This document shows, piece by piece, positions 1-64,000 of a stretch of DNA of 64,000 nucleotides (position 1 is the first letter of the stretch; every line of letters begins with the position of its first letter). This DNA is from Acidobacterium sp. S8 (lineage in GTDB: Bacteria > Acidobacteriota > Terriglobia > Terriglobales > Acidobacteriaceae), in the NCBI RefSeq assembly GCF_009765985.1, contig NZ_LMUM01000015.1, positions 186,001-250,000 of the forward strand. Reading direction: 5' to 3'. The notes beneath the pieces were generated by a model that worked only from the letters and a program-made list of their open reading frames with translations, was not told where the DNA came from and did not search any database. A program made the translations under genes and the position numbers.

Positions 1-2
1 CC

Positions 3-2798
3 ATCATCCAGGAGCTTTATCCTGCCTATCACGGTGTTGCCTGGTATTGGGTGGACTTCAAGGCCAACACAAATCCATTTGCAAAGGGGCGAACGCTGCT
101 TCGCTTCCAGGCCGTCGACTATCTGGCGGATGTGTGGCTCAATGGCCATCATGTGGGCTCGCATGAAGGAGGTGAAACACCATTCGTCCTGGACGTAACC
201 GATATCGTTCGCCCTGATCAGAGCAACAAGCTTGCCGTAAGAGTTCTGAACCCGGATGATCGCAGCATTGATGGAATTGTCCTGAAAGAGACGCCTCACC
301 GGAATAAAGTCGTCAAATTCTCGAACGGCAGCCTCTATGATTTCGGAGGCATTCTTCAACCTGTTGAGCTTGCTTATGTGCCTGCTGTTCGCATCTCGAA
401 CCTGCATATCGTTCCGGACTGGAAGACGGGCGATGTCGCCATCCGGATTACCGTGCAGAATGCCTTATCTAAATCCGTCCGTGCTACTTTGCAACTGCTG
501 GTTTCGCAGGATGCAGGTCAAACCGTATTGCAGGACACGCTGAAGACTACGATCGCAGCCGGCGAATCGCAGGTAAGCCATCAGATCACGTTCAAGCAGT
601 TCAGGCTGTGGGATCTTGATACTCCTAACCTCTATCAGCTTCAAGTGACGCTCGATTCCGCTGACATGGACGGCTCATTTGCGATCGCGGATACCTTCGG
701 CTTCCGCGATTTTCGACTCGTCAATGGATACTTCCGCCTGAATGGACGACGCCTCTTTCTCCGCTGCACACACACCGGCAATCACGTTCCTTTTCGCCAG
801 GTGATTCCGCCGGATGGATATGAGGACATGCTGCGGCGTGATCTTCTCTACGCCAAGGCTTCGGGATTTAATACGGTTCGCTTTATTTCCGGCGTCGCCT
901 ATCCCTACCAGTTAGACCTGTGCGATGAGCTTGGTCTCATGGTGTACCAGGAATCATCCGCGAGCTGGTTGCTGAAGGATTCGCCAAGGATGAAAACCCT
1001 TTACGAAAACTCTGTGCGCGAGATGATTGTGCGTGATCGCAATCACCCCAGCGTAACGATCTGGGGCATGCTGAATGAAACGGAAGACGGGCCCGTCTCG
1101 CGTGAAGGTCAGGCAGCTCTACCTTTTGTAAGGACTCTCGACGATTCAAGGCTGGTGCTCTATTCCAGCGGACGCTTCGACGGACGTCTCGATACCGGCT
1201 CAGCGAGCAATCCGAAGACGAACGAGTGGGAGCACGTGTGGGGAAAGGAAGCGCCAGGAGCAAGCCGCGTCGCCATGGTTTCTCCCTCCGGACCTGGCAT
1301 CGGCGATTTTCATCTCTACCCGAAGGTTCCCCAGACGCAGGAAACAAATCACATGATGCGCACTCTGGGTGAAGGCGGCAAACCTGTTTTCCTCTCTGAG
1401 TACGGCATTGGCAGCATGATGAATGTTCTTCACGAGCTACGCATGTATGAGCAGGCCGGAATACCGGAAAATGCCGAAGACCTCGTACTGGTGCGATCGA
1501 TGGCGGAACACCTTGTCGCGGACTGGGCGCGACTCGGAATGGACACAGCTTACCCTTTTCCCGAGACTCTTCTGGAGATGAGTCAGGAAATGATGGGCCG
1601 CCATCGACTGCTGGGCTTTAACCTGATCCGCTCCAACCCCCTGATCTGCGGCTTCAATCTAACGGGAATGCTGGATCATGCCCTGACGGGTGAAGGTATC
1701 TGGCGCTTCTGGCGGGATTGGAAGCCAGGACTCTTCGATGTAATGCGAGATGGATGGGCACCCGTTCGCTGGTGTCTCTTTGTCGAGCCTGCACATACCT
1801 ATCTTGGCCGGCCGCTGACGCTTGAAGCCGTCCTGGCGAACGAAGATGCCATTCGCCCCGGCGAATATTCGGCGCAGTTTCGCATATGGGGTCCGCAAGG
1901 CACAGCCTGGAAAAAACAGACCGTCATCTCCATTCCAGATAACAAGAGCACCGACGGACCGCTGGCCGTTCCGGTCATGAAAGAGTCGGTCGCCCTTGAA
2001 GGTCCTGCCGGCACCTATGAGCTCGTTCCCTACATAGAAAAAGGAATCGCACCTCCGGAGACGTCATGGCAGTTCTATCTTTCCGACCCGGCCGCGCTTC
2101 CAAAGCTGAACAAACAGGTGATCACCTGGGGCATTCCAAAGAACGTAGAAGACTGGCTGCAAAGCCGCGGTGCGAACGTGCTGCCGCTTGCAAACCCTGC
2201 GCCTGGGAAGCGCTATCTCATCCTTGTTGGCGATGTCTCGAAGGAACAAGCCTCCGCAAAAGCGTGGAGAACCATCGCGGAGCGATCAGCCGCTGGCTCG
2301 ACAGTCATTTTCCTTTCTCCCAAAGCCTTTGCTTGCGGCGAACAATCCTCTGCGCAGCTGCCTCTAGTCAAAAAAGGTCGCATCTATGAATTCAACGACT
2401 GGCTCTATCACAAGGAATGTGTAGGGAAGCCGCATCCAGTATTTGACGGTTTGCAGCACCGCGGGATTCTTAACTGGTATTACTGGGCCCCTGTCCTGCC
2501 GACCTATCTCTTTGATGGGCAAGATACGCCCGACGAGGTGATGGCAGCGGCCTTCGCTGCCGGATATTCAACACCTGGCGGCTATGCCTCCGGGGTGCTG
2601 CTCGGCTCATATAAATTTGGAGCGGGAAACTTTGTCCTGAACAGCTTTCACATCCTCGAACACATTGATGTTCACCCCGCCGCCGATCGCCTGCTGCTGA
2701 ATCTTATCCATCACTACGGTCAACTTTCAATTGGTCCGGCAGTTGCGCTTCCACCTGACTTTGAGACACGCTTAAAGGAAATTGGCTACGTGGACTGA
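3..2798 (+). CDS. Glycoside hydrolase family 2 protein (beta-galactosidase/beta-glucuronidase type), 5' partial
   Basis: Retaining exo-glycosidase of family GH2, expected to cut a beta-linked sugar from an oligosaccharide. The frame is open to the window edge, and the codons before the GTG at 51 encode the conserved sugar-binding-domain stretch YHGVAWYW, so the true start lies outside. Counting from 51, the jelly-roll domain covers about residues 1-120 and an immunoglobulin-like domain follows to about 220. The TIM barrel carries the WGMLNE motif with acid/base Glu343 and SEYG with nucleophile Glu450, the normal family spacing. The C-terminal 300 residues resemble extra beta-domains and give no specificity. 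It converges on the TPR operon, 19 bases away. The family is clear. The substrate (galactoside, glucuronide or other) cannot be read from the sequence. Confidence 0.9.
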   Translation: MIQELYPAYHGVAWYWVDFKANTNPFAKGRTLLRFQAVDYLADVWLNGHHVGSHEGGETPFVLDVTDIVRPDQSNKLAVRVLNPDDRSIDGIVLKETPHRNKVVKFSNGSLYDFGGILQPVELAYVPAVRISNLHIVPDWKTGDVAIRITVQNALSKSVRATLQLLVSQDAGQTVLQDTLKTTIAAGESQVSHQITFKQFRLWDLDTPNLYQLQVTLDSADMDGSFAIADTFGFRDFRLVNGYFRLNGRRLFLRCTHTGNHVPFRQVIPPDGYEDMLRRDLLYAKASGFNTVRFISGVAYPYQLDLCDELGLMVYQESSASWLLKDSPRMKTLYENSVREMIVRDRNHPSVTIWGMLNETEDGPVSREGQAALPFVRTLDDSRLVLYSSGRFDGRLDTGSASNPKTNEWEHVWGKEAPGASRVAMVSPSGPGIGDFHLYPKVPQTQETNHMMRTLGEGGKPVFLSEYGIGSMMNVLHELRMYEQAGIPENAEDLVLVRSMAEHLVADWARLGMDTAYPFPETLLEMSQEMMGRHRLLGFNLIRSNPLICGFNLTGMLDHALTGEGIWRFWRDWKPGLFDVMRDGWAPVRWCLFVEPAHTYLGRPLTLEAVLANEDAIRPGEYSAQFRIWGPQGTAWKKQTVISIPDNKSTDGPLAVPVMKESVALEGPAGTYELVPYIEKGIAPPETSWQFYLSDPAALPKLNKQVITWGIPKNVEDWLQSRGANVLPLANPAPGKRYLILVGDVSKEQASAKAWRTIAERSAAGSTVIFLSPKAFACGEQSSAQLPLVKKGRIYEFNDWLYHKECVGKPHPVFDGLQHRGILNWYYWAPVLPTYLFDGQDTPDEVMAAAFAAGYSTPGGYASGVLLGSYKFGAGNFVLNSFHILEHIDVHPAADRLLLNLIHHYGQLSIGPAVALPPDFETRLKEIGYVD

Positions 2799-2817
2799 TT
2801 GCAGCTCGACCCACATT

Positions 2818-3600
2818 CTATGGCTTCACTTTCGGTAGCTTTGCTATCTCCTCCATCGCCAGTTGACGAACCGCGTCGGGACCCAGCTCCGCAGCGCGGC
2901 GAAGATTTGCTTCAGCTTTTCTGATGTCTCCCGCAGCTGCAAAGGCAAGCGCCAACCTCAGATATCGCGATCCGTCGGGAGGGGGTGAAAGCTGAATGGA
3001 TAGTTGTAGCTCACTGATAGCGATCGATGTCTGGCCGCGCTTCAGCGCTACCAATCCCAGGACTTCGTGTGCACTGGACTGCATTTGCTGCTTCTGAGCG
3101 GCCCATTGCTCCAAAGACGTTTGCCGTGGAGGCTTCGTTTTCTCAATTCCCTCCAGCGCTCGGTGGGCATAGTCTTCGGCGAGCGCAGGCAGGTGCGCAT
3201 CGGGAGGGTCTTGAAAGATGCGGTTGGCAATGGCGGGAGCGAGCGCCATAAGAGTATTCAAGTTGTCAGGCTGGCTCTTCAATGCCAATTGCCCGGAAGA
3301 AAGCATCGCTGGAAAATCACCGAGCTGTTCGTAGGCGTGCATCTGGTATTGATACGCCGTCCCCAGCAGCTCAGAGCCCGAAAATTGGGCAGCGAATGCA
3401 TCCACATCCGCGACGATTGCCTGTGGGGAGGTGTCGGTGATGAACTTGAGATACTGGTCAAGTTCCTGCTGCGTTCTTGCCTGTGGCGCCTGCGATCGGC
3501 TGGAGAGCGGACCAAATTGCCCCGCAAGCAATGTCGAATGGCCGATGCCTGCGGCCATCACGACCGAAAGCAGCCATTTCGAGAGCCTATTCCGGACCAT
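2818..3600 (-). CDS. TPR-repeat protein, exported (third TPR gene of the TonB operon)
   Basis: A 260-residue protein with an N-terminal hydrophobic stretch (about residues 8-26, ending LLAG) that looks like a signal peptide. Helical repeats of tetratricopeptide type follow, e.g. the segment LALAFAAAGDIRKAEANLRR near residues 210-230 before the conserved P of the next unit. TPR proteins are protein-protein scaffolds and no catalytic motif is visible. Its start overlaps the end of the upstream TPR gene by 14 bases, so the two are translationally linked. It is the last gene of the minus-strand run TonB receptor - TPR - TPR - TPR, which suggests a periplasmic or outer-membrane helper of that uptake system. 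The exact role is unknown. Confidence 0.75.
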   Translation of the reverse strand: MVRNRLSKWLLSVVMAAGIGHSTLLAGQFGPLSSRSQAPQARTQQELDQYLKFITDTSPQAIVADVDAFAAQFSGSELLGTAYQYQMHAYEQLGDFPAMLSSGQLALKSQPDNLNTLMALAPAIANRIFQDPPDAHLPALAEDYAHRALEGIEKTKPPRQTSLEQWAAQKQQMQSSAHEVLGLVALKRGQTSIAISELQLSIQLSPPPDGSRYLRLALAFAAAGDIRKAEANLRRAAELGPDAVRQLAMEEIAKLPKVKP

Positions 3601-4618
3601 AGACCGTGTTCAATGTCTGAAATAGTTTCAGCTCGGCATTAGCGGAGGCGGTATCTCCCGATTTTCGATAAAGCCGGAAGAGAAGATATCGAACGGCCGC
3701 ATGATTCGGATCCTGCGATGCGGCGATATGGGCTTCTTTGATCCCCGAAGCTATCTCTCCAGCTTGCTCATACATCTTTGCGAGGATGAAGTGATGAGAA
3801 GGCTCATCCGGCTCAATTTCAACCGCTTTCTTTGCATAAAGCAGCGCTTCGTTGAGAGCGGCGGTTGCGTCGATGCGCGCCATACCCTGATAAGGCCATC
3901 CGAAAGCCTGCCCATTCTCTTCCACCAGGTGGATCGATTTCAAGTAAGACTCGCGCGCCCCTGTCGAATCTCCGGAAAGTTCAAGACAATAGCCTTGCTG
4001 ATAAAGACTCTTCCAGTCCGATGGATTGAGACGCACCGCTTCACGAAAGTAAGCTAATGCCCCTCCAACATCGGATTGAATTGACAGACGGTAGAGGCCC
4101 AAATAGTAAGCAGGCGCAAAGTCATTTGGGTCCTGTCGAGAGGCCAATTTCATCTGCTCCTCAAACAATGCAAACTGATTGAGATCGTAATAGGCCAGGC
4201 CAAGTCCTTCATGCAGCAAAGGACGATCGAGACCGAGCTTTTCTGCGACGCGCAGGGCCTGAACTGCACCAATCGGCTTGTGCAATTGAAAGCTGGCAAT
4301 TCCCTGCCAGTAGAAAACACTTGGATCCACCGAATGCGTCGCGATGAGGCTTTGCGTCAGCTCCAAAAGCTCAGTCCAGTGTTTTCTCTTCACTAAACCT
4401 GCGATGGCGGACTGGTAACCGATCGGACCTGAAGCGGCGTTGGGGAGATTCAACGGACGCGCCAAGCTCGAAGGTGCATCGATTGACGGCTGTTGCGCGA
4501 AAGCCTGATTCGCCCGCAACAAGGTAATAACGCTGCAGCAAACCATTAGGGTGAGGCAGGCGTATCTTTGCACCGAAACCATTCGGAGTTCAATCTTCCC
4601 ATAGTTGCCTTGATCCAT
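3587..4618 (-). CDS. TPR-repeat protein, exported (second TPR gene of the TonB operon)
   Basis: A 343-residue protein with a probable signal peptide (hydrophobic residues about 18-40, ending AFAQ). At least five TPR units cover roughly residues 70-330; typical pieces are LGLAYYDLNQFALFEEQMKL and ALAYFREAVRLNPSDWKSLY. The alternating small/aromatic pattern with Pro at unit boundaries identifies the fold. The gene starts 14 bases after the upstream TPR gene stops and its end overlaps the next gene, so the three are probably one transcript. No Shine-Dalgarno is obvious before ATG 4618. A second in-frame ATG at 4582 (residue 13) would still leave the signal peptide. Function is inferred only from the neighbouring receptor. 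Confidence 0.75.
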   Translation of the reverse strand: MDQGNYGKIELRMVSVQRYACLTLMVCCSVITLLRANQAFAQQPSIDAPSSLARPLNLPNAASGPIGYQSAIAGLVKRKHWTELLELTQSLIATHSVDPSVFYWQGIASFQLHKPIGAVQALRVAEKLGLDRPLLHEGLGLAYYDLNQFALFEEQMKLASRQDPNDFAPAYYLGLYRLSIQSDVGGALAYFREAVRLNPSDWKSLYQQGYCLELSGDSTGARESYLKSIHLVEENGQAFGWPYQGMARIDATAALNEALLYAKKAVEIEPDEPSHHFILAKMYEQAGEIASGIKEAHIAASQDPNHAAVRYLLFRLYRKSGDTASANAELKLFQTLNTVYGPE

Positions 4619-4632
4619 GCTATTACAAGTAA

Positions 4633-5832
4633 CTAGTGTGGAGGTGCGATTTGCCCCGGCGGGTTCGTGATGTCATTCTGGTTCATCTGTTTTTGCGCTC
4701 TCTGCTGCGTCTCTTCCGATGCTTCTTTCTGCAGCCGTCCAAAGATCAAGTCTTCCGATTGTGCCTCTGCGGTCAGGTTTGCCTTGCGATATGCGCGGGC
4801 TAACTGAAAGTGCACTGTCACATTATCCGGGTTCAGAGAACTCGCCTTCTTGAGATCTTCTATTGCCTCCTGCGGCTTGTTTAGCGCAAGCAGTGCGCGC
4901 CCGCGAACGACAAAAGCTTCTGCGTTATCAGGCTGAAGTTCCAGTGAACGGTTGACCAGCTTGAATGCCTCATCTGGATTTTCCTCCACCAAGATTCCTG
5001 CTTCTTCACGCGCAGCCTTAGCGTCATACGGATTCAGTTCCAGCGCGCGTTTATAGGCTGTCAATGCCTCAGTCGGATTGCCACTAGCTACCAAGGAATG
5101 TCCGTAGTGATAGTACAGCTCAGGATTCTCCGGCGCCCTGTCAATCGCCAACTTGTAATGCTCGGCTGCATCCGCATAAATCTGCCTTGCCTCGGAAGCT
5201 TTTCCCAGCAGCAGTTCCAGCAGGTAGGAATCAGGTGCAACTCTTTGAATATGACCGAAAGCCGACTCTGCGAGCACCGAATATAGCGAACCTAGCGTGT
5301 AGAGCGCTTCTTGGTCGTCAGGGTTTTGCTGACGAATCTGCTCCAGAAGCGCCTGGGCGCCCTTCAAATCGCCAAGTTCAATCAGACTGCGGGCGAGAAA
5401 TAACTTGATATTTTCATCCGCAGGAGCAAGCTGCTTGGCTCGCGTCAACTCGCGGCGGGCATCTTGAAAATTGCCTCTCTGATAATAGGAGAAGCCCAGT
5501 AGAGCTCGCGGAGAAACGAGGTTGGGCTCGATCTCGCATGCCCGCTTCAGGGCCTTGATCGCCTCGTCCAACTGCATCGTCCGATAGTAAAGAGATCCAA
5601 TGTTGTTGTAGCCCGCTGCCATATTGGGCTGGAGGCGAAGAATCTCCTGGTACCTCTGGATAGCATCGTCCAAGTGACCGGAGGCCTCGTCTGCCTTGGC
5701 CTCGGCATGAAGCTGCTGAACATCAAGTTGCTGAGCTCGACTATCGCCCTGTTGAGGCCGCGCGGGGACAGCGCAGACGCCACCTACCAGAAACAACGCC
5801 GTCCAGCATCGCCAAACACACTTCATTCCCAT
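4633..5832 (-). CDS. TPR-repeat protein, exported (first TPR gene of the TonB operon)
   Basis: About 400 residues: a short signal peptide (hydrophobic WTALFLVGGVCAVPA) and then about nine TPR units, the cleanest of the three paralogues (e.g. YNNIGSLYYRTMQLDEAIKA, YYHYGHSLVASGNPTEALTA). The C-terminus is low-complexity, rich in Gln, Asn and Pro. The open frame begins with a TTG at 5850, but the ATG at 5832 is the first ATG and sits directly before the signal-peptide n-region, so it is preferred. ATG 5826 is also possible. A strong hairpin separates it from the TonB receptor gene, so it may be transcribed partly by read-through. In this phylum TPR genes often accompany Oar-like receptors. A scaffold or substrate-handling role is inference. 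Confidence 0.78.
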   Translation of the reverse strand: MGMKCVWRCWTALFLVGGVCAVPARPQQGDSRAQQLDVQQLHAEAKADEASGHLDDAIQRYQEILRLQPNMAAGYNNIGSLYYRTMQLDEAIKALKRACEIEPNLVSPRALLGFSYYQRGNFQDARRELTRAKQLAPADENIKLFLARSLIELGDLKGAQALLEQIRQQNPDDQEALYTLGSLYSVLAESAFGHIQRVAPDSYLLELLLGKASEARQIYADAAEHYKLAIDRAPENPELYYHYGHSLVASGNPTEALTAYKRALELNPYDAKAAREEAGILVEENPDEAFKLVNRSLELQPDNAEAFVVRGRALLALNKPQEAIEDLKKASSLNPDNVTVHFQLARAYRKANLTAEAQSEDLIFGRLQKEASEETQQRAQKQMNQNDITNPPGQIAPPH

Positions 5833-5900
5833 TGTCCCAACTATCGACAAATTCTACTGTATGGCACATTCGGCAAATAGTCATACGGCCCTCAAACGCA

Positions 5901-5932
5901 AATCTCCACACCTAAGAGAGCATGTGGAGATT
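5901..5932 (-). terminator. Perfect 10-bp hairpin after the TonB receptor gene
   Basis: The arms AATCTCCACA and TGTGGAGATT are perfectly complementary around a 12-base loop. On the minus strand the stem is followed by TGCGTTTG, only a weak T-tract. It sits between the stop of the receptor gene and the first TPR gene, so it could attenuate transcription or protect the receptor mRNA 3' end. Confidence 0.5.
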
Positions 5933-5955
5933 GCGTCAGTGCGGGTAAGCAAAGG

Positions 5956-8900
5956 TCAAAAATCGACTCGTGCTCCAAACTGAATCACGCGAGGTGAGTT
6001 TGCCTGGGAACCGATCTTGCCGAATCCGCCACTCGTCACATCGCTGAAATTCATATCTGGCAGGCCGAAAGCGACCCGATTGAAAGCGTTGAAGAAGTCG
6101 GCTCGTAGCTCGAAATTGACGCCTTCGTGCAGCTTGGTTCTTTTGATCGCCGAGATGTTTTCGTTGTATAGAGCAAACGAGCGAAGCTGTGGCAGGGTTG
6201 GAGGTGCATTGCCCAAAGCGAATGCGCCCGCATCGCTGAAAGCAGCCGAGTTCACATAGTAGTCAGTGAATGGATTGAAATTGCTCGATTTACCCTTCTG
6301 GGTTACGTTCGGCACCAGGTTTGGACGTGATTGCCCGTTAAAAATTGGGTTGGGACTTCCACCGCTGATTGGCAGAGGCGCTCCAGCATTGTAGGAGGCG
6401 ACTCCGGCAACGCCCCATCCGCCGCTGAACACTCCCACGATGCCACCCTTGTTCAGATATGGCTTCCCGGGGCCGATCGGCAGTTCATAAGAGCCGGCGA
6501 TAGAGAGGGCATGAGGACCGCCGCCACCATTCACATTGGCTCCGAGTACCTGGCGTTCACGCCTGCGTTGTGCGGTATCCAGTGGCATCGCGAAGAATGG
6601 CGAGAACTGATCAAGCCCATCTGTGATCGACTTAGACCAGGTGTAACTGACCAGGAGGGTCATTCCACTTGAGTAGTCCTTCTGCGCTCTCATCTGCAAT
6701 GAATGGTAGTTAGAGTGCCCCGGCGTCTGCGTCTTTGCGTTGATGGTGAGGAACTGCGGGAACGGCCGCAGCGCCTGTTGCACTGTTCCTGTAAAGCCTG
6801 GATAAGGAGATGTAATTCCAGCGGCCGCAGCTTGAGGCGAATTAACATCCGCATTGAGCACTGGACCGAGGCTGAGGTATTGCGCGGGAACCTGGTTCTC
6901 ATTGAGGAGGTTGGCTCCAATTCTCACGTTGCTGCTGCCAACGTAGCTGGTCTCAAAAGCGACTCTCCAAGGCAGTTCACGCTCGACGGTCAGGCTCCAG
7001 CTCATGGAGTAGCCATTTTTTCCATCGATCTTCTGCATATAGTCGAGCGTCTGGTTATTGGCCAGATCCCTGGTGCGAGGTGGAGCGTTTCCTACCGGAG
7101 GCAGTCCCACATCCCAGTTTGGTCTCAGTCCCACCGGCGGAGAAATTCCGTTATCCGGGCTGATGAGCGTGTCCTGATATTGGAAGCCGGTCAGATAACT
7201 AGCAGCAATATCCGGTCCCATCAAAGTACTTGCGCCGCCGCGAAGGCTGGCCATTCCATACCCGCCGCGAACAACAGTTTTACCGTCGAGACGGTAGGCA
7301 AAGCCGATACGCGGCTGCCAGCTGCCGAAATAGGTGTCTGCGATTTGCTTCTTGCACAGAGATGCGCCACCACCCCCAATGCAGGAACCGCCCTGCTGTC
7401 CGGTGTACACGATCGAGCCGGGAAGGTTACCCGCACCCGGATTCGGAACCGTTGGATCGAAGGTCGAGAACTGATCCTTCGGATCGGTTACCGGTACACT
7501 GTAATCCCATCTTAGGCCTGCGTTAATAGTGAGCCGGGGACTGACCTTGAAGTCGTCCTGTACATAAAATGCGCGGTATCCTGTTCTGACCAGGCGGTTG
7601 TTGGCGACGCCGGTGCGGCTTGCCTGGTTTAGCGTGCCCAGGAAGAAGCTGGCGAAGCCATAACCGAGAGAGCCAAAGTTAGGCGAGTTGGGAAGTGAAG
7701 TCGTTCCATTCTCAAAGGTGTATGTACCGATATTGACTGCGAACGCATCGCGTTCATCTTCCCAGCGAAGCTCCGTTCCGAAGCTAAGACCGTGCCGTCC
7801 CTTCTGCCACTTGAAGTTATCGGCAAAGAAGATGCAGGGCCAGCAGCCGCCGCTGTTCTGGTTGTTGTCGAGGCCAGCGCCAAAGGTTGGCATCCCCTGA
7901 ATGGCCAACGCCGGATACGGAAGCCCCGGAGTGGCGATCGGGCTGGTGAAGTCCGCGGGAACGAGTGGAAAGAAGACGCGCTTGCCTTCCGTATATTGGA
8001 CGGAGAAGCCCGTCTGGTTGTAGATGTTCGACGTGAAATTCTGGTCCAGGGTAAGACGTGGTTCCCACGCCTCCGAATTGAAGTTGTTTCCGCTCCCGAG
8101 AGGACCGGGGAAAACCGGCGACGTCGGAGAGACGCCATTGTTGTGATAATACGAACCATGAAGCACCAGCTTGGATGAGATGTTGTGATCCATCTTTACG
8201 ATCCAGTACGAATTGTTGATCGGTGCGCTAGGTGCACTGACCACGGCATTGTTGACGACACCCGGCAGTGTGGCACTTGGCATCAAGCCGATGTACTGCG
8301 CACTGGTAGCGCTCAACCTTGACGTCGGAATCATGTTATTCGGAAAGGGATCGCGCGTGAGGCCGCCGGCTCCATCTGGACGTGTCGTGGCTGGATCGTA
8401 GATTGGGAACGGCAACTCCGAGAAGTCTCCGTTCTTCATTCTGTCCGTAGGCAGTGTCGTCAGCGAGGTGGAGACGCCACCGCGGAACTTATACCAATCC
8501 ATCAGGAAGAAGAAGAAAGTCTTGTCTTTGCCATCATAGATCTTGGGAATCCAAACCGGCCCACCAACTTTAAAGCCGAATTCATGCTGCTTCTCGGTGC
8601 CGGCGGTTGGTGAAAAATATCCCTTGGAATCGAAGATGTTGTTACGCAAATATTCCCACGCGCCACCATGAAGGCGATTGGTTCCACTTTGTATATGGAA
8701 GTTCAAGAACCCTGACGACCGGCCATATTGCGCGGAGTAGGCGTTCGTAGTGATGGCATATTCTTCGATCGCGTCGACAGGAGGAGTAATGCCTTCCTGT
8801 CTTCCACCACCATCAGCGTTCATGTAAGGAATTCCATCGTAGTAGAAATCCTGGCTGAAGTCGGGTGCTCCGTTGATGCGCGCCGAAAATGTATTGCCGG

Positions 8901-9423
8901 ATACGCCGGGCGCCAGCGTCAGAAAAGCATCATCTGCACGTGGGCCGTTCGATATCTGCACAGGAAGCTTGGCCAGAGTTTGCGCCGACAGCAAGACGCT
9001 GCGGTCGCCCTTGTCCTCGGTGATCGCAATCGTGTGCGCTTCAACCGTCACGGTCTGCGAAGTCTGGCCGGGCTTCATCTGGATGTTGATGACCGTACCC
9101 TGCCCGACGCCAACCTGTATGCCCTGCCGGACCTCCGTGTTGAAACCGTCTCGATCCACCTTGACGTTGTACACGCCTACCGGAAGATTGAAGACGGTGT
9201 AGCCTCCATCTTCTCGAGTGGTGAGCGTCTCGATCTTGTTGGTCGCCGTATTGGTGACGGTAACGTTAGCTCCGGATATGACGGCATCCGACGAGTCGGT
9301 AACTGTCCCTTGAATCGAACCTGTCGCGTTTCCTTGTGCGTGAGCGGAACTCAGCGCACAGAGTAAGAAGGCAAACAGACCGCTCATTAATAGAAGATTT
9401 TTAGCCCCGCAAACGCTGCGCAT
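5956..9423 (-). CDS. TonB-dependent receptor, Oar-like, with N-terminal carboxypeptidase-regulatory domain
   Basis: Outer-membrane receptor of 1155 residues. It has a signal peptide (hydrophobic core LLLMSGLFAFLLCALSS, cut after AHA), then a carboxypeptidase-regulatory-like Ig domain (about 30-125, starting GSIQGTVTDSSDAVISGA), a plug region (about 125-260, with FSQDFYYDGIPYMNADGGG), and a 22-strand-type barrel ending in Phe. The open frame extends to a TTG at 9438, but GGAGGT is placed 7 bases before ATG 9423, so that start is chosen. Receptors of this class are common in Acidobacteriota and import large glycans or glycan-bound ligands by TonB energy. Clustering with GH36 and GH2 enzymes and a shared putative operator point to oligosaccharide uptake. 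The ligand is unknown. Confidence 0.92.
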   Translation of the reverse strand: MRSVCGAKNLLLMSGLFAFLLCALSSAHAQGNATGSIQGTVTDSSDAVISGANVTVTNTATNKIETLTTREDGGYTVFNLPVGVYNVKVDRDGFNTEVRQGIQVGVGQGTVINIQMKPGQTSQTVTVEAHTIAITEDKGDRSVLLSAQTLAKLPVQISNGPRADDAFLTLAPGVSGNTFSARINGAPDFSQDFYYDGIPYMNADGGGRQEGITPPVDAIEEYAITTNAYSAQYGRSSGFLNFHIQSGTNRLHGGAWEYLRNNIFDSKGYFSPTAGTEKQHEFGFKVGGPVWIPKIYDGKDKTFFFFLMDWYKFRGGVSTSLTTLPTDRMKNGDFSELPFPIYDPATTRPDGAGGLTRDPFPNNMIPTSRLSATSAQYIGLMPSATLPGVVNNAVVSAPSAPINNSYWIVKMDHNISSKLVLHGSYYHNNGVSPTSPVFPGPLGSGNNFNSEAWEPRLTLDQNFTSNIYNQTGFSVQYTEGKRVFFPLVPADFTSPIATPGLPYPALAIQGMPTFGAGLDNNQNSGGCWPCIFFADNFKWQKGRHGLSFGTELRWEDERDAFAVNIGTYTFENGTTSLPNSPNFGSLGYGFASFFLGTLNQASRTGVANNRLVRTGYRAFYVQDDFKVSPRLTINAGLRWDYSVPVTDPKDQFSTFDPTVPNPGAGNLPGSIVYTGQQGGSCIGGGGASLCKKQIADTYFGSWQPRIGFAYRLDGKTVVRGGYGMASLRGGASTLMGPDIAASYLTGFQYQDTLISPDNGISPPVGLRPNWDVGLPPVGNAPPRTRDLANNQTLDYMQKIDGKNGYSMSWSLTVERELPWRVAFETSYVGSSNVRIGANLLNENQVPAQYLSLGPVLNADVNSPQAAAAGITSPYPGFTGTVQQALRPFPQFLTINAKTQTPGHSNYHSLQMRAQKDYSSGMTLLVSYTWSKSITDGLDQFSPFFAMPLDTAQRRRERQVLGANVNGGGGPHALSIAGSYELPIGPGKPYLNKGGIVGVFSGGWGVAGVASYNAGAPLPISGGSPNPIFNGQSRPNLVPNVTQKGKSSNFNPFTDYYVNSAAFSDAGAFALGNAPPTLPQLRSFALYNENISAIKRTKLHEGVNFELRADFFNAFNRVAFGLPDMNFSDVTSGGFGKIGSQANSPRVIQFGARVDF

Positions 9424-9490
9424 AACATATACCTCCAAACATCTTTTCCAATCAATTCAACGCCGGCCCGCCCTGCACTTAAATCAATCT

Positions 9491-9502
9491 CAAATCGATT
9501 TG
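9491..9502. promoter_or_regulatory. Perfect 12-bp palindrome CAAATCGATTTG
   Basis: A perfect palindrome with a central CG, in the style of LacI-family operators, 68 bases upstream of the receptor start codon. No LacI-type gene is seen in the window, so a binding protein is not identified. Confidence 0.35.
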
Positions 9503-9579
9503 TTTATAGCGCGGATAAAGAACACGCGGAAAGGCCATGAGAGGAGCTTCTAGTGGATGGGTAAATCACTGTCAAGGGA

Positions 9580-9595
9580 GTTCAATACCCTGAAC
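9580..9595. promoter_or_regulatory. Putative IclR operator, copy 1 (GTTCA-N6-TGAAC)
   Basis: The 16 bases read GTTCAATACCCTGAAC: two perfect 5-bp arms with a 6-base centre. The same architecture recurs at 17068, 19239 and 20617, each time in an intergenic region of the sugar locus. It sits between the divergent receptor and GH36 transcription units and could control both. The link to the IclR protein at 17135-17947 is inference. Confidence 0.6.
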
Positions 9596-9831
9596 TAAAG
9601 CTTCCCCGCTTATCAAGGTCAAATGAGCTGCAACTTTGATTAAAGAGTTTCTCGCATACGCCGGGCAGCCTGTTTTAGATGCAAATCAGTAGGGCACTCA
9701 CAGGCAGGCTGTCTAACAAACTCCGTTCGAGGTATTTATGTTCAGCCAGCAGAACGACGAATTGACCATCTTCGAGCAGGTGATGTCTCGTTGAATGGCA
9801 CTCCTGGCTGAGGCGGCTAATGCCATGAAAG

Positions 9832-12405
9832 ATGGGGAAAGCCATTATCGCTGCGATCTCAATGCGTACTTCACAATCCAGACGCGCAAACTTTGCGATG
9901 CGCGCAGTTGTTGCTGCTTTGATTTTCGCTACAGCACTGCCTGCTGTTCATGGCGACTCGTCTGCCGCGCGAAGCACAGCGGAGCAGTGGATCAGTGCAA
10001 AGTTTGAGAACAAACAGACGAGGCTAGCTGAGGGATACCTTCTTCCTCAGCTTAGGTCCGGCGTACTTGAGAAACGAGCGAGAAAGGGTTTTCCGCTGCA
10101 GATCGGGGGCCACGTCTACCAACGTGGCTTCCACTCTCCATCTACCGGAACAATTACGGTTCACATGCCATCCGCAGCTTCATCGTTCGATGCGGTGATC
10201 GGCGTCGACAGCAACGATCTCAGCTACTATTCGCCGAAGGGACGAGGACATGCCATCGTCACAGTCGAATCCACTGGCAAAGAACTGTTCCGATCGCGGC
10301 CCATGTCTGAAGGTCAGGATGGGGTCCAAGTGCATGTGCCGTTGAAAGGGATCGAAGAGTTTACGCTGCAGATCAAAGGCACGAAAGAGGATGTTCCGTG
10401 GGACCAGATCACCTTCGCCAATGCTGCCGTAGTCTTGAGCGACGGAAAGACTCTTCAGCTGGATGAGCTGCCGGTCGGCCCCTTGGCCGCACAGCCGGAT
10501 ACCACTCCACCATTCTCATTCGTCTACGATGGTCTCTCTTCACGGGAATTTCTGAAAAACTGGGAATTGACCAGAAGCTCGCGGCATGTCGACGAGTTTC
10601 GGACCGAGAATACGCAGACCTACAAGGATCCGGCGACAGGATTAGAGCTGCGGGTTGTCGAGACGACATACCAAGATTTCCCGACAGTGGAATGGGTCTT
10701 GTATTTCAAGAACGACAGCAGTAAAGCGTCGCCAATCATCGAAAATATTCAGGCACTCGATACTCGCTTTGAGCGAAACGGTGAAGGTGAATTTGTTCTG
10801 CATCACAGCAAGGGCGCTCCCGCTACACGAAATGACTACGAGCCCTACGACACAGCGATGCCGCAGAACTCTGAACAGCGCCTGAGCGCCTTCGGCGGAC
10901 GCCCCACCAACAAAGACCTTTCGTACTTTAATCTTGCCTGGCCAGATGAAGGCGTAATTTTGTCGGTCGGATGGCCCGGTCAATGGGCAGCCGTCCTAAA
11001 GCGTGACGCCACGAACAGCATTCAGGTATCTGCCGGCCAGGAGCTCACACACTTCAGCCTGTTGCCGGGTGAGGAAGTCCGCACTCCGCTCATCGTTATG
11101 CAATTCTGGAATGGTGATTGGCTCGATGCGCAGAATACCTGGCGGCACTGGATGCTGGCGCACAACGTACCACGTCCAAACGGAAAACTGCCACCACCAC
11201 AAATGGCTGGAAATACGTCGCGCGAATTCGTCGAAATGACAGAAGCCACAGACAAGGATGAGATTCAATTCATCGATTTGTATAAGGCAGCCGGCCTGAA
11301 TCCTGACTATTTCTGGATGGATGCCGGATGGTATCCAAATAACGGCTCATGGGTAAACACCGGCACGTGGGAAGTGGATACTAAACGTTTCCCACATGGC
11401 CTTCGGTCGGTCAGCGATCATGGCCACGCCGTAGGAGTCAAGACGATTGTCTGGTTTGAGCCTGAGCGGGTGACCAAGGGCAGCTGGCTTTATGAGAATC
11501 ACTCGGAGTGGCTATTGAAGCCTCCGCCAAATCCGGGTGATCAACTCTACGAGAACGAGTGGAGACTATTTAACTTTGGCGACCCGGCTGCGCGTCAATG
11601 GATGACGCAGCATGTCAGTCAGTTTATTACCGATCAGGGCATTGATCTATACCGGCAGGACTTCAACATGGATCCAGTTAACTTCTGGCGCGCCAACGAT
11701 GCACCAGACAGGCAAGGTATCACGGAGATACGTTATGTCACCGGCTATCTGGCTTATTGGGATGAGCTAAGGCGGCGACATCCCGGAATGCTGATTGATT
11801 CCTGTGCCAGCGGAGGACGCCGCAACGACATCGAGACACTTCGTCGCGCAGTGCCACTTACTCGGAGTGACTACCTGCTTGAACCCGCCGAGCCTATCAG
11901 CCAGCAGGCACAAACATATGGCATGGCATTGTGGATTCCATATTTTGGAACTGGCGTGAGTGGTACCGATGCTTACAAATTTCGCAGCCAGATGACCCCG
12001 GCAATCGTTACGGGCTGGGACCTGCGCCGCAAAGACTTGGACGTGGCAACGATTCGCAACCTGGTTGAACAGTGGAGAGCTATTGCGGGAGACTACATGG
12101 GAGATTTTTATCCGCTTACATCTTATTCGTTGGAAAAGGATGTATGGGCTGCCATGCAATTCGGCCAACCGGATGCGACCCGCGGTTTCATGCTCGCCTA
12201 CCGTCGCTCGGGTAGCGCGTATGAAAAGGCCGTCTTCAAGCTTCATGGGTTGAAATCCGATAGCAATTATGAAGTCATCAATCTCGACACGAAGGAAAAG
12301 CAGATAAAATCCGGGCTTGATTTAATGACTGTCGGCGTTTCCGTAGAACTGAAGGAGGCGCCTGAGAGTGCTTTGTTGACCTATCACCTCCTCGGGAGCC
12401 AATGA
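9832..12405 (+). CDS. Alpha-galactosidase, GH36 type, with N-terminal NPCBM domain
   Basis: A retaining alpha-galactosidase-like enzyme of clan GH-D, 857 residues. After a signal peptide (core VVAALIFATALPAVHG, residues about 24-40) comes an NPCBM-type carbohydrate-binding domain (about 75-210, with the Gly/His-rich GHVYQRGFHSPSTGTI). A beta-sandwich and the catalytic barrel follow. Catalytic motifs are visible: KTIVWFEPERV, nucleophile Asp610 in LYRQDFN, the SCASGGRRND loop, and probable acid/base Asp680 in RSDY. It first hydrolyses exported galactosides, so it probably acts in the periplasm. In-frame ATG 9862 (residue 11) is an alternative start and neither start has a clear Shine-Dalgarno. 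The kinase and aldolase genes follow on the same strand within 45 bases each. Confidence 0.9.
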   Translation: MGKAIIAAISMRTSQSRRANFAMRAVVAALIFATALPAVHGDSSAARSTAEQWISAKFENKQTRLAEGYLLPQLRSGVLEKRARKGFPLQIGGHVYQRGFHSPSTGTITVHMPSAASSFDAVIGVDSNDLSYYSPKGRGHAIVTVESTGKELFRSRPMSEGQDGVQVHVPLKGIEEFTLQIKGTKEDVPWDQITFANAAVVLSDGKTLQLDELPVGPLAAQPDTTPPFSFVYDGLSSREFLKNWELTRSSRHVDEFRTENTQTYKDPATGLELRVVETTYQDFPTVEWVLYFKNDSSKASPIIENIQALDTRFERNGEGEFVLHHSKGAPATRNDYEPYDTAMPQNSEQRLSAFGGRPTNKDLSYFNLAWPDEGVILSVGWPGQWAAVLKRDATNSIQVSAGQELTHFSLLPGEEVRTPLIVMQFWNGDWLDAQNTWRHWMLAHNVPRPNGKLPPPQMAGNTSREFVEMTEATDKDEIQFIDLYKAAGLNPDYFWMDAGWYPNNGSWVNTGTWEVDTKRFPHGLRSVSDHGHAVGVKTIVWFEPERVTKGSWLYENHSEWLLKPPPNPGDQLYENEWRLFNFGDPAARQWMTQHVSQFITDQGIDLYRQDFNMDPVNFWRANDAPDRQGITEIRYVTGYLAYWDELRRRHPGMLIDSCASGGRRNDIETLRRAVPLTRSDYLLEPAEPISQQAQTYGMALWIPYFGTGVSGTDAYKFRSQMTPAIVTGWDLRRKDLDVATIRNLVEQWRAIAGDYMGDFYPLTSYSLEKDVWAAMQFGQPDATRGFMLAYRRSGSAYEKAVFKLHGLKSDSNYEVINLDTKEKQIKSGLDLMTVGVSVELKEAPESALLTYHLLGSQ

Positions 12406-12446
12406 CAAATGCTTGACTCTAAATACTCACGCGATTGGAGAAGCCG

Positions 12447-13829
12447 TTGTCGTTGATTGGGATCGATATAGGCACGTCGTTCATCAAGGGCGCAATCCTG
12501 GATTTGAAGACGTGTCGCTATGAACATGTACTCAGGCTCCCTTTTCCTGATCCCCTTCCGCTGAAGGATTCATTTCGTTGTGAATTTGATGCCCAGGAAA
12601 TACTGAGCGCAGTTGGCTCTATGATTCGTCAGCTGGCAAGTGCCGACCCAGCCTGCGACGGCATTGTGATGTGTACGCAGATGGCGTCGATGGTCCTGAC
12701 AAACGACGCTGGCGAAGCTCTATCGAATTGCATCGGATGGCGCGATCAGAGAGCGTCAATGCCTCATCCTTCAAAGAAGGGCTCCTATCACGACGTTATT
12801 AGGAGCCACATCACAACTGAGCAGCGCGCAGATCTGGGAAATGAATTGCCCGTGGGCGCTCCTGCGTGCTTTCTCTTTTGGATGAAAGAAAACGGTCAGT
12901 TGAAATCAAACGTCTTACCTGTAACTTTGGCCGACTTCATCTTGGCTAATATTTGTAAAACTCGTCCCACGGTGGATGCAACAAACGCACTGTCGTATGG
13001 CCTGTTGAACCTCGATACCCTGGAGTGGCACCAGGACGTCATTCGGCAACTCGGCCTTGGCGATGTGCGCTGGCCTGTCATCGTAAACGACGGCCAAATG
13101 GTGGGACGGATGAGTCTCGGTGGCCGCGATATTCCCTGTTATGCACCGGTCGGGGATTATCAATGCGCGCTGGTTGGAGCGATGGTGAGCACAAGTGAAC
13201 TATCGCTCAACATTTCAACGGGCTCCCAAGTCAGCAGAATTACAAACCATCTCGAAAAGGGCGACTACCAGTCTAGACCGTTCTTTGAAAAGAAGTTTGT
13301 TAACACACTCTCTCATCTTCCCGCGGGTCGCGCGCTTAATATCCTTGTCGACCTGCTGACGCAGATTGGGCGTCAGACGCACGGCACGGTTCAGGATTCC
13401 TGGAATTACATCGCGGAAGCCGCTTTGATGGCTGATGATAGCGATCTCGGCGTCACGACTACTTTCTTCCCTGGACCCTGCGGAAGTCGGGGAAACATCT
13501 TAAATATCGGCGAACGAAATTTAACCGTCGGGACACTGTTCCGCGCTGCGTTCATGAATATGACCGAAAACTACTATGAATGCGCACTTAGGATATGGCC
13601 CGATTGCTCCTGGGAAAACCTGGTTGTCTCAGGCGGCCTTGGCCGCAAACTCCTTCAACTACGCCAGATGATCAAGCACCGCTTCCAATCTGAAATCCGC
13701 CTTTGCCAAGTGGAAGAGGACACGTTGCTGGGGCTGATGATTCTGGCCATGGTATTCAGCGGTCATGCTGGATCACTTGAAGCGGCCATGCAGAAGGTTT
13801 TAAAGTTCAGCAATATCGATATCGAATAA
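12447..13829 (+). CDS. FGGY-family carbohydrate kinase
   Basis: A cytoplasmic sugar kinase of the FGGY family, about 460 residues, made of two actin-like ATPase domains. The N-terminal phosphate-binding turn GIDIGTSFIKGA and the second-domain loop with PVGDYQCALVGA (probable catalytic Asp) are plain, and the NISTGSQV adenosine-side motif follows. The frame is open from a TTG at 12435, but GGAG sits 6 bases before the TTG at 12447, so that start is preferred. No ATG is available. It lies 20 bases before a KDPG-type aldolase gene, which suggests that its substrate is a 2-keto-3-deoxy sugar acid or a related ketose. Known FGGY members act on xylulose, gluconate, ribulose or sedoheptulose, so the substrate remains open. 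Confidence 0.82.
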   Translation: MSLIGIDIGTSFIKGAILDLKTCRYEHVLRLPFPDPLPLKDSFRCEFDAQEILSAVGSMIRQLASADPACDGIVMCTQMASMVLTNDAGEALSNCIGWRDQRASMPHPSKKGSYHDVIRSHITTEQRADLGNELPVGAPACFLFWMKENGQLKSNVLPVTLADFILANICKTRPTVDATNALSYGLLNLDTLEWHQDVIRQLGLGDVRWPVIVNDGQMVGRMSLGGRDIPCYAPVGDYQCALVGAMVSTSELSLNISTGSQVSRITNHLEKGDYQSRPFFEKKFVNTLSHLPAGRALNILVDLLTQIGRQTHGTVQDSWNYIAEAALMADDSDLGVTTTFFPGPCGSRGNILNIGERNLTVGTLFRAAFMNMTENYYECALRIWPDCSWENLVVSGGLGRKLLQLRQMIKHRFQSEIRLCQVEEDTLLGLMILAMVFSGHAGSLEAAMQKVLKFSNIDIE

Positions 13830-13849
13830 ATTTACGGAGAGACAAGATA

Positions 13850-14515
13850 ATGCAGGGAAAGACGACCCACCGGCAAACGAAAGACGATGTTTTATCCGCG
13901 ATCCGAAAGCATCGGCTTGTGCCGGTTGTTCGAGTTGCATCCCGCGAGCAGGCTCTCTGCGCCGCCGAAGGCATCGTAAGCGCGAAGTTTCCGCTGATCG
14001 AGATTACGATGACAGTTCCTGGCGCTATCGACATCATCGCGGAGCTGTCGGCACGCTATGAATGCCAGTTGATTGTGGGCGCTGGGACTGTGCTTGAAGC
14101 TGCAACCTGCGAGTCTGCGCTGCGTGCCGGTGCTGGCTTCATCGTAAGTCCGTCCTTCGATGCTGCGGTGATTCGTACTGCAAATGATCACGACACTGTC
14201 TGTATCGCAGGGGGTCTCACTACGACTGAGATCGTCGCAGCCCGGCAAGCCGGAGCCGATATGGTGAAGGTATTTCCCTGCGGCCTAGTTGGTGGTCCAC
14301 GATATATTCGTGCATTGAAAGGACCGCTTCCTGACATTCAGTTAATCCCGTCCTCGGGAGTGAATCTGGAAACTGCCGCTGAATTTCTTGAAAGTGGATC
14401 AACCGCGGTGGCCGTTGGTGAGCCCATTTTTCAAAAACGCGCGCTCGAAGCGGGGGATTTCGAGGTTATTGGAAAAAACGCTACCCGCTTCATCGAGATA
14501 TGCACCATACAATAA
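13850..14515 (+). CDS. eda: 2-keto-3-deoxy-6-phosphogluconate/galactonate aldolase (KDPG-type)
   Basis: Class I aldolase of the KDPG/KHG family, 221 residues, normal length. It cleaves 2-keto-3-deoxy-6-phospho-gluconate or -galactonate to pyruvate and glyceraldehyde 3-phosphate. Visible residues are the general-base Glu51 in LIEITMT and the Schiff-base Lys140 in GADMVKVFPC, followed by the phosphate-binding turns SSGVN and AVAVGEPIF. It starts with ATG after GGAGAGACAAGATA, 20 bases from the kinase gene. With the preceding FGGY kinase it forms a KDG phosphorylation and cleavage pair, the last steps of a De Ley-Doudoroff or Entner-Doudoroff type pathway. Which epimer is used cannot be told from the sequence. 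Confidence 0.9.
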   Translation: MQGKTTHRQTKDDVLSAIRKHRLVPVVRVASREQALCAAEGIVSAKFPLIEITMTVPGAIDIIAELSARYECQLIVGAGTVLEAATCESALRAGAGFIVSPSFDAAVIRTANDHDTVCIAGGLTTTEIVAARQAGADMVKVFPCGLVGGPRYIRALKGPLPDIQLIPSSGVNLETAAEFLESGSTAVAVGEPIFQKRALEAGDFEVIGKNATRFIEICTIQ

Positions 14516-14526
14516 GTGGTCGCATC

Positions 14527-16830
14527 TCACACAGCTTCAAAAATAAGTAGCTCCGACGTAAGCGCGCCCTCTAGCCGTACCAGGATGCCCTGTTCCATCA
14601 ATGTGAATGCATCGACTGTAGTAGATCTGCCTGAATTATCGAATGTCACCTTGTAATGTTTGGAGACATCCAGGCCACGCGGATGAAGACGATATTCCGG
14701 TTGCGTCGGCATCGAGAGCTGGAACAACGCGCAGATCGAGCGGCCCTGGTCCTCCGATCCCATCTCCAGAACCCCCCAGCCGTGTGGCTCCAATCCACTT
14801 ACTGTCGGCGTGTGGTGATAAATTTGGCTCGTACTGATGAAGGAACGTACGAAGTTCTTGTAAATGTCGATCCAATGCTTCGTGCGTTGCATGAATATTG
14901 GATTCACCTGCGCGCCGATGGGGTATAAGAAGCCAAATTTCGGCTCCATAAAGAGCAGCAGGCGTGACTGAAAATCGAAATCAGCAGCAGTTTGACCATC
15001 CTGCCCTCCCAACAAACGGTCAACATACTCCGGAGGCAGCGCCATCGTCATCCCATTCGTGATCATGAAAGAACGCGGAGCAATCTGCCAGTCGGTGGCG
15101 TCCGTGTGGTTGAAGCGTCTCACCATACCGATATCCGTACGCGCTCCACCGCCCGCACAGTTTTCGAAAATCACTTTTGGGAATCGAGCACGTAACCGAT
15201 CGTAGACTCCGTAAACCGTCTCATAGTATCGCCAGTATCCGTTCTCCACGAAGCCATCGTTAACACGCCTGATTCCCCTTCCAGGATCGGTGTTGTAATC
15301 CAGCCGGAAGAAGTCCAGCTCATTTTCTTCGATAACACGGACGATTTGAGACTCCATCCACTTCGCAGCTTCCGGATTTGTGAGATCGAGCAATCCGCCC
15401 ATCTCACGTTTGCCGTCGTAGTTCATCGCCAGCCAGTCAGGATGCTCTTTAGCGATTCGGCTGGATGCTCCTACACGTTCTGCGTCCATCCACAGACCCC
15501 ACAGCATGCCTCCTGCGTGCGCACGATCGCGGAATGGCTTGATTCCCTCCGGGAAGCGCTGACGGTTCACCTCCCAGTCGCCTACCGTCTTCCACCAGTC
15601 ACCCCCAGGTGCCGCATACCAGCTTGCATCGATGAAGAATACTTCCGCGCCAACCTCAATAGCTACGTCGATGGCATGATTCACCTGTTCGGTCGTGATC
15701 TCGATCTCCGGGCCGATACCTGATTCGATCCAGCTTCTACGCTCTCGCGCAGGTCCCATGAAGACACTGCGCCGCAGATGCGTGTGCATCGATTGAACAG
15801 CGTTGTCCAGATCGCCGTACACCATTCCGAGATGAACTTCCGGCGTGCTCACTGTCTCCTTTGGCGCAATCACGCGGAGAGGCGCTGGGGCGCTGGGACC
15901 AGCCGCAAAGGTGAGTGCGGCCGCTTCACCGTCCTTACCACTCTCAGGATTGAGATCGAATTCAAAGGCGTATCCTCCGGTCCAGGCTATCTGGCCGATG
16001 AAGAATTCTCCCGTTGCGTTATTGCGGAGCATGAAGATGGGGTGCCGCCACTGGTCTCGCATATAGCGGCCATCGATCCTATATCCCGCCTTGGGCATTT
16101 CATGCCACTGCAAGTCACCTTCTCCACCCCATCGCGTGTTCTCGAAGTAGCCGAGCGAATACAATGGTTGATCTGTACCGCTGAGGCTCGATCGCCAGCG
16201 ATCGCTCTTTCGCAACACACCACTCCATGAGCAGACAGAAGCTAGGGCTGCTGGCTGCGAAGCTGTGTTTGTGACTTCGAGCCAACGAGTTATGATCGGC
16301 GTTCCATCCAGCTTGGTATGCACCTTAAGGGTGACCGGACGGACGGTATGGATCAGGGTTATGGTGGATTGGGTAAAACCCTCGGAAGTAGTGGTCTTCT
16401 CCAGGCCTCCCCACTTCCAGTCCGTGGCTAAGGACTGGCCATCAATCTCCAGCCGAAATGCTTCCGGCGCACGATACTCGCCTGGATTGAGGCGGCCATC
16501 ATAGAAGTTGATAAAGCCGGCGCCATTCCATCCTCTGCCCACAAGCTGGCCATTCATGAATGACTCTTCGTACACAACCCAGTTGGTGCGATAGCTGATG
16601 GTGGGAGTATCCCCCTCAATAAGGAGCACATCTGACCATGTCGAATCGGCAGCGGTGCGTGGGACCCTGATCGGCTGTGACGCTGGCTGAGGCCTGCGGA
16701 CCGCGTCCTGAGGGATAGCATTTGCGGCCGCTAAAGGAGAGGTTGCGCCAAGAGCTTCACGACCTACCAATAGACCTGCGTAGCTTGCGAGCAAAACTTT
16801 TCCTGCGTCTCTTCTTGAGAGATTCGCCAT
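14527..16830 (-). CDS. Tat-exported GH36/clan-D alpha-galactosidase-like enzyme
   Basis: A second clan-D glycosidase, 767 residues, different in build from the one at 9832. It begins with a twin-arginine signal (SRRDAGK followed by a hydrophobic stretch to about residue 30), so it is exported folded. A beta-sandwich of about 300 residues precedes the TIM barrel. The motifs are GLWMDAERV, nucleophile Asp511 in FFRLDYNTD, the NCAGGGARTD loop and acid/base candidates Asp577/Asp580 in HTDATDW. AGGAG lies 6 bases before the ATG. The gene ends 12 bases after the convergent aldolase gene. Upstream are an inverted repeat and a putative IclR operator. Two distinct clan-D enzymes in one locus suggest a branched or decorated alpha-galactoside. 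Confidence 0.87.
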   Translation of the reverse strand: MANLSRRDAGKVLLASYAGLLVGREALGATSPLAAANAIPQDAVRRPQPASQPIRVPRTAADSTWSDVLLIEGDTPTISYRTNWVVYEESFMNGQLVGRGWNGAGFINFYDGRLNPGEYRAPEAFRLEIDGQSLATDWKWGGLEKTTTSEGFTQSTITLIHTVRPVTLKVHTKLDGTPIITRWLEVTNTASQPAALASVCSWSGVLRKSDRWRSSLSGTDQPLYSLGYFENTRWGGEGDLQWHEMPKAGYRIDGRYMRDQWRHPIFMLRNNATGEFFIGQIAWTGGYAFEFDLNPESGKDGEAAALTFAAGPSAPAPLRVIAPKETVSTPEVHLGMVYGDLDNAVQSMHTHLRRSVFMGPARERRSWIESGIGPEIEITTEQVNHAIDVAIEVGAEVFFIDASWYAAPGGDWWKTVGDWEVNRQRFPEGIKPFRDRAHAGGMLWGLWMDAERVGASSRIAKEHPDWLAMNYDGKREMGGLLDLTNPEAAKWMESQIVRVIEENELDFFRLDYNTDPGRGIRRVNDGFVENGYWRYYETVYGVYDRLRARFPKVIFENCAGGGARTDIGMVRRFNHTDATDWQIAPRSFMITNGMTMALPPEYVDRLLGGQDGQTAADFDFQSRLLLFMEPKFGFLYPIGAQVNPIFMQRTKHWIDIYKNFVRSFISTSQIYHHTPTVSGLEPHGWGVLEMGSEDQGRSICALFQLSMPTQPEYRLHPRGLDVSKHYKVTFDNSGRSTTVDAFTLMEQGILVRLEGALTSELLIFEAV

Positions 16831-16932
16831 ATCACGCTCCTGGAATATTCGGGATTTTCATTAGGAATGACGCAGGTCGGCCATAGAGCTGGACGCGTGC
16901 GCTTTCAAAAGACGGGGAGAAATCAGTGCATT

Positions 16933-16953
16933 TTCCGGACACAGTGTTCGGAA
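16933..16953. promoter_or_regulatory. 21-bp near-perfect inverted repeat upstream of GH36 gene
   Basis: Arms TTCCGGACAC and GTGTTCGGAA flank a single central A, with one mismatch in ten pairs. It lies about 100 bases upstream of the glycosidase start. It differs from the 16-bp GTTCA motif in spacing, so it may bind another regulator. Confidence 0.45.
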
Positions 16954-17067
16954 TGGTGTATGTCGAGAGATAGCTTTTGACATAGAGGCTGTCGTACACG
17001 ATGACAAAGGCCACCAGCACCATATGCGCTGAAGTTTTATTTAATCGCACTCCATCGTCAAGTCGCA

Positions 17068-17083
17068 GTTCACGGTATAGAAC
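17068..17083. promoter_or_regulatory. Putative IclR operator, copy 2 (one mismatch)
   Basis: Reads GTTCACGGTATAGAAC: the same 5-6-5 layout as the other copies, with the second arm AGAAC instead of TGAAC. It lies upstream of the Tat-exported GH36 gene and just beyond the 3' end of the IclR gene. Confidence 0.5.
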
Positions 17084-17134
17084 ATAAGACTACAGTCGTG
17101 AACTGTGTGATTGACCGTTTCGCCTTATCTATAT

Positions 17135-17947
17135 TCAGTATCCCGATATCTGCAACGCGATATCACGAGCGGCCCGAATCATTTCCTTGCCCAGCTCAGC
17201 AAACCGGGTATGAGGAATCTTATCGAGCGATCCGCGGACCGAGATGCAGGTCATCACATTTCCCAGCGGATCCAGGATCGGAGCGGCAACCGCTCTTACC
17301 CCATGAACCTGCTCTTCATCGTTGATCGCATATCCTCGTACCCGAACCTCTGCCAGCTGCGCCTTCAGTGCATCAAGAGAGATGGTAGTTTTGGAGGTGT
17401 ATTGCGCCAGTTCTCTTCGCAGGAAGAGCCGATTCAGTTCTTCATTCGAGCAACCCGATAGCAGCGCCTTTCCTTGAGCCGTGCAGTGCAGGTCGAGATG
17501 CCTGCCTACCCATGCGCCTCCTCCGACATCCTGAAAGGCATTCGCTCTTCCAATAATGACGGCCTCAGCACCCTTCATAATGGCAGCTGTAGCCGTCAGG
17601 TTCACTCTCGCGGCTACTTCTCGCAGATAAGGTATCGTCAACGCACTTAGATCTACCTCAGCCCTGGACTGACTGGCAATCCCTGTCAGACTCAAACCCA
17701 GCGAATGCCGTCCATTTGTCATTCTCTGTACGTATCCTCTAGTCGAAAGGGTATAGATCAAATAGTGCGCCGTACTTTTGGGGATCTCAAGCTTCCGGCT
17801 CAGCTCAGAGAGTGTGAGCCCATTGCGCGATACTGCGAGTAGTTCTAGGAGATTCATGGCTCGATCGACTGCTGGTAAACGAAAGTGTCGGCTATCTCTG
17901 GTTTTGACTGTCGTTCTTACGCTAAGCTCGCTCGTTACTGGGCACAT
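17135..17947 (-). CDS. IclR-family transcriptional regulator
   Basis: A 270-residue regulator of normal IclR length. The winged helix-turn-helix spans about residues 22-85 (GLTLSELSRKLEIPKSTAHY as the recognition unit), and the effector-binding GAF-like domain spans about 100-265 with the conserved CTAQGKALLS and GVRAVAAPI segments. IclR proteins bind small organic acids and usually repress or activate neighbouring catabolic operons. The ATG is preceded by GGGAGA at 7 bases. It lies 33 bases downstream of the DapA-family gene on the same strand and is probably cotranscribed with it. Repeated GTTCA-N6-TGAAC sites around the locus are good candidates for its operators, but no binding is shown by the sequence itself. 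Confidence 0.9.
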   Translation of the reverse strand: MCPVTSELSVRTTVKTRDSRHFRLPAVDRAMNLLELLAVSRNGLTLSELSRKLEIPKSTAHYLIYTLSTRGYVQRMTNGRHSLGLSLTGIASQSRAEVDLSALTIPYLREVAARVNLTATAAIMKGAEAVIIGRANAFQDVGGGAWVGRHLDLHCTAQGKALLSGCSNEELNRLFLRRELAQYTSKTTISLDALKAQLAEVRVRGYAINDEEQVHGVRAVAAPILDPLGNVMTCISVRGSLDKIPHTRFAELGKEMIRAARDIALQISGY

Positions 17948-17980
17948 ATGTTGTCTCCCTGAGATTCGAAACTCACAGTT

Positions 17981-18961
17981 CTAGCTGTTCGATTTATCGT
18001 TGATCTTGTAACCAAGGGCCGTGAGCAAGGAGATGAGTTCGGCATGGTAGCGGCCGTCTAAAGGCTGAACCGGCAACTCCGGCTCACCTACAGGGGGGCC
18101 TATCAGATTTAGGGTTGTCTTCATTACGCTGAACCAGTGCGGACCCTCTCCTTTTTTCGAATACGCCGCAAATTGCAGTCGCATCAGCCTGGAGAGCGGC
18201 ACCCATTGCTTCCGCGCTTCGATCAGGTCACGTTTTATTGCCAAAGTCTCATAGAGTGTCTGCGCTGCTCGTGGAACGATGCTGGGAATACCTGAAATCC
18301 ATCCGTGCGCACCGTGGGAAAGTCCTTCAAATGCAACGGAGTCGATTCCGCAATAAACCTTGAGCGCTCCGTTCGAGTCCTGAAGAAGCTCGCAGATGCG
18401 ATCCGCTTCCGGATTGGACATTTTTACTGCCGCAATGGCGCCCTCATCAAACAAAGTGAGTAGCTGGTCGGTCTTGAGATCGACGCAGGTGAGAGGAATA
18501 TTGTGGTAAAGAACTATGGGTATATCTACCGCCTCGGCAATCCGCCGATAATGATCCATCGTCTGCTCGGGCGAGGGGGCCATATAGTAGGGCGGCACAA
18601 TGAGAAGAGCATTGGCACCGGCGGCTTCGGCATGTTTGGACAGTTCAATCGTTGCGCGCGTGCTGTAATGATGTGTGCCCGCCCATACAGGAAGACGCGA
18701 ATCATTCGCGCGGATCACTGCCTCAAGAACGCGTTTGCGATCCTCAAGCTCTAAAGCTGTGAATTCACCGGAGCTGCCGAGCGGAGAGAGGCCCTGCGCG
18801 CCTTCCTGAATAAGCCAGTCGACATGCGGCTTAATTCGATCGAATTCAATCTTTCCGTCTGGAGAAAATGGAGTGACTGAAGATGCCACTGTTCCTGCTG
18901 GCAGAGCACGGTTGGAAGAAGATGCTAGCCCTGAAGAAATGGGCTCTGTTGCTGCTGACAT
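17981..18961 (-). CDS. DapA-family pyruvate-dependent aldolase/dehydratase
   Basis: A TIM-barrel Schiff-base enzyme of the dihydrodipicolinate synthase/N-acetylneuraminate lyase superfamily, 326 residues. Visible are the pyruvate-carboxylate loop GSSGE (62-66), Tyr152 in LYHNIP and the Schiff-base Lys180 in AVKMSNP. Members cleave or form 2-keto acids, for example 2-keto-3-deoxygluconate aldolase and 5-keto-4-deoxyglucarate dehydratase. A biosynthetic DapA is unlikely here because it sits with an IclR regulator, a lactonase and sugar enzymes. GAGG lies 7 bases before the ATG. The inverted repeat at 19000-19018 lies about 40 bases upstream of the start, where a repressor would block transcription. 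The N-terminal 20 residues are Ser/Ala-rich and probably disordered. Confidence 0.87.
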   Translation of the reverse strand: MSAATEPISSGLASSSNRALPAGTVASSVTPFSPDGKIEFDRIKPHVDWLIQEGAQGLSPLGSSGEFTALELEDRKRVLEAVIRANDSRLPVWAGTHHYSTRATIELSKHAEAAGANALLIVPPYYMAPSPEQTMDHYRRIAEAVDIPIVLYHNIPLTCVDLKTDQLLTLFDEGAIAAVKMSNPEADRICELLQDSNGALKVYCGIDSVAFEGLSHGAHGWISGIPSIVPRAAQTLYETLAIKRDLIEARKQWVPLSRLMRLQFAAYSKKGEGPHWFSVMKTTLNLIGPPVGEPELPVQPLDGRYHAELISLLTALGYKINDKSNS

Positions 18962-18999
18962 TTGATTCGCCTCTTAATCTAAGTCCCTAACTACACAAT

Positions 19000-19018
19000 T
19001 GGTTCAATGGGCGAACCA
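19000..19018. promoter_or_regulatory. Inverted repeat TGGTTC-N7-GAACCA before the DapA-family gene
   Basis: Perfect 6-bp arms. The inner part GTTCA-N5-CGAAC (19002-19016) is a 15-bp variant of the 16-bp motif found elsewhere in this locus and matches the spacing of classical IclR-family operators. It lies 39-57 bases upstream of the start codon, a promoter-overlapping position. Confidence 0.5.
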
Positions 19019-19238
19019 TAGCACCACTAAAAGTCGGTCGTCAAATGATTCCGGCGATGAGGGGAAGTACTTCTAAGATTGCAGGCAACGCCCAGCCTAA
19101 AGGTACTCGAGTCGATATTTTCGGAGGGCAATTGGAATCAGAAAAGAGGTTTAAAGAGAACGAGTTAGTTGTTCATCCTGCGAGTTTTGTGAAGCCTTTT
19201 TTGGCGCGTTAGCCCCGATGGTTCAGCTCGCAAAAGTC

Positions 19239-19254
19239 GTTCAACATATTGAAC
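19239..19254. promoter_or_regulatory. Putative IclR operator, copy 3
   Basis: Reads GTTCAACATATTGAAC, a perfect 5-6-5 copy (six pairs match when the arms are extended inward). It lies 278 bases upstream of the DapA-family start and 59 bases past the P450 stop. Confidence 0.6.
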
Positions 19255-19312
19255 ACTTCAAAAAAGAGCCTTTTCGCGCCGCTGCCAGGGCTAGAGCCCA
19301 TACAGCTTGAGC

Positions 19313-20554
19313 TTAAAATGTCACCGCGAGAGTGTGTAGCATCCTCGAATTTGGCTTCTCTATGTCCCAATCCGGACGTTCGTCTTTCAGCTGAAGTTCC
19401 GGCATTCTTTCGATCACTGTGCGGAATACGACCTGCGCTTCAGCCCGGGCAAGGGCAGCGCCGACGCAGAAATGAATTCCGTTGCCGAAGGCGATATGTC
19501 GGCTCTTCTGCCGTTGAATGTCGAAGCAGTCAGGATCGCTGAAATAAGCCGGGTCGCGATTCGCGGAATTAAGCATTTGAAAGACCATCTGCCCCGCTTG
19601 AATCGGCCTTCCACCCAGTTCCGTATCTTCTTTCATCAAGCGAGGCTGCCTGGCCACCGGGCTTTCGTAACGAAGAATCTCTTCGATCGCTGTTCCGAGC
19701 AACGACGAGTCGTTCTTCAGGTGCTGCCACTGGTCGTGGTGGCGTAACAACAGATACAGACCATTTCCAATCAGTGAAGTAGTTGTTTCATGGCCGGCAA
19801 CCAGGAGGGTGATGCAGGTGTTCAACAACTCTGGCTCGGAAAGCCGCTCCCCCTCCGACTCCGCTAACACCAGCTTGGTTATGAGATCCTCGCGTGGTTG
19901 ACGTCGCCTCTCTACCACCAGTTGCGACAGGTAAGCCTTGATCTCAATCAGCGCAGTCTGAGAGCGATCGAGGATGTGCTCGCCTGGCTTGTTGACTCCC
20001 TGGAATGCCAGGAGCGAGTCGGCCCACTTCTTGAACAAATGTTGATCGGCAGCAGGAGTCCCTAGTATCTCTGCAAGTACGCTGAATGGTAGAACGATCG
20101 CGAGATCCGCGATGATGTCCATCTCGCGTTTATCTTGTACCCTGTCGAGCGCCTCATTCACGATCTGCTGGATGCGTGGCCGCATCGCCTCTACCACCGT
20201 TACCGTGAGAGCCTTAGTTACCAACGAACGGAGCCGCGTATGATCGGGCGGATCGGAATGCAGGAGCCCTTTTGTGCGGTAATGATCTTCAAAGGGTTTG
20301 AATTTTGCACGCGTTTCAGCAGGTAGGTATTCCACCGCACGCGCGAGGCGTCCCTCATTTGAATAGCGGCAGACATCGCGAAAAGTAGTGATGATATCGT
20401 CGTATCGGGTGACGATCCAACCACCAATTGAATCGCTCCAATGCACGGGGTCTTCTTCACGCAGCCGATTCAGAATCGGATACGGGTCATAGAGAAATTC
20501 CTTCGATACCAGCGATTTATCCAGTTCAGAGATCGAGAGTTGCGCGATTGACAT
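19313..20554 (-). CDS. Cytochrome P450, soluble bacterial type
   Basis: A class I-like soluble P450 monooxygenase of about 413 residues with no membrane anchor. Seen in order: the I-helix VAGHETTTS with the oxygen-activating acid and Thr, the K-helix E-x-x-R (EILR), and the haem loop FGNGIHFCVG with axial Cys363. It would insert one oxygen atom in a C-H bond using electrons from a ferredoxin and reductase, and no such partner gene is present in the window. The frame is open from TTG 20563, but ATG 20554 is preferred. It faces the SGNH/oxygenase operon across a 190-base region that carries a putative IclR operator, so it is probably part of the same regulon. O-demethylation or hydroxylation of a sugar or aglycone is a guess. 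Confidence 0.92.
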   Translation of the reverse strand: MSIAQLSISELDKSLVSKEFLYDPYPILNRLREEDPVHWSDSIGGWIVTRYDDIITTFRDVCRYSNEGRLARAVEYLPAETRAKFKPFEDHYRTKGLLHSDPPDHTRLRSLVTKALTVTVVEAMRPRIQQIVNEALDRVQDKREMDIIADLAIVLPFSVLAEILGTPAADQHLFKKWADSLLAFQGVNKPGEHILDRSQTALIEIKAYLSQLVVERRRQPREDLITKLVLAESEGERLSEPELLNTCITLLVAGHETTTSLIGNGLYLLLRHHDQWQHLKNDSSLLGTAIEEILRYESPVARQPRLMKEDTELGGRPIQAGQMVFQMLNSANRDPAYFSDPDCFDIQRQKSRHIAFGNGIHFCVGAALARAEAQVVFRTVIERMPELQLKDERPDWDIEKPNSRMLHTLAVTF

Positions 20555-20616
20555 AATTTTCAATTCTAAGCTTCAGAAACAGGGGAAAGTATTTGAACAA
20601 GAATGATCTACAACTC

Positions 20617-20632
20617 GTTCAGCCTAATGAAC
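20617..20632. promoter_or_regulatory. Putative IclR operator, copy 4
   Basis: Reads GTTCAGCCTAATGAAC, a perfect 5-6-5 copy in the divergent region between the P450 gene (minus) and the SGNH hydrolase operon (plus). It is placed so that it could control both. Confidence 0.6.
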
Positions 20633-20744
20633 GGTTATTTACAGTCGTTGTGCCGCAGATGTTGTCTATAGGCAGACTTCAGCACGCTGAATCAGGCAAT
20701 GCCACGATTCACGCGCAGATAGTGCTGCTCATAACAAAAATCGA

Positions 20745-21902
20745 ATGATCAATACACTCGCGTTACTTTTGCTCGCTGGAATGGCCGCAGGACAACAGAC
20801 GGATTGGGCCAAGGGATGGATCGACGCCTTTCGCAATTCGAAAACGGCGCCCGTGCACGTTGTAGTGTTAAGCGATAGCACCGCACACGTTGACCAGACC
20901 AATGGCGTGGGATATGGCCCAGAAAAACGCGTCAATCTCTGGCCAAATCAACTGCTGACGGCTCTTGGAGCCACCGCGCCGGGCAGATCTAACGGCACCG
21001 GCCTGCTTACGCTGGAAGCGAATGCCGGGCGCTTCGATACCGACGTCTGGCACATATCCGAGCCATACACATTCAATTCGTCCATCGGACCATTTCAGCC
21101 CAATATCGGCAGAGGCGGAACGATTCCGGCAAATGGTGGCACCGTGCGTCTCAATCCGCATGTAGAGGCGTCCCTCTCCGGCCAGACTGGCGACAGCCTC
21201 TGGATCTATTGGGCGTCATGCCCGGACAGTGCCGCTTTCACAGTAGAAGTAGACGGAGTGTCAGCTGGCAGCTTCGGCGGCGATAGCTCAAGTGCCTGCG
21301 TCGCAAAACGGACTCGCGTTTTTCACGGATCGCTGGGAGATCACAAGGCTACGGTGAAAGCCGGTAGTGGCAACGCTTATCTTTACGCTGCTGAATGGCA
21401 GACTGTACAGGCCGGCATTGCCGTCGACAATCTTGCAGTAGGAGGTGCGACAACGACATTTTACAATAGCTCAGACAAGCTGGCCTTCGTGCATGCGATC
21501 CCAAATGTCGGCCTCGTAATCATCGCCCTCGGCATCAATGACTTTGCGCATGATCTTTCACTCGATGCTTACAGGCAGGGCCTCTCGACGATCATCGAGG
21601 ACCTGCACAAAAGCTCTCCGAAGACATCGATCCTCGTTGTCAGCCAGTATCAAGTGTTGAGCGACACGATGCGTAATCCATCAGGCTTATCTCAATCGCA
21701 ATACAGTGAGCTAGCGCGCCAGACTGCCGAGCACTACAAGGTCGGATATCTCGACCTCGGCGATGCTTGGAAATCATTCTCCATCGTAAACCAAAGCGGC
21801 GTTCTCACCTCGGACAAAGTTCATCCATCCGATGCGGGCGGACAACAGATTGCTCGACAGATCGAGCGTGTGATCGTAGATGAACTGGGATTGAGTCATT
21901 AA
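20745..21902 (+). CDS. SGNH/GDSL-type hydrolase, exported
   Basis: A Ser esterase of the SGNH fold, 385 residues, with a short signal peptide (LALLLLAGMAAG). The blocks are seen with Ser45 in VVLSDSTAH (SDS in place of the usual GDS), the Asn block GINDFAHD and the catalytic Asp357/His360 pair in DKVHPSD. The region 100-220 is a beta-rich insert that could be a carbohydrate-binding-like domain. Such enzymes remove acetyl or other acyl groups from glycans or act as esterases on glycoconjugates. It is the first gene of a plus-strand run with the oxygenase, SDR, lactonase and transporter. No clear Shine-Dalgarno precedes the ATG. The substrate is unknown. Confidence 0.82.
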   Translation: MINTLALLLLAGMAAGQQTDWAKGWIDAFRNSKTAPVHVVVLSDSTAHVDQTNGVGYGPEKRVNLWPNQLLTALGATAPGRSNGTGLLTLEANAGRFDTDVWHISEPYTFNSSIGPFQPNIGRGGTIPANGGTVRLNPHVEASLSGQTGDSLWIYWASCPDSAAFTVEVDGVSAGSFGGDSSSACVAKRTRVFHGSLGDHKATVKAGSGNAYLYAAEWQTVQAGIAVDNLAVGGATTTFYNSSDKLAFVHAIPNVGLVIIALGINDFAHDLSLDAYRQGLSTIIEDLHKSSPKTSILVVSQYQVLSDTMRNPSGLSQSQYSELARQTAEHYKVGYLDLGDAWKSFSIVNQSGVLTSDKVHPSDAGGQQIARQIERVIVDELGLSH

Positions 21903-22041
21903 CTCATCTAGAAACTAGATCTACAGGCCTTCAGAAAACACTGGCTATTCTGTGTTCAATAGACCGAAATTTCTTGACTCCTGCATAGCCTCTTTAGAAA
22001 AGTGGTTGTTCGAAACTTTTGGCTACTGGAAGGTAGAGATC

Positions 22042-23127
22042 GTGACTTCGAAGATTGCGGTGACTCATCCTACTTTGATAGACGTGGCCGGAAAAGAACG
22101 TCAGCTGCCCTTTCTGATTGAGGCGCACCCTGAATCCGCCCACACACCATTGAACGAGCTTCTCGATTGGATTACAGAAACCACGCCGTGGCGAGAAGAA
22201 CAGCTTCACCGCGTTGGAGCAATCCTGTTCCGTGGATTCACGGCCATCCGCACTGCCGAAGATTTTGCCGGAATAGCTCAGAGGATGGCTCCGGAACTTC
22301 TGGACTACTCAGGCGGCACCACCCCGCGCAGCGCCGTTACTGGAAAGATTGTCACCTCCACCGATGCACCACGCCACGTCGTGATCGGTTTACATCAGGA
22401 GATGAGCTACTTGGCTCCGACTGAGGAATTTCCCGATCCAACGCCGGATAAGGTAATGTTCTTTTGCGCAACTGCGCCCGGCGGAGGAGGCACGACACCC
22501 ATTGCTGACATGCGAGCGGTGTATAGAAGACTTCCCCCTGAATTGGTGGAGCGGTTCGAAAGCAAAGGCGGACTCATCCTCCATCGAAAGCTACCTACGC
22601 ACAAGCGCTACGGCTTTGAGGTAACGTGGACGACGGCGTTCGGTACCTCGGATCAGGCAGAGATGGAACGCATTGCCAAGAAAAATGGATGGCCCATGTC
22701 ATGGGGAAAGGATGGCGGCCTGGAAGTGACACACGGTCCGTCACCTGTAGTGAAAAAGCACCGAGTGACCGGCGAAAAAATCTGGTTCAATCAAGCGCAT
22801 CTGCTACACAAATCTGTCGCTCCGTGGACATCCGCATGGCTTGGCCCCAGTGCACTTGAGCGAATGAAAGCCAGGGTAATGGAGCCATTCATTCGTGATC
22901 GTTTTTATTATCACTCGACATTTGCAGATGGTTCCGAGATATCCGAGAAGGACCTCGACACGATTCGGAGTGTAATTGCGGAAGAGATGGTCCTTTTTGA
23001 TTGGCAAAGAGGCGATGTGCTTCTCATCGATAATAAGCTGGTCTCGCATGGGAGGCAGCCTTACAGGCCGCCGCGGACGATCTACGCAGCCCTGCTCGCA
23101 GATCGACCCCGGCGTCCGGCTGCATAA
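22042..23127 (+). CDS. TauD/TfdA family Fe(II)/2-oxoglutarate dioxygenase (SyrP-like)
   Basis: A non-haem iron oxygenase, about 361 residues, that couples 2-oxoglutarate decarboxylation to substrate hydroxylation. The iron ligands are visible as His118 and Glu120 (HQEMSY) and distal His336 (VSHGRQPY), with Arg345 for 2-oxoglutarate. Glu in place of Asp in the HxD triad is a feature of the SyrP-like branch. The frame is open from GTG 21952, but GGAAGG lies 8 bases before GTG 22042, and the 30 extra residues do not look like this family, so 22042 is chosen. It lies between an SGNH hydrolase and an SDR on one strand. The role in sugar or aglycone oxidation is inference, and natural-product tailoring is the alternative. 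Confidence 0.87.
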   Translation: MTSKIAVTHPTLIDVAGKERQLPFLIEAHPESAHTPLNELLDWITETTPWREEQLHRVGAILFRGFTAIRTAEDFAGIAQRMAPELLDYSGGTTPRSAVTGKIVTSTDAPRHVVIGLHQEMSYLAPTEEFPDPTPDKVMFFCATAPGGGGTTPIADMRAVYRRLPPELVERFESKGGLILHRKLPTHKRYGFEVTWTTAFGTSDQAEMERIAKKNGWPMSWGKDGGLEVTHGPSPVVKKHRVTGEKIWFNQAHLLHKSVAPWTSAWLGPSALERMKARVMEPFIRDRFYYHSTFADGSEISEKDLDTIRSVIAEEMVLFDWQRGDVLLIDNKLVSHGRQPYRPPRTIYAALLADRPRRPAA

Positions 23128-23152
23128 CAACTTTTGACTGAAGGAAAATTCT

Positions 23153-23938
23153 TTGAGAGTAAAGCTGGAAGGTAAATTTGCACTAGTTACCGGTGCCGCT
23201 CGCGGCATTGGTGAAGCGATCGCTAACACGCTTGCTGCCAATGGGGCACGCGTTGCATATGCAGATGTTGATTTCGAAACCGCAAAAAAGACGGCTGCTA
23301 AAGTACCTGGTTCACTACCCATAGCCGTGGATATCAGTAGCGAATCGAGCGTCGAGTCTGCGATGACCGAAGTAGTGAAGGAATTTGGACGTGTCGATAT
23401 CCTGGTTAACAATGCCGGTGTTAACACTGCAAAATACCGCGTGAACATTGACCAATTTCCGCTTGATGAGTGGGAACGGATCGTCAAGATCGATCTCACT
23501 GGCACCTATCTTGTCAGCCGTGCAGCCTCACGCATCATGATGCAGCAGCGTGAGGGCCGTATCGTCAACATCTCTTCCGTGTTGGGCGTCATTCCAGCGC
23601 GTTTGCAGTGTGCCTTCACCTCAGCCAAGGCCGGTGTTGTCCACCTCACGCGCACGTTAGCAATCGAGCTGGGCGAATACGGAATTCTGGTTAACTGTGT
23701 TGCGCCTGGATCTACTTTGACGGAAGGCACCCAGCAACTCTTCTATAGCAATAACGCGGCGGAAAAAGACCGCGCTAATCGCCTACTGAGCCACGTGCCT
23801 CTTGGACGAGCGGGAACCGTACAGGAAATGGCCAATGCAGTGCTCTTCTTTGTGGCTCCGGACAGCAGCTACATTACGGGTCAGACGCTCTGCGTAGACG
23901 GTGGATGGAGCGCCGGGGGTTTCTTCCGCGACTTCTAG
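23153..23938 (+). CDS. Short-chain dehydrogenase/reductase with Phe in place of the catalytic Tyr
   Basis: Classical SDR fold, 261 residues. It has the nucleotide-binding TGAARGIG near residue 12, LVNNAGVN in the middle, and the C-terminal GQTLCVDGG. The catalytic tetrad is altered: Ser142 (NISSV) and Lys159 are present, but the position of the essential Tyr holds Phe155 (codon TTC, in AFTSAK). Enzymes with this change normally lose ordinary alcohol-dehydrogenase activity, so it could be an isomerase-like or dead paralogue, or work by another group. It starts at a TTG after AAGGAAAA. The lactonase gene follows 14 bases later, suggesting a sugar dehydrogenase/lactonase pair if it is active. 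Confidence 0.88.
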   Translation: MRVKLEGKFALVTGAARGIGEAIANTLAANGARVAYADVDFETAKKTAAKVPGSLPIAVDISSESSVESAMTEVVKEFGRVDILVNNAGVNTAKYRVNIDQFPLDEWERIVKIDLTGTYLVSRAASRIMMQQREGRIVNISSVLGVIPARLQCAFTSAKAGVVHLTRTLAIELGEYGILVNCVAPGSTLTEGTQQLFYSNNAAEKDRANRLLSHVPLGRAGTVQEMANAVLFFVAPDSSYITGQTLCVDGGWSAGGFFRDF

Positions 23939-23952
23939 TGAAATGGTTGAAG

Positions 23953-24873
23953 ATGGAAAAGTCATTTGAAATTTTGTCTGATGAGTTTCAGAGAATCTTA
24001 GGCCCTTCGCCCGAGCTCACTCTTCTTTCTTCAGACTTAAAATTTGCCGAGGGCGTTTGCTGGGTTGAACGTCAGAACTGTTTGATCGTCAGCGACTTCT
24101 TGAATGACCGGATCGTAAAGTGGTCGCCACAGCACGGGATGGGGATCTTTCGCCAACCAGCGGCCACGGCGAATGGAAACACCGTTGACCGAGAGGGTCG
24201 CGTCATCTCGTGCTTAACGCGTGGCCGCTCGGTTGTGCGCGAAGAGCTGGACGGATCGTTGACCACCATCGCAGATCGCTACCAGGGCAGGCGATTGACC
24301 TCCCCTAACGATGTCATCGTGAGGTCGGACGGAAGTATCTGGTTTACCGATCCGGATTACGGCTTTCTTGTTCCTGATTTTGGCCACGGCGACAAGCCGG
24401 AGCAAGATCGAAATCGTGTCTATCGAGTCGTACCTGATACAGGCGAAATAAGCGTTGTGTCCGAGGATTTCGATAAGCCCAATGGCTTGGCGTTCTCTCC
24501 GGACGAATCGGTGCTCTATGTGGGAGATACCGGGCGCACGCACGGAGAATTTCGGCCACATCAATTGATGGCCTTTAACGTGGTAAATGAAGGCACCGCG
24601 CTTGCCAATCCCAGGCTCTTTACCGTGATCGAGCCGTGGGTACCCGATGGCTTCAGGCTGGATGTAGACGGGAATCTTTACGTGACCACGGGAGACGGCG
24701 TGCAGGTCTTCGATCAGCATGGGAATCTGCTGGGCAAGATTCTTACACCACAGGTAGCGGCAAATTGTTCGTTTGGCATGTCAGATAACCAGACTCTTTT
24801 CATTGGAGCGAGCAACTCAATCTGGAGTATCAAGCTCAATACATCTGGAGCAAACAGCACCCTTTGGCAATGA
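23953..24873 (+). CDS. SMP-30/gluconolactonase family protein
   Basis: A six-bladed beta-propeller lactonase, about 306 residues, which opens aldonolactones to aldonic acids using a divalent metal. Metal-binding positions of the family are visible: Glu in FAEGVCW, Asn in LTSPNDVIV, Asn in KPNGLAFSPDE and Asp in WVPDGFRLD. An open frame reaches back to 23905 inside the SDR gene, but ATG 23953 gives the normal N-terminus and is used. Coming right after an SDR, the pair fits oxidation of an aldose to lactone and on to aldonate, which the DapA-family enzyme, the kinase and the aldolase could process further. Substrate identity is inference. Confidence 0.87.
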   Translation: MEKSFEILSDEFQRILGPSPELTLLSSDLKFAEGVCWVERQNCLIVSDFLNDRIVKWSPQHGMGIFRQPAATANGNTVDREGRVISCLTRGRSVVREELDGSLTTIADRYQGRRLTSPNDVIVRSDGSIWFTDPDYGFLVPDFGHGDKPEQDRNRVYRVVPDTGEISVVSEDFDKPNGLAFSPDESVLYVGDTGRTHGEFRPHQLMAFNVVNEGTALANPRLFTVIEPWVPDGFRLDVDGNLYVTTGDGVQVFDQHGNLLGKILTPQVAANCSFGMSDNQTLFIGASNSIWSIKLNTSGANSTLWQ

Positions 24874-24925
24874 CGGCAGCCAGCTTCTGGCTCGGTCTTC
24901 TAAACTCTCAGACGAGGCGGCTGCA

Positions 24926-26179
24926 ATGTCGAATCGGTACAGCAAATGGCTCGTCGTTGCATTGCTCTGGATGGTGGCATGCCTGAATTACATGGACCGG
25001 ATGGCGGTCTTTGCCATCTTTCCTATACTTCAGCGAGAGATGCACCTGTCAAATGTTTCGCTGGCGATGCTCGGGTCAGTCTTCCTCTGGATGTATGGAC
25101 TTTGCTCACCACTGGGTGGATATTTAGGTGACCGTTTCCCACGTAAGCCGGTGATCCTCTGCAGTCTTCTCATTTTCAGCGCTGTCACGCTGGCGAATGG
25201 AACAGCGCAAAGTCAGATACAGCTCCTCACACTGCGCGTTCTGCTCGGTATCTCAGAAGCATTATTTCTCCCGGCCGCCGTTGCGCACATTGCTAGCTTT
25301 CATTCCAATTCGACGCGGTCACTGGCAAATGCGCTCGTTCTTACCGGACTACCAGCGGGTGCAGGGCTCGGCGGTTTCTACAGCGGATTCATGGCCGAGC
25401 ACTTCTCATGGAGGATCGGCTTCTACCTTCTTGGAGTCTTCGGCTTCTTGCTGTGCCTTGTTCTTTGGATTTTGCTTCCGACCGGAAACGCCGCAACAAC
25501 ACAAATAGATACAAATACGGATGACCTATCTCCAAAAATCTCTGTTCTTGGGAAGATGGCGGGCGTTCTGCACAATCGCGCCAGCGCGTGCCTTATCTTC
25601 ATGGCCTTCGCTTTGTCGCTGAGCAGTTGGCCGTCAGGATCGTGGCTACCAACTTATTTTTACGAACGTTTCCACATGAGCCTTACCCGGGCAGGCTTCA
25701 TCCTGGCGCTCATAACCTATATTCCGGCGATTGCAGGGGGCCTTTTTGGCGGGCTGCTCGCCGACCGCTTTGCAAAGAAAGATGCGAATGGTCGAATCTC
25801 GGTGCAGATCGCCGCGCTGACCTTCATGGCTCCGACGATGCTTGCCGTCGGCTTTCTATCGTCTGTACAGGTTCTCAGTGCGAACCTTCTGCTCTATTCG
25901 TTTGCCAGAGGGTCGCTCGAAGTCAATTCCATGCCGATCTTCAGCAGCCGGTTACCAAGCGACAGATGGGCCACGGCCTACGGTCTCTATAATCTCTCCG
26001 GCACAATCGCAGGCAGCATTGGCATCCTCTTCGTCGGCTACTTTAAGACAGCCTGGGGTATTGGCATGAGCCTCTCGTGCATGTCGCTGCTCCTGTTTGC
26101 AGCAATATGGGTAATGAGGGCTGCCCGCGATACTTCAAGCCAAGTGTCCCTGTCTGCCGCTACTGATGTGGCTCAGTGA
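24926..26179 (+). CDS. MFS transporter, sugar-acid (ACS) type
   Basis: An inner-membrane transporter of the major facilitator superfamily, about 417 residues with 12 predicted helices in two halves and a loop near residues 195-210. The N-terminal motif LNYMDRMAVFAIFP and the loop 2-3 GDRFPRK, repeated as ADRFAKK in the second half, are characteristic of anion:cation (sugar-acid) symporters. The open frame reaches back to 24773 inside the lactonase gene, but ATG 24926 begins the family N-terminus and GAGG lies 8 bases before it, so that start is chosen. As the last gene of the run it may import aldonate- or uronate-like sugars into the cytoplasm. The substrate is inferred from context only. 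Confidence 0.87.
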   Translation: MSNRYSKWLVVALLWMVACLNYMDRMAVFAIFPILQREMHLSNVSLAMLGSVFLWMYGLCSPLGGYLGDRFPRKPVILCSLLIFSAVTLANGTAQSQIQLLTLRVLLGISEALFLPAAVAHIASFHSNSTRSLANALVLTGLPAGAGLGGFYSGFMAEHFSWRIGFYLLGVFGFLLCLVLWILLPTGNAATTQIDTNTDDLSPKISVLGKMAGVLHNRASACLIFMAFALSLSSWPSGSWLPTYFYERFHMSLTRAGFILALITYIPAIAGGLFGGLLADRFAKKDANGRISVQIAALTFMAPTMLAVGFLSSVQVLSANLLLYSFARGSLEVNSMPIFSSRLPSDRWATAYGLYNLSGTIAGSIGILFVGYFKTAWGIGMSLSCMSLLLFAAIWVMRAARDTSSQVSLSAATDVAQ

Positions 26180-26244
26180 ATGTGTATCACTACAAAGACC
26201 GAATGAGCTGTCGGTGGCATTCCGAACGCGCGAAACCGACAGGC

Positions 26245-26283
26245 TTGACCAAACAAAGAGGTCATATTATTCTGGTCATATTA
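26245..26283 (+). promoter_or_regulatory. Toxin-antitoxin promoter with 14-base-spaced direct repeats
   Basis: TTGACC (26245-26250) and TATTCT (26268-26273) are 17 bases apart, a sigma-70-like pair. The direct repeats GGTCATATTA at 26260-26269 and 26274-26283 overlap the -10 element. Such repeats are typical autoregulatory sites of Phd-type antitoxins. Confidence 0.55.
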
Positions 26284-26297
26284 GCCAGGAGGTTGTC

Positions 26298-26525
26298 ATG
26301 CAAAAAATGGCTGCCGCACAATTCAAGGCTCAATGTCTAGCTGTGATGGATCAGGTGTCGCAAAGCGGTCGCGCCGTTGTGATCACCAAGCATGGCAAGC
26401 CTGTAGTGAAGTTGGTTCCAGCAAACGAAGGGGAGGACGAGATCTTCGGAGCTTTGGCAGGCATCGCCAGAATTGTGGGCGATATTGAGAACACTGTTCC
26501 GGCCAAAGATTGGGGAGTGGAGTGA
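26298..26525 (+). CDS. Phd/YefM-family antitoxin
   Basis: A 75-residue antitoxin of the Phd/YefM type. The N-terminal DNA-binding half (AAAQFKAQCLAVMDQV, then VVITKHGKPVVKLVP) is the family pattern, and the acidic C-terminal part would bind and block the toxin. AGGAGG is 6 bases before ATG 26298. A longer upstream frame without a Shine-Dalgarno is rejected. The stop overlaps the toxin start in a GTGA. It would both neutralise the PIN-domain RNase and repress its own promoter through the direct repeats just upstream. Confidence 0.88.
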   Translation: MQKMAAAQFKAQCLAVMDQVSQSGRAVVITKHGKPVVKLVPANEGEDEIFGALAGIARIVGDIENTVPAKDWGVE

Positions 26526-26911
26526 TTCTTCTCGATACACATATTCTTATCTGGCTCCTGATCGCTCCCGAAAACCTCTCACCAAAAGCAAAGAAAGCGA
26601 TTCTAGCGGCCCGCAAATCCGGGCCGCTTGCTCTTTCTGCCATCAGCCTGTGGGAAATTGCATGGCTGGCGGAGAACAAGAGAATAAACATCGATGTGAG
26701 CGTCGATTCCTTTGTCAAAAAATGCGCTTCTTATGTGCAGGTTCTCGCAATCACTCAGGAGATTGCGGTTCGTTCTGTTCAATTTCCAAAATCCTACCCG
26801 AGCGATCCGCAGGACAGAATTATCGGTGCTACCGCGATTGTTGAAGGCATTCGCCTTTTGACTCATGACAAAATGATCTTGAGATCGGACCTGATTCCGC
26901 TCGCACTGTAA
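26522..26911 (+). CDS. vapC: VapC-like PIN-domain toxin
   Basis: A PIN-domain endoribonuclease, 129 residues. The four acidic residues that hold the metal are visible as Asp5 (LLDTH), Glu45 (LWEIAW), Asp98 (DPQDRI) and Asp116 (LTHDKM), with the usual hydrophobic spacing. It starts at GTG 26522, overlapping the antitoxin stop by GTGA. A TTG 12 bases earlier is less likely. The pair is a type II toxin-antitoxin module. It lies between the sugar regulon and unrelated genes, a typical mobile insertion point. The target RNA is unknown. Confidence 0.88.
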   Translation: MILLDTHILIWLLIAPENLSPKAKKAILAARKSGPLALSAISLWEIAWLAENKRINIDVSVDSFVKKCASYVQVLAITQEIAVRSVQFPKSYPSDPQDRIIGATAIVEGIRLLTHDKMILRSDLIPLAL

Positions 26912-27042
26912 CGCTGAATATAAAGTCGTATGCCCCGCCAAGATAATTAACGTACTGCTGGCATCGGGGTACCCTTGAACTGTCATTCGCGTTCAACACC
27001 AGGATAATTATCTGCACGCCGCTTGGTTGCGCTAGTATCGAC

Positions 27043-27204
27043 ATGGATCTGCGTCCTTCGCCAGCTTCATCGCAAAACAGGTGCCTGGATCGCCAGGTTC
27101 GTATTCTTAAAGTAGAGCTTTCGCCGGAGGCGGTATGTCTTTTGGCGGAAGACGAAGATCAACTGATACGCCTTATTGCTCATAATCCCAAAAACGATCG
27201 TTAA
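27043..27204 (+). CDS. Hypothetical small protein (53 residues)
   Basis: An ATG-started frame of 53 residues, rich in charged residues in its second half (LAEDEDQLIRLIAHN). It has no clear Shine-Dalgarno and no recognised domain. It is immediately followed by TAATG, where a short second frame begins. Coding status is uncertain. It lies in the gap between the toxin gene and the 108-residue hypothetical gene. Confidence 0.3.
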   Translation: MDLRPSPASSQNRCLDRQVRILKVELSPEAVCLLAEDEDQLIRLIAHNPKNDR

Positions 27205-27274
27205 TGACCAAGTCTTCGCAGCTCGAACGGATAGGAAAGTTCGTTCGCACGCGATATGGCCTGGCGGCCGATGA

Positions 27275-27601
27275 ATGCCTCTATTTCTTGAGGTCGAGCG
27301 TACTGATGCTTCCGACTTTCAGCAAACGCTCTGGATCGACGGATGCAAATTGGGAAACAATCGTCTTCTCTATGCGAAGAGTCCCGTAGTAGCGAACTCG
27401 ATCGCCGCCCTGCTCATTCATCTGGAAGAGCATACCGGAAAGCTATCGCACGCCTACTTCAAGTGGAAAGAGGGCAATCCTGTCGCTAATATCCTGGGTT
27501 TCATTTTTCTCGGCGAAGGAGACATAGCTCCGCTGGTCCATGAAGTCTTAAGACGCGCCATTGCTGACCCCCAGCACCGTCCTATCATTCACGTTAGCTA
27601 A
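27275..27601 (+). CDS. Hypothetical protein (108 residues)
   Basis: A 108-residue frame from ATG 27275, directly after an in-frame TGA. The composition is balanced and protein-like (TLWIDGCKLGNNRLLYAKSP, then ANSIAALLIHLEEHTGKLSH), with no domain I can name. A second, overlapping frame from 27204 covers its start and is probably spurious, though a frameshift joining the two cannot be excluded. It converges on the GH15 gene with a hairpin between them. Confidence 0.5.
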   Translation: MPLFLEVERTDASDFQQTLWIDGCKLGNNRLLYAKSPVVANSIAALLIHLEEHTGKLSHAYFKWKEGNPVANILGFIFLGEGDIAPLVHEVLRRAIADPQHRPIIHVS

Positions 27602-27627
27602 TGGGTGACAAAACGACGTCGGCAGAT

Positions 27628-27654
27628 CTATTGCTGGGATTACCACAGCAATAG
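27628..27654. terminator. Perfect 9-bp hairpin between convergent genes
   Basis: Arms CTATTGCTG and CAGCAATAG are perfectly complementary around a 9-base loop, in the gap between the convergent hypothetical and GH15 genes. No T-run follows on either strand, so it may be a bidirectional terminator of weak type or only an mRNA 3'-end stabiliser. Confidence 0.4.
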
Positions 27655-27720
27655 GACCCGCCATTGTCGAACGGAGCAGCACTGGAAACCTATGCATTCA
27701 TTCCGGCGCCAGAGAAATAC

Positions 27721-29475
27721 CTAATGAGCAGTTAGCATCCTGGCAGCATTAATGAGCGCGATATGAGATAGGGCCTGCGGAAAGTTTCCCATGAATCGGC
27801 CGTGATCCGGATCGTACTCCTCGGACAATAAGCCCACATCATTCCGCAGACTGATCAATTTTTCAAAAAGTCTCTCTGCATCACCCCAGCGTCCGGCTCC
27901 GCTGAGATTTTGAACCATCCAGAAAGAACAAGCTATGAAGGCCGATTCGCGACCTTTGCGAGAATTTGGCGAAAGACGATAAATGAATCCATCTTTGCTT
28001 AGTTTCTTCTGAATGACATCCATCGTGCTCTTGACACGCTCATCGTTGAACGGAAGAAAGCCAGAGATCGGCAGAAGCAACACCGAGGCGTCCAGGACAT
28101 TCGCATCGAAGGCCTGCACAAAACTTCCTAACTTCCGGTTGAATCCTCTCCTGCATATCTGTCGATGCAAACGTTCGCTCGCCACTTTCCATTCTTTAGA
28201 CTTTTTTTCGTTCGTGATTTCTACCCCGTGATGAAGAGTGAGCCACGCCATAGCCTTTGAATAGATGTAATGCTTCTTCTGATTTCGTTGTTCCCAAAGT
28301 CCGGACGCAGGAAGATGCCAGATAGATGCGACGTATTCCATGAGGTCGCGTTGCAAACGGAAAATTCGTTGATCCAGACGTATACCAGCGCGTTTCATGC
28401 TTATGATCGCATCCGAGATTTCACCGTATACGTCGAGCTGCAGCTGTTCCGAAGCATCATTTCCCATCCGCACCGGCTGGGACTTTCGATATCCCTGCAG
28501 CCATGGAAGCTCGAGTTCCGGCAGATGTCGTTCGCCCCGCATCCCATACATGATTTGCAGGTCTCTTGCATTGCTGCCAACGGCCTGAAGAAGCCAGTCC
28601 TGCCAGGCCCGGGCCTCGTCGTGATAGCCCACCGAGAGTAATGTTTCAAGTGTGAAAGCAGCGTCTCGAAGCCAGCAATAACGATAATCCCAGTTTCGGT
28701 CTCCGCCGATTCGTTCAGGCAGAGAGGTAGTCGGAGCCGCAACGATACCACCCGTAGGCCGGTAGGTAAGCGCCTTGAGCGTAATCAGCGACCGCTCCAC
28801 GGCTTCCCGCCACTCTCCCTCATATGTATTTAAGCCGCACCATTCCGACCAGAATCGTTCCGTTTGCTGCAAGGCCTTTCGCACATTGATTCGACGCGGA
28901 GGACTCTCTTGAGCTCGGGCATGGGTCAGAACGAAAGATCGGTATTCCCCTTGGGTCAACTTGAACTCGGCTGAGGCAATCTCGTTTTTCGTTCGTATCG
29001 GTTGTTGAGTGCGCAGATAAGCGACACCGGTGCCGGCAGCTGCTGCCCAGGCATTTCTTTCCCGGGCGCCAGTCCATGGAATCGTGCGTCCATAGTCGAA
29101 ACGAACACAGAGTTCCATCTGAACTGTCACTTTGCCCGCGAGACACTTTGCGATCCTCACAATATCTGAATGCGTCTCACGCAACGGCATGAAATCGGTA
29201 ACCAGGAGAGTGCCTGACGCCGTCTCGAAACGAGTCTCAAGAATCAGCGTATGTTCGCGATACCGCCGTGTAATTCTTTTGCAGCTATCCTTTGGCGCAA
29301 GCAGCCACCTGCCATTCTGATCTGTTCCGATAAGCGCGGCGAAACAGGCTGGAGATGAAAAGTCCGGCCAGCACAACCAGTCGATCGATCCGTTCTTTCC
29401 TACAAGCGCCGCTGTCTCACAATCGCCAATCAGCGCATAATCTTCGATCGCAAGAGCCACGCGGGCTATCCTCAC
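27721..29475 (-). CDS. GH15 glucoamylase/trehalase-like protein
   Basis: An inverting alpha-glucosidase-type protein of 584 residues with an N-terminal beta-sandwich and an alpha/alpha-six barrel. The family motifs are clear: GSIDWLCWPDFSS near residue 28, RNWDYRYCWLRDAAFT near 255, and the catalytic-region EEYDPDHGRFMGNFPQALSH near the C-terminus. No signal peptide, so cytoplasmic. GH15 members of this build include glucoamylases and trehalases, and the sequence alone does not decide between them. It starts at GTG 29475, divergent from the SDR gene 91 bases away. The two are often close together in Acidobacteriota stress- or storage-sugar clusters, which is context, not proof. Confidence 0.85.
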   Translation of the reverse strand: MRIARVALAIEDYALIGDCETAALVGKNGSIDWLCWPDFSSPACFAALIGTDQNGRWLLAPKDSCKRITRRYREHTLILETRFETASGTLLVTDFMPLRETHSDIVRIAKCLAGKVTVQMELCVRFDYGRTIPWTGARERNAWAAAAGTGVAYLRTQQPIRTKNEIASAEFKLTQGEYRSFVLTHARAQESPPRRINVRKALQQTERFWSEWCGLNTYEGEWREAVERSLITLKALTYRPTGGIVAAPTTSLPERIGGDRNWDYRYCWLRDAAFTLETLLSVGYHDEARAWQDWLLQAVGSNARDLQIMYGMRGERHLPELELPWLQGYRKSQPVRMGNDASEQLQLDVYGEISDAIISMKRAGIRLDQRIFRLQRDLMEYVASIWHLPASGLWEQRNQKKHYIYSKAMAWLTLHHGVEITNEKKSKEWKVASERLHRQICRRGFNRKLGSFVQAFDANVLDASVLLLPISGFLPFNDERVKSTMDVIQKKLSKDGFIYRLSPNSRKGRESAFIACSFWMVQNLSGAGRWGDAERLFEKLISLRNDVGLLSEEYDPDHGRFMGNFPQALSHIALINAARMLTAH

Positions 29476-29566
29476 TTATCCCTAACGCTTTCGGTAACTT
29501 TAGATGCGATCCAGCTCTTCTCCGCCTGCATCTAACGCATTGTAAGCATCACGGTGGAGGCGCAGG

Positions 29567-30565
29567 ATGCCGCAAACACTCAATGTAGTGATCACGGGAG
29601 CTTCAGCCGGATTGGGACGAGCCATTGCTCATGAATTCGGCAAAACGGGCGCCCGGGTCGGATTGATTTCGCGTGATCTATCAGCGCTGGAAGCGACAGC
29701 GGTGGAAGTTGAACGTCTCGGAGGAACAGCGGCCACATATGCGGCTGATGTGAGCGACGACCAGGCTGGCGAGGCGGCCGCGTCGTCCTTCGAAGAACGG
29801 CTCGGCCCGATTGACATCTGGATCAACAATGCAATGGTTTCTGTATTCTCCCCGGTCAAGGAGATGGAAGCAGCCGAGTTCCGACGCGTCACCGAGGTGA
29901 ACTATCTTGGATACGTCCATGGCACGCTTGCCGCATTGAGGCGAATGCTTCCGCGGAATCGAGGCCGAATCATCCAGGTTGGATCGGCCTTGGCCGTAAG
30001 AAGCATACCTCTGCAATCCGCGTATTGCGCCACTAAACATGCTATCGTCGGTTTCACTGATTCGCTGCGCTGCGAGCTCATTCACGACAACAGCAACATA
30101 AAAGCGATCGTCGTTCAGATGCCGGCGATGAATACTCCACAATTTACCTGGGTAAAGAGCCGGCTTCCGCGTTTGCCGCAGCCAGTCCCTCCCATTTACG
30201 AACCCGAAGTAGGCGCCAGGGTGATTCTGCACGCCGCTCTCACCTCATCGCCGCGGCGCGAATACTGGGTCGGCGGGTCAACGGTCAAAGCCATCTTGGG
30301 GCAAAAGATTTTTCCGGGCATATTGGATTTCTATCTCGGAAAGACAGGCTACAATGCGCAGCAGCGCGAGGAGCAAGACTCTCCCGATCGGCTGAACAAT
30401 GTGTGGCATCCCGTTCCAACTACGCTCGGAGCGCATGGGCCATTTGATACGAAGTCCCGGCCGTTCAGCCTTGAGGCACAGGTATCAAAGCATCGTGGTT
30501 GGTTCCTTTTGGGATGCGGAGTGATCGGGGTCGCGATTTGCGCAAAGAAGCTGCTCGCTCGTTAG
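29567..30565 (+). CDS. SDR-family oxidoreductase with C-terminal membrane segment
   Basis: Classical SDR, 332 residues, longer than the family norm by about 80 residues. It has TGASAGLGRAI near residue 10, INNAMVS in the middle, and an intact catalytic Tyr/Lys pair in SAYCATKHA. The C-terminal part ends in a hydrophobic stretch (WFLLGCGVIGVAICAKKLLA) that could anchor it to the membrane. GGAGG lies before the ATG. The stop codon overlaps the GMC gene stop on the other strand. The substrate is unknown. SDRs of this longer type are common as stand-alone dehydrogenases in soil bacteria. Confidence 0.85.
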   Translation: MPQTLNVVITGASAGLGRAIAHEFGKTGARVGLISRDLSALEATAVEVERLGGTAATYAADVSDDQAGEAAASSFEERLGPIDIWINNAMVSVFSPVKEMEAAEFRRVTEVNYLGYVHGTLAALRRMLPRNRGRIIQVGSALAVRSIPLQSAYCATKHAIVGFTDSLRCELIHDNSNIKAIVVQMPAMNTPQFTWVKSRLPRLPQPVPPIYEPEVGARVILHAALTSSPRREYWVGGSTVKAILGQKIFPGILDFYLGKTGYNAQQREEQDSPDRLNNVWHPVPTTLGAHGPFDTKSRPFSLEAQVSKHRGWFLLGCGVIGVAICAKKLLAR

Positions 30566-32256
30566 GCGATCCTGGGGTTTCCTTTGAACTTGGTATAAGG
30601 CGGGGAGAGATCGTACCGGATGCCCGGTTCGGTTAGATCTCGACGATTCGAGAAGAAAATATTGTCCCCTTGCTTGATCAGATAATCTGCTGTGCGTGCG
30701 GCGAGAGCCTGTATCGTGAGACCAGGATTAGCGGAGCCCTGCGTCGGCAAAATGCTGCCATCACAGACAAATAGATTCGGAATATCGTGCGTACGGCCGA
30801 ACTTGTCGACGACCGAAGTGGATGGATCGCTTCCCATCCGCGAGGCACCTACCAGGTGAGCGAACCTCGATTCCTGCACAACCTGCTTCGCTCCCGCAGC
30901 CCACATAATTTCCATCACCTTATTTTTTCCAAACTCAATCAACTTCTTGTCATTGTCGTGAAGAGTGAAGGTCACCTTCGCGACCGGCAAACCATGTCGG
31001 TCTTTCTCCTCCGCCAATTCGACGCGATTTTCCTCCCACGGAAGGATTTCGCCCAGGACGCCGAGCGTTGCCCAGTGGTTGTAGTCCATCATGACGCGAC
31101 GCATACCCCAACCCCATGCTCCTATGGCTGCGACCATCTGTTTCGCAAACGCAACCGGAAGCGGTCCGACCGTCTGAACTGCAAAGCCGCGGGCGAATCC
31201 ACGACGCGGATCGGTTTCGTAGAATTCTTCGCTCAGGGCGTGCGCGGGTGGCGCTTTGTAAAGTCGAATGAGCTCTTCGAATCGGCCAGCGACGACATCG
31301 CCGGCCTGTGCCATCAGATATTTGCCGAGCGTCCCGCTCGAGTTCGCGAGACCGTGGCGATGGCCAGGACATGCGGAGTTAAGAAGCAATCTCGGCGTCT
31401 CAATCGCATATCCGGAGACGATGACAGCCCGGGATCGCTGAAAGTGTTCTTTCCCTTCGCGATCGAAGTAGAAGACACCGTCCACCCGGCCATCCTCACG
31501 CAGACTGACTCGGGAAGCCATCGCATGCGCGCGAATCTCAGCGCCATGAGAAATGGCATCGGGAACATGTGTGATGAGCGTACTGGCCTTCGCGCCCACC
31601 TTGCACCCTTGGATACAGAAGCCGCGATAGATGCAGTGAGGCCGATCGCCATGCGAAGCGGAGAGAATTGCGACCGGTCCGCCAGCAACTGATCGAATAC
31701 CGAGATTTGTGCAACCTCGCACCAGCACGTCGCCAACTCCACCAAGCGGATGGGGGCCATAAGGGTGGCCATGCGGATCGCCCCATGGAAACCACGCCGG
31801 ACCAGCAACAGGAATTTCACGCTCCAGTAGCTCGTAATAGGGCTTCAGGTCCCAATAAGACATGGGCCAATCGACGCCAACGCCGTCTTCGGAATACACG
31901 CGAAAATCCGAAGGATGAAAGCGCGGCGCGAAGGCAGCCCAATGAACGGAACCGCCCCCGACTCCTTTGCCGCTGTTGTTTGCGCCAAGTGCAAGAGGGT
32001 GCGTTCCGCCGGTGATGCGCAGATCGTTCCAGTACAGCTCATACGAACCTTTTTCGTCGCTGACCCAATCCTTCTCTGTATCCCAGAATGGGCCCGCTTC
32101 CAACCCGACCACGCGAAAACCTGCCCGCGCAAGCCGCTGCACCAATACCCCACCGGCGCTGCCCACGCCGACAATGCAATAGTCGACAGTCTCATTTTCT
32201 TTAAATCGACGCATCGGTGAGGGGAGCGTCTGCATTGGGCCGAGGCGGTGCGGCAT
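30562..32256 (-). CDS. GMC-family oxidoreductase (gluconate/sugar dehydrogenase large-subunit type)
   Basis: An FAD-dependent GMC-family oxidoreductase, 564 residues, related to the flavoprotein subunit of membrane gluconate and glucose dehydrogenases. The FAD-binding GVGSAGGV lies near residue 32, GVGGGSVHW follows, and the C-terminal active site shows His (AHLVGASRMG) and Asn (GSANPGLT). A short Cys cluster, C-x5-C-x3-C (CIYRGFCIQGC), resembles the iron-sulfur motif of FAD glucose dehydrogenases. No signal peptide. It is coupled to the subunit-3 gene by a TGATG junction and is the last gene of the minus-strand run. The electron acceptor is unclear because no cytochrome c gene is next to it. 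Confidence 0.86.
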   Translation of the reverse strand: MPHRLGPMQTLPSPMRRFKENETVDYCIVGVGSAGGVLVQRLARAGFRVVGLEAGPFWDTEKDWVSDEKGSYELYWNDLRITGGTHPLALGANNSGKGVGGGSVHWAAFAPRFHPSDFRVYSEDGVGVDWPMSYWDLKPYYELLEREIPVAGPAWFPWGDPHGHPYGPHPLGGVGDVLVRGCTNLGIRSVAGGPVAILSASHGDRPHCIYRGFCIQGCKVGAKASTLITHVPDAISHGAEIRAHAMASRVSLREDGRVDGVFYFDREGKEHFQRSRAVIVSGYAIETPRLLLNSACPGHRHGLANSSGTLGKYLMAQAGDVVAGRFEELIRLYKAPPAHALSEEFYETDPRRGFARGFAVQTVGPLPVAFAKQMVAAIGAWGWGMRRVMMDYNHWATLGVLGEILPWEENRVELAEEKDRHGLPVAKVTFTLHDNDKKLIEFGKNKVMEIMWAAGAKQVVQESRFAHLVGASRMGSDPSTSVVDKFGRTHDIPNLFVCDGSILPTQGSANPGLTIQALAARTADYLIKQGDNIFFSNRRDLTEPGIRYDLSPPYTKFKGNPRIA

Positions 32257-33008
32257 CAGTGGCTTCCTCCATGACCGTGCAGCGATCCATGTTCAGGAGG
32301 CGCACTATCTTCCTCTAACTCCGATAGCGAATCGACGGGAGCATTCCATTCGGAGCGCTGTTCGTCTTTCTCCCAAGGCTCTGGCAGACCGTTCTCAAGC
32401 CGCATGTATCCCCGCGGATATGCAGGACCACCAAAGCCGATTTCATCCCATGCCCAGGGATGCGAATAATAAGCCGTGATGCAGTCTTCCATGAGCATCG
32501 CCCAGAAGCGATGTACGGGCATCCGTTGCCATATCGAATTTTCCGGCTCAGGCTTCCCATCATGCAGGGATTTCAGAATCAGCTCTTGCCGGTGCACGCT
32601 GAGATCAGGAAAAGATTCGCGAAAGCGTTCCTGCGCCATCTCTTCAATCGCTTGGATCGCGAGTTTATATGCCTCCTGATCTGGCGGCATATCTTCATAG
32701 CGAAAGCCATTCAGTGAGTTCTTGTGAAGCCGTTCGTCGAGAATAGAGAGAATCGGAATTGTACGTCCCTCGGTTCGATCGTCCTGGGGCATCACCCGGT
32801 CAACCACCGCAGCGAGGAGTGCCGCCTGCTCTTGCGAAAAGAAGCGGATAGCCAGGGTCTGCTCGACACGTTTGGTGACTAGTGTTCTCGTTGCCTCTTC
32901 CCAGTTTTTCTTCTGAGCCATAGTGCTGTATCCGGCGTAATATCCCGGTTGGCTGAGATCGCGCTGCTCCCCGCCAGTTGCTTTATAAGGAAAGGACTTC
33001 CGGCTCAT
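32256..33008 (-). CDS. Gluconate 2-dehydrogenase subunit 3 family protein
   Basis: A 250-residue small-subunit protein of the gluconate 2-dehydrogenase subunit 3 family, recognised by the region FFSQEQAALLAAVVDRVMPQ followed by the Trp/Asp-rich C-terminal part (YYSHPWAWDEIGFGG, PAYPRGY). In known systems this chaperone-like subunit carries a Tat signal and takes the flavin subunit across the membrane. Here no twin-arginine signal is visible, so the complex may be cytoplasmic or rely on the membrane partner upstream. The C-terminus is acidic and His/Gly-rich. It is overlapped by the membrane-protein gene on one side and joined to the GMC gene by TGATG on the other. Confidence 0.85.
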   Translation of the reverse strand: MSRKSFPYKATGGEQRDLSQPGYYAGYSTMAQKKNWEEATRTLVTKRVEQTLAIRFFSQEQAALLAAVVDRVMPQDDRTEGRTIPILSILDERLHKNSLNGFRYEDMPPDQEAYKLAIQAIEEMAQERFRESFPDLSVHRQELILKSLHDGKPEPENSIWQRMPVHRFWAMLMEDCITAYYSHPWAWDEIGFGGPAYPRGYMRLENGLPEPWEKDEQRSEWNAPVDSLSELEEDSAPPEHGSLHGHGGSH

Positions 33009-33964
33009 TTTCGCTCCCTGCGCAGCAGACTGGCCATGATCCCGAGAAATCCGCAGGCCGCGAACAGCAGCGGGGCAAAGATCGGAGGCCCATAAAGAAT
33101 GTTATAAAGCGGCTTCTTGACTCCACCGGGCCGACGCACAATGCCGCGTGCGTGATAGAAAAACCCGACAGCTCCATCCGCGAGGGCAAGAGCAGAGACG
33201 GCGGGCAAAACAGTATTCGCGATTCGCCGGCTCTTCACGGCTCCCAGTCCCGAAGCCATCAACAATGGCGTCAACAAAACAGGTGTCCATTGGGCTTTGT
33301 AGCGAAAGTTCGTCTTGTAATGCGAATAGAGTGCTTCAAAGCCGCTGAAGAATGCCCATAACACTGTCAATGCAGACAGATGCTTCTGGAATCTTCCATA
33401 GCGCAGGTCGCTTCTCCAGTCGGAGTTTCCCCCTTCATGCCAGGAAGCAAGAAGTCCTCGCACATCGTGAAGATCTTCCTCCCGCCGCAGATACGAGGCC
33501 ATCAGGCCAAGATAGGCGCTCGTTCCGAAGAGCAAAGGAGCAAAGATCGGTGGCCCCATGACAATGTTCGTGACAGGAAGGCTCCAACCTCCGGGCTTTC
33601 GCGCGACACCACGCACGTGAAAGAAAAACCCAACAATGCCATCAGCGAGAGTAACGATGCTCACCCAACGTAGAACCGTGCGAGCAGCCAGACGGTTGAA
33701 AGCTCCTGACAATCCGGCGCAGGCCAGTGCTCCGCTCAGCATTACCGGCGTATACATCACCGGATTGCTGTAGCTGCCTTTGTAATGCTCATACCCAACT
33801 TCGAGGCCGCTAGCGACACTGGTCGCGGCAACGATCAGACAGAGGCTGCGTTGAAAGCAGCCTTCGCGCAGATGCTCGAGCGCTGTCGTTGCAGCTGTAG
33901 AAAACGGAGCGGGTAAATTACGATTCGCACTCCGCTCCAGTGCGGTAGTCAGAATGAAAGTCAC
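33005..33964 (-). CDS. Internally duplicated membrane protein, partner of the sugar dehydrogenase
   Basis: A 319-residue membrane protein with two copies of the same ~110-residue unit. Copy 1 (about 55-165) and copy 2 (about 205-315) share YxHYK...TPVxL, the segment LADGxVGFFxHxRGxxRxPGG, and GPPIFAPLLF...LGxMASxLRRE. Each copy has about four hydrophobic helices with conserved His residues that could bind a haem or metal, although this is only an idea. No database family comes to mind. It overlaps the subunit-3 gene by 4 bases, so it is probably the membrane anchor or electron-transfer partner of the GMC/subunit-3 pair, taking the place of the usual cytochrome c. The gene start at ATG 33964 is the first ATG. 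Confidence 0.72.
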   Translation of the reverse strand: MTFILTTALERSANRNLPAPFSTAATTALEHLREGCFQRSLCLIVAATSVASGLEVGYEHYKGSYSNPVMYTPVMLSGALACAGLSGAFNRLAARTVLRWVSIVTLADGIVGFFFHVRGVARKPGGWSLPVTNIVMGPPIFAPLLFGTSAYLGLMASYLRREEDLHDVRGLLASWHEGGNSDWRSDLRYGRFQKHLSALTVLWAFFSGFEALYSHYKTNFRYKAQWTPVLLTPLLMASGLGAVKSRRIANTVLPAVSALALADGAVGFFYHARGIVRRPGGVKKPLYNILYGPPIFAPLLFAACGFLGIMASLLRRERK

Positions 33965-34090
33965 GCCCTCAGCTCCAGCCGTTTAACATTCGCGGATCGT
34001 TCGCGGTGAGATGAGAGATTGTCATCGAAGTGAGACCAAACCTCGGCCATTGCGGCATGTTGTTGAAGATCGGCTGACTCAGGTCGAAGA

Positions 34091-35200
34091 TCATGTATTT
34101 CTCCAGGTAACGAATTGCTCCGCATCGCAATGCTTGAAGATGAGACCCATACCGAGCCGTGATCGATCCGGCTTCAACTCGCCATCTCTGGGTGGAATGA
34201 ATCCATCGAAAAACATCTTTTCAATACGGGCATGATCGTGGAAGTACTCGACGTGGCGAAACTTTGGAACTACACAACCGACGTGCATGTGAAGTGAAGG
34301 CGCGCAATGCGCGGACATGGGACACCCGAAACTTGCTGCGACGGCAGCTCCTTCCAGAAAGCCGGTAAATCCTTTGCACCGCGTCGCATCTAGTTGCAGT
34401 ACATCCACCGCTTCTGCCTCAAGCATCCTGCGAAAATATAACGAGTCGTATCCATATTCCCCGGCTGCAATCTCCATAGCGCCTGGAGCACCATCACGCA
34501 CTCGCCGAAGGCCATTGAGATCATCAGAGCTGACCGGTTCTTCGAACCATGTAACGTTGAAATCCTCGAACTTCTCCGCAAAAGCAATCGCCTGTCGTGC
34601 GTTGTAAGCTCCGTTCGCGTCCACAAATAGATTCGTAGATGGTCCCGCCGCTTCGCGAGCGGCGCGAACCCTCTCCAAATCTGCAGACGGTTCTGCGCCA
34701 ATTTTCATTTTTACGTTCTTCAAACCTTCCATGACCCAGCCGGACAACTGTGCAGCCAATTGCTGGTTGCTGTAAGTGGTGAATCCCCCGCTCCCGTAAG
34801 CAACAACGCTTGTATGCGCGGTGCCAAAAAGATCGACGAGAGAAGAACCTATTAGCTTGGCTTTTAGATCCCAGAGCGCTATGTCCAGCGCCGAGATCGC
34901 CATGGATGCAATGCCTCGGCTACCGTCGTTTCGCACCTGCTGCAGCATGGATGCATGAAGACTTGGAATGTCTAGCGCCGACCTATGCAACAGATATTTG
35001 CCTGCAAGCTGATCAGCCACGAACGCGGTGGCTTTATTGCCGTATGTGTACCCAAGTCCGAACTGGTTGGCTGCATGAATTTCGCAGACAATAAGCGTCG
35101 TCGAATCCCATCGTAAGGTGCCGTCACCTTCAGGAGCATCGGTCGGTATCGTATAGGCGTAAACATCCACCTTCTCTACGGAAATTTCCGACAGTGTCAT
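34091..35200 (-). CDS. Enolase-superfamily dehydratase/racemase (mandelate racemase-muconate lactonizing group)
   Basis: A 369-residue enzyme of the enolase superfamily. The capping domain fills about residues 1-120. The barrel shows KMKIG with the K-x-K base, metal ligands in FVDANGAYN (Asp), WFEEPV (Glu) and AAGEYGY (Glu), and the C-terminal base region with SAHCAPSLHMH (His). Members of this group dehydrate sugar acids such as galactonate, or racemise and lactonise related acids. Given the nearby sugar dehydrogenase subunits, an aldonate dehydratase making a 2-keto-3-deoxy acid is reasonable. It is 50 bases downstream of the ThDP enzyme gene and 126 bases upstream of the membrane-protein gene on the same strand. 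Confidence 0.85.
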   Translation of the reverse strand: MTLSEISVEKVDVYAYTIPTDAPEGDGTLRWDSTTLIVCEIHAANQFGLGYTYGNKATAFVADQLAGKYLLHRSALDIPSLHASMLQQVRNDGSRGIASMAISALDIALWDLKAKLIGSSLVDLFGTAHTSVVAYGSGGFTTYSNQQLAAQLSGWVMEGLKNVKMKIGAEPSADLERVRAAREAAGPSTNLFVDANGAYNARQAIAFAEKFEDFNVTWFEEPVSSDDLNGLRRVRDGAPGAMEIAAGEYGYDSLYFRRMLEAEAVDVLQLDATRCKGFTGFLEGAAVAASFGCPMSAHCAPSLHMHVGCVVPKFRHVEYFHDHARIEKMFFDGFIPPRDGELKPDRSRLGMGLIFKHCDAEQFVTWRNT

Positions 35201-35250
35201 ACTCAGGACAGCTCCTCAGTGCATGCGGTTATAAGCGTCTCATTGCGTAA

Positions 35251-36996
35251 TTACACGAGTTCGCGAACCTTATCATGCGCATTCGTCAGCGCTATTTTCA
35301 TGCGGTTCGGTTCGCCGCGCATCAACGCCTCAGCCAGCTTGAGGGCCTGGGATGCCTTGATCTTTGCCGGCATCGGAGGGGTGAATTCATCAACAACTGC
35401 CTCAATCAGAACAGGACCGGGACGTCCCACGACACTATCGAGTTGAGCGCCGCAGGTCGCCGGGTCTTCAATCTGGATGGCCTCGATTCCGGCGCCACGC
35501 GCGATCGTTACAAAATCCGCAGGGTAGAGATCGCAGGCATATTCAGGATTTCCGAGGAATACCATCTGTTCCCACTTGATCTGTCCCAAAGTATTGTTCT
35601 TGATCACGATGATCTTGATGTTGAGCTTGTACGCTGCGACGGTAATCAGCTCGCCCAGCAGCATGCTTAGCCCACCATCGCCAATAATGCAATAGACTGG
35701 CCGCTCAGGATATGCGACCGCCGCGGCGATCGCATAGGGCAGGCCGCATGCCATGGTTGCAAGATTTCCCGAACAGCTATGCTTCTGTCCTCGCAAGGCA
35801 GGCACGTAACGCGCCCACCAGGTTGTGATCGTTCCGGAATCAGAAGTAACAATTGCATTCGACGGAATACGCTTCCCCAGCTCCCAGCCCACTACCTGAG
35901 GTTTCATCGGCTTGTCCGGACGTGTTCCGCGCTCCTCCATGAGCTTCTGCCACTCTGCTTTGGCCTTCTGAGCTTTCTCAAGAAAGCCCTTATCATGCTT
36001 CTCCAGAAGAGGAAGAAGTGCGCGGATTGTATTCTTCGCATCCCCAACCAAGCCAACATCCGCGGGGTGACGAAGACTGATTCGCTGTGGATCGATATCA
36101 ATCTGTACACATTTGACTGACCCTGGCTCGGGCAGAAATTCGATATACGGGAACGATGTTCCAACCATTAGAAACGTGTCGCACCCTTCTATGGCGTCTT
36201 GCGAAGGTTCGGTTCCAAGCAGACCAATTCCACCCGTGGTGTATGGGCTGTCATCCGGCACCGCAGCTTTACCGAGAAGCGCTTTGATGATCGGCGCACC
36301 GAGCGTCTCTGCGAGTTCTTCAAGTTCTTGAGTGGCGTGTAATGCGCCTTGACCAGCCAGAATCGCGATCTTTTTTCCACGGTTGAGAATATCCGCGGCA
36401 TGCTCCAACTCGATTCGTGCTGGTATCTGCTCGAAGTAAGCCGGGACTGCCGATGTATGGTGAACAGGGTTCCGCTCCGACCGGCCTTTCTTAATCTCCT
36501 GCACCTGCACGTCCACCGGAATCGTAATGTGAGCCACACCACGGTGGGACAGTGCTGTCCGTATCGCTAGATCGGCTACGCTTTCCATGTGCGCGCCGCT
36601 CATGATCCGCTCGTTATAGACAGCGACATCGATGAAAAGCTTATCGAGCGCCACGTCCTGCTGAGTAAAGGTGCCGATTAGATCACTATGCTGCAGTCCC
36701 GTAATCGCGAGGACTGGCGCGTGGTCCATCTTCGCGTCATACAGCCCGTTAAGAAGATGAATGCCTCCCGGACCGGAAGTCGCAATACACACTCCCAGCT
36801 TGCCGGTGAACTTCGCGTAGGCACAGGCCATAAAAGCCGCCGCCTCTTCATGACGAACATGAATGAACCGGATCCGCTCCTGCTGTTTGCGGAGAGCTTC
36901 AAAAACTCCATTGATGCCATCGCCCGGCAGACCAAACACAGTATCAACGCCCCACGCGAGGAGCCGTTCTACAAGTACGTCGGACGCATCAATCAT
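35251..36996 (-). CDS. Thiamine-diphosphate-dependent enzyme (pyruvate oxidase/acetolactate synthase-like)
   Basis: A ThDP enzyme of 581 residues with the standard three-domain fold. The N-terminal domain has the conserved Glu in HVRHEEAAA, the middle domain is of FAD/ADP-binding type, and the C-terminal domain has the ThDP motif GDGGLSML followed by NNTLGQIKWEQ. Pyruvate oxidase (PoxB-like) or acetolactate-synthase-like chemistry is expected; 2-keto acid decarboxylation is common to all. The open frame extends to 37227, but ATG 36996 (MIDASDVL), preceded by GGAG, begins the family N-terminus and is chosen. It leads the minus-strand run with the enolase-type dehydratase. The exact reaction is not certain. 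Confidence 0.88.
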   Translation of the reverse strand: MIDASDVLVERLLAWGVDTVFGLPGDGINGVFEALRKQQERIRFIHVRHEEAAAFMACAYAKFTGKLGVCIATSGPGGIHLLNGLYDAKMDHAPVLAITGLQHSDLIGTFTQQDVALDKLFIDVAVYNERIMSGAHMESVADLAIRTALSHRGVAHITIPVDVQVQEIKKGRSERNPVHHTSAVPAYFEQIPARIELEHAADILNRGKKIAILAGQGALHATQELEELAETLGAPIIKALLGKAAVPDDSPYTTGGIGLLGTEPSQDAIEGCDTFLMVGTSFPYIEFLPEPGSVKCVQIDIDPQRISLRHPADVGLVGDAKNTIRALLPLLEKHDKGFLEKAQKAKAEWQKLMEERGTRPDKPMKPQVVGWELGKRIPSNAIVTSDSGTITTWWARYVPALRGQKHSCSGNLATMACGLPYAIAAAVAYPERPVYCIIGDGGLSMLLGELITVAAYKLNIKIIVIKNNTLGQIKWEQMVFLGNPEYACDLYPADFVTIARGAGIEAIQIEDPATCGAQLDSVVGRPGPVLIEAVVDEFTPPMPAKIKASQALKLAEALMRGEPNRMKIALTNAHDKVRELV

Positions 36997-38043
36997 TTTT
37001 ATCTCCGGAAACGGAATGGTCTTTCGTGGCTGGACACACAAGCTTGGACGCGCATTTGTTCGCCGGGGTTTTACGTCCGAACAGATGAGCAGACGAGACA
37101 ACCTCCATGACATAGATCTGAAGGCTGAATGAAACACATCTTCCGCCGTTCGCGTCCAAAACGTCGAGAGAGCTATACGCGTGCGAAAATTCCAGGGTGT
37201 GAACCGCGAGTCTTCGCTTTCTCTCAAGCAAGGCAGGTATCATACAGAATCATACAAAACCAATACATAGAGAGTTATGACCAGGACGCATTGCTGTTTT
37301 GGTCATGAATTATCTCTACTGAAAGATCAAAATTCATTTTTCCCGTAGAAGCAGCGATTGCTCTGATGAGCGCCAGGCACTTTAGCACTCGCGATCAAAG
37401 TCTGTAGTTGGAGAGCGTTCGAATACGCATGCGAAAGCGCTGTGTTGTCGAAGACAACCCAAACGTTACTTCCGACAACGGCCTTCGTATAACCATGTAG
37501 AGATTCTCGATGAGATTGCCACCCCTCACAATCAGGTCATCGCTCTGATCGTTATTGAAGACAACACCTGGAAACAGCTGCAAATAGCGCGAGAAATCTC
37601 CATTGCATTTGACGCCAGTACACCTACCACAATCGCCAACCGTGTATTGACCATATTGCCTCCACCTTGCTCTTATCGGCGGCGATGGGCAATGCAGTTG
37701 ATTAGAAAGTGCCAACAACCGGGATTAGAGAAGTTTCACTTGGGGGTCCTTAATGCCTTAAAAAGCGACAGAGCCGCTGCGGCGGGTTCTTCCGCTTAAT
37801 GACTCGGAGATACGGTTTATCGTTGCTTTGAAAATGGCTGTTCGTCGGGTGCCTAGAGTCAAACAACCACTTTACGATGAAAGACATCGTTTCTCCTGTG
37901 CGACATAATGAAATATTCGACGCTTGCTACTAGGCCGCAACCACAGGAGGGAGCCGCGCAAAATCAAACGCACGCGGCGCAGCGCGAAAGTTGGCAACCG
38001 CGGTTTAGCTGCTCAACCCTTCACAGCACATCCGCATACGCGC
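36997..38043. other. Long non-coding stretch with decayed fragments, left boundary of the integrative element
   Basis: About 1050 bases with no intact gene. It contains a TonB plug-domain remnant at 37491-37601 and an inverted repeat with ATGACCA/TGGTCAT arms (37277-37283 and 37300-37306). The left edge of the integrative element probably lies here, but no copy of the tRNA 3' end was found to mark it. Confidence 0.55.
37491..37601 (-). pseudogene. Remnant of a TonB-dependent receptor plug domain
   Basis: A 37-residue segment inside an otherwise meaningless 107-codon frame matches the plug-domain signature of TonB receptors: SRYLQLFPGVV, then NNDQSDDLIVRGGN and ENLYMV. Similarity ends abruptly on both sides, and the neighbouring frames suggest indels. 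It is read as a decayed gene fragment. Confidence is limited by its short length. Confidence 0.45.
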
Positions 38044-38286
38044 TTATACAACTATTCGTTCCGGATGATCGCCGCGTGCGTACTTTCGCAGATCGGCCAG
38101 GGGAATCAGAACCCTTCCACCAATCCTTCTGGTCGGCAACCGCCGGTTGGCAATCAGGTAATCCAATGCGCGTTGGCTGATGGACAGTAACTGGGCGGCC
38201 TCTTCCCTGCTTACCAGCAGCTTTGCATCTGGCGCGACGGTGACTCGTGTCGGTGGCCTTTTATGTGCGCTGTCGTTTGCCTGCAT
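38044..38286 (-). CDS. Excisionase-like helix-turn-helix protein
   Basis: An 80-residue protein with the winged HTH of the excisionase/AlpA-type DNA-binding family, clear in LLVSREEAAQLLSISQRALD followed by RRLPTRRIGGRVLIPLADLRKY. In integrative elements such a protein (Xis) controls excision and may also repress promoters. AGGAG sits before the ATG. It is 44 bases from the end of the relaxase gene on the same strand. Confidence 0.82.
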   Translation of the reverse strand: MQANDSAHKRPPTRVTVAPDAKLLVSREEAAQLLSISQRALDYLIANRRLPTRRIGGRVLIPLADLRKYARGDHPERIVV

Positions 38287-38330
38287 TCTGTGCTCCTGAG
38301 TAGAAATTAAGTTGCGTTTACCTTGCGAAT

Positions 38331-41096
38331 TTATATCCCCAGACCTAAACCAATGCCCTGTTCCAGGCCGTATGCTGGTGATGGAGCAACCTTCTGTTGC
38401 ATGGAAACAATCGCCTGTTCCGGCTTGTAGGCGCTCTGATGCGAAACGTCACGGGACAGAACTTGTGACAACTTATCCTTATCGTTTGTGAAAATCTGTG
38501 CGTCCCACTGGCTGCGCGAAATTGAGACATAGGCCATACGGTTATTCAGCAAGTCCTTTGCGCCGAGCTCAGTGTCTACATGAATCAACACGCGCTCCGC
38601 AGTCTGTCCCTGGCTGGAATAACTTGTCATGGCATAACCGTGGTCAAGGTGCGGAAAACGCTGTGAGTCAAAATTCACGCTGCGCCCAACGTCCAGCTTC
38701 AACCACATCGTGCCATCCTGTGCTATGTTCTCCACCATTCCCAACTCACGATTCGCGATCTTCAACTCCTGATTGGGTGCGGTGAACTGAACGCGGTCGC
38801 CAATCGAAAACACCTTTTCCTGCTTACGGTATACGGAGACGCCCATCTGACGGTGAGGATCGTATGTCGTCTGCTCGCCATTGGCTCGCAGAACGGTCAG
38901 CGTATTTTCCTGGGGATGGACGGCGATCACGCGAGCATATTCTCCCTTTCCAATGCCGGTCTCCTTCGATGCCCGTGAATAGCGCAGGATGTCATCGACC
39001 TGATACTGCTGCGCCCAACTACGGTCTGCGCCGGTCATCTCCTGGCGCGGCACAAGCATTTGCATAGAATTCTCTTGTTTGCTTATTGCACCGCGCGACT
39101 GCAGTTCCTTATGAATCTGCTGGTTGATCTCGCTACGTGAGCGGTTGTCCGGTGAGACAACCAGCGTGCTTTCCGGCGATGAGGCATACTCGCGCGCAAT
39201 CGTTGCAATGCGATCCCCGCGCTCCCTGACTTCATGCACGCGCCCCTGTCGGTCCAGACTTTCGACAGCGGCTCTAACCTGCCCACGCGCTAGTTGTTCG
39301 ACGGCCTGTTTTAACTCCGGATCACGCTGGCGAACAATCTCATCCAGCTTCACCGTGCGCATTCCCGCGTCCTGAAGCTGTGCGAAGGGGCGGCCTGCTT
39401 CGACAGCTTCATGCTGGCGGGTATCTCCAACCAGGAGAACGCGGTCATTCCGATGGAGACGCGTCACAAACTCGTGCATCTGGCGCGTGGAGGCAAGCGA
39501 CGATTCATCGAGCACAAAGAGTCTCTTCTCGCCTGTGTCCAGTTGTTCTCCCCGAACAAGATGGTGCTGAAGAGTCGAGGTCTTCATGCCGACCTCGGAG
39601 AGCTTCTGTGCGGCGCGTGATGTCGGAGCAAATCCTTCAACCACGTACCCCTGTGCCTCTACTCCTTCCCGGATCACAGCCAGCGTTGTTGTCTTGCCTG
39701 CACCGGCGACGCCGTCCAGACCGATAATCTTTTCGCGACTTAAGAAAATTTCATCGACCGCACCAAGCTGTGCTTTGCTCAACTCCGGGTGTTGGTCTTC
39801 GATTCGTATTCGCAATGGAGGCGAAACGAGCATGGAATTTTCAAAGCCGCGTAGATTGCCTTGCTGCATGGAACCAACAATCTCCCGCTCCAGACGAACC
39901 ATCTCAGCCGTCGTATACTGCGGTCCAGCTCTGCCGTCCATACGCTCCACACGGCGAAACTCGCCTCGAATGACTCTCTGCTCAAATTCCTGCCTTACCT
40001 GGTTGTAGGTGGCTTCTCCCATACTGCGGTCGATTGCAGCTTGCAGGATCGTTCGCTCATCCTGCACTGCCGAACGCTCAAAGACATGATTGCGCGAGTA
40101 TGTGATCGATTGCTGTGCAGTCTTATCAATCCGCGGCCTGTGGCGCTGTGCTTGTTCTCTCGCTTGCGAAACAACCTGGTCCGGCTGATTGCCGAACTTT
40201 GCAGCGAGTTCACAATGTCGGTGCAACACCTCTTCACGCGAGAGCAGGTCTTTGCCATCCCTTGTGCGATGAGCGGCAACCTGCGCCGCACCAGCACCGT
40301 CTCTGCCTATGTCCTGCAAATGCTCTTTGATTTGTGCCCGGCGCAGACTCGATGCATCCAGATACTCTCGCGTATAACCTTTGATGTCCGGCTGCCCATA
40401 CTCTCCACGCTCTATTTCATAACCGAGTCTTTGTAACCGCATGGCGAGCTCTGAGCGATACACGCTGGTCGCGTATTGTTGGGACTGGAAGAGACTGCGT
40501 TCCTGCAATGCGCGAGTTTGACCATTCCCACGTTCCGTCACGTTGAAGATGACGGCGTGCGTATGAAGCTGCGGAGCAGCATAACCATTAACGGGCCGAG
40601 CTGTATCGTGCTCAAAAGTAGCAGCAACAAGCTTTCCAGTCGTCTCAGGCGCATGGATATTGCCGATGCGCGCTTGCGTATAGCGCTCCAATTCGTGCAA
40701 TGCCACACGAACACTCTCACGATGCGCTTCGCGCACACGCTCATCACCACCTACGAGCGCAGTGAGAGAAATCGACTTCGGCGCAGAGAATGTTGCATCC
40801 CATCCGGCGCGGTGCTCTGCGCTCGTGATCTGCTTGCCATATTCATTTTCGTAGGTTCTGGCGGGTTGATGCTTGACCAGCTGTGCGGCACTCTCGTGAT
40901 GCTGTCCTTCGCTCAGTCGTGCAAAGTGCTCATCTCTGACTACGCCTTGTAAACCCCATTTACGGGCAAGCTCTCCTTGCCACTCGCTATGTCCTTGCTG
41001 GTCGCGACTCCAGTAGTTTTGCTTCTCTGAAGTGAACTCGCGCGCATGATATGTGCGGGCCTGAGTTGCAGACAGCGCTTTGGAAATAGTCAACAT
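38331..41096 (-). CDS. MobF-family conjugative relaxase with helicase domain (TrwC/TraI type)
   Basis: A large relaxase of about 921 residues. The N-terminal relaxase domain shows the start MLTISKALSATQARTYH, candidate nicking tyrosines at 16 and 28, and metal-binding His163, His178 and His180 (LHTHAVIFN). The C-terminal half is a RecD/TraI-type helicase with Walker A (GVAGAGKTT, near residue 465) and Walker B-like LFVLDESSL. It cuts and unwinds the transferred strand in conjugation. The frame is open from 41135, but ATG 41096 gives the family N-terminus and is used. The helicase tail is shorter than in F TraI, comparable to TrwC. It lies in trwC position after the RHH and two-TM genes. Confidence 0.9.
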   Translation of the reverse strand: MLTISKALSATQARTYHAREFTSEKQNYWSRDQQGHSEWQGELARKWGLQGVVRDEHFARLSEGQHHESAAQLVKHQPARTYENEYGKQITSAEHRAGWDATFSAPKSISLTALVGGDERVREAHRESVRVALHELERYTQARIGNIHAPETTGKLVAATFEHDTARPVNGYAAPQLHTHAVIFNVTERGNGQTRALQERSLFQSQQYATSVYRSELAMRLQRLGYEIERGEYGQPDIKGYTREYLDASSLRRAQIKEHLQDIGRDGAGAAQVAAHRTRDGKDLLSREEVLHRHCELAAKFGNQPDQVVSQAREQAQRHRPRIDKTAQQSITYSRNHVFERSAVQDERTILQAAIDRSMGEATYNQVRQEFEQRVIRGEFRRVERMDGRAGPQYTTAEMVRLEREIVGSMQQGNLRGFENSMLVSPPLRIRIEDQHPELSKAQLGAVDEIFLSREKIIGLDGVAGAGKTTTLAVIREGVEAQGYVVEGFAPTSRAAQKLSEVGMKTSTLQHHLVRGEQLDTGEKRLFVLDESSLASTRQMHEFVTRLHRNDRVLLVGDTRQHEAVEAGRPFAQLQDAGMRTVKLDEIVRQRDPELKQAVEQLARGQVRAAVESLDRQGRVHEVRERGDRIATIAREYASSPESTLVVSPDNRSRSEINQQIHKELQSRGAISKQENSMQMLVPRQEMTGADRSWAQQYQVDDILRYSRASKETGIGKGEYARVIAVHPQENTLTVLRANGEQTTYDPHRQMGVSVYRKQEKVFSIGDRVQFTAPNQELKIANRELGMVENIAQDGTMWLKLDVGRSVNFDSQRFPHLDHGYAMTSYSSQGQTAERVLIHVDTELGAKDLLNNRMAYVSISRSQWDAQIFTNDKDKLSQVLSRDVSHQSAYKPEQAIVSMQQKVAPSPAYGLEQGIGLGLGI

Positions 41097-41413
41097 GCGC
41101 AACAGCCTCGCTACATGAGCAGCAGAATCTCGCAACTGCTTGCTGCATAGCGTAACTCTATTTGCGGAAAAAAGGGGCGCATATCTGAAAAATATTTTCT
41201 ATGAAGGAATTGCGAATACCCGCATGAACATTGATTGAAGCTCACATCGCGTTCAGATTAAGGGGTCAATTGAGACGTCTATCGCAAGGCTATTAGAAGT
41301 GAATGAGTGAGGCACATACCTGGTTTGAAGCGAGGGGAATTGGGGTGGGATTGCTGCCTTATATACGAGTCTTTATCCGGGGCGATGAGACTCTCTTCGA
41401 GAGGTCGAATGCG
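41097..41413. other. Intergenic region upstream of the relaxase gene
   Basis: About 317 bases with no supported gene. It is AT-rich near 41190-41215, where GAAAAATATTTTC is a near-palindrome, and may hold the relaxase promoter. The plus-strand frame at 41303 lies antisense to the two-TM gene and is not believed. Confidence 0.4.
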
Positions 41414-42259
41414 TCAGTCAATCCACTGCGACTCGTGCCACGGTTTCGACTGTTCTTTGGCATCGTGAGCGGATGCTCTTCCGGGGAAGATCGAGCGCGT
41501 TCGTGGCTCTTCTAGGAAGCTTGAAAGGTGCCGCTTCTCACCCGTTAATGGACCCCCTTTTACCTGTTGAACCGTACCCGGATTGACTGGGGCATTAGGG
41601 ATCGTTTTGATAGCGGAATCGTCTCGTTCGAGCTGGGCTTTCTCGATCACTATTCGTCGCCCAATCCACGACCGAATCTGCTTGGCAAATTGGTTCCAAA
41701 TCTCCGCCAGATTGAAGGTCAATTCCGACCCCGAAACCTCCTCACGAAGCCTGTTCCATTCGATCCCCAATTCTCTCTTCATCATGAACGCGACATAGAG
41801 CACAAGGAAGGGCGCACTGCATGCATAAAGGAGCGGCTCGGCTATCACTTGACGAACGCTCCGATGGCCATAGAAGTCCTCCTCTAAGAACACTTCCAAC
41901 TTGGCGGAATTGACTGCTTCCCGACGGCTCTTCACCAGGCTGAGCCACCCACGTTCGCGGGCCGAAGAAGAGAGCTCAAGAGACAGGCTCCACGGCCTTT
42001 CAGAGGTCACGTCCACGTCGATAACGGGCTCACTCTTCCGCCCCGGAGCCGCCTTGAACAGCCACACGATTTGGGTGGTGCTTCTAGGCTGTTTTGCGCC
42101 CTCCAAACTCTCCCAATACGCCGACAAATAGTACCTCTCAAGGGGTTGAAGTTCCCACCTGAACCACACCCCGAAGATGAGTAATGGAATAGTCGGAAGC
42201 AGGGCCAAAAGCAGGGCAATTCGCCACGGAAACACGGCGCGAAAGCGCAGCCATTGCAT
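41414..42259 (-). CDS. Two-transmembrane-segment protein in coupling-protein position, without ATPase domain
   Basis: A 281-residue protein with two hydrophobic segments, near residues 12-32 and 142-162, and a charged periplasmic part of about 105 residues between them. Gene order matches the trwA-trwB-trwC mobilization module: RHH protein, then this, then the relaxase. The coupling protein TrwB/TraD in that position has an N-terminal two-TM module joined to a large hexameric ATPase, but here no Walker motif is seen and the C-terminal 90 residues are charged and disordered-looking. It may be a truncated coupling protein or an unrelated membrane partner. GGAG lies 8 bases before the ATG. No homology to a named family could be recognised with certainty. 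Confidence 0.6.
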   Translation of the reverse strand: MQWLRFRAVFPWRIALLLALLPTIPLLIFGVWFRWELQPLERYYLSAYWESLEGAKQPRSTTQIVWLFKAAPGRKSEPVIDVDVTSERPWSLSLELSSSARERGWLSLVKSRREAVNSAKLEVFLEEDFYGHRSVRQVIAEPLLYACSAPFLVLYVAFMMKRELGIEWNRLREEVSGSELTFNLAEIWNQFAKQIRSWIGRRIVIEKAQLERDDSAIKTIPNAPVNPGTVQQVKGGPLTGEKRHLSSFLEEPRTRSIFPGRASAHDAKEQSKPWHESQWID

Positions 42260-42273
42260 GGTGGATTCTCCGC

Positions 42274-42672
42274 CTATCTCGTGTTGCTTTGCAGCCGCTT
42301 TTGGGCCAGGAATTCCTGCGCCTTATGCTCCTTAATGGAGTCTGCATGTGCAGACATTTTGCGCAGGTCTTCGACGCTTATCGGACCCTCGGATGCTCGG
42401 GCAAACAGGTTCAGCATCAGAGAACGCATCCCCAGGATCTCAGCCAGCAAGATCGAATCGGTCAGCTCTTGTGAGGAGCGCGCCTGTGTCAGTGCGGCAT
42501 CGCGAAGCCATTCTGCCAGCTTCTTCCCGGCTGTCGCCACAGCAGATTCCACCTCGCCAAACTCCGCCTCCGTAAGCCTTGTAGCGACGGATTTTGCACG
42601 GTACGTCCCCTTTAGCGGACTGGCGGGAGCCGCTGACGGAACTGTCGGTTGCTTGATATCAGAAGAAGCCAT
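42274..42672 (-). CDS. Mobilization protein, ribbon-helix-helix-like (MobC/TrwA type)
   Basis: About 132 residues. The pattern SVATRLTEAEFGEVESAVA followed by KKLAEWLRDAAL is the ribbon-helix-helix-like DNA-binding core found in relaxosome accessory proteins (MobC, TrwA). The rest is alanine- and charge-rich. The start is set at ATG 42672 (MASSDIK); an upstream frame to 42726 has no better evidence. It lies just downstream of an inverted repeat (42806-42821) that could be part of the origin of transfer it binds. It is the first gene of the three-gene mobilization run. Confidence 0.65.
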   Translation of the reverse strand: MASSDIKQPTVPSAAPASPLKGTYRAKSVATRLTEAEFGEVESAVATAGKKLAEWLRDAALTQARSSQELTDSILLAEILGMRSLMLNLFARASEGPISVEDLRKMSAHADSIKEHKAQEFLAQKRLQSNTR

Positions 42673-42805
42673 GAGAAAGGGCCTCGCGCGGGAATTCCGG
42701 TTGCAAGGCTTGGATGCGTGCAACACAGCAGCAGTTTCAACAATTGCTTTTAGCTAAGGTGTCCACACATGAAACACCACATCGCCTCCAGCAGCAAACC
42801 GCAAT

Positions 42806-42821
42806 GTTTACGTGCGTAAAC
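42806..42821. promoter_or_regulatory. Perfect inverted repeat GTTTACG-TG-CGTAAAC (oriT or operator candidate)
   Basis: Seven-base perfect arms around TG, upstream of the RHH gene. In MobF systems the origin of transfer usually lies beside the trwA-like gene and contains inverted repeats bound by the RHH protein. No nic consensus is identified, so this is only a candidate. Confidence 0.4.
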
Positions 42822-43030
42822 CGTAAATCGCAATTAGCTCAAACAAAACGCGTTAACGATTACGCCTACAAGGCAGCTCTGCAGTTCCCTTTTGGGGATG
42901 ACGTGTCACCATCCATCCGCTGCGGAGCAGCGCGGCCGTCTTGCACGACCGGATGCTCTACGCTTGGGCAACGGCGGCAGACGGCCTGCATGGGACTCCA
43001 CCGCTCGCTACGGTATAGCAAAAGTTCCGA

Positions 43031-43109
43031 GATGTATCGGGCCATTCACGTTATTAATGGATTAAATTCAAAATCTATTAGCTCAGGTGTTGTTTTTCGA
43101 TTGTTTTGA
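43031..43109 (+). pseudogene. C-terminal remnant of an outer-membrane beta-barrel protein
   Basis: The last residues of a frame ending at 43109 read NGLNSKSISSGVVFRLF, nearly the same as the C-terminus of the intact barrel protein at 57925-58479 (NGLNPKTYSSGVVFSLF). Upstream similarity is lost. It is taken as the 3' end of a decayed family member left near the element. Confidence 0.45.
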
Positions 43110-43181
43110 ATTACCACTGGCCTGCTCGGCTGAATTTGCACCAGTCCTGAGTGATAGAGACTGAGTATAAGGAGCTGGGCC

Positions 43182-43374
43182 ATGGCAAGAAAGAGGCACA
43201 CGCCTGACCAGGCGTGAAGCTGTTGCGGCAAATTGAAGTGGGTCTAGCGAACGGGAAGACGGTGAATCAGGGCTGCAAGGAAGCAGCGATCACGCACAGA
43301 AGTACTACCGACGGCGCTGTGCAGTGGATGTCGCGGGCAAGAAGACGCATCTACGCGCCTAGCCGTATCAGACA
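43182..43374 (+). pseudogene. IS3-type transposase orfA remnant with frameshifts
   Basis: The start MARKRHTPDQA matches OrfA of IS3-family elements. A one-base shift then gives KLLRQIEVGLANGKTVNQGC, and another shift gives QKYYRRR, the place of the family YYRW motif. Three frames are needed, so the gene is broken. No orfB and no terminal repeats were found. It ends where the integrase gene begins on the other strand. Confidence 0.6.
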
Positions 43375-43377
43375 GAT

Positions 43378-44430
43378 TCAATCGACAACGACTTGATCGA
43401 GTCGCCTGACGGCAGCCTGATTCAGGGCGGGAGCAAAGTGCGCGTAGCGTCCCGTCATAGCTAGGCTCTGATGTCCTGCCAGATATTGAACCGTACGTAA
43501 GTCAACCCCAGCCTGCACCAATCGGGTTATGAACGTATGACGAAGGGAGTGCCAGGTGAAGTCCTCGATCTTGGCTTCTTTTACCGCGCTCTCGAAAGCT
43601 TTCTTGATGTCTATGATCGGCCGCTTCTTGTATCGATCTGACCGGAAGATCCGGTCGTCATCAGGACGGTTTTTGTACAAATCCTGGATCACCGTGAAGC
43701 AGGTTTCATTCATTGTTATCTCGCGCGACCGGTTGTTTTTGGGATGGGGAACGATAATCACTTTGCGGCTCATGTCTACATCGGTCCATCTCAACCCGAA
43801 CTGTTCCGACTTCCGCAGTCCGGTGTGCAAGGCAAAGACCAACGCCGGTATGTGCCCAGGACAACGACGTGCGATCACCGCTTTGAGGCTAATCTCCTCC
43901 TCGGGCCTGAGATACCGTATGCGGCCGTCGCCTTCATTTCTGTGCTCGACTGACCGGACCGGATTGCGGCTGACCTTGTCGCTGCGGAGGGCAAGCTGAT
44001 AAGCCTTACTCAGAACGCTCTTGTACCGGTTCTTGGTAGCTGGGCTCCACCGGGGGTGGCTGCTGAGCCAGTCGTCGATTTCTTTGGGTTTCACCGTGTC
44101 GGCGGCACGATTGCCCAATTCTTTGATGATCAAATCCATCCGCCCTGTGAAGGTGCGAAGATCCCGCTTGTCATGGTCCTTGTACCACTGCTTCGCCTCC
44201 TCTCCAAGTTCGGCAATGGTGATTGGCCGTTGTCGCAGGTTGCTTGGAAGTTTTATGCCGGCACGGACTTCCGCCTTCCGTTTCTGGTACAGCGCAACCG
44301 CATCGGAACGGCGTCCAACCTTTTCGCGACGGATCTTGCCAGCCTCAGTAAAGCGAATCCACCAGATGCCACTTCCCGGTTCCCGCTCGTATACCCCTCT
44401 GACCTTGGATGGAGTCTTTTTCTCGGCCAT
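43378..44430 (-). CDS. Tyrosine recombinase/integrase of the element
   Basis: A site-specific integrase of about 350 residues. An N-terminal arm-binding domain (GIWWIRFTEAGKIRRE) and a SAM-like core-binding domain precede the catalytic domain. The catalytic residues are visible as Arg in HTGLRKSE, His/Arg in HSLRHTF, His in GHQSLAMTGRYAH and nucleophile Tyr329 in the same motif. The frame starts at TTG 44442, but ATG 44430 is preferred. It lies 95 bases from the 3' end of tRNA-Arg, the usual place for an integrase that uses that tRNA gene as target, and is transcribed away from it. Confidence 0.92.
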   Translation of the reverse strand: MAEKKTPSKVRGVYEREPGSGIWWIRFTEAGKIRREKVGRRSDAVALYQKRKAEVRAGIKLPSNLRQRPITIAELGEEAKQWYKDHDKRDLRTFTGRMDLIIKELGNRAADTVKPKEIDDWLSSHPRWSPATKNRYKSVLSKAYQLALRSDKVSRNPVRSVEHRNEGDGRIRYLRPEEEISLKAVIARRCPGHIPALVFALHTGLRKSEQFGLRWTDVDMSRKVIIVPHPKNNRSREITMNETCFTVIQDLYKNRPDDDRIFRSDRYKKRPIIDIKKAFESAVKEAKIEDFTWHSLRHTFITRLVQAGVDLRTVQYLAGHQSLAMTGRYAHFAPALNQAAVRRLDQVVVD

Positions 44431-44458
44431 ACGCGCACTCAAAGCAGCAGTCTAGCAC

Positions 44459-44481
44459 AACTGACACCATAACTGACACCA
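44459..44481. repeat. Direct repeat AACTGACACCA, two copies 12 bases apart
   Basis: Two identical 11-base copies at 44459-44469 and 44471-44481, between the integrase gene and tRNA-Arg. They could be arm-type binding sites of the integrase or part of its promoter. Confidence 0.45.
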
Positions 44482-44525
44482 AGCACTTTCGAAAGCATTT
44501 CTATTTATGTAACTTGTTGATTCCA

Positions 44526-44602
44526 TGGTGACCCCGGGAAGATTCGAACTTCCGACCTGCGGTTTAGGAAACCGTCGCTCTATCCACCTGAGCTACGGGG
44601 CC
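44526..44602 (-). tRNA. tRNA-Arg (anticodon CCT)
   Basis: 77 bases including an encoded CCA. The acceptor stem GGCCCCG/CGGGGTC, D-arm GCTC...GAGC, anticodon loop TTCCTAA with CCT at the anticodon, variable loop and T-arm GGAAG-TTCGAAT-CTTCC all pair, with one A-C mismatch in the anticodon stem. It reads AGG codons. The adjacent integrase suggests that its 3' part is the integration target. Confidence 0.92.
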
Positions 44603-44789
44603 ACTTCCGACATTTTAACCTGTTGCAAACAGAAGCATGAAAAGGAATCGGCCCCATCCGTGTCAATAACCCTTTGAAAACTTTGTCCCCATCCGGCTGA
44701 TTCCCCACGATAATCGTGCCAACAATATTTGGCAGAATATATAGACCAAATTCGCTATTCTGAATATAGAAGGCTTGTTCTTTACGAAC

Positions 44790-44825
44790 GTCATTTCGAC
44801 CCTGAGAACGAAGCGGAAGAATCTC
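44790..44825. repeat. Degenerate intergenic repeat (GTCATTTCGACC...AGCGGAAGAATCTC type)
   Basis: The sequence begins GTCATTTCGACCCTGAG and ends AAGCGGAAGAATCTC, a form that resembles the REP-like units scattered between genes in Acidobacteriota genomes. Only one copy is in the window, so the repeat status rests on memory of the family. Confidence 0.35.
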
Positions 44826-44923
44826 AAAACCAAGCCAGCGAGAAAAATCACTCTAAAACAGCGACGATCCCCGCTAAGTAATTGAAAACGCTAGAACCGA
44901 ACTAACCCGAGCAAAATCAATTA

Positions 44924-44950
44924 CATAGCGGGGGATCATCCTCCGCTATG
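44924..44950 (-). terminator. Hairpin after bcsC
   Basis: Arms CATAGCGGGGG and CCTCCGCTATG pair with one G-T wobble around a 5-base loop. On the minus strand, downstream of the bcsC stop, it is followed by TAATTGATTTTGC, moderately T-rich. A likely terminator of the cellulose operon. Confidence 0.6.
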
Positions 44951-45004
44951 CTATTGGAAAACAAAAGAAAGCCGGGTCGCAGTGGGGGAGGGGGCCCGTC
45001 CCGC

Positions 45005-48000
45005 CTATGGCACCTGCAGAGGCCGCATTCCCTGCATCGGGAAAAGCCCTGTTGGTCCGTTTTCTTCCAGCGCCGGCTGCGGCCGGAAGAGATAACGCAC
45101 ATAGAATCCGCCGCGATTGCTCGCATAATCGCGCGTGTTATTGAAGCTCAGGAAACCGCCGACATACCAGTGCTCCGCGATGGCATAAGCGCCCTCGCCT
45201 TCAAAGCTGTAATTCGCGCTCACGCTGGTATTTTCCGGGTAGTACGGATTGTTCCTCGCATACTGAAGCGTCGGATCGAGTGGATAATACGGAGTCGAGT
45301 TCTCCTGGAATGCCTGCAGGCCGAAGCTTCCCGTCGCGCGATAGTGGAACCGTGGTCCGCGATGCCCCTCAAATGTGATCGGCACGCCGCCCAGCATATA
45401 CGCCGCCGGGCTGAAGTATCCGCCCTGCCCGTAAGTGAAGTAGCGCAAGTTGTGATCGTAGTGCATGCCGAAAAAGTTCATGCCCACAACCAGCCGTCCG
45501 TATTCGGGACGATGCAGAACCTCCCAGTAAGCGCCTGCATCTCCGTCAATACGCGTATTGTCCTCAACGTGGCGCCCGGTAATATACTGGCCGCCTCCCT
45601 GGATGTACCAGCCGGATTGCGCATCGCCGAATGCCAGCTGCAGCTCGCCCGCATTCGTCATCACGCCGCCCCAGGTGTTGCCGATATAGGTGTCGCTCTT
45701 GCTGCCCAGGTCGCGTAGGCCCGCATAAGAGAGCTGCGTATCGGTAACCGGATCGCGCGAGAAGGTCAGCGTGAAGTGCGACGTCGGCGGATGCACATAG
45801 ATGCCGCCGAGCACATTCGCCACCAGGAAGCCGCTCGGTGTGTACCCAAGATTGGCAGCGAACGACGCCGTCCGCAGCTGGAACTCGCCGCCGATACCGG
45901 CAGCGGACTGCAGGTACGGCAGTGAGTCAGCAGGCAGAGTTCCCTGCTGAAAGGTTTCCGTGCTCGTAGCCGTGCCCGAGTCGAGCAGTACAGGCCGTGT
46001 AATGATCGTGCCGCGCACGCCCGGACCGAGCATGCTTGATGCTTCAATCTGCCCCGTGTAGGCAGCAAGACGGTCATAACCTGGCTGGCCGCTGCGATAG
46101 TCCACTACCGCCGCTCCGCCGGTCCACGGACTACCCGCGCCCCGCAGGATCTCGAGTTGTTCCTCGACCTGCTCGCGCTCAGTTTTCACTCGCACCACCG
46201 GCATGCCCGATCCGGTCAGCGGAGGCAGAACCGGCGTCTCGACCTTCGCCGTCTCTCTGGCCGTGTACGGCGCAGGGATGGAGTTCGTCTCATCGGGAGC
46301 CTGCGGAGGCGTGACCGGCGGCAGCCCCGTATCCTGGGATATCTGCCCATTCATCTGCCGGATTGCTGCCTGCAGCCGATTCGCGGGATTCGCATCGTTC
46401 GCATCGACAAACGGTCTCGCGTTCGACGTCGGCTCAAAGGAAGCTTGTCGCGGTGAAGACGAAACAGCAGATTGAACCGGAGCACGCATCGGAGCAGGCG
46501 CAATGTAGTCAACCGATGACGAAACCTCCTGCTGCTCGACTGTGACAGCATGATGACGCTGGCTTCGCACCGGCGGAACATATGCTACCTCAGGTGGAGT
46601 GATTTCCGCAGTTGAAGCGCGTTCCGTTTCTACCGGAGCAGTCTCAGCCGGAGTGCCGCCGGCATCGGCAAAGTCGCCGAGCGTCGGTGTATTCACCGGC
46701 GGAGCCTCCTGCCACGAAGCCGCCGCGCGATCTCCCTCGACCGCAGGATCAAGCGGACCGCCACTGTTCTGGCTCACTCGTCCTGCCGGAGCCAGCAACT
46801 GCATCAGCTGCTGCGTCGGAGATAATCCACCCGGCTGGCCCGTATCGCCCGGCTGCGTAAACATCAGCCCCGGCGACGATGGCCCCATGGCATCGAGCGC
46901 CGCACGATAGTAAGCCGCTGCGCGATCCTGATTGCCGCGCGCCTGCTCATACTGAGCAGCGAGCTTCAAAATCTGAGGATCCGTCTTGTACTGGTCCAGC
47001 GCCGCCTCAAGCCATGTCTGCGCCTGCTTCATATCGCGAGCAGCCATCGCCGCGCCGATCGCTCCCTGGTACTGAGGCAGCGTCGCATGGGTCATATCGC
47101 GTGAAGCATAGATAGCGACTGCCTGCTTCGGCTGCCCCGCCTTCATGTAGAGACCAGCAAGAGCGCCCGAAACATCCGGATTATCCGGAAACGCCTGCAA
47201 CGCCGCAGCCAGGATCGCCAGCGCACGCCGTTGATCCCCCGCAGCTAACGCGCTGTTCGCGCGGCGAACGCTCCACGAAGCCCACAGTTGATTGAACTGC
47301 ACTTGCTGCTCGTCGGTCATGTCCGGCGAGTTCGCCAGGTTAGACACCAGCGCATACAGTTGACGATCATTGCCGGCATTCAGCAGAACCCATCCATATT
47401 GGATCTGCGTATCCACCGGCATATCGGCTCCGCGGTCGCGATAGATCTGCGCCAGCTGAGCAAAGCTCCGCAGCGCCGCCTGATTCTGCTTGGCGCCGGA
47501 CTGAATCGACGCCAGCGTCTGCAGATACGCCGGATCGCCTTCGAGCCGTAGACGTACCGACTCCGGCATCGCCGCAATCCTCCGCAGCGCCTCGCGGTCC
47601 TGGTTCTGCTGGTGCAACGCATTCAGCACGCCGCGCCATGCTGCGAGGTTTTCGGGATCAGCATCCAGTTGCTTGCGATAGATCGCGTATGCCTTCTGCG
47701 GCTCGTTCTCTGCCGCGTAGATATCCGCAAGCTGCAACTCGATGCCGGCCTGCGGCGGAGGCGCAACCGTCAGTGCGCGCTCCAGATACTTCCGCGCCCG
47801 ATCCCACTGATGCTCGGTCTGGTAAATGGAACCTACCAGCACAAGGAACGACGGATCGTTCTGCTCACTATCGATCACCGTCTTCGGCATGCCGCTGATC
47901 GAAGCCAGCGCCTCTTGATCCCGGCCCAGTTGATGTTGCGCTGCAATCAGTGCGCGCCATGCGCCGGCATTTTCTGGATCCTGCGCCACTACCTGGCGAT

Positions 48001-49501
48001 AAAGCTGCAGCGCCGGCTCATACTTCTTGGCAGTCATCAGCAGATTCGCATACTGCATCTGCTTATCGACCGGCAGATCGCGCCCCTGGTTCGGAAATGG
48101 CAGTGACAGCGCCCGCTCCACCGTGCGGTCCGCATCTGCCTTGCGTCCCAGGCTGGAATAGTCCTGCGCCAGGAGCCGCAGGAATTCGGGATCGTTATCC
48201 AGATGCGCATGGACATCCTTCGGCATACGGCTGTTCGTCTGCAGCGCACCCTGCGCGTCGTTCGACATGGACTGTGCTATGAAGAGACCGCGCCATGCCG
48301 GCTCCCGCCCCGGCGCCAACCGCACTGCGCGTTGGAAAGAGTCCACCGCTTCGGCGTAGCTCCCAGCCTTCATCTGCGCGCCGCCCAATCCCTCCAGCGC
48401 ATCGGGACTCGTCGGCTTCTGAGCTAATGCTCCTCGATACGACTCGATCGCAGCCTCCGTGTCACCCGACTGCATCTTGTTGCCGGCATCTCCCATCTGC
48501 TGCCAGAACCGCGAAGTGGCAATCGAGCTATCCAGCCCTTTCGCTCCCTCTGCGCGGGCGCGCTCGAAGTAGGTCAACGCATGTCCAAAGTCCTGCTGCT
48601 TCATGTACACGTAGCCCAAACCACTAAGGGCTCGCGGATTGTTTGGCTGCTTGGCCAGCAGCCCCTGGAAGCGCTGCGTTGCCTCATCCAGCCTTCCCGC
48701 GTTGAGTGCGCGATAGGCTGCTGCTTCAGCCGAGTCCACAACCGGCGCGGGTGCTGTAGGAGCATTGGTCGCAGTCGCCGGCGTACCCGCTTCAGTCTTC
48801 CCCGCGCTGGCATTCCACGCCTGCGCCTGGGCTAAAGCCGTCTGAGCGGAAGCCACGTCGCTGTACTTCTGCAGGAGAGCAATTCCCTCCGCACGCGTCT
48901 TCGGATCGTAGGTAAGAATACGTCCCAGTGTGATGGCATATCTCGAATCCGCAGGAAACTGGTTCGCCAGCTTCCGTAATCCGGCAATGGCATGAGGACG
49001 GTCTTCCGGAATCGCAGACTCCGTGTCGTAATATGCCAGCGCGTAATTCCCCGCCGGGGGTATGTCGCCAAACGCTTCGCGGTAGAGCCGCATCGCATCC
49101 GCATAACGGCCCGACGCAGCTAGTTGCCCCGCCTGCCGCAGACGCTCGTTCCGCGACTGCCCGCCCGATATGGCCTGAACCTTCGCCGCCTCATCCGCGC
49201 TGCCGCCCGCGGCCCTGAAGCGCTGAAGATATCCCGCCGCCTCATCGGCTTTTCCCAGCTGCATATCGGCTTTGGCAATCCCGAGCAGTGCTTCGCGGTT
49301 ATTGACATCAGCCAGCAGCACCTGCTGCCAGGTCTGTACCGCCATGTCCAGATGGCCGCCGGCAGCCAGAGACGCCGCCCTCTTCAGCAGCACCTGTTGC
49401 GCGGAGGTCTGCGTCTGCGCGGGACAGGAAATGGCAAATCCAATCGCACAGACGGCCAGAAGCAGAAGTCTGCGGCACGCATTGCGGTTTAATTTTTCCA
49501 T
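45005..49501 (-). CDS. bcsC: Cellulose synthase operon protein C (TPR/outer-membrane export channel)
   Basis: About 1498 residues. After a signal peptide (LLLLAVCAIGFAISCPA) come roughly 20 TPR units to about residue 950, a Pro/Thr/Val-rich low-complexity linker to about 1130, and a C-terminal domain of the BcsC family that forms an outer-membrane beta-barrel (starting near VKTEREQVEEQLEILRG, with WGGVMTNAGELQLAFGDAQS and YFTYGQGGYFSP). It exports the cellulose chain across the periplasm and outer membrane. The frame is open from 49552, but GAGG lies 6 bases before ATG 49501, so that start is used; it overlaps the bcsZ end by 13 bases. The last gene of the operon. Confidence 0.93.
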   Translation of the reverse strand: MEKLNRNACRRLLLLAVCAIGFAISCPAQTQTSAQQVLLKRAASLAAGGHLDMAVQTWQQVLLADVNNREALLGIAKADMQLGKADEAAGYLQRFRAAGGSADEAAKVQAISGGQSRNERLRQAGQLAASGRYADAMRLYREAFGDIPPAGNYALAYYDTESAIPEDRPHAIAGLRKLANQFPADSRYAITLGRILTYDPKTRAEGIALLQKYSDVASAQTALAQAQAWNASAGKTEAGTPATATNAPTAPAPVVDSAEAAAYRALNAGRLDEATQRFQGLLAKQPNNPRALSGLGYVYMKQQDFGHALTYFERARAEGAKGLDSSIATSRFWQQMGDAGNKMQSGDTEAAIESYRGALAQKPTSPDALEGLGGAQMKAGSYAEAVDSFQRAVRLAPGREPAWRGLFIAQSMSNDAQGALQTNSRMPKDVHAHLDNDPEFLRLLAQDYSSLGRKADADRTVERALSLPFPNQGRDLPVDKQMQYANLLMTAKKYEPALQLYRQVVAQDPENAGAWRALIAAQHQLGRDQEALASISGMPKTVIDSEQNDPSFLVLVGSIYQTEHQWDRARKYLERALTVAPPPQAGIELQLADIYAAENEPQKAYAIYRKQLDADPENLAAWRGVLNALHQQNQDREALRRIAAMPESVRLRLEGDPAYLQTLASIQSGAKQNQAALRSFAQLAQIYRDRGADMPVDTQIQYGWVLLNAGNDRQLYALVSNLANSPDMTDEQQVQFNQLWASWSVRRANSALAAGDQRRALAILAAALQAFPDNPDVSGALAGLYMKAGQPKQAVAIYASRDMTHATLPQYQGAIGAAMAARDMKQAQTWLEAALDQYKTDPQILKLAAQYEQARGNQDRAAAYYRAALDAMGPSSPGLMFTQPGDTGQPGGLSPTQQLMQLLAPAGRVSQNSGGPLDPAVEGDRAAASWQEAPPVNTPTLGDFADAGGTPAETAPVETERASTAEITPPEVAYVPPVRSQRHHAVTVEQQEVSSSVDYIAPAPMRAPVQSAVSSSPRQASFEPTSNARPFVDANDANPANRLQAAIRQMNGQISQDTGLPPVTPPQAPDETNSIPAPYTARETAKVETPVLPPLTGSGMPVVRVKTEREQVEEQLEILRGAGSPWTGGAAVVDYRSGQPGYDRLAAYTGQIEASSMLGPGVRGTIITRPVLLDSGTATSTETFQQGTLPADSLPYLQSAAGIGGEFQLRTASFAANLGYTPSGFLVANVLGGIYVHPPTSHFTLTFSRDPVTDTQLSYAGLRDLGSKSDTYIGNTWGGVMTNAGELQLAFGDAQSGWYIQGGGQYITGRHVEDNTRIDGDAGAYWEVLHRPEYGRLVVGMNFFGMHYDHNLRYFTYGQGGYFSPAAYMLGGVPITFEGHRGPRFHYRATGSFGLQAFQENSTPYYPLDPTLQYARNNPYYPENTSVSANYSFEGEGAYAIAEHWYVGGFLSFNNTRDYASNRGGFYVRYLFRPQPALEENGPTGLFPMQGMRPLQVP

Positions 49502-50622
49502 TGAACCCTCAGCTTTCCATCCGGAGCAAATCGAAATCGTCCGTCCTGCCATCCCAGCGCAAATAACGCCAGGTTCTGGTCGTAATATCGGGGCGGATGC
49601 GCCAGAAGCCCCGTAACGGAATCGAACTGTGCGAGCACGTTACGCAGCTGGAAGGTTGCCGCATCCGCGTCTCCTTCTGTAACAAGAAACGGCACCATCG
49701 CAGCCGCAAATCCCGGCGGAGCCTTCTCACTCGCAATACTTCCATCGGGATTCACCGACTCTGGAGGTGACATATGCGCCTCCACATATCGCTGCATGGG
49801 CTTCAATATCTGCAGCAGCTGGGTACTTTCTTCGACCTCTCCGGGACTCATTCCCGCCCACAGATACACGCGGATAGCGTCATAGCTGCCGCGTGCCGTC
49901 CTGGTATCTCCGGGCGCGCTGACCGGAGCAAATCCTGTGCCCAATGTGTACTCGACCCAGTCCATCGCAAACCCGGAAGGGCTGGCCTTTCCCATCCATA
50001 TGGGAAAGGCATCCAGAATCTGCTTCCATGGACCCCGCTTATCGACCCTGTTTGCAGCCAGTAGCAAGGGCACAGGCGTATAGCTTGGATTCAGCAGCCA
50101 TCGTGTGTTGAACCAGTGGAACCCCACATTGCCGGGCAACAATACCTTGGTCAGGTTCGGCAAGGTAGCCGTTTCATCTTCTGCAATCAGCGCAAGCATC
50201 GCTGCCCCCGCATTGCTGTACTGTTGTACGGCCCAAAGGTCGCCTGCTTCGATCAGATCGTAGGCGGTCCATAAGTCGGCATCAGAGGCCGAATTCGGGT
50301 CAAGTACACCCCATGAGCCATCTGGCTTCGCGCCCCAGCTCCAGGCCGGCAGGTTTTTGGAGAGATCGCCTTTTGCAAGGTTTCCCTCAGTCCACGAGCG
50401 AAGCCGTTCAAACATCGCCCTGTCATTCGCAACCAGGGCGAAGAACATAGCATAACTCTGCCCTTCTGACGTAGTCATCGAATTTCTGTCCGGATCGATA
50501 ACCCGCCCTTCCGGCTTCACAAAATACGCCACGTAGTGATTCCAGAAAGGCCAGGAAGATGAAGCCGCTCCCGACATCTGGCATCCTGCCAGCACAGCGA
50601 GCAGCACTAACCAGCGTTTCAC
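49489..50622 (-). CDS. bcsZ: Periplasmic endo-beta-1,4-glucanase, GH8 (BcsZ)
   Basis: A 377-residue endoglucanase of family GH8 that trims nascent cellulose. The catalytic acid Glu53 lies in TTSEGQSYAMFF and Asp114/Asp116 lie in SASDADLWTAYDL, typical of BcsZ. A lipobox-like LAGC ends at Cys14, so it may be a lipoprotein, which is not the rule for BcsZ. The frame is open to 50766, but GTG 50622 overlaps the stop of the upstream gene by GTGA and gives the signal peptide directly, so it is chosen. It overlaps bcsC at the other end. Confidence 0.92.
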   Translation of the reverse strand: MKRWLVLLAVLAGCQMSGAASSSWPFWNHYVAYFVKPEGRVIDPDRNSMTTSEGQSYAMFFALVANDRAMFERLRSWTEGNLAKGDLSKNLPAWSWGAKPDGSWGVLDPNSASDADLWTAYDLIEAGDLWAVQQYSNAGAAMLALIAEDETATLPNLTKVLLPGNVGFHWFNTRWLLNPSYTPVPLLLAANRVDKRGPWKQILDAFPIWMGKASPSGFAMDWVEYTLGTGFAPVSAPGDTRTARGSYDAIRVYLWAGMSPGEVEESTQLLQILKPMQRYVEAHMSPPESVNPDGSIASEKAPPGFAAAMVPFLVTEGDADAATFQLRNVLAQFDSVTGLLAHPPRYYDQNLALFALGWQDGRFRFAPDGKLRVQWKN

Positions 50623-53600
50623 GGCTTTTGCGTTCCCAGGCGCTCTGCTACTCTGCGGTCCAGGCGCGCTCGCGTCCAGGGCACGACAAATAACCCAAGC
50701 ACAAATGTCAGCACGACCACCATCCAGGGATAGGTTCGCAGCCAGTACCGGATCCGCGACCACCATGGCAGATAACCGACGTGGTAAAAGCGATCACCCA
50801 GCCGGTACGAACTAAAATCCTGCCCGTGCAGAACGCTCACCGACTCGCTGACGGCGCTCGAGGTAGTTGCTTTCTGTAGCGCATTAATAAACGGGCCCAT
50901 CGTCTGATCATTGCGGAATGTGATAGCGACGACGGATCTGTTTGAAGACCAGGGCGACTCGATGCCCTGGACCAGCGCCTCGGGAAATTCGCCCAGGCTC
51001 TGAAGAAGTCCTTTCCGCTGCTGCGCCTGGTTCACCTTCCACCACCACTTGGGACGCATCTGGGAAACCTGCCACCAGGCATGCTCCACCAGGGAGAAAA
51101 AGCCGCCCGTATCGCTGACGGAATACCCCTGATCCTGCACCTGAACCAATAGCTGCGGATTCAGTTGCTGAAACGCCGGTTGATCGGCTTGCGTGCCCAG
51201 AACTAGGTAATCGGCGTCTGCTCCCAGGAGCGACGAGTCTCCTACCGTCAAGCGTAGCGCCGGATAACCGGTCTGTTGTCCAAAATGACCGAGCAACGCT
51301 AGATACACGCCAATCTCATCAGGCGATGATCGTTGCGGCAGAATGATCCTCGTCTGCGAAAGATCGGCAAAACGCGTAAACGGGAAGCCGGCATTCGAGA
51401 AAAGTTCCAGGTTCGGCATCGATGCCCAGTGGTCGATCCCGCGAATGTCGAGGTATGAGCTACGCAGGATTGCACCCTGTAGATTGATAGGCGCCGTATC
51501 CTGGCAATTACCGGTCTTCGCCATCTGGAAATAAAAATTAAACAGGAAGGTATTGGCGAAGGGCCGCATGTTCACCAGCGGTACGGCGGCATCATAGCTC
51601 AGCGTCTTCCGGTTCACTTCTGCATGAGGCATCGGAAGCTGATCCACCAGAGATCCGTTGCTGGTGATCCGCAGGGTCGATCCGTTGGCAAGTGGAATCG
51701 CGTTATAGCGATAATCCATGTGCAACAGTAAGTTCTGCTTGTCGCCGTAGTAGAGATCGGGCGGCACCCGCAGATAAACCGGCAAAGGCCCCGAACCGTC
51801 GCTCTGCAATTCAGCGTTGGCGGAATAATCCCAGAATGGTGAGAGCCGCTCGGTGCTCATCCACAACGGAGCATCATCAGCTTTCCGCGCTTCGGGAAGC
51901 TGATATTCCGGAACATGCACGATATTTCCCTGCAGCATCGCGTTTCCGGTGGCTAAGGACCGCGCCGCAGTCAGAAGCTCATCGCCATTGTCCCCGGCAA
52001 TAATTAGGACCTTCCCATAAGGATCGGAAGGATTCGTCCGCACGGCAACCGTGGGACCATCTTCAGTCAACTGAATGCCAGCCGGCACCTCGCTGCGGTT
52101 CTGCACGAACACCACAACATTGCCCTTGGGCAGCGTGCCTACCGATACCGGAAATGTGAGTGGCCTGGACTTCGCAAGAATTCCGAACCACGAGGCCACA
52201 ATCCCGCCAGCCTGCAGTGATTCACGGCTCGGCTGCACGCTTGCAAATGCAAACGGAATCGCTGCCGAAGAACTTCCAAGTGCTCCGTCATAAAACGGGA
52301 GCGGCAGCATCTTTAAATCATCGACAAGCTGCAACAGCGAGCCTGAAACCTCGATACTCGACGTATTATCTACGCGGCCCCACAGCACTGTGTTTGCCGG
52401 ATCCTCGCATTTCTGCGTGTAGTGGCCCACAAACTCAAGGGTCAGCACGTTATTGCGAACCAGTAATTCCGCGGGCAAAGGAATATCCGCCGTCAGCGGT
52501 GCCTGCACATCGGCCACTTTTTCCGGAATCGGAAGCGTCGCGACCAGTGTGCCATTCATCAGAACGCTCAGATGGCTCATCTGCGGAATCAATCCCGGAG
52601 AAAACCCGTAATGCAGATGAAGCTTCGCCTCTTGCACTACGTCGGTCTGTGGCAAGGCAAACGGAATATCGCGGGATGCCGCGACACCCCGGAAGAGGAT
52701 ACCGGATGGGATTCCGATATCATTCAGCGTAAACGTCGATGAAAAAGAGCCGGGCGCAGGTGCTGTCGCTGATAACTGCGGAGCAGCTTTGCCACTCTTC
52801 TTTTGTGCAAGCGACGGCACGCAGGCTCCGGCAAGCAGCGCCAGCAGCAGTATCGCCGTCGTCGCGCTTGCGGTTGCCGGCGCATCCGCGCTCTTCCGCT
52901 TCGGAATCAGCACTCCCAATGCGTACCCCACTCCTCGCACGGACAAACGCATGAGTTGCAAGAAGCTGAGCCACGGCTTGTCAGCCACGCGTCGCTCGCT
53001 ACGGCTTAGCCAGGAATCGGCGCGCGAGTAGAGAACGAGCGTCAATAACTCTTCTTCGTGCAGTGACAGTTCCTCGTACTTGACGCGAAGAGCGGTGCCG
53101 CTTCCATCTACCACGGTTGCGGGAAAATTCGTCCGTTCCCGCCTTACTGGGTAAATAACAGTTACAGCGGTATTGGGAGGAAGGCTCAGCGGTTGTTCCA
53201 GATTGACGGAAGCTCCGCCGCGCGAGAGATTCACCGACTCGCCGAAAATGCTTCTTCCATCCGGCAGCACAATCTCTACCGGCATATGCAGATCGATGCG
53301 CACATCAGAACGCACCTGCTTCGATTCGCGAGCTACGGCATTCGCTGTGCCGACAATCACCATATTGAAAAGTATCCAGAAAGTGTTCATCGCGATCGTT
53401 CCCGGATGATCCGCATTCCAGTAGAAGAAGCGGATCGGCGCAATGATCAGGCCGGCAATATTCAGCAGCAGAAGAGCTACATAAGGACGCGCAATGCGCG
53501 CATCGAAGTAGCTCTTTTGCACAATGCCGCCCTTGGCCGTCACATTGAATTTTCCGAGCTTCGGATTGATGAGTGCGAGCAAGGTTGGACCGAGAATGTA

Positions 53601-55031
53601 GGGCGCAAGAACCGTCTCATACACCTCGTTCCAGAAGGCATACCGGTATTTGCCCTGAATTCGCAGGTTGGTTACGTTTGAAAGGAAAAGATGCGGCATG
53701 GCGTACATCAGGATCGCTATCCACGAGCCAGGAATATTGATGCACCCAAGCAGCATATAAACGAGCGGGGCGGTAAGAAAAATCAGGCGCGGCACCGCGT
53801 AGAAAAAGTGCGCCATCGCATTGAAGTAGCACAGTCGCTGCGGCCACTTCAATCCTGGAACAAAGAGTGGATTGTCGGTCCGCAGAACCTGCACCATGCC
53901 GCGTGCCCAGCGAATCCGCTGGCCCACGTGGCTGGAAAGACTCTCCGTCGCCAGTCCCGCCGCCTGGGGAATATTAATGTATGCCGTATTCCAGCCGCGG
54001 GTCTGCATGCGGAGCGAGGTATGCGCGTCTTCCGTCACCGTCTCCGTAGCAATGCCGCCGATCTGTTCAATCGCGTCGCGCCTCAGAATGGCGCACGAGC
54101 CGCAGAAAAACGTCGCATTCCACAGGTCATTGCCATCCTGGATCACGCCATAAAACAACTCGCCCTCATTGGGCACCGTGAACTGCCGGAGATTCTTCTC
54201 AAACGGGTCAGGCGAATAAAAATAGTGTGGCGTCTGCAGCATTCCTAATTCGCGCTCTTTCAAAAACCAGCCCAGCGTCACCTGCAGAAAGCTGCGCGTG
54301 GGCACGTGATCGCAATCGAAAATTGCAACATAGGGTGACTTGAGCAGCTTGAGCGCATGATTGATATTGCCGGCCTTGGCATGCTTGTTGTCAGGCCGCG
54401 TCACATACCCAACGTGCGCCTCTTCGCAGAACTTACGAAACTCTTCCCGCCTGCCATCATCCAGCACATAGACATGCAGCTTGTCCTCGGGATAATCGAT
54501 ATTAGTCGCGCCGAAAATCGTCGAGCGTACCACCGACAGCGGCTCATTATAGGTGGGGATCAGCACGTCCACTTCGGGCCATTCGTCGACCTCCCGGGGC
54601 ATCGGATAAGGCGGCCGGCGCAGGGGACGAATCGTCTGGATGTAGCCCAGAAACAGAATGATGAACGCGTAGGCCTCCGCTGAAAAAAGCAGGAGCACGA
54701 AAAAAGTATTAACGATATTCAGCTTCTGCGTAGTTCCTGTAACAGCACCCGTTACAGTCACAATTCGCCAGTACGCATATCGCGCCGTGGCTAGCATCGA
54801 GGCGAACATCAACGCCAGCGTTACCAGTTCAGAATCTGAGATCCGGTGGATCACAAAAGCGAGCACAATTGTCAGCAGAGCGAGAACGCCCTGCTCCGCC
54901 CATCCGAAATCAAGCGTCACGCATTCAAACGCGAAAAAAAGTAGGATGGCATAGACGGCAATGCGTGCAGTACCGGCCCAGAAGCTGCCGTGCATTCCCA
55001 GGGTTTCCCATTTCCCTACGAGCCTTCTCAC
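50619..55031 (-). CDS. bcsAB: Fused cellulose synthase BcsA-BcsB
   Basis: A 1470-residue fusion. The first part (about 1-735) is the BcsA glycosyltransferase: TM helices, the family-2 catalytic residues in FDCDHVP (near 239) and TEDAHTS (near 331), QRIRW near 372, and a c-di-GMP-binding PilZ domain near 570-665 with R-x-x-x-R (RSDVR) and NLSRGGAS. After a further TM segment the BcsB part (about 770-1470) has periplasmic carbohydrate-binding-like and jelly-roll domains and ends in a C-terminal TM helix (VVVLTFVLGLFVVPW). It polymerises UDP-glucose to cellulose and moves the chain through the membrane. Start GTG 55031 overlaps the bcsQ stop by GTGA. Confidence 0.94.
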   Translation of the reverse strand: MRRLVGKWETLGMHGSFWAGTARIAVYAILLFFAFECVTLDFGWAEQGVLALLTIVLAFVIHRISDSELVTLALMFASMLATARYAYWRIVTVTGAVTGTTQKLNIVNTFFVLLLFSAEAYAFIILFLGYIQTIRPLRRPPYPMPREVDEWPEVDVLIPTYNEPLSVVRSTIFGATNIDYPEDKLHVYVLDDGRREEFRKFCEEAHVGYVTRPDNKHAKAGNINHALKLLKSPYVAIFDCDHVPTRSFLQVTLGWFLKERELGMLQTPHYFYSPDPFEKNLRQFTVPNEGELFYGVIQDGNDLWNATFFCGSCAILRRDAIEQIGGIATETVTEDAHTSLRMQTRGWNTAYINIPQAAGLATESLSSHVGQRIRWARGMVQVLRTDNPLFVPGLKWPQRLCYFNAMAHFFYAVPRLIFLTAPLVYMLLGCINIPGSWIAILMYAMPHLFLSNVTNLRIQGKYRYAFWNEVYETVLAPYILGPTLLALINPKLGKFNVTAKGGIVQKSYFDARIARPYVALLLLNIAGLIIAPIRFFYWNADHPGTIAMNTFWILFNMVIVGTANAVARESKQVRSDVRIDLHMPVEIVLPDGRSIFGESVNLSRGGASVNLEQPLSLPPNTAVTVIYPVRRERTNFPATVVDGSGTALRVKYEELSLHEEELLTLVLYSRADSWLSRSERRVADKPWLSFLQLMRLSVRGVGYALGVLIPKRKSADAPATASATTAILLLALLAGACVPSLAQKKSGKAAPQLSATAPAPGSFSSTFTLNDIGIPSGILFRGVAASRDIPFALPQTDVVQEAKLHLHYGFSPGLIPQMSHLSVLMNGTLVATLPIPEKVADVQAPLTADIPLPAELLVRNNVLTLEFVGHYTQKCEDPANTVLWGRVDNTSSIEVSGSLLQLVDDLKMLPLPFYDGALGSSSAAIPFAFASVQPSRESLQAGGIVASWFGILAKSRPLTFPVSVGTLPKGNVVVFVQNRSEVPAGIQLTEDGPTVAVRTNPSDPYGKVLIIAGDNGDELLTAARSLATGNAMLQGNIVHVPEYQLPEARKADDAPLWMSTERLSPFWDYSANAELQSDGSGPLPVYLRVPPDLYYGDKQNLLLHMDYRYNAIPLANGSTLRITSNGSLVDQLPMPHAEVNRKTLSYDAAVPLVNMRPFANTFLFNFYFQMAKTGNCQDTAPINLQGAILRSSYLDIRGIDHWASMPNLELFSNAGFPFTRFADLSQTRIILPQRSSPDEIGVYLALLGHFGQQTGYPALRLTVGDSSLLGADADYLVLGTQADQPAFQQLNPQLLVQVQDQGYSVSDTGGFFSLVEHAWWQVSQMRPKWWWKVNQAQQRKGLLQSLGEFPEALVQGIESPWSSNRSVVAITFRNDQTMGPFINALQKATTSSAVSESVSVLHGQDFSSYRLGDRFYHVGYLPWWSRIRYWLRTYPWMVVVLTFVLGLFVVPWTRARLDRRVAERLGTQKP

Positions 55032-56140
55032 TGCTCACTCCAGCGAACTGCCGACTTCTTCTCCGTGTCAGGCACTGGCATTCTCTCGCGCAGCCAGAAG
55101 GCAAGCTGCAGATAATCCTGCGTCACGCCTGCCGTCGGGGTGTGATCCGCCACCGTCATTCTCGCGGCAATCGCGTTGGAAATCTCTTCGCCATACTGGA
55201 TGCTGATCGGCAGGACCCGTTCGCCGCACTGCCGCTCCACTAACGCCCTCGCCTGCTGATCGACCGGATGTTGCGGATCAAACTCATTGAAGACATAAAA
55301 GACTTCCGGCACGTTGTGGCCTGCTTTTTTCATAGCAGCAAACGACGCTTCGATACGCGACACGGTCAGGAGCGAATTGAGATCGGAGAGCAGCGGCACC
55401 AGTACAGCGCCGCACAATTCGAATATCTCAGGCAGCAGGCCCATCGTCGCTGGGCCCAGATCGAAAATCGTGCGTTCGGCGCGATGCATCGCCTGTACAA
55501 CGCCGTTCTCCAGCCACTCCCTTGTCACATCATCCGCGCCGAAGATCTGCAGCGGCGGATAACTCGGCTCCGGTGAAACAAAGGTACGCAATCCTTCTCG
55601 AAGGTCGGTTGCGCCGAAGTAAAACGGCAGCAGCCCGCTTCCCGAAGCATCTACCAGGAGCACTCGCTCTTTTAGCGCACAAAGAATTCTGCCCAGGTTC
55701 GCGCAAAGGGTGGTTTTGCCCACTCCACCAGCCAGCGAGTAGATCGCCATTGCCGTGGATCTCCGTTCGTGCGGCTCACGTTCTGCCGGGCGGATCCCCT
55801 TCGGGGTCGTAGGAGCCTCTTTGGGAGCAGGTATTCGCAATGCTGCGGGTATTTCCATCGGCATCAGGGGAGGAGGCAATTCGCTCTCGACGGGTGGCAG
55901 GATCGATAAAGGAATCTCAACCGCCTGCGCAACAGTTTCAATGCTCTGCGCCGGACCGGCGGCAGCCTCGACAGGCTCCGCGGCGGCGTGCATGGCTGAA
56001 GCCGTGTGCCTATGCTGTCGGGAAAAATCACGATATGGAACGTCCTCTACCCTCGCCCACGAGTAGAGATGTGCCACATCCTTTGCCAGATCGTCCTCCG
56101 CCTGACGAGGTTCCGGCTTCATATCGTCACGATTTGTCAT
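55028..56140 (-). CDS. bcsQ: BcsQ-like ParA/MinD-type ATPase of the cellulose operon
   Basis: A 370-residue P-loop ATPase. The C-terminal 245 residues are the ParA/MinD type, with the deviant Walker A YSLAGGVGKTTLC and VLLVDAS, and correspond to BcsQ (YhjQ), which localises or activates cellulose synthase at the pole. The first 125 residues are an extra Ala/Pro/Glu-rich part without recognisable fold, longer than in enterobacterial BcsQ. It is the first gene of the operon, and its stop overlaps the fused bcsAB start. The region upstream shares a divergent intergenic stretch with an ArsB-like gene. Confidence 0.85.
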   Translation of the reverse strand: MTNRDDMKPEPRQAEDDLAKDVAHLYSWARVEDVPYRDFSRQHRHTASAMHAAAEPVEAAAGPAQSIETVAQAVEIPLSILPPVESELPPPLMPMEIPAALRIPAPKEAPTTPKGIRPAEREPHERRSTAMAIYSLAGGVGKTTLCANLGRILCALKERVLLVDASGSGLLPFYFGATDLREGLRTFVSPEPSYPPLQIFGADDVTREWLENGVVQAMHRAERTIFDLGPATMGLLPEIFELCGAVLVPLLSDLNSLLTVSRIEASFAAMKKAGHNVPEVFYVFNEFDPQHPVDQQARALVERQCGERVLPISIQYGEEISNAIAARMTVADHTPTAGVTQDYLQLAFWLRERMPVPDTEKKSAVRWSEQ

Positions 56141-56325
56141 CAGCTCAATATCTCAATATTTAACAAAGCGACCTGCACCGAACGTAATACACAAATATCC
56201 TATGCGGTGACCGGAGTAACCACAGAATGCGCCAAAAGTAACAGACGCTTTAAATATGCACAACTAGGGAAAGGAAAAGAAGACACCGGAATCGCAAATA
56301 GCAAGTAGCTACCGCTGAAAGGTTT

Positions 56326-56339
56326 AACAACATGTTGTT
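56326..56339. promoter_or_regulatory. Perfect 14-bp palindrome AACAACATGTTGTT
   Basis: Perfect palindrome 55 bases upstream of the ArsB-like gene, in the 253-base divergent region with the bcs operon. A dimeric regulator could bind it, but none is identified. The rest of the region shows nothing convincing. Confidence 0.35.
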
Positions 56340-56393
56340 TTCATTTTTGTTCCCCGATCATACTACTGATTTCCTCGTCTCCCCTAGCACATA

Positions 56394-57728
56394 ATGAAAG
56401 CGCATACCCAAAGCCAACCGTTGCCCGTTTTCTCATCTCTCATTCCCCGAGGATCCATCCCGAAAAGCTCCATGATGCCTTTAACTCATTCATTCATCTG
56501 GTTGGTATCCATCGTCGGCATCATCCTCATGCTGATCCGGCCAAAGAAGATTCCTGAGGTCTGGTGGGTTTGCGGCGCGGCCGTGATCCTCATCGTCTGC
56601 CGCCTTATCCCCTACAAAATTGCCGGGCATGCCGTCGCCGAAGGTACAGATGTATACCTGTTTCTAACCGGAATGATGCTCCTTGCCGAACTAGCTAAGA
56701 GCCATGGCGTCTTTGACTGGCTCGCCGTCAAGGCTACGCAGAAGGCGAATGGATCGGCCCGCAGGCTTTTCTCCCTGATCTATGGCGTCGGTATTCTGGT
56801 AACAGTGTTTCTTTCCAATGACGCGACCGCCGTCGTGCTCACCCCGGCTGTGCTGGCGGCGGTAAGGAAATCAAAAGCAGAGCCGCTTCCCTACCTCTTC
56901 AGCTGTGCCTTTATTGCCAACGCCGCAAGCTTTGTCCTGCCCATCTCAAATCCAGCCAACCTGGTCGTCTTCCGTCAGGATTTGCCACCGCTCGGCCACT
57001 GGCTGCGGGTCTTCCTTTTCGCGTCAATTGTTTCCATTTTTGTCACTTATGTGACGCTGCGCTGGTGTTGCCGTCATGAGATTCGAGACAGAATCGAAAG
57101 TGATATTCCTGACGGAGAACTCTCCGCCTCCGGCAAATTCACCATCATCGGCCTCGGGCTTGTAGCTGCGGTGTTGCTCGTCGCATCCGCGTTTGGCAGA
57201 GATCTGGGATTGCCTACCTGCGTCGTCTCTGTACTGATGACCGCCGTCATCTGCGCAAAGGAAAAATCCTCTCCGCTTCCCCTGTTTCGGGAAATCTCAT
57301 GGAGCGTTCTCCCTCTCGTCGCCGGTCTGTTCGTTCTCGTCGAAGCCATCAATCAGGCAGGAGCGCTGCATCTTTCGCAGGAATTGCTGCATGCTGCCCA
57401 AACTCTACGTCCTGCAATCGGCCTGCTTGCGGCTTCTTTCAGCGTCGGCGTCGGAACCAACCTGATCAACAATCTCCCTCTCGGCCTGATTGCAGGAACC
57501 AGTCTGCATCAATCGCACATCGTGGGAGCTTTGCGGAATGCCATTCTGATTGGCATCGACCTCGGACCCAATCTCTCAGTTACCGGCTCGCTCGCTACCA
57601 TTCTCTGGCTCATAGCTATTCGTAAAGAAGGACTGCATGTCAGCGCCTGGAAGTTTTTTAGAACTGGAATGCTGGTCATGCCAGTAGCGTTGATTCTCGC
57701 GGTACTTTCCATAACTGCGACATCCTGA
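56394..57728 (+). CDS. ArsB/NhaD-type anion permease
   Basis: An inner-membrane permease, 444 residues with 10-12 TM helices. The paired motifs LSNDATAVVLTPAVLAAV near residue 145 and NAASFVLPISNPANLVVF near 185 match the ArsB arsenite efflux/anion transporter family, and a repeated NNLPLGLIAGT in the second half matches the inverted repeat of this fold. It could export arsenite or carry another anion. No arsR, arsA or arsC gene lies next to it, so arsenic export is not assured. The first ATG (56394) is used. ATG 56472 would remove an odd 26-residue N-terminus and is equally possible. Confidence 0.8.
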   Translation: MKAHTQSQPLPVFSSLIPRGSIPKSSMMPLTHSFIWLVSIVGIILMLIRPKKIPEVWWVCGAAVILIVCRLIPYKIAGHAVAEGTDVYLFLTGMMLLAELAKSHGVFDWLAVKATQKANGSARRLFSLIYGVGILVTVFLSNDATAVVLTPAVLAAVRKSKAEPLPYLFSCAFIANAASFVLPISNPANLVVFRQDLPPLGHWLRVFLFASIVSIFVTYVTLRWCCRHEIRDRIESDIPDGELSASGKFTIIGLGLVAAVLLVASAFGRDLGLPTCVVSVLMTAVICAKEKSSPLPLFREISWSVLPLVAGLFVLVEAINQAGALHLSQELLHAAQTLRPAIGLLAASFSVGVGTNLINNLPLGLIAGTSLHQSHIVGALRNAILIGIDLGPNLSVTGSLATILWLIAIRKEGLHVSAWKFFRTGMLVMPVALILAVLSITATS

Positions 57729-57924
57729 ACACCATCTGCGAGTAGAGTATCGCAGTCAAATCTCGCGCAAATAACTGAAATCGTGAGATTTAGAACGATT
57801 CTTTCATTTTCGATCTCATGTGGTCGGATGACAAACGCGATACCTCAGACAACCTCAGCTTTATTAGTAGTGTTCTGTATGGACAATCCTGTCATCCAAG
57901 GAGTACCTGTACGACTCTGAAACT

Positions 57925-58479
57925 ATGCGAAGACAATCTCGATTTTCCCATGTGCACTATCTCCTCGCTTTATTTTGCTTGGCCACATCTTCATTCTCGT
58001 CGGCGCAGGTAGCTCCGGCAACGCAGGGCGGTGGTGGAGGCCTTCATGTTTTCGGCGAGTTTACGGTAGGAAAGCCAAATTACGGCACCGAATATCTACT
58101 TGGCCCTTCACTTGGCGGCTATCTGCAGATCACACGATGGCTCGGAGGAGAGGCTCGCGGCTCGATCCTGAAATGGGGACCTTCGCCATTTCATCAGGAC
58201 ACAGCCCTCATCGGCCCGCGCGTACAGTTCCCGGTGCATCGCTTCGCGCCTTACGGCGCTTTCGACATAGGCGTAGCGCACGTCACTTATCCGCCTGAGC
58301 CTGGCAAGCTTACCTCAGTAAATAAACTTGGCTGGGAGATGGCGACTGGAGTCGACTACCATTTAACCCGCCGCATCGACCTGCGCCTCTTCGATTTCAC
58401 TTATGGCAAAATTTATCTCCTGCAAAACGGCCTGAATCCGAAAACCTATAGCTCTGGAGTTGTCTTTAGCCTATTCTGA
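57925..58479 (+). CDS. Outer-membrane beta-barrel protein
   Basis: A 184-residue protein with a signal peptide (LLALFCLATSSFSSA) and an alternating hydrophobic pattern typical of a small barrel, ending in Phe. Its last strand NGLNPKTYSSGVVFSLF matches the remnant at 43031-43109, which supports its being a real family. No function beyond barrel formation can be given. It lies alone between the permease and the S9 peptidase gene, convergent with the latter; a possible hairpin of low quality lies at 58489-58510. Confidence 0.75.
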   Translation: MRRQSRFSHVHYLLALFCLATSSFSSAQVAPATQGGGGGLHVFGEFTVGKPNYGTEYLLGPSLGGYLQITRWLGGEARGSILKWGPSPFHQDTALIGPRVQFPVHRFAPYGAFDIGVAHVTYPPEPGKLTSVNKLGWEMATGVDYHLTRRIDLRLFDFTYGKIYLLQNGLNPKTYSSGVVFSLF

Positions 58480-58524
58480 GAAAACTTGGGTCTCAGTCCC
58501 CGAGGACCCGATAACTCCGTGTTT

Positions 58525-60591
58525 TTATTGCCCAAAAGCCCTTTCGAGAAATTTCACAATGCGCTGCCGACCATCGAAACCATGCCACGGCTCCGGGCTC
58601 GGATTGCCGAAGATTCCTCCTGCAAGTGGCCCATGGTCCTCACGCGGATAGCGAACCAGCTCCGCGGTCACGCCCATCTGGCGTAGGGCGCGGTACATCT
58701 CCAGGCTCTGTCCCAATGGGTCGGTAACATCACTGTCCCCCTGCAACAGAAGAAACGGCGTCTTCGCATTCGCTACTCCGGAAATCGGACTCTGCTTCCA
58801 CGCATCAGCATCGTGCTCCCATGGCTTGCCATAGAACCAGCGGTCATACCAGGAACCGCTCTCCGTGCCGTATTCACTGAACTGATCGATCACAGGAGCG
58901 CCGCTGATAATCGCCTTGAAGCAATCCGTCTTCCCTTCCGCAAATCCGGCCATTTCCCCGCCGTAGCTGTAACCCATCAGCGCCAACTTATCGGCATCGA
59001 CTGAAAAGTGAGCAATGACCGCATCCACTCCGGTCATAATGTCGCGAAAATCTGCGCCGCCCAGGTCATTCTTATTCGCCGCAGCGAAAGCAGCGCCATA
59101 CCCGGTACTCCCACGAGGATTCGGACGGAAGACCGCCCATCCGTGTCCCAGTAAAAACGGAACGAGCGGCGAATAACTGTCTTCCCATGCTCCCGTCGGG
59201 CCGCCGTGCACATCCACAATCAGTGGCACCTTGCGGTCTTTCGCCTGCGGAGGCAGATAGAGCAGCCCTTCCAGCGTCTGCCCCTCGTTCTGCCACTGCA
59301 CAAGCTGAGAAGGCGTTTCCGTCCACTTCGCCGGAATCGCCGACGGAGTATTCAGAGGATGACCCGCATGATCCAGCTTCTCCGCAAAAAAGAGTGTGAG
59401 CGGTGCCGTGCTGCCGGTGCCGATCCAAACCCATCCGTTATGCCGCGTATTGGTGTTTAAACCCGTAGTAACTGGCGTGTTGAATTTGAGCGCCTCCGGC
59501 GTTCCATCCCCAAAGCGCGCAACTAAAACCCGAGTTCCGTTCTGCACCGATTGCAACACCTTGCCATCGACAGCAATCGGTCCTTCGTGTCCGATCGTTC
59601 CTTTGTAATCGCGGCTGAGATTTTTAACCGCGCCGTCACCAGTCGTAAAGACGTAGAGATCGTCGTACCCCGGAGGCGCATCCTGCTCGGCCTGCGCGTG
59701 ATAATAAATTCTCTTTCCATCATCCGACCATGCCGCCTGCGAGACCGTCGCCACAATCTGCTTTATTTCCTGAGGATGCTCCGTATCATTCGTAGCTAAC
59801 AGCCACGCAGCCTTCGCAGGACCAAGGTCGCCTGCGTTGTTCGGCTTCTCCGTTATTACCAGAAACTTGTCCGACTGCGGCTTCCACGCCACCGACTCCA
59901 CATCCGGATCGACCGCCGTCCGCGTCAACTTTCCTGTAGCAGTGTCGAAAAGATAGAGCCGCGAGCCATGTGGATCATGATCCACCCACTCCGCATCAGC
60001 CTTCTCCGTCTCCTGCTTCTTTTCTCCTGGAGTCTGCGGATCGTGCGCAACCGCCGCAATCCACTTTCCATCCGGAGAAACATAGAACTTCTCCACGTCA
60101 ATAGGCAGAGCATCTTTTTTCGCCTCTGCTTTTTCCTTGCTCGGCGGAATCGCATCCGGCTCCGACGATGCATCGACCGTCGGCTCAATCTTCATGTCAT
60201 ACGGATGCGCCTCGCCGCCCTCCATCGGCAGACGATAAAGCTGCGTATGCTCGCCACGCTTTGCCAGAAAGAGAATCGCGCTGCCATCCGACAGCCACTC
60301 GCCGTTATGCTCTCCGCGTTTATCCGACTCCGGTGAGTAAGTGAGCTGACGCGCCGCATTCTGCTTGATATCGACCAGCCACAAATGGCTGTGGCCGCCA
60401 CCTGCCGTCGCATCCGCGACCTGTACCAGTACGCTGTCCCCATCCGGCGCAAGCCGAGGCTGGCTCAGCGAGCGCGTATGCCTCAAATCCTCATTCGTGG
60501 GAAAGCGTGTCTCCTGAGCCAGAACAGTTGTCGTTGAAACGGCAGCAGCCAGAGTAAAAAGCAGAGCGATGGTGCGCATGTCACTGAGCAT
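58525..60591 (-). CDS. S9-family prolyl-oligopeptidase-like peptidase, exported
   Basis: A 688-residue serine peptidase of family S9 (acylaminoacyl-peptidase-like). A signal peptide (LLFTLAAAVSTTTVLA) leads a seven-bladed propeller (about residues 40-400) that limits access, then an alpha/beta-hydrolase domain. The catalytic triad is seen as Ser in MGYSYGGEM, Asp in LLQGDSDVTDP and His in REDHGPL. It would cut short periplasmic peptides. The start at ATG 60591 is the first ATG. ATG 60579 (MRTIAL) is as good, as neither has a strong Shine-Dalgarno. Confidence 0.88.
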   Translation of the reverse strand: MLSDMRTIALLFTLAAAVSTTTVLAQETRFPTNEDLRHTRSLSQPRLAPDGDSVLVQVADATAGGGHSHLWLVDIKQNAARQLTYSPESDKRGEHNGEWLSDGSAILFLAKRGEHTQLYRLPMEGGEAHPYDMKIEPTVDASSEPDAIPPSKEKAEAKKDALPIDVEKFYVSPDGKWIAAVAHDPQTPGEKKQETEKADAEWVDHDPHGSRLYLFDTATGKLTRTAVDPDVESVAWKPQSDKFLVITEKPNNAGDLGPAKAAWLLATNDTEHPQEIKQIVATVSQAAWSDDGKRIYYHAQAEQDAPPGYDDLYVFTTGDGAVKNLSRDYKGTIGHEGPIAVDGKVLQSVQNGTRVLVARFGDGTPEALKFNTPVTTGLNTNTRHNGWVWIGTGSTAPLTLFFAEKLDHAGHPLNTPSAIPAKWTETPSQLVQWQNEGQTLEGLLYLPPQAKDRKVPLIVDVHGGPTGAWEDSYSPLVPFLLGHGWAVFRPNPRGSTGYGAAFAAANKNDLGGADFRDIMTGVDAVIAHFSVDADKLALMGYSYGGEMAGFAEGKTDCFKAIISGAPVIDQFSEYGTESGSWYDRWFYGKPWEHDADAWKQSPISGVANAKTPFLLLQGDSDVTDPLGQSLEMYRALRQMGVTAELVRYPREDHGPLAGGIFGNPSPEPWHGFDGRQRIVKFLERAFGQ

Positions 60592-60665
60592 ATCGTGAGC
60601 ACAATCTTGACAACAGATGTATGTGACTCCCTGTACACTCCCTTAGGCATTCACATATCCGGTTT

Positions 60666-62081
60666 ATGAATACACCGTCACAATCCGCGGGTACACAGCC
60701 TTCCTTGTGGGCATCCATCCGCGAAGCTCTGCGCGGCTCGCATCAGGACTACACCACAGGCAGCCTCAACCGCGCCATTCTTCTGCTTGCGATTCCCATG
60801 GTCCTCGAAATGGTGCTGGAATCGCTCTTCGCGGTAGTCGATGTCTTCTGGGTCGGGCGTCTAGGCGCAAATGCGGTAGCCACCGTTGGACTCACTGAAT
60901 CGCTGCTCTCGCTGGTCTTCGCCGTCGGCATCGGCCTTGCCATGTCCACCACTGCTATGGTCGCTCGCCGCATCGGAGAAAAAGATCCGGAAGACGCCGC
61001 CATCGCCGGAGTTCAAGCAATTTTTCTCGGCCTGCTAGTCTCCCTGTCGATTGGGATTCCCTGCTTCATCTTTGCGCCCGATCTCTTACGCCTCATGGGT
61101 GCGACGCCTGACATCATCGCCACCGGCTCCGGCTACGCCCGCATCGCCCTCGGTGGTTGCGGCGCTATCGTCATGCTCTTCCTCAACAACGCCATCTTTC
61201 GCGGAGCAGGCGACGCCGCCATCGCCATGCGGTTGTTATGGGTCTCGAACATCATCAACCTTATCCTCGACCCATGCCTTATCTTCGGCCTCGGACCATT
61301 CCCGAAACTCGGCGTCACCGGAGCTGCACTGGCAACCATGACGGGCCGCAGCATCGGCGTTCTTTACCAGTTCTACCGGCTGCTCAAAGGCACGGAGCGC
61401 ATCCACGTTCTGGCGCGGCACATCCGTCTAAACGTCGCCGTGCTGTGGCGACTGGTGCGCGTCTCCGCCACCGGCATCCTGCAATTCGCCATCGCGCACA
61501 CCAGCTGGATCGGACTCGTTCGCATCATCTCTTATTTCGGAGCCAGCGCACTCGCCGGCTACACCGTCGCCATCCGCATCCTCATCTTCATCATTCTGCC
61601 GTCATGGGGTCTCAGCAACGCGGCGGCAACGCTCGTCGGCCAGAACCTCGGGGCCAAACATCCCGATCGCGCAGAGAAATCCGTGTGGCGCACCGGCCTA
61701 TATAACGTCATCTTCCTCGGAAGCATCGGCGTCTTCTTCATCTTCTTCGCCACGCCTGCCGTGCGCCTCTTCATTCAGGACCCCGCCGTTGTCCCCATCG
61801 CTGCGACCGCGTTGCGCATCCTGAGCTGCGGCAACATTGGCTACGCCTACGCCATGGTCATGCTGCAGTCCTTCAACGGCGCAGGCGATACCATCACGCC
61901 CACCATCGTCAACTTCTTCGGCTTCTGGGTCTTTCAGATTCCCCTAGCGCTATGGCTCTCGTTTCATATGCAGATGCACGAGCACGGCGTCTTCCTCGCC
62001 ATCGTTCTATCGGAATGCGCCATCGCCGGAGCCAGCGTCATCCTCTTCCGTAGAGGACGCTGGAAGCAGCAGAAGATCTAG
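60666..62081 (+). CDS. MATE-family multidrug efflux transporter
   Basis: An inner-membrane exporter of the MATE family, 471 residues, 12 TM helices in two similar halves (first half from LLAIPMVLEMVLESLFAVVD, second from ISYFGASALAGYTVAIRILI). The family signature segments VDVFWVGRLGANAVATVGL and LSNAAATLVGQNLGA are present. MATE proteins expel drugs or metabolites using a sodium or proton gradient. The substrate is not known. It is followed 24 bases later by the HAD gene, possibly one transcript. Confidence 0.9.
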   Translation: MNTPSQSAGTQPSLWASIREALRGSHQDYTTGSLNRAILLLAIPMVLEMVLESLFAVVDVFWVGRLGANAVATVGLTESLLSLVFAVGIGLAMSTTAMVARRIGEKDPEDAAIAGVQAIFLGLLVSLSIGIPCFIFAPDLLRLMGATPDIIATGSGYARIALGGCGAIVMLFLNNAIFRGAGDAAIAMRLLWVSNIINLILDPCLIFGLGPFPKLGVTGAALATMTGRSIGVLYQFYRLLKGTERIHVLARHIRLNVAVLWRLVRVSATGILQFAIAHTSWIGLVRIISYFGASALAGYTVAIRILIFIILPSWGLSNAAATLVGQNLGAKHPDRAEKSVWRTGLYNVIFLGSIGVFFIFFATPAVRLFIQDPAVVPIAATALRILSCGNIGYAYAMVMLQSFNGAGDTITPTIVNFFGFWVFQIPLALWLSFHMQMHEHGVFLAIVLSECAIAGASVILFRRGRWKQQKI

Positions 62082-62105
62082 GGCCACCGCCTTTACACTG
62101 GAAAT

Positions 62106-62801
62106 ATGTGGCAGAACACGCAGCAGCAGATCCCCGCTCACAAGATCAAGCTCATCGTTTTCGATCTCGACGGCACGCTCATCGATTCGCGCAGAGACCT
62201 GGCAAACTCCATCAACGCCATGCTGACCGAATTCGGCCGCCAGCCGCTGCCCGAAGAGATCATCGCCGAATACATCGGCGATGGCGCAAACATGCTCGTG
62301 CGCCGGGCCCTCGGCGATCCAGCCGACGAGCCGCTGATCGACAGTGCCTTGAACTCGTTCCTCAATCACTACCGTATCCACAAGCTCGACTACACCTATG
62401 TCTACGAAGGCGTCTTCGAAGCGCTCGAAGCCCTGAAGGCCGGCCGTCAGATGGCCGTGCTCACCAACAAGCCTGTCATTCCCGCGCAGGCCATCTGCGA
62501 CGCTCTCAAATTAACCCCGTACTTCTTCCGCATCTACGGCGGCAACAGCTTCCCGACCAAAAAGCCCGATCCCGAAGGACTGACCACTCTCATCCGCGAA
62601 GCCGGAGTGCTGCCCGAAGAAACCGTTATGGTCGGTGATTCGGACGTCGACATCCTCACCGCGAGACGCGCAAAAACCTGGGCTCTGGGCTGCCGTTATG
62701 GTCTTTCGTCGCATACCGTGGAAACCATACCATCCGATTATTTGGCTGATTTTCCAAAAGACTGGATTTCTGCTCTGGATACTGCGAATATAAATTCATA
62801 G
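62106..62801 (+). CDS. gph: HAD-superfamily phosphoglycolate phosphatase-like protein
   Basis: A 231-residue HAD hydrolase of the Gph type. Motif I is VFDLDGTLIDS with the nucleophile Asp, motif II is the TNKP segment, the Lys is in FPTKKPDP, and motif IV is VGDSDVDI. The cap is of the alpha-helical type after motif I. Phosphoglycolate is the usual substrate, but related sugar phosphates are possible. ATG 62106 has no obvious Shine-Dalgarno, in keeping with read-through from the MATE gene. The N-terminus is 12 residues longer than needed before motif I. Confidence 0.85.
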   Translation: MWQNTQQQIPAHKIKLIVFDLDGTLIDSRRDLANSINAMLTEFGRQPLPEEIIAEYIGDGANMLVRRALGDPADEPLIDSALNSFLNHYRIHKLDYTYVYEGVFEALEALKAGRQMAVLTNKPVIPAQAICDALKLTPYFFRIYGGNSFPTKKPDPEGLTTLIREAGVLPEETVMVGDSDVDILTARRAKTWALGCRYGLSSHTVETIPSDYLADFPKDWISALDTANINS

Positions 62802-62913
62802 CAGCTTTTCACCGGCGGAAACGTCTATTTAAAATCCGGTGATGGCGCTTACCCCTGGTTCGACCACTGGCAACTTCTGCAAGTTTTTATTTTCGCCTGA
62901 AGGAGACTCAGCC

Positions 62914-64000
62914 TTGCTGCGCACTGCCTTTCTCTCTGCTCTTCTTGTCTGCCCTGCCGCCTGTGCTTTTGCAGTCGACGCGCCCGCCGCCCCCGCAGCC
63001 AGCTCCTCTGTCGCAACCATAAACGGCACCGTCACCGATACCACCGGAGCCATCATCCCCGGCGCTCAGGTGCAGTTGACCGACGCCACCGGAGCCGTGC
63101 TCTCGACCGCGACCACCGACCCCTCCGGTAGCTTCCGCATTCAGCCTCCGCGTCAGGGCGATTATTCGCTCACAGTAAACCTTCAGGGTTTCCAGACCTC
63201 CTCGCAGCAGATTCACGTCGGAGCCACCGCCGGAACTCCGGTCGCTTTCGCCCTCTCGATTGCAGAAGCCGTCACGCAGGTAGAAGTCAACGCTAGCTCC
63301 AACGTCGACTTGACCGCCTCTGACGCAAATGGCGATACCGCCGTCATGAGTTCCGACGATCTCAAAGCCATGCCGGTCTTCGACAACGACTACGTGACCG
63401 CCATGAGCAGCTTCCTCGACTCCGGTGAAGGATCGACCGCTGGCACTGGCCTCATGGTCGATGGCGTCGAAGCCAACCGCGCCATGATTTCGCCCTCCGC
63501 CGTGCAGGAAGTCCACATCAATCAGGACCCTTATTCCGCGCAGTATTACCGCCCCGGCCGCGGTCAGCTTGAGATCATCACCAAGCAGGCAGCCGATTCC
63601 TATCACGGCCAGCTCAACTTCCTCTTCCGCGACGCATCCCTGAACGCGCAAAATGCCTTCGCGCCCAGCAAGCCACCCGAGCAGCGCCGCATCTATGAAG
63701 GCAATGTCACCGGCCCGCTCTGGCACGCAAAGAATTCAGCATTCCTCTTCTCCTTCAACCGTGCAGAAGAAGATCTGAGCGCCACCGTCAACGCAACCGT
63801 CGCGCCCACGCAGGACAACCCCGACGGCATCTTCAACGAAAACGTCCCCGCGCCCACCCGCGATACGGAATTCTCTCTGCGCGTCGGCCACCAGTTCAGC
63901 GATGAGAATTCGGCATCGGTCATGTACGCCTTTCAGGACGCCACCAACCGTAATCAGGGTGTCGGCAACCAGACGCTCCCCGAAGCCGGATACAACACTG
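62914..64000 (+). CDS. TonB-dependent receptor, Oar-like, 3' partial
   Basis: The start of a second Oar-like receptor, cut by the window end. A signal peptide (LSALLVCPAACAFA) is followed by a carboxypeptidase-regulatory domain (TINGTVTDTTGAIIPGAQ, about residues 30-115) and the plug/barrel start (IEAVTQVE-type linker, MVDGVEANRAMISPSAVQEV, SAQYYRPGRGQLEI). No stop codon appears before the end. AAGGAG lies 8 bases before TTG 62914, which decides the start over the ATG at 62842, 24 codons upstream with no Shine-Dalgarno. The ligand is unknown. No neighbouring degradative gene is visible. Confidence 0.87.
   Translation, partial: MLRTAFLSALLVCPAACAFAVDAPAAPAASSSVATINGTVTDTTGAIIPGAQVQLTDATGAVLSTATTDPSGSFRIQPPRQGDYSLTVNLQGFQTSSQQIHVGATAGTPVAFALSIAEAVTQVEVNASSNVDLTASDANGDTAVMSSDDLKAMPVFDNDYVTAMSSFLDSGEGSTAGTGLMVDGVEANRAMISPSAVQEVHINQDPYSAQYYRPGRGQLEIITKQAADSYHGQLNFLFRDASLNAQNAFAPSKPPEQRRIYEGNVTGPLWHAKNSAFLFSFNRAEEDLSATVNATVAPTQDNPDGIFNENVPAPTRDTEFSLRVGHQFSDENSASVMYAFQDATNRNQGVGNQTLPEAGYNT

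Follow-up and report, generated by a model that had tools for sequence, protein, structure and literature searches.

The closest described relatives of the gene set reported here are the FAD-dependent glucose (GDH), fructose (FDH) and gluconate dehydrogenase complexes. In the published description of the Burkholderia cepacia GDH, Cys212, Cys218 and Cys222 are the ligands of a 3Fe-4S cluster, His105 may bind FAD covalently, and Cys213 forms a disulphide bond with the small subunit; in the known enzymes, the 3Fe-4S cluster passes electrons to a cytochrome c subunit (PMC6719666).

The window, as we call the whole 64,000-nucleotide stretch of Acidobacterium sp. S8 DNA that was analysed, codes for a GMC oxidoreductase (GMC), a protein of the gluconate 2-dehydrogenase subunit 3 family (Sub3) and a duplicated membrane protein (MEM). 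This system is a Tat-less variant of that known kind of dehydrogenase, and its membrane subunit is unclassified. A non-exhaustive literature search found no paper on the gene set or its membrane partner.

Gene order and internal duplication of the membrane protein

The initial annotation had described a membrane protein fused into a sugar-dehydrogenase operon and overlapping the subunit 3 gene, itself next to the GMC gene. The gene order is as it described: the MEM and Sub3 genes overlap by 4 nt (ATGA) and those of Sub3 and GMC by 1 nt (TGATG), and thus the three proteins are probably translated together. However, the term 'fused' was loose, MEM being the product of a separate, overlapping neighbour gene. 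Similarly, the family matches of Sub3 and GMC agree with a dehydrogenase (Table 1), but the word 'sugar' is only deduced from these families. A promoter and terminator scan was uninformative, with fewer sites than in shuffled sequence. The family match of the thiamine-diphosphate (ThDP) enzyme encoded further along begins near residue 80, and its true start is therefore probably downstream. The SDR oxidoreductase has a hydrophobic C-terminal stretch that resembles a membrane anchor.

Table 1. Features of the locus, in window coordinates
Feature	Position	Strand	Description
GH15 protein	27721..29475	-	TreH-type trehalases closest, under curated cut-off; frequent cassette member
SDR oxidoreductase	29567..30565	+	Convergent; frequent cassette member
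GMC oxidoreductase	30562..32256	-	PF05199/PF00732; closest in the PDB are FAD-glucose and fructose dehydrogenase catalytic subunits
GMC Cys208/Cys214/Cys218	31603..31635	-	Aligned to Cys212/218/222, which bind 3Fe-4S in Burkholderia cepacia GDH
Sub3, gluconate 2-dehydrogenase subunit 3 family, without Tat signal	32256..33008	-	PF13618, E 1e-28
MEM, duplicated membrane protein	33005..33964	-	319 aa, GTG start; eight long helices predicted, two four-helix units
MEM unit 2, residues 187-317	33014..33406	-	From self-alignment; modelled alone, four long helices, pLDDT 83
His271 codon, unit 2, counterpart of His116	33152..33154	-	Invariant
His215 codon, unit 2, counterpart of His60	33320..33322	-	Invariant
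MEM unit 1, residues 32-162	33479..33871	-	64 identities with unit 2 over 131 positions
His116 codon, unit 1, end of helix 3	33617..33619	-	Invariant
His60 codon, unit 1, end of helix 1	33785..33787	-	Invariant
Enolase-superfamily (mandelate racemase-like) protein, possibly an acid-sugar dehydratase	34091..35200	-	Linkage frequent in relatives
Thiamine-diphosphate (ThDP) enzyme	35251..37227	-	Best PDB match: pyruvate dehydrogenase [cytochrome], 3ey9

A second whole cassette was detected by tblastn on contig C21 of the same genome, with identities of 84% for MEM, 81% for Sub3, 93% for GMC, 79% for the mandelate racemase-like protein, 88% for the SDR, 88-95% for the ThDP enzyme and 80-81% for the GH15 protein, the latter two being each in two pieces. 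The genome also harbours a third Sub3/GMC pair (locus L053, 4708-5412 and 3074-4660) of the ordinary exported type, with a Tat signal; the CX5CX3C motif was not found in this pair.

MEM is made of two homologous halves. An ungapped alignment of its residues 32-162 with residues 187-317 covers 131 positions at 49% identity, and the Smith-Waterman score of one half against the other is 316, whereas 1000 shuffles of the second half gave a mean of 30, an SD of 5 and a maximum of 52. The HYK, LADGxVGFFxHxRG and GPPIFAPLLF motifs are present in both units. The duplication and motifs first reported are thus genuine, but the unit comprises about 131 residues rather than the ~110 proposed. AlphaFold2 predicts eight long helices for the whole protein (pLDDT 79, pTM 0.78), and the single unit, modelled with 36 unit sequences, was predicted to form the four long helices listed in Table 1.

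Genetic linkage, export signals and respiratory neighbours

The linkage of MEM with the dehydrogenase was analysed by script in 51 loci, nine of them from the window genome and its relatives (window included), 26 from genome contigs and 16 from plasmids; we excluded one locus at a contig end (L039), a cytochrome-linked one (L010) and two that duplicate others (L011 and L012). A Sub3 gene adjoins MEM in all 51 loci, which belong to Acidobacteriota, Pseudomonadota, Deinococcota and Actinomycetota, and the MEM-Sub3 linkage is ancient. GMC matches were obtained for 50 loci, the contig of the remaining one stopping after Sub3. Sub3 and GMC form a single polypeptide in Deinococcus D7000, and one or both of their frames look interrupted in L019, L025, L034, L040 and L049.

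The cassette is patchily distributed, as proteins of the window type or of a sister type described below were found in nine of 61 relatives (one of them with the sister type) and, class-wide, in 10 of 200 genomes (two with the sister type). Cultured relatives with the same cassette include Silvibacterium bohemicum and Acidicapsa dinghuensis. The cassette is also present in plasmid records of Burkholderiaceae, Rhizobiales, Acetobacteraceae, Deinococcus and one actinobacterium. We analysed 16 plasmid cassettes, 13 of them from a set of 20 plasmid records and three from a further search. With plasmid carriers in so many lineages, the cassette looks horizontally spread. According to an incomplete gene table of these 16 cassettes, a ThDP enzyme is annotated in at least 14 and an enolase-superfamily protein in at least 12, and SDR and GH15 genes are common. 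A gene labelled 'sensory rhodopsin transducer' accompanies the cassette, either within it or next to it, in four plasmid records (L041, L048, L049 and L152). Acidobacterial-like cassettes, with MEM at 62-64% to that of the window, are also present on contigs labelled Verrucomicrobiota and Betaproteobacteria (L028 and L029), by either transfer or mis-binning.

The GMC proteins keep the cysteines that bind 3Fe-4S in the Burkholderia enzyme. The window GMC has the CX5CX3C motif (Table 1) and a His residue at the position aligned to Burkholderia His105, and the motif C(V/I/T)YRGxCxxxC occurs in 47 of the 50 MEM-linked GMC matches, the other three (L004, L032 and L034) being cut or interrupted there. 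In contrast, the equivalent of Cys213, which makes the intersubunit disulphide bond in the Burkholderia enzyme, is Ile in the window GMC, and the relatives read have Ile, Val or Thr at this position.

The export signal distinguishes the two forms of the dehydrogenase. None of the 51 MEM-linked Sub3 proteins has an N-terminal Tat motif; L045 was flagged by the script and discounted, the match being internal to the domain. We carried out a census of Sub3 in 61 related genomes, which yielded 97 matches, nine of them MEM-linked and 88 unlinked. No Tat-like start was found for the nine MEM-linked proteins, whereas all 86 unlinked proteins that could be judged have one, as determined by script for 77 and by eye for nine (L118, L134, L165, L176, L180, L207, L208, L212 and L214). 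The two that were not counted are L205, at a contig end, and L192, whose frame is interrupted and has a Tat-like stretch in another frame. This contrast indicates that MEM accompanies an unexported form of the dehydrogenase, and the sequences therefore suggest that the enzyme is probably cytosolic.

We searched for linked cytochrome c genes by script in the window and through annotation in the 16 plasmid records. Between positions 20000 and 48000 of the window, no cytochrome c gene was found among frames of at least 100 aa scanned for CxxCH, the lone frame with this motif (144 aa, at 26410) being read as spurious. The absence of a cytochrome c had already been pointed out in the initial annotation, which placed MEM 'in place of' it. 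That view is strengthened by the conservation of the 3Fe-4S cysteines, the lack of a nearby cytochrome c and the distribution of Tat signals (0/51 of the MEM-linked versus 86/86 of the unlinked Sub3 proteins).

Respiratory genes adjoin three of the 16 plasmid cassettes. Pyruvate dehydrogenase [cytochrome] (PoxB), the closest structure to the ThDP enzyme, is quinone-dependent, and together with these respiratory genes a PoxB-like neighbour points to the quinone pool. Terminal oxidase genes are near GMC in L043 and L147, with a cytochrome bd oxidase one gene after GMC in Burkholderia multivorans and cytochrome c oxidase (cox) genes directly downstream of GMC in Paraburkholderia sp. D15; a third cassette has Rieske/cytochrome b genes ahead of the ThDP gene. 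Two plasmid cassettes count against the view of MEM as a stand-in for the cytochrome c: that of Methylocystis has a c-type cytochrome gene just before the ThDP gene, and that of Nitrobacter has a cytochrome c3-family gene alongside, on the opposite strand.

Invariant histidines, sister proteins and predicted topology

Family searches did not classify MEM. The window protein has no Pfam or NCBIfam match at E<=1, and no match above the NCBIfam cut-off was obtained for four other family proteins. We rejected known-family labels for seven relatives, one of the sister type, whose Pfam matches have E values of 0.17 or worse and are under the cut-off, and for two sister proteins with matches to Rhomboid (0.004), HlyIII (0.006) and RDD (0.2), all under the cut-off. 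PADLOC gave no match to MEM, a PDB sequence search only two chance ornithine carbamoyltransferase rows (E 0.6-0.7), and a PDB search with MEM profiles no match. Homology with NrfD was also rejected, as hhalign of 15 MEM-family sequences against 20 NrfD sequences (PF03916) gave a Prob of 0.7 over 13 columns.

Structural comparisons were similarly generic. The best Foldseek E values were 0.12 for the whole model and 0.26 for the single unit. With VIA, the best Z values, 7.2 for the whole model (with an IgE receptor chain) and 11.9 for the unit (with a pectin methylesterase inhibitor), are within the range common for helical bundles. A gamma-carboxylase (9bvq; Z 6.5, rmsd 5.2 over 205 residues) is tied with unrelated chains in that same range for the whole model and is not among the matches listed for the unit, which also include copper-storage proteins and de novo haem bundles. 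Neither PsrC/NrfD nor cytochrome b561-type folds appear among the fold matches listed, which does not speak against either.

The initial annotation had speculated that repeated His residues might hold a haem or another cofactor, a suggestion that hinged on their conservation in orthologues. His60, His116, His215 and His271 are invariant in all 24 full-length MEM orthologues, and both His positions of the unit are occupied by His in 81 of 81 units, taken from 43 proteins including the products of single-unit genes in two Deinococcus, one Frondihabitans and two acidobacterial genomes. The suggestion has thus withstood this comparison. Of the 22 positions tallied, five are identical throughout the 81 units: the two His, one Gly and two Pro. 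In the models, the two His of each unit are close to the ends of helices 1 and 3, which end at residues 63 and 122 in unit 1, and near the same end of the bundle; such a pair may suit a single haem b, the head group of a quinone or a metal in each unit.

The position of Glu55 is occupied by Glu or Asp in 80 of the 81 units. The two His and this acidic residue might thus form a non-haem Cu, Fe or Zn site in each unit, and copper-storage proteins rank high among the four-helix bundles that the unit model resembles, though below a meaningful level. However, this fold resemblance is generic and no known metal-protein family matches MEM by sequence, making such a site very improbable.

As mentioned above, the unit also occurs singly, as its own gene, in some genomes. 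In Deinococcus D7000 and AJ005, Sub3 is preceded by two small genes. We considered whether these are split copies of the units and rejected this, as the upstream gene lacks the motifs in both records. Its product in D7000 is VKOR-like (E 4e-5, below the Pfam cut-off), and hence D7000 and AJ005 carry one single-unit gene each. In two Deinococcus plasmids, the VKOR-like small gene is directly before the single-unit MEM gene (L041 5625-6023 and L049 5574-5963).

Searching with a unit profile revealed a second type of proteins, the sister family. In the phylum, a sister-protein query matched 16 of 297 genomes, 10 of them clearly with the sister type, five with the window type and one unclear (L090). 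The two families are homologous (hhalign Prob 99, E 6e-20, 236 columns) with all four His aligned, and these are kept in 20 of 20 aligned proteins of both types. In all 13 loci read (L010, L064, L065 and L077-L086), the sister gene immediately follows a gene whose product has CxxCH motifs. This product has eight such motifs in 10 loci, seven in L010 and L065 (cut) and one in L064 (cut); the one scanned, from L077, belongs to PF13447 and is hydroxylamine oxidoreductase-like (HAO-like). In a unit tree, the N- and C-terminal units of the sister family cluster together, apart from those of the window family (support 95/97). This is only suggestive of an independent duplication in each branch, as the tree has long branches and an unsettled bootstrap.

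A passive membrane anchor, or a transporter or channel for the substrate or product, would need no redox cofactor, and the His would then be structural or bind the substrate. The lack of a match between MEM and known cofactor-binding families is compatible with such a role, as are the conserved Gly and Pro positions, which could be structural. However, the conservation of the His in 81 of 81 units and the partnership of the sister family with a cytochrome c instead of a sugar enzyme argue against it, and the 3Fe-4S cluster would be left without an obvious acceptor. We therefore regard this role as doubtful.

The sister family opens a broader reading, which we propose tentatively. MEM might be the founding member of an undescribed superfamily of four-helix, two-His electron-transfer modules that link different redox enzymes to the quinone pool, namely cytosolic flavin/3Fe-4S GMC dehydrogenases in one branch and HAO-like octahaem cytochromes c in the other. 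The unit would be used singly or duplicated, perhaps on more than one occasion, and the link would be a haem b or a new type of quinone site.

The orientation of MEM was analysed on the basis of the positive-inside rule. In all 38 two-unit proteins, Lys and Arg are denser near the membrane on the N-terminal face (36 of 38 by raw count), and they are more numerous on that face in 13 of 13 sister proteins. The bias is weak for the window MEM itself, with 18 Lys and Arg versus 12 and net charges of about +8 versus +11. Such a bias would turn the His face towards the periplasm and away from the dehydrogenase, which is awkward if that enzyme is cytosolic. Moreover, all invariant His are at one face, leaving no obvious haem chain across the membrane. 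If the His face is indeed outside, either MEM conducts electrons across the membrane or its docking and redox faces differ.

In the former case, MEM would receive electrons from Sub3/GMC, docked at the inner face, and deliver them to a periplasmic acceptor through a haem b that the His hold near the outer face. The charge bias favours this arrangement in both subfamilies. It is also in line with the location of the sister genes next to multihaem cytochrome c genes, whose products are periplasmic by family, with the cox operon directly after GMC in one plasmid and with the c-type cytochrome gene before the ThDP gene in another. However, the positions tallied include no further set of conserved ligands towards the inner face, and no gene for a periplasmic acceptor is linked in the window. 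On balance, we consider a trans-membrane conduit unlikely.

Proposed role and comparison with known systems

We propose that MEM anchors a Tat-less, probably cytosolic FAD/3Fe-4S GMC dehydrogenase to the membrane and serves as the subunit that accepts its electrons, in place of the cytochrome c, and we give this reading a probability of about 0.5. The cytosolic location, the complex, the cofactor, the quinone and the substrate are all deduced. Beyond Sub3 and GMC, MEM is the only partner in every locus, and its relatives partner an electron carrier, which makes electron transfer the most economical role. Tight linkage, the missing cytochrome and export signal and the unchanged four His together indicate that MEM is probably the route of the electrons to the membrane.

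In the proposed mechanism, electrons from a polyol or aldose substrate would pass to FAD and then to the 3Fe-4S cluster of GMC, held by Sub3, and from there through MEM to the quinone pool. MEM would thereby occupy the place of the c-type cytochrome of the periplasmic relatives. Each unit would form a four-helix membrane bundle, with two invariant His near one membrane face that would most likely hold a b-type haem or form a quinone site, and the two bundles, fused in MEM, would pair up. A tentative pathway can be drawn from the families of the neighbouring gene products alone. Trehalose might be hydrolysed to glucose by the GH15 protein, and glucose oxidised to gluconate by GMC/Sub3/MEM; the enolase-superfamily protein might then convert gluconate to a 2-keto-3-deoxy sugar acid, leading on to pyruvate, which the ThDP enzyme might oxidise. 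Electrons would thus enter the membrane twice.

If this proposal is correct, proteins that are annotated as 'hypothetical protein' form a family of respiratory subunits, and GMC dehydrogenases can feed the membrane in a second, cytosolic way, in addition to the periplasmic route through cytochrome c. The octahaem cytochromes would gain a candidate membrane partner in the same module. Those who build direct-electron-transfer sensors would also take an interest in a dehydrogenase that brings its own small membrane acceptor. The MEM family is larger and more interesting than the window alone reveals.

Among known systems, the vitamin K-dependent gamma-carboxylase, which uses quinol, gives a weak structural alignment of its membrane part over most of the MEM model, with a Z value within the range common for helical bundles; we found no sequence relation and its partners are different. 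The NrfD/PsrC subunits (PF03916) pass electrons between a redox partner and quinone and, like the MEM model, are made of two four-helix bundles, but no sequence relation or Pfam match to MEM was found. The octahaem-linked sister protein is a homologous two-unit protein with the same four His; it differs from the window family in having a multihaem cytochrome c as a partner rather than GMC/Sub3, and it lacks the RxGGW loop.

Finally, the GDH, FDH and gluconate dehydrogenase complexes (6a2u, 7w2j) share with the window set a GMC subunit with the aligned His105, a possible FAD link, and 3Fe-4S cysteines, and a Sub3/hitchhiker partner (PF13618) whose gene adjoins that of GMC. They differ from it in that the window set is devoid of the multihaem cytochrome c subunit, of the Tat signal on Sub3 and of the intersubunit disulphide cysteine. 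In the place of the GDH/FDH cytochrome, the window has MEM, an unrelated, duplicated membrane protein.
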